The notes under the pieces were generated by a model. That model saw only the letters and a program-made list of their open reading frames with translations, was not told the origin of the DNA and did no database searches. Source: Phycisphaerae bacterium (GTDB taxonomy: Bacteria > Planctomycetota > Phycisphaerae > Sedimentisphaerales > SG8-4). From it: DNA of 9,778 nucleotides. The DNA lies in the NCBI GenBank assembly GCA_030603035.1, contig JAUVYQ010000098.1, forward strand, positions 1 to 9,778, written 5' to 3'. The first letter of the stretch is position 1. Each line of letters starts with the position of its first letter. Below, one piece after another: positions 1 to 9,778 of the stretch. A program made the position numbers and the translations under genes.

Positions 1-124
1 AAATCTAAAAATCTAAAAATTTTTTATCTCCTTTTCTCACAATGACTTACTCCTGTTTATCCTGTCAAAAAAGCCCGAATTTTCGACTCAAACGCGCATG
101 TTCGCCCAATAGTAGAGAGACAGT
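1..124. other. AT-rich non-coding stretch, no gene seen
   Basis: No plausible coding frame, RNA gene or strong promoter was recognised here. The first 20 bases hold an 8-bp direct repeat (AAATCTAA twice) running into a T-run. The rest is unremarkable AT-rich sequence leading into the heptamer arrays. Confidence 0.5.
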
Positions 125-232
125 ACAATTTGAAATTTGAGATTTGAAATATGAAATTATCTCTTCACGCTTCACGCTATACGCTAAACCCTAAACCCTA
201 TCCGCTCTACGCTATCCTCTGCCCTCTACATC
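125..232. repeat. two abutting degenerate 7-bp tandem repeat arrays
   Basis: From 125 to 159 the sequence divides cleanly into five heptamers: ACAATTT, GAAATTT, GAGATTT, GAAATAT, GAAATTA. After a 3-base step, 163-232 divides into ten further heptamers that all begin with CT: CTTCACG twice, CTATACG, CTAAACC twice, CTATCCG, CTCTACG, CTATCCT, CTGCCCT, CTACATC. The second and third heptamers of array one, and all units of array two, keep strict register. This resembles the short tandemly repeated heptamers known from cyanobacterial genomes, but the consensus here is different. The two CTAAACC units look like plant telomere repeat only by chance. No function can be assigned. Confidence 0.75.
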
Positions 233-265
233 TGTCGAGAGTCCTCTACAAATCACCCCCTTTTT

Positions 266-634
266 ATGCAAAACAAACCCAATTTGCTGGATGCTCAAAT
301 GAACGTAAATCTATATAATACAACGGATTATGAAAATAAATGGCAGCGGAAAGTCCGAAAAAACAAACCCAATTCAAACCCAATCAAAGCCAATCTCCGA
401 AAAGCCAAAATGAATGTAAACTCACTTATAACAAAGGATTACAGAAAAAAAGATGATTTCACAGTCCGAAAAAACAAACCCAATTCAAACCCAATTTCCG
501 AAAAGCCAAAAATGAACTTAACCTTATATGTTATAGAAGATTATGAAAATAAATCCAATTGGAAGCTTCAAGAAAACGAACCCAAAACAAAGCCAATTTC
601 AAACTCGAAGCGAAGCGGAGATCCCTACGGGTGA
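266..634 (+). CDS. hypothetical repeat ORF (possibly a translated non-coding repeat)
   Basis: A 122-codon frame opens with ATG at 266, and no clear ribosome binding site precedes it. The product is basic and Asn/Lys-rich. It is built from about 3.3 degenerate copies of a 30-37 residue unit: an NKPNSNPI-like head, a KAKMNVNL-like centre and a DYENK-like tail. No signal peptide, membrane segment or known domain is visible. The units are in frame with each other, which argues mildly for coding. Against it, another frame is also open through the last unit, similar sequence continues past the stop (about 661-676), and the composition is typical of dispersed repeats in planctomycete spacers. I think it more likely a DNA repeat that happens to be open than a real gene. 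Confidence 0.3.
   Translation: MQNKPNLLDAQMNVNLYNTTDYENKWQRKVRKNKPNSNPIKANLRKAKMNVNSLITKDYRKKDDFTVRKNKPNSNPISEKPKMNLTLYVIEDYENKSNWKLQENEPKTKPISNSKRSGDPYG
272..600. repeat. tandem array of about 90-111 bp units with AACAAACCC heads
   Basis: Each unit begins with AACAAACCC or its variant AACGAACCC, at 272, 362, 473 and 575, so the spacings are 90, 111 and 102 bp. Heads are followed by a short inner repeat of CAAACCCAAT type and then by an AAAATGAA..TTA..GATTA..AAAATAAA-like tail. Unit lengths differ, but all are multiples of three. Confidence 0.7.
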
Positions 635-639
635 GCTTC
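612..639. repeat. short imperfect hairpin at end of repeat array
   Basis: GAAGC at 612-616 pairs with GCTTC at 635-639, and CCC/GGG at 623-625 and 629-631 forms an inner stem with a 3-base loop. No T-run follows on either strand, so this is not a convincing terminator. It lies just beyond the 3' end of the minus-strand rhomboid gene and may be part of the repeat family. Confidence 0.35.
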
Positions 640-708
640 TCGGAATCCTCAAACCGGGAACCAATCAAACCCAATCCCCCCGCAGCCTTTTTTGTTTGTT
701 AAGGTATT

Positions 709-1890
709 TTAATCTTGTAATCGGGCAAGCTCGTCCTGACACATCTTCAATTGGCCGGGGTCGGAGAGCTTTTTTGCTGCGGCCTGCAAATGCTTTACCG
801 CCGGCTCCGGCTTATCGAGATAACGTGAATACAACAGGCCCAGCATCAGCTCCACCTGCTCGGCGTATTCGTAGTTGCTGTAATGAGTTAAAAACTTTTC
901 GTAGGCCTGTGCCGATTCAGCGTGTTTATTGTCGCCGGCAAGCTGATTGGCGATATCCAGCAGATACTGGCGAGGCAGAATCTGCTCACTATCGAGCCTT
1001 GTTAGCTCCAGATACAACTCGGCTGCGGCCGGCAAATTACGCTGGGCAATCCGGCTGCTAATTCCGTTACGAAGCTCCCTTGTTTTCTCCTCCAGCTGCT
1101 TCTGAGCGTCTGTTTTGACCTCTTTTACTTTTATCTGCCTGGCTGTTGCCCGGCCGGTAAACGGGTCGTAACCGCTCGAGACGGCATCGCGATACTGACG
1201 CCGCCGATTCCAGCGTTTTATCATCGCCCATAAATCAAAGCTGCTGCCTGCAATCAGGCCGGTTGCAAGCAGGCCCAACACAGCGAGAATGCCGAAAGCA
1301 TAACCGGACAGATGTGCATCATAAGCAACATTGGGAATGCGTCTTTCATATATATTGTCCCAGAAAATCAACTTAAAACCGATAAAATATAAGGCAGGAA
1401 TTTCCATGGTACCAATAAAAAAGAACAGCCAGTAAAAAACCGTAAGCAGGGTCTGGGGAAACAAGACAAAATATGCTCCGGTTACGGCAGCAACGGCGCC
1501 GCTTGCTCCCAGAGTGGGTATAGGTGAAGACAAATGGAGGACTGTATGACCTATACCGCTGAATGCGGCACCGGCCAGATATAAACAGAAATACCCAATA
1601 TGGCCGAGTTTGTCGTTGACATTGCGGCCAAAGACATACAAAAAGAACATATTACCTAAAATATGCCAGAAGTCTCCGTGCAAAAACGCGTAACTTACAA
1701 GCTGCCACAGACGAAGTTCACTGGGGGTAAGCATAAAGCGCGCAACCCACGGTCGAAATACCAGACCACCTTGGGGGGCTACCTGTAATTCCAGTAAAAA
1801 AATAATCGCATTGACAATTATCAGGGCGTAATTTGCGTATGGCGTCCGCCGAAGCCGAATACTTGTCCGGATGGGTAATACAAAAAGCAT
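709..1890 (-). CDS. rhomboid family intramembrane serine protease with C-terminal helical (TPR-like) repeats
   Basis: Predicted membrane protease of the rhomboid (S54) family, which cleaves substrates inside or next to transmembrane helices. The 393-aa product has about six hydrophobic segments (roughly 20-36, 63-87, 97-117, 128-148, 150-178, 190-213). All hallmark residues are present. H71, H76 and N80 keep the 5 and 4 residue spacing of the GlpG oxyanion/HxxxN region, Ser130 lies in GASGAV, and His193 lies in AHLSGYAFG. These predict an active Ser-His dyad. After residue 215 comes a basic linker and a charged soluble region (about 260-393) whose helix pairs, such as AAAELYLELTRLD and AESAQAYEKFL, look like tetratricopeptide repeats. 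That tail is probably cytosolic and may bind a partner or substrate. The start at 1890 gives the usual rhomboid opening (LPIR..LRRTPYANY), but its ribosome binding site is weak. The natural substrate is unknown. A structured RNA with a terminator lies upstream on the same strand. Confidence 0.93.
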   Translation of the reverse strand: MLFVLPIRTSIRLRRTPYANYALIIVNAIIFLLELQVAPQGGLVFRPWVARFMLTPSELRLWQLVSYAFLHGDFWHILGNMFFLYVFGRNVNDKLGHIGYFCLYLAGAAFSGIGHTVLHLSSPIPTLGASGAVAAVTGAYFVLFPQTLLTVFYWLFFFIGTMEIPALYFIGFKLIFWDNIYERRIPNVAYDAHLSGYAFGILAVLGLLATGLIAGSSFDLWAMIKRWNRRRQYRDAVSSGYDPFTGRATARQIKVKEVKTDAQKQLEEKTRELRNGISSRIAQRNLPAAAELYLELTRLDSEQILPRQYLLDIANQLAGDNKHAESAQAYEKFLTHYSNYEYAEQVELMLGLLYSRYLDKPEPAVKHLQAAAKKLSDPGQLKMCQDELARLQD

Positions 1891-1970
1891 AATAACTCAG
1901 CTACCAGTTTTAGGGCGATTAAGCTCAAAGGCTGGCTCATTGTAATGGCAAAAAGCGGCCGTGACAAGAC

Positions 1971-2000
1971 ATAAAAAAATAGGACGGCAAACGCCATCCT
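1971..2000 (-). terminator. intrinsic (Rho-independent) terminator, minus strand
   Basis: Read on the minus strand, AGGATGGC (2000-1993) pairs perfectly with GCCGTCCT (1988-1981), counting one U-G pair, around a 4-nt GTTT loop. An A and then seven Ts follow (1979-1973). No T-run lies on the plus-strand side, so the signal is directional. No minus-strand gene lies directly upstream, so it ends a leader or small RNA. Confidence 0.75.
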
Positions 2001-2143
2001 GTCTGGTAAAACCAGGTTACAAACAGTTTTTCTCCCCCACGGAAAACATCAAGAGCCGGCACGATTATTTGCGTCCCCCCATTTTGGGTTCGCAAAATGG
2101 CAGCCCTGTAGCAACCAGCTTCCCCCCAGCCGGGTCTTCATCT
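1971..2143 (-). ncRNA. candidate structured leader RNA or small RNA upstream of rhomboid gene
   Basis: Transcribed from the minus-strand promoter at 2150-2178, this RNA of about 170 nt would end at the intrinsic terminator at 1974-2000. Visible structure: an 8-bp hairpin CCATTTTG/CAAAATGG (2079-2086 with 2093-2100, 6-nt loop); a long-range GCCGG/CCGGC helix (2129-2133 with 2056-2060); and a possible imperfect helix pairing GGTTGC..CAG with CTG..GTAACC (plus-strand 2107-2117 with 2013-2024). G-runs occur at 2122-2127, 2104-2106, 2075-2080 and 2033-2037. GGGACGCAAA next to a hairpin recalls the cyclic-di-GMP-I aptamer, but the matching 3' half is absent, so I do not assign it. It could be a riboswitch/attenuator for the rhomboid gene, 80 bp downstream, or an independent small RNA. 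Confidence 0.5.
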
Positions 2144-2149
2144 AATAAA

Positions 2150-2178
2150 AATATAAGAATAAAACGATGCAAAGCCAA
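2150..2178 (-). promoter_or_regulatory. sigma-70-type promoter for the minus-strand RNA / rhomboid gene
   Basis: On the minus strand, TTGGCT (2178-2173, four of six to TTGACA) is followed by a 17-bp spacer and TATATT (2155-2150, five of six to TATAAT). This predicts a start near 2143, just before the G-rich structured region. Confidence 0.5.
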
Positions 2179-2300
2179 ACATTCCAGCAAAAACCCTTTA
2201 TTTTTTGCCGGAATATTGTTAATCAATTGTATTTGCAATCTAATTTTTCAAAGCAAGAGAGATGCACGAAGGGAAACACATGTTCAGGAAAGAGGTGAGT

Positions 2301-2570
2301 ATGAAAAAAACGACACAATGGATGACAACGGGTTTGCTTTGTCTGTTTGCAGCGGCAATGGCAGTCGGTGCGCGCTTCTGCCAGATTGGAACCAACCGAC
2401 CACTTTTCTGTGGCCGCGACGGCAGGATAAAGTACCGCCTAACCGAGATTGAACACGAGCGACGAACCGGCTATGCGAGGTACGGCTATTGGCCGGCAGT
2501 CCTGCTGGCCAGGGACTACCCCGCCTGGCAGAAAAAGTGGGCCCCGAAAGAGAACGTGCTCAAGAAGTGA
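2301..2570 (+). CDS. small exported protein of unknown function
   Basis: 89 residues, and I do not recognise the family. The start at 2301 is chosen because AGAGGTGAG (2291-2299) is a good ribosome binding site and the next residues form a textbook signal peptide: MKK, a hydrophobic core to about residue 21, and likely cleavage after AVGA at residue 24. In-frame ATGs at 2262 and 2280 would spoil the signal peptide. The mature part, about 65 residues, is basic and aromatic-rich, with Cys27 and Cys37 available for a disulfide and a Tyr/Trp-rich stretch around residues 58-80 (GYARYGYW, DYPAWQKKW). It ends 36 bp before the M24 peptidase start, so the two are probably co-transcribed. It may be periplasmic or surface-located. 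No role can be inferred beyond that. Confidence 0.6.
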   Translation: MKKTTQWMTTGLLCLFAAAMAVGARFCQIGTNRPLFCGRDGRIKYRLTEIEHERRTGYARYGYWPAVLLARDYPAWQKKWAPKENVLKK

Positions 2571-2606
2571 GCATCGGAAAACGGATTTGATTGGCGAGCA
2601 GCACAA

Positions 2607-3695
2607 ATGAACAGTAGAGTTCTAAAAAAACGCCTTAAGGCGATTCGCCGCCGGCTGAATGAAAAGAAGATAAATTGCCTTATAGTAACAAAGCCGGCCA
2701 ATGTAACGTATACGACGGGCTTTTTGGGAGATGATAGCTGGGCGGTAATTACTAAAGGCCGAGTTTATCTCTTAACCGACAGCAGATACACCGAACAGGC
2801 GCAAAAAGAATGTTCGTGCTGCAGGATAGTCCAGCGAGTCGATTCCCTGGCCCAGGCCGTAGCTAAACTGGTAAAAAAACTAAAATCCGTGTCCGCTTCT
2901 GGCGGAGTAACCGTTGAAAAATCCACCGCGCTTGCTGATTTTGAGGCGGTTAAGAAAAACGTTAAGGCCCGGCTTAAATCAGTTGCGAATATTATCGAAT
3001 CCGTTCGCAGCGGTAAGGACAGCAGCGAAATTGCTGCTATCAAAACCGCCGGTTCAATCGCAGCACAAGCCCTTAAACAAACCCGGCGATACATCAAGCC
3101 GGGCATAACCGAAAACGAATTGGCTGGTATGCTCAATTTTCAAATTCGCAAGCTGGGGGCGACAAATAGCTTTGATACAATCGTTGCTTTTGGCCCCAAT
3201 GCCTCGCGACCTCATCATCAGCCGGGTAGAAAGAAGCTCAAACAAAAAGATACCATCCTGATAGACTTCGGGGTCAAATACAAGGGCTATTGCAGCGATA
3301 TTACCAGGTGCTTTGCGGTTGGCAGGCCGACTACTTTTTATAAAAAGGTCTACGATGTCGTCGAGCAGGCGCAGGCCGCTGCGATAAAAATAGTGAAGGC
3401 CGGAGTTGAGATTAGCCGGGTCGATGCCGCTGCCAGGGAGGTGATTGGCAGCAGCGATTTGCCTGTTTACGGCCACGGGACGGGACACGGCCTGGGCCTG
3501 GAGATTCACGAATTGCCTTTCCTCAAAGCCGACGGCAAGGGAAAGCTCAAGGCAGGCCAAGTCATAACAATTGAGCCAGGCATATACATCCCAGGCAAAG
3601 TGGGCGTGCGAATAGAAGATGATATTCTCGTAACCCAGACCGGATGTAGGATATTAACCTGCAATTGTCCACATTCGCCTTTACTGTCTGGCTGA
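2607..3695 (+). CDS. M24 family Xaa-Pro peptidase (aminopeptidase P / prolidase type)
   Basis: Cytoplasmic metallopeptidase predicted to remove N-terminal residues before proline or split Xaa-Pro dipeptides. It has 362 aa, typical of the short bacterial type. Residues 1-133 form the creatinase-like N-terminal domain (LIVTKPANVTYTTGF). Residues 137-356 form the pita-bread catalytic domain. All five dinuclear metal ligands are visible: Asp220 (LIDFG), Asp231 (YCSDITR), His294 (HGTGHGLGLEIHE), Glu323 (TIEPG) and Glu337 (RIEDD). A histidine pair at 203-204 matches the usual catalytic His region. The last 15 residues (CRILTCNCPHSPLLSG) diverge from the normal family ending and are Cys-rich. The ribosome binding site is weak (GGCGAG at 2597-2602), so translation may depend on coupling to the preceding small gene. 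The thiC promoter begins 18 bp after the stop. Confidence 0.93.
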   Translation: MNSRVLKKRLKAIRRRLNEKKINCLIVTKPANVTYTTGFLGDDSWAVITKGRVYLLTDSRYTEQAQKECSCCRIVQRVDSLAQAVAKLVKKLKSVSASGGVTVEKSTALADFEAVKKNVKARLKSVANIIESVRSGKDSSEIAAIKTAGSIAAQALKQTRRYIKPGITENELAGMLNFQIRKLGATNSFDTIVAFGPNASRPHHQPGRKKLKQKDTILIDFGVKYKGYCSDITRCFAVGRPTTFYKKVYDVVEQAQAAAIKIVKAGVEISRVDAAAREVIGSSDLPVYGHGTGHGLGLEIHELPFLKADGKGKLKAGQVITIEPGIYIPGKVGVRIEDDILVTQTGCRILTCNCPHSPLLSG

Positions 3696-3712
3696 AAAGG
3701 GCAAATATTTGT

Positions 3713-3740
3713 TTGCCTGCCAGAAGCAATAAGCTATAAT
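3713..3740 (+). promoter_or_regulatory. promoter for the TPP riboswitch-thiC transcript
   Basis: A perfect TATAAT at 3735-3740 lies 16 bp after TTGCCT (3713-3718, four of six to TTGACA). The predicted start, near 3747, falls immediately before the riboswitch aptamer, which is where a leader transcript should begin. Confidence 0.7.
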
Positions 3741-3749
3741 AAAAGCAGT

Positions 3750-3954
3750 TCGCCAGGGGTGGCCTACAACGCTGTGGGTCTGAGAAAAACCCCTTTGAAC
3801 CTGATCAGGACAATCGCCGAAAATGATTAGCCACGAAGACACAAAGTCACAAAGAAAATTTGAAAGTAAAAAAATAAATATAATTGAATTTTAGTATCTT
3901 TGTGTCTTGGTGGTGGAAATACGAGTCCGGCGGATATGCCTGCGTAGGGAAGCG
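3750..3954 (+). promoter_or_regulatory. TPP riboswitch (THI element), interrupted in loop L5
   Basis: This is the thiamin pyrophosphate aptamer controlling thiC. Conserved parts, in order: P2 5' strand AGGGGT (3755-3760); P3 with GGCCTACA/TGTGGGTC (3761-3768 with 3773-3780, loop ACGC); the pyrimidine-binding CTGAGA (3780-3785); P2 3' strand ACCCCT (3789-3794); the core GAACCTGATC (3797-3806); and P5 5' strand CAGG (3806-3809). The aptamer would normally continue straight on, but the 3' strand of P5, CCTG (3939-3942), and the conserved GCGTAGGGAAGCG (3942-3954) come only after about 121 bp of palindromic repeat. P1 is short (CGC/GCG). The pyrophosphate-binding junction between P4 and P5 is intact. 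L5, which normally docks on P3, is replaced by the insert. Whether it still binds TPP cannot be told from sequence. Confidence 0.9.
3815..3935 (+). repeat. MITE-like palindromic repeat inserted in TPP riboswitch L5
   Basis: Outer inverted ends ATCGCCGA (3813-3820) and TCCGGCGGAT (3926-3935) pair with one bulged G. Inside, CCACGAAGACACAAAG (3831-3846) matches the reverse complement of 3898-3913 at 15 of 16 positions, around an AT-rich loop of about 50 nt. The arms resemble a motif of GACACAAAG/CTTTGTGTC type that I recall as dispersed in many bacterial genomes. No ORF is present, so any mobility would be in trans. An AT dinucleotide flanks both sides (3813-3814 and 3936-3937) and could be a 2-bp target duplication. 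The exact ends are uncertain. Confidence 0.7.
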
Positions 3955-3961
3955 TTTTTGG

Positions 3962-3996
3962 ATTGATTATTGATTATTTTCTATTGACTATTTTTA
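3962..3996. repeat. third heptamer array, in the thiC leader
   Basis: The stretch divides into five 7-bp units starting with ATT: ATTGATT twice, ATTTTCT, ATTGACT, ATTTTTA. It shares the 7-bp period of the arrays at 125-232 but has another consensus. Confidence 0.6.
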
Positions 3997-4005
3997 GCGT
4001 TTGTC

Positions 4006-4041
4006 AGCCATCAATTCCTGTAAATCACTCCCTGGCTTTTT
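4006..4041 (+). terminator. weak candidate terminator in the thiC leader
   Basis: AGCCA (4006-4010) can pair with TGGCT (4033-4037), followed by TTTT to 4041. The stem is only 5 bp and the loop 22 nt, so this is poor as a terminator. It is listed because it lies where a TPP-dependent expression platform would be expected. Confidence 0.2.
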
Positions 4042-4054
4042 GATTTCTGGTTTA

Positions 4055-4081
4055 TTCTCTGTGCCCTTTGTGGCGAAAAAA
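4055..4081. repeat. solo half-copy of the palindromic repeat next to thiC start
   Basis: TTCTCTGTGCCCTTTGTGGCG followed by a run of six As resembles the right arm of the element inside the riboswitch (ATCTTTGTGTCTTGGTGG then GAAA). It ends 3 bp before the AAGGAAA ribosome binding site of thiC, so repeat-derived sequence borders the translation start. Confidence 0.5.
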
Positions 4082-4096
4082 TAAAAGGAAAGAACA

Positions 4097-5404
4097 ATGG
4101 CAACACAATTACAAATCGCACGAGCCGGAACAATTACCGACCAGGTCAAATTTGTCGCCAAGACCGAAAACCTTGATGATGGGCTTGTTCGCGATGAGCT
4201 TGCCGCTGGGCGACTGATAATACCTGCGAACAAACTGCGTCTGAAAACTAATCTGGCGCCGACCGGTATAGGCCGGGTGCTTACCACAAAGGTAAATGCG
4301 AATATCGGCACAAGCAGCGTTCGCTCTTCGGTAGAGGCTGAAATCGAAAAAATGCAAACCGCTCTGTTTGCTGGCACTGATGCGGTTATGGATTTAAGTA
4401 CCGGCGACAACCTTGACGAGACCCGCGAGAGATTGCTGGCCCGGTGCCCCGTACCCTTCGGAACAGTGCCAATCTATCAGGTCATAGAAGGCAGAAATGT
4501 CGAGGACATAGACAGCAAAATAATCCTCGAGGTTATCGAAAAACAGGCCAGGCAAGGTGTCGATTTCTTTACCATTCACGCCGGCGTATTAAAAGAGCAT
4601 CTGCCCCTGCTCGAGAAGCGAGTTGCAGGTATCGTCAGCCGGGGCGGAGCACTACTGGCCAAATGGATGCTATATCACAACAAGCAAAATCCTCTGTATG
4701 AAATATTCGACGATTTGTGTGACATATTGGCCGAGTATGATATCTGCTTTTCTCTCGGTGACGGCCTGCGTCCGGGTGCAATCGCAGACGCCACCGACCA
4801 GGCACAAATCGCAGAATTAAGGACCCTCGGAGAGCTTACACAAAGAGCGCAGGAAAAGGGCTGCCAGGTTATGGTCGAAGGCCCCGGCCACGTGCCGTTT
4901 GACCAGATACAATACAATATGGAAATCCAGCAGCAAATTTGCCGCGGTGCTCCGTTCTACGTCCTCGGCCCGCTGGTAACCGATATCGCAGCTGGGTACG
5001 ACCATATAACGTCGGCAATCGGCGGGACCGCTGCCGCCTTTTACGGCGCATCGTTTTTGTGCTATGTAACGCCGAGAGAGCATCTCGGCCTACCGAACGC
5101 CGATGATGTCCGGGCCGGCGTAATTGCAGCAAAAATCGCAGCCCACGCCGCTGACATTGCTCGTGGCTTAAAAGGTGCTACTGAGCAGGATAAAAGACTG
5201 AGCATTGCACGGACCAATCTGGACTGGAAAACGCATCTGGCCGAATCGCTCGACCCCCAAACAGCCGAGAGAATGCACCGCGAGGTTTGCAAGGAAATTG
5301 GTGCAAAGGAATTACCCTCCGCCGATTACTGCTCAATGTGCGGCTGGCAGTGGTGCAGCGTCAGGATAAACAAAGAAATCCGAAAACATATAGCGGATAG
5401 ATAA
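4097..5404 (+). CDS. thiC: phosphomethylpyrimidine synthase ThiC
   Basis: Radical-SAM enzyme (EC 4.1.99.17) converting aminoimidazole ribonucleotide to 4-amino-5-hydroxymethyl-2-methylpyrimidine phosphate, the pyrimidine half of thiamin, in the cytoplasm. The 435-aa length fits the short bacterial ThiC form without the extra N-terminal domain. Family signatures are clear: NANIGTSS near residue 68, MDLSTGDNL near 97, PVPFGTVPIYQ, FSLGDGLRPG, VEGPGHVP and LGPLVTDIAAGYDHI. The C-terminal CSMCGWQWC supplies Cys412, Cys415 and Cys420 in the atypical CX2CX4C order that binds the [4Fe-4S] cluster in ThiC. WQW replaces the more common PKF, a conservative oddity. AAGGAAA (4085-4091) precedes the ATG by 5 bp. 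The gene stands alone with its own promoter and TPP riboswitch, so feedback repression by TPP is expected, subject to the riboswitch interruption. Confidence 0.97.
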   Translation: MATQLQIARAGTITDQVKFVAKTENLDDGLVRDELAAGRLIIPANKLRLKTNLAPTGIGRVLTTKVNANIGTSSVRSSVEAEIEKMQTALFAGTDAVMDLSTGDNLDETRERLLARCPVPFGTVPIYQVIEGRNVEDIDSKIILEVIEKQARQGVDFFTIHAGVLKEHLPLLEKRVAGIVSRGGALLAKWMLYHNKQNPLYEIFDDLCDILAEYDICFSLGDGLRPGAIADATDQAQIAELRTLGELTQRAQEKGCQVMVEGPGHVPFDQIQYNMEIQQQICRGAPFYVLGPLVTDIAAGYDHITSAIGGTAAAFYGASFLCYVTPREHLGLPNADDVRAGVIAAKIAAHAADIARGLKGATEQDKRLSIARTNLDWKTHLAESLDPQTAERMHREVCKEIGAKELPSADYCSMCGWQWCSVRINKEIRKHIADR

Positions 5405-5716
5405 TAGCATATAGGATTGAACATACGGTTGCTACTGTTAACGTATAATTACCATAAGAACTTGCAGTTGTGATGTTTACGAAAAGCTAAGAATTTTTGC
5501 TATTCCTAAAATACAACCAAAAGTACAACTGTTTTGCATTTAGCTCGCTACAAGATATGTGCGGGATTCTTCCAAGCAAACGGACAGAGTTATTGAAAAC
5601 AGCAGGAAGTATGTAATTTAAGAAAAAACTTAAAGTTGCTATTAAGGTTTGTAATGGAAATCGCCCGTCACGGTCCCATAATTAGACTGTTTTTTCGACG
5701 ACAAATGGTTTTAAGC
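5405..5716. other. non-coding spacer, nothing recognised
   Basis: About 310 bp of AT-rich sequence after thiC. I see no convincing terminator hairpin with a T-run, no RNA gene and no plausible ORF. The next supported features are the promoter at 5717-5746 and the short ORF at 5820. Confidence 0.5.
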
Positions 5717-5746
5717 TTGTATTCTGGGCAAAAAAAATGATATAAT
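5717..5746 (+). promoter_or_regulatory. candidate promoter for the FGE-like gene
   Basis: A perfect TATAAT (5741-5746) lies 18 bp after TTGTAT (5717-5722, matching only the TTG of the -35 box). The implied start near 5753 leaves a 5' leader of about 135 nt. Confidence 0.45.
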
Positions 5747-5819
5747 TTGTTTTCAATCTTAGAGCTGGTTTTTGGACTTCTAAGTGAGTTTTTGCCTTGC
5801 GAATTACGGAGTATTGGAG

Positions 5820-5885
5820 GTGAGAAAATTACTCATCAGTTTGGTTTTCATTAACATACAAAAAACTTTGTTTGAGGAGATTTAG
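5820..5885 (+). CDS. possible short upstream ORF / leader peptide
   Basis: GTG at 5820 opens 21 codons (MRKLLISLVF..., then a polar tail ending FEEI) and stops with TAG only 2 nt before the ATG of the FGE-like gene. CGGAG (5807-5811) sits 8 nt upstream. The peptide begins like a signal sequence but is too short to be one. The GAGGAG ribosome binding site of the next gene lies within its last codons, so translational coupling is possible. It could equally be the remnant of an older gene start, or chance. Confidence 0.25.
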   Translation: MRKLLISLVFINIQKTLFEEI

Positions 5886-5887
5886 CG

Positions 5888-6934
5888 ATGAAACATTCAT
5901 ATTTCTTTCTTATAGCAATGATTTTAATCTTGAGTTTAGCTGGTAAAGTATTGGCTAATTCGGCTCCGGTAGTGAGTAATGTGACTGCCAGCCAAAGGAG
6001 TGACGATTCTAAGCTGGTTGACATCTATTACAATCTATCCGATGCCGACGGGGACAGTTGTACAATCTGGGTGGCGGTAAGTAATAATGGAGGAGCAAGC
6101 TGGCGAGTACCGGCAAGAACGTTTACCGGTGATATAGGTTCGAACGTTACGCCGGGGATTAATAAATCCATCGTCTGGGACGCTGGCGCAGATATGCCGG
6201 GCAAGGTTGGCGATTTTAAGGTTCGGGTCTATGCCGATGACGGCAATGCTCCGGAATCGATGGTACTGGTTCCTGCCAGCTGGTTTCCTTATCAGAATGT
6301 AGATTGGGTTTATGTTGACAGCTTCATGATGGGCAAGTTCGAGATAACAAATTCACAATATGTTCAGTTTCTTAATAATGCCGATCCGAACGGTGACCAT
6401 TGGATTTCAAATATGGAGATTGACCGGTATGGTGACCCCGGCAGCTATACATATGAGGTTCATGATGGTAAAGAGAATTATCCAATACGTTATCCCAATT
6501 TTTATGATGCCGAAGCTTATTGCACCTGGTTGAGCGGGCAAACCGGCCTGACATACCGTTTGCCGAGTCACCACGAATGGGAAAAAGCTGCCGGTTGGGA
6601 CCCTGTTGAGCCGCATTATTACACTTATGGTTTTCATCAGGATACTATTAGTTGCTCATGGTGTAATTATAACAATTGTTACGGCGGTCCTTTGCTAGTT
6701 GGAAGCTTTAACGGTACAGGCGGCAAGGAGAACGCGAAGAGTTATTATGGCTGTTATGATATGAGTGGTAATGTTCGGGAATGGACAACAGAAGTGGATG
6801 GCAGCTATCGGGTTATTCGCGGCGGCTTCTGGGGCCACGATGCAGCAAGCTGCGCGGTTACCGACCGTGGCACTAGTGATCCATCGGATCACAACAACAC
6901 CGTAGGATTCCGTCTCGTCCTGGACTTGGATTAA
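5888..6934 (+). CDS. exported Ig-like/FGE-like (SUMF1-type) domain protein
   Basis: 348 aa, exported: signal peptide 1-23 (likely cleavage after VLA, before NSAP). Residues 25-118 form a beta-rich Ig/fibronectin-like domain (SNVTASQR, DADGDSCTIWVAVSNNGGASW, WDAGADMPG), a combination I recall from many planctomycete surface proteins. Residues 124-346 are a formylglycine-generating-enzyme-like domain (PF03781 type): MVLVPA, KFEITNSQYVQFLN, YRLPSHHEWEKAA, YDMSGNVREWT, RVIRGGFW and VGFRLV. In true FGE two copper-binding cysteines follow GGSY. Here the first aligns with His317 and the second with Cys322, so sulfatase-activating chemistry is doubtful and a binding or structural role is more likely. 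GAGGAG (5874-5879) sits 8 nt before the ATG. The next gene is also exported. No sulfatase is present in the window. Confidence 0.85.
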   Translation: MKHSYFFLIAMILILSLAGKVLANSAPVVSNVTASQRSDDSKLVDIYYNLSDADGDSCTIWVAVSNNGGASWRVPARTFTGDIGSNVTPGINKSIVWDAGADMPGKVGDFKVRVYADDGNAPESMVLVPASWFPYQNVDWVYVDSFMMGKFEITNSQYVQFLNNADPNGDHWISNMEIDRYGDPGSYTYEVHDGKENYPIRYPNFYDAEAYCTWLSGQTGLTYRLPSHHEWEKAAGWDPVEPHYYTYGFHQDTISCSWCNYNNCYGGPLLVGSFNGTGGKENAKSYYGCYDMSGNVREWTTEVDGSYRVIRGGFWGHDAASCAVTDRGTSDPSDHNNTVGFRLVLDLD

Positions 6935-6967
6935 CCCTTTGTACTTTGTTCTTTTACCCTTTGAGGT

Positions 6968-6986
6968 GCAGGGGCGAAGCCCCTGC
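6968..6986. repeat. perfect GC-rich hairpin between FGE-like and hydrolase genes
   Basis: GCAGGGGC and GCCCCTGC form an 8-bp perfect stem with a GAA loop, 33 bp after the FGE-like stop codon. There is no T-run on either side, so it is not a standard intrinsic terminator, though it could slow polymerase or protect the mRNA 3' end. The motif resembles small palindromes dispersed in many bacterial genomes. Confidence 0.55.
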
Positions 6987-7038
6987 TCGATAGAAAAATG
7001 AAAATATATGTTATTAATAAGATATTCGTAATATAGTT

Positions 7039-8643
7039 ATGAATAGAAAAAAGATACTTCTATCGTTATTTCTAGTATCGGTGCTGTCATTATCACCGGC
7101 TTATGCAGATTTCGATTACGCTGACTCGGCGGAATTTCCGCTCGATTTATTGTCTTTCCCCTTGGGTGGAGCATACGACTATTCCGACAGCTCACAGTTT
7201 GGCCTTGATTTATATCCGGTCAACCGCGGCTGGGCAGACTCCAACTCGTTTCGAGGTGTGACCACTGAGCTAGTAGTTGTGATTACCCATGGCTACCGAT
7301 TGAATGGTAATCTTCCCAACTGGCCTCTGACAATGGCTCAGGCAATTAGAGTAAGAGCCGGTGGGGGAAAAGTTATGCTATATAATAAGGCCACCGGGAT
7401 TTTTGAAGTTCAGCAACCCTCCGATAACTACGGGATAAAGGTACTTGTTTTCGACTGGGCAGACGAAAGCAATCAGGACCATTACGGGCACTCCGAGGCT
7501 GCAGGAGATGCGCTTTTCGCATCATTAATTATGGGTCAGCAACGGGGGAACTTTGCTCTTGAGAGCTTACACTTTATAGGCCACAGCCGCGGTTGTGTAG
7601 TCAATAGTGAAGCGATTGAAAGGTTGATTGCTGCCAGTTACTCTATTAACCAGATGACGATGCTAGATGCTGTTGATGCAGGGTGGTGGCAATCTTTCTT
7701 TTGCGATGACTATGATGTCAATCCAAGTTTAGGTAATATTGGTTTTGTGAGTTGGATTGGAATTGATTGGGCGGATAATTACTGGAGCGACGATGGGGGG
7801 TTGGATGGTAGGGATCTTCCTGGAACTTATCCTACATATCTTGGAAATAGTATCAATCATTCGGAGGTTCATGAATGGTATTTAGGTACTATTGATTTAG
7901 TCAGTGGAGAAGAGGAATGGTATGGTGGCACATTTCCAACTCGAGAAGAGGGTGGTTATTATTACTCTCAAATAGTTGGAGGTTCTCGGCAAGCGGTTTC
8001 AGGAGAACAAATGCCAATAGCATTTACATTTGAATCAGATGGGATAGTTAACGGTAATTTTAATCGAGGGCCAATGTGGCCTAATTCTTTACCATTTCCA
8101 GGTTGGGAGAGTCACGAGGGCGGTGGCCCGGGGCATTTTGATAGCCAATACCTTGAACTGGACTTAGGAAACGAGTGGAGACGGCATAATCGATTTTATG
8201 TGCCTGAAGATGCCGTTAGGCTTTCATTTTATTACGATGTGACAACAGCAACGAGTACAGACGATGAACTTGTAGTTTATATAGGAGAGGAAGTATCAGG
8301 CAATATTCTTGGCACTGTTCCGTTGAATTCTGAGCAGGCTGGCTTTGAAACCTTCACGATACCTTTCGAAAAACGAGGAACCGTTCAAACAATTACATTT
8401 AAAATTGATTCTGCGGGCAGTGTCGATTCCCAGATCCGGATTGATGACGTCCAAATAGGTCTTTGCGATACACTTTGGCGAGCAGATTTTGACTGTAGTT
8501 ATAATGTAGATTATGTTGACCTGGCGTATTTAACCCAACGTTGGCTTACAGAAGTTTGGCTTGGTTCAAATCAGGGTAACAAATGGGGTGGGTGTAGATA
8601 TATAACGATTCCTGCCGATGTGAGGGGTAAGAGTAACAATTAA
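7039..8643 (+). CDS. exported alpha/beta hydrolase (lipase/esterase-like) with N-terminal repeats and a partial dockerin-like C-terminus
   Basis: 534 aa, predicted secreted esterase- or lipase-like enzyme of unknown substrate. Signal peptide 1-23 (cleavage near AYA-DF). Residues 25-74 hold about 2.5 copies of a motif of DYADSAEFPLDL type. The hydrolase domain follows: strand VVVITHGY (His84-Gly85 near the oxyanion hole), nucleophile elbow GHSRG with Ser183, probable acid Asp210 or Asp213 (MLDAVD), and His274 or His278 (NHSEVHEWY). Residues 330-475 look like a beta-sandwich, possibly carbohydrate-binding. ADFDCSYNVDYVDLAYL (482-498) fits a dockerin calcium loop (D483, D485, S487, D494), but the second half of the usual pair is missing. 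The last 30 residues look unrelated, and a transposase-like gene starts 28 bp downstream, suggesting truncation. There is no ribosome binding site before the ATG. TAATAT at 7029-7034 would allow a leaderless mRNA. Confidence 0.75.
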   Translation: MNRKKILLSLFLVSVLSLSPAYADFDYADSAEFPLDLLSFPLGGAYDYSDSSQFGLDLYPVNRGWADSNSFRGVTTELVVVITHGYRLNGNLPNWPLTMAQAIRVRAGGGKVMLYNKATGIFEVQQPSDNYGIKVLVFDWADESNQDHYGHSEAAGDALFASLIMGQQRGNFALESLHFIGHSRGCVVNSEAIERLIAASYSINQMTMLDAVDAGWWQSFFCDDYDVNPSLGNIGFVSWIGIDWADNYWSDDGGLDGRDLPGTYPTYLGNSINHSEVHEWYLGTIDLVSGEEEWYGGTFPTREEGGYYYSQIVGGSRQAVSGEQMPIAFTFESDGIVNGNFNRGPMWPNSLPFPGWESHEGGGPGHFDSQYLELDLGNEWRRHNRFYVPEDAVRLSFYYDVTTATSTDDELVVYIGEEVSGNILGTVPLNSEQAGFETFTIPFEKRGTVQTITFKIDSAGSVDSQIRIDDVQIGLCDTLWRADFDCSYNVDYVDLAYLTQRWLTEVWLGSNQGNKWGGCRYITIPADVRGKSNN

Positions 8644-8671
8644 CATTGCCCTTCAATCGAAAGGAATCGAT

Positions 8672-9778
8672 ATGATTACTAACAACATCGGCAGAATTGC
8701 TTCTGAGCAACAATTTTTCTCCCAAACAAGAACTTCTCTCGCAACTTCTCTTGGGCCAACAGAGAGAAAAACACTTTCGCTGCAAGTGCTCACGCGGAGC
8801 GAACCGGTCAGCCATCTGGCCCAGAACCACGGCGTCAGTCGTAAATTTCTCTATCAGCAAGCCGCAAAGGCTTCCGACGCCCTTGATGAAGCCTTTGCAC
8901 CATCAACCGACAACGACAGGGTACTCTTTTATCTACCAGTCACAAAAAACTGGATTCGTCAGTTTGTCCTGGCCCTGATACTGATCTGCCACAGCAGCTT
9001 CAGAGGTATACTTGAACTACTCGAAGCGGTATTTGACTATAATAAACTCAGTCTGGGCACGATTCATAATATTGTCCGGCAGGCTGTACAAAAGGCCAAA
9101 CAGATCAATGGTGCTCAGTACCTCTCTGGGATAGATGTAGGCATCTCAGATGAAATCTTCCAGGCCAGACAGCCCGTGCTGGTCGGCATGGATGCCAGGT
9201 CCACCTATTGCTATCTGCTCTCAGCCGAGAATCAGCGAGACGAAACCACCTGGGGCGTACACTTGTTGGACTTGGCTGCACAGGGACTCCATCCGGATTA
9301 TACCATCGCTGATGGTGGCAGAGGCCTTCGGGCAGGACAAGCCGCCGCCTGGGACGATGTGCCTTGTCACGGCGATGTGTTCCATGCCGAGCGTGATCTC
9401 GGCAAGCTTGCCTTTTTCCTTGAGAATCGTGCTGCCGGATGCACCACAATGCGTCAAAAGCTTGAACGCAAAATGAATCGGGCCAAAAACAAAGGCAAAG
9501 GCAGACCACTTTCAAAGAAACTGGCCTATGCCCGTCAGCTCGAGGAGCAAGCTATTGAGTTGGCTAAAAATATCCGTATTCTGGCTGATTGGACACAGAA
9601 CGACATCCTCTCACTTGCCGGCCCCGATATTGAGAGTCGCCGGGAACTCTATGACTTTGTTGTCGAAGAAGGACGCACGCTCGAATCTCTTTGTCCGTAT
9701 CGCATTAGTCCTGTTCTTCGGATGCTGGAAAATAACCGGGACAACCTTCTGGCTTTTGTCGGCATTCTTGACGAAAGG
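8672..9778 (+). CDS. DDE transposase-like protein with N-terminal HTH, partial at window end
   Basis: An uninterrupted frame of 369 codons runs from ATG at 8672 to the last base, so the C-terminus lies outside. AAGGAA (8661-8666) with 5-bp spacing supports the start. Residues about 44-66 (EPVSHLAQNHGVSRKFLYQQ) form a helix-turn-helix for DNA binding. The region 150-245 resembles an RNase-H-like catalytic core: Asp155 or Asp160 (GIDVGISDEIF), a beta strand around VLVGMDARS, Asp214 (IADGGRGLRAG) and a CHGDVFHAERDL segment. The third acidic residue may be in 319-333 or beyond the end. A lysine-rich stretch (262-283) follows. I cannot place it in a named IS family, and terminal inverted repeats cannot be checked because the right end is missing. 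It looks more GC-rich than the gene before it, which suggests separate origin. Confidence 0.7.
   Translation, partial: MITNNIGRIASEQQFFSQTRTSLATSLGPTERKTLSLQVLTRSEPVSHLAQNHGVSRKFLYQQAAKASDALDEAFAPSTDNDRVLFYLPVTKNWIRQFVLALILICHSSFRGILELLEAVFDYNKLSLGTIHNIVRQAVQKAKQINGAQYLSGIDVGISDEIFQARQPVLVGMDARSTYCYLLSAENQRDETTWGVHLLDLAAQGLHPDYTIADGGRGLRAGQAAAWDDVPCHGDVFHAERDLGKLAFFLENRAAGCTTMRQKLERKMNRAKNKGKGRPLSKKLAYARQLEEQAIELAKNIRILADWTQNDILSLAGPDIESRRELYDFVVEEGRTLESLCPYRISPVLRMLENNRDNLLAFVGILDER

Follow-up and report, generated by a model that had tools for sequence, protein, structure and literature searches.

The thiC leader described here raises the question of how a TPP aptamer came to have the two strands of its P5 helix 129 nt apart, what the intervening sequence is, and whether the aptamer would still form around it. 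The leader lies in a window (the whole stretch of DNA analysed, 9,778 nt from a Phycisphaerae bacterium) in which an intact thiC (4097..5404, +; 435 aa; PF01964, E 1.2e-179) is preceded by the gene of an M24 metallopeptidase (2607..3695, +), located 5' of the riboswitch and used as synteny marker. A promoter-like stretch, TTGCCT-16-TATAAT (3713..3740, +; 10 of 12 consensus matches), abuts the 5' side of the aptamer; one such stretch was found against a shuffle average of 1.2, and relatives have similar sequence at this position. Six related loci (L002, L003, L012, L006, L007, L030) carry between the M24 gene and the TPP-thiC unit an extra gene that is absent from the window, and this gene has a promoter-like stretch similar to the one in the thiC leader. 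Elsewhere in the window, an 88-nt repeat containing AAACAAACCCAAT(T) units is present at 297-597 in three degenerate copies, with similar stretches in L012, L085 and L087, and a short open reading frame at 2262-2570 is probably a gene fragment, its match to pectate lyase being confined to the C terminus (profile positions 236-291 of 292).

The 5' half of the aptamer (3748..3809, +) contains the 5' strand of P1, P2, P3 (GGCCTAC/GTGGGTC), CTGAGA, CCTTTGAACCTGAT and the 5' strands of P4 and P5, while the 3' half (3939..3954, +) contains the 3' strand of P5, GCG, the 3' strand of P4 (TAGG) and a short 3' strand of P1 (GCG). The core blocks CTGAGA, CCTTTGAACCTGA and GCGTAGG are present and in order 5' of thiC, as an earlier note on this DNA had claimed, and RF00059 recovers the 5' half; the P5 strands, which that note had placed about 130 apart, are indeed found at its coordinates (CAGG at 3806-3809, CCTG at 3939-3942). 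Judged by the gathering score of RF00059 (54.3 bits), nevertheless, the intact window falls short, reaching 24.6 bits (E 0.23) with the 3' half wrongly placed, and a second intact locus treated below (L131) likewise remains below gathering at 27.5 bits. The gathering score was passed by nine of the ten relative loci (L001-L009, not L010; 54.4-59.8 bits) and by five of eight loci among L010-L017 (56.7-73.5 bits); at 54-60 bits, the nine relatives lie at its edge. With a sequence profile built from 57 aptamers, window and L131 left out, the intact window scored 60.8 bits, a detached 3' piece adding 17.4 bits of its own, and rose to 87.7 bits once 104 nt were removed, while L131 rose from 65.6 (+20.7) to 95.9 bits; L001, itself a training sequence, scored 94.6 bits. 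Since the profile score nears the level of the relatives after removal, the insert is most likely the cause of the low covariance-model score. The expectation of a large gain with RF00059 stood in part, in that the intact window scored low with a misplaced 3' half, the gain itself being seen with the sequence profile. RF00059 matched nothing else in the window, such as the separate complete aptamer nearby that the earlier note had considered.

To delimit the insert, L5 of insert-free relatives is the relevant comparison. A search of 161 genomes of the order to which genome G003 belongs for the aptamer 5' block gave 62 matches in 60 genomes, to which the thiC loci of relatives were added. Among 66 distinct sites, the distance between the start of CAGG and the 3' block is 10-54 nt in 61, and in 45 of these it is 23-29 nt. 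The remaining sites are the window and L131, both with 133 nt, L109, without a 3' half in place, and L143 and L144, whose 3' block was missed by the motif yet whose L5 is short and ordinary; L006 and L146, missed by the whole motif, also have an ordinary L5. The handful of bases previously taken as usual for L5 is therefore not what this order has. In the 57 aptamers other than window and L131, the L5 segment measures 6 nt at 3 sites and 15-50 nt at 54, and in these 54 a further hairpin, P5a, extends L5. All 54 longer segments fold with at least three pairs, but so do 2031 of 2700 shuffles, and since this criterion is weak the claim is carried by the energies, which lie below the segment's own shuffle mean in 53 of 54, and by the pair counts, the four P5a pairs being formed in 13, 13, 14 and 14 of 15 distinct 24-nt segments. 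From these sequence comparisons, L5 carries an additional P5a hairpin at nearly all sites examined. A class-wide search for the 5' block, with matches in 36 of 397 genomes, added three sites (L222-L224), all of which have an L5 the size of a hairpin and lack a long insert.

Two further observations on L5 and its surroundings concern other loci. In L109 (G027) the thiC leader contains the 5' half of the aptamer with no proper 3' half before thiC, a natural truncated riboswitch. L129 (G055) and L113 (G034), from two lineages, have an L5 that measures 49-50 nt and contains a CCTGYTTTC..GGAAAGCAGG palindrome. This palindromic P5a was considered as a second captured repeat and rejected, as it showed no sign of dispersal there: in G034 it is confined to the TPP site, as is its exact match in G055, three two-mismatch matches in G055 being another sequence and 16 matches in G003 being that other or a similar sequence.

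Against this background, the earlier bounds of the insert, 3815-3937, had to be revised. The flanks AATCGCC and GGCGGATATG form the P5a hairpin that is present in insert-free relatives, and the insert is therefore restricted to 3823..3926 (+), 104 nt with arms at 3831-3853 and 3891-3913. It is preceded by a segment (3814..3822, +) that comprises the ancestral P5a 5' arm and the beginning of its loop, identified against the empty sites of L001, L108 and L012, and followed by the P5a 3' arm and the P5a/P5 junction (3927..3938, +), likewise recognised by comparison with relatives, so that the sequence across the P5a apical loop reads CGCCGAAA, then 3823-3926, then CCGGCGG. The P5a arms of the window are those of L001 and L108, unlike those of L102. 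With a hairpin of variable length and sequence being the rule in L5 of this order, the loop offers a permissive site for insertion.

The insert is self-complementary, as had been proposed, and far beyond chance: its arms are 83% complementary, and it folds at -27.1 kcal/mol compared with a shuffle mean of -12.7 (sd 2.3; z -6.2), with none of 200 shuffles as low. Its suggested origin from a repeat family was likewise supported, the octamer core being dispersed in related genomes. The octamer pattern, of which one repeat copy can yield several matches, was found 83, 55 and 44 times in G003, G004 and G001, compared with 2, 5 and 1 times for the reversed pattern; it was matched in 10 of 11 genomes, in some at counts near the control (5 vs 4 in G009, 8 vs 6 in G010). 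The usual layout of a copy is TTAGCCACGAAG..(A+T-rich)..CTTNGTGGCAAAA, and several copies are positioned directly 5' of an ATG. The family thus has the many dispersed copies with inverted arms by which MITEs and interspersed palindromic repeats are defined, and by its form the insert is a MITE-like dispersed inverted repeat. In L168, L169, L181 and L137, copies of the octamer repeat hold another palindrome (e.g., GGATTCCCGCTTCCGCGGGAATGACA) nested in their own loop. Site alignments revealed no clear target-site duplication at the insertion site. An association of the family with Y1 transposases or GxxExxY genes was not borne out, octamers occurring near 1 of 18 and 0 of 7 such loci, and no mobilising gene was identified among them; the literature on GxxExxY returned only papers on other subjects. 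A plasmid search gave no match, a phylum-wide search for the insert gave 0 of 392 genomes at E 1e-14 (in a set with no positive control, no more than two candidates being scored for each genome listed), and a literature search with the repeat core gave none. A further member of the family survives as a remnant, its 3' arm, at 4057..4074 (+), 5' of the thiC start as read from the sequence; at this position L001 and L003 have a full copy between riboswitch and thiC.

The insert was found once more. Searching the 161 genomes of the order gave matches at E 1e-5 in 27, and among the scored matches (about five candidates per genome, so that a closer donor copy could be missed) only one, on contig C123 of G029 (L131/L156/L158), spans the whole query, with the same insert at the same base and 97% identity. 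The next best scored match by E-value has 83% identity over 77 nt, and shorter ones reach 97% over 32 nt. These two are the only known carriers. Between CAGGA and GCCTGCGTAGG they are identical at 123 of 127 nt, and over the insert they differ at 4 of 104 positions. This second occurrence makes an assembly error in the window very unlikely; the junctions recur in a separate assembly with other flanks and about 3% difference in the insert, so that a chimeric assembly is scarcely credible and the concern voiced earlier that the insert might be such an error was not sustained. G029 also holds another TPP contig without the insert (C71, L110), and this bin may be mixed.

The two leaders are built differently. 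Leader type was assigned from the sequence of P1 and P3, from gene order and from the expression platform. The window leader directly follows the M24 gene and, from the aptamer 3' end into thiC, matches L102 at 190 of 258 aligned positions; both have the platform GAAGCG.TTTTGGATTGATTAT .. TCAATTCC.GTAAATCAC.CCCTGGCTTTTT, in the window at 3955..4041 (+). This motif occurs within three mismatches in 39 of the 161 genomes, exactly only in G018 (L102), and behind an aptamer, among the loci fetched, only in L102 and its duplicate L236 besides the window; the window-type leader is therefore known from one further genome only. Left-hand leader identity (0.84 to L102, 0.86 to L131) fails to separate the types. 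The view of the window leader as a deletion fusion, an L001-type leader that lost its terminator arm, was rejected, as its type matches L102. In the L131 leader, a gene that we take to be VCBS-like lies upstream, P1 has five pairs, and a terminator hairpin AAATCGCTTCC..GGAGCGATTTTTTT is predicted at -11.4 kcal/mol.

Nor do the genes that follow the two leaders group together. The closest thiC relatives of the window are L001-L003, from Phycisphaerae MAGs with 91-93% protein identity, and the thiC tree places the window with them (support 0.998) and the G029 copy (L156) with L108/L109 (1.000); window and G029 thiC share 86% identity over their whole length and 62% at four-fold sites. The comparison of related thiC leaders that had been proposed earlier did reveal the empty site, in L001-L003 closest to the window and in L108 beside the G029 copy. 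If a single old insertion had descended vertically and been kept by selection, several precise losses (L001, L002, L003, L108) would be required on this tree, the leaders that retain it would have to have diverged in type, and 4 differences in 104 nt would have to be reconciled with 38% divergence at thiC four-fold sites (binomial 2e-16) or with the overall thiC divergence of 14% (6e-4). The region can change slowly, however: the left leaders of L131 and L003 are 97.8% identical over 93 nt although their thiC genes agree at only 65% of four-fold sites, and L001 and L108 have the very same 24-nt L5 segment. From the former comparison it follows that leaders change slowly or recombine, which weakens arguments from divergence. 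On balance we regard vertical descent as improbable.

Independent, site-directed insertion of near-identical copies into one hairpin loop would explain the same base being hit in two leader types, and the palindromes nested in L168, L169, L181 and L137 indicate that loop nesting happens. What this explanation lacks is a donor-like copy among the scored matches in the 161 genomes, and a mobilising gene at the Y1-transposase and GxxExxY loci; moreover, the unusual edges GAAAATGA.. and ..AATACGAGTC are exactly common to both carriers. It appears unlikely to us, if slightly less so than vertical descent. The sequences fit best with one insertion that moved between leaders: a dispersed 104-nt inverted repeat would have been taken up by the P5a apical loop of a thiC TPP riboswitch, and the insert with its P5a flanks would then have passed laterally between two differently built leaders. 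The likeliest route would be short-patch homologous recombination, with the near-invariant blocks CCTTTGAACCTGA.CAGGAC and TATGCCTGCGTAGG as possible arms. That the repeat in the P5a loop is a self-contained side arm, and that it moved laterally between differently built thiC leaders, is the account we favour, with reasonable but by no means full confidence.

Whether the aptamer would form around such an arm was addressed with predicted folds, all computed without ligand. In the unconstrained minimum-energy fold of the aptamer, both carriers form P2, P3, P4, P5, P5a and the repeat hairpin, in line with the earlier proposal that the insert could act as an extension of P5; P1 forms in L131, not in the window or L001. 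The series P5, P5a and repeat hairpin (16 pairs, one mismatch) would let the aptamer's own helices form. For the aptamer alone, the probability of P5 with and without insert is 0.91 and 0.99 in the window and 0.997 and 0.997 in L131. Shuffled inserts lower it to means of 0.61 and 0.91, and the real value is reached by 34 of 100 shuffles in the window and by 0 of 100 in L131, wherefore insulation by the insert hairpin is predicted clearly only in L131. The probability of P4 is 0.59-0.73 in the window versus 0.93-0.99 in L131 and L001. The helices P2, P3, P4 and P5 expected of an RF00059 member are accordingly predicted to pair in the aptamer alone, with P4 weaker in the window, and the insert apparently leaves the predicted fold of the aptamer unbroken.

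In the full-length leaders the predictions diverge. For L131, the aptamer, P1 and terminator are all kept. For the window, P5 is predicted at 0.79-0.85, P4 at 0.56 and P2 at only 0.32, the last because GCCAGGG of P1/P2 (3752-3758) pairs at 0.63 with CCCTGGC downstream (4030-4036, then TTTTT to 4041). The minimum-energy fold of L102 has the same competing helix, with 8 pairs (GCCAGGG(G) with CCCTGGC). The downstream strand may serve a different platform as anti-aptamer or terminator, or the helix may point to an impaired switch; a terminator that forms without TPP is the wrong way round for thiC repression. No local intrinsic terminator was found in the window leader (best -3.4 kcal/mol). Such a terminator at -6 kcal/mol or better is present at 44 of 58 sites with enough sequence and scored in neither the window nor L102, in a count that misses some long-loop hairpins (L011, L015 and L023 score near zero). 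By a crude count of consecutive pairs, P1 has 3 in the window and 5 in L131 and L001, 49 of 59 sites having at least 4.

These traits bear on the idea, raised in the earlier note, of a riboswitch caught decaying. For L131 it is not supported, P1 and terminator being intact around the insert. For the window the picture is mixed: a P1 of three pairs, the absence of a local terminator, a P2 outcompeted in the full leader and an aptamer burdened with a repeat would all suit decay, but L102 shares the platform, is also terminator-less by score and forms the same competing helix, P3 is fully paired despite a sequence differing from that of L102, thiC is intact, and L131 carries the insert with all else in place. 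Decay of the window riboswitch is a doubtful reading, although it deserves more weight than either independent insertion or vertical descent. The window aptamer would probably still sense TPP, and the G029 switch is most likely still an ordinary OFF switch of the terminator type, given that its P1, antiterminator and terminator are intact in the sequence.

The repeat might also have been co-opted as a working part of the switch, for instance if its 5' arm paired with the remnant at 4057-4074, a duplex predicted at -19.0 kcal/mol. The hairpin between the two arms of the insert is more stable (-26.6 kcal/mol) and would form first during transcription. We hold co-option to be the least plausible of the biological explanations.

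Small repeats at tolerated positions are known in genes and structured RNAs, as for the Rickettsia palindromic elements and the repeats of cyanobacterial RNase P RNA; these concern other hosts and other RNAs, none of them ligand-sensing. In its core blocks and in helices P2-P5, in order before thiC, the window resembles the RF00059 TPP riboswitch (THI element), from which it and L131 differ in that L5 is replaced by a P5a hairpin with a 104-nt repeat. Long insertions without conservation are described as acceptable to many riboswitches at particular sites, mostly in the form of stable stem-loops that leave the core untouched; the TPP riboswitch has an optional P3a, and its P5 ends in a UNR loop that contains a U-turn (PMC2258182, Barrick and Breaker 2007). 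Compared with the variable insertions treated there, the present one differs in its location in L5/P5a, in being a dispersed repeat and in occurring in two leader types (PMC2258182). Another parallel is a pneumococcal BOX element between two T-box riboswitches, in a leader that still appears functional by RNA-seq; there too a dispersed repeat joins a riboswitch-bearing 5' leader, but between aptamers, whereas the insert of the window lies inside an aptamer loop (PMC3049150). A review of MITEs cites the BOX case and regards riboswitch formation by MITEs as conceivable (PMC10969869). Among the matches listed by our literature search, no title dealt with a repeat inside L5 of a TPP aptamer.

The observation is real, an artefact being very unlikely, and what is unusual about it is that two types of leader have one and the same insert, placed at an identical base. 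It provides a natural aptamer with a dispersed repeat at a permissive loop, and the P5a extension common in this order keeps Rfam scores close to the threshold. A contact between L5 and P3 is a feature of those TPP aptamers whose structure is known, and the aptamers of the window and L131 offer a direct test of whether this contact is dispensable or rebuilt. The comparison of leaders and genes suggests that riboswitch parts can pass between lineages. A broader version, in which riboswitch sub-domains are exchanged horizontally, with invariant blocks of the TPP aptamer as homology arms and a repeat-loaded P5 domain spreading between non-orthologous thiC leaders, is put forward more tentatively, as we would place it somewhat below even chances. 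If true, a selfish palindrome would travel inside a riboswitch, and the locus would represent a case where riboswitch parts may be exchanged laterally.
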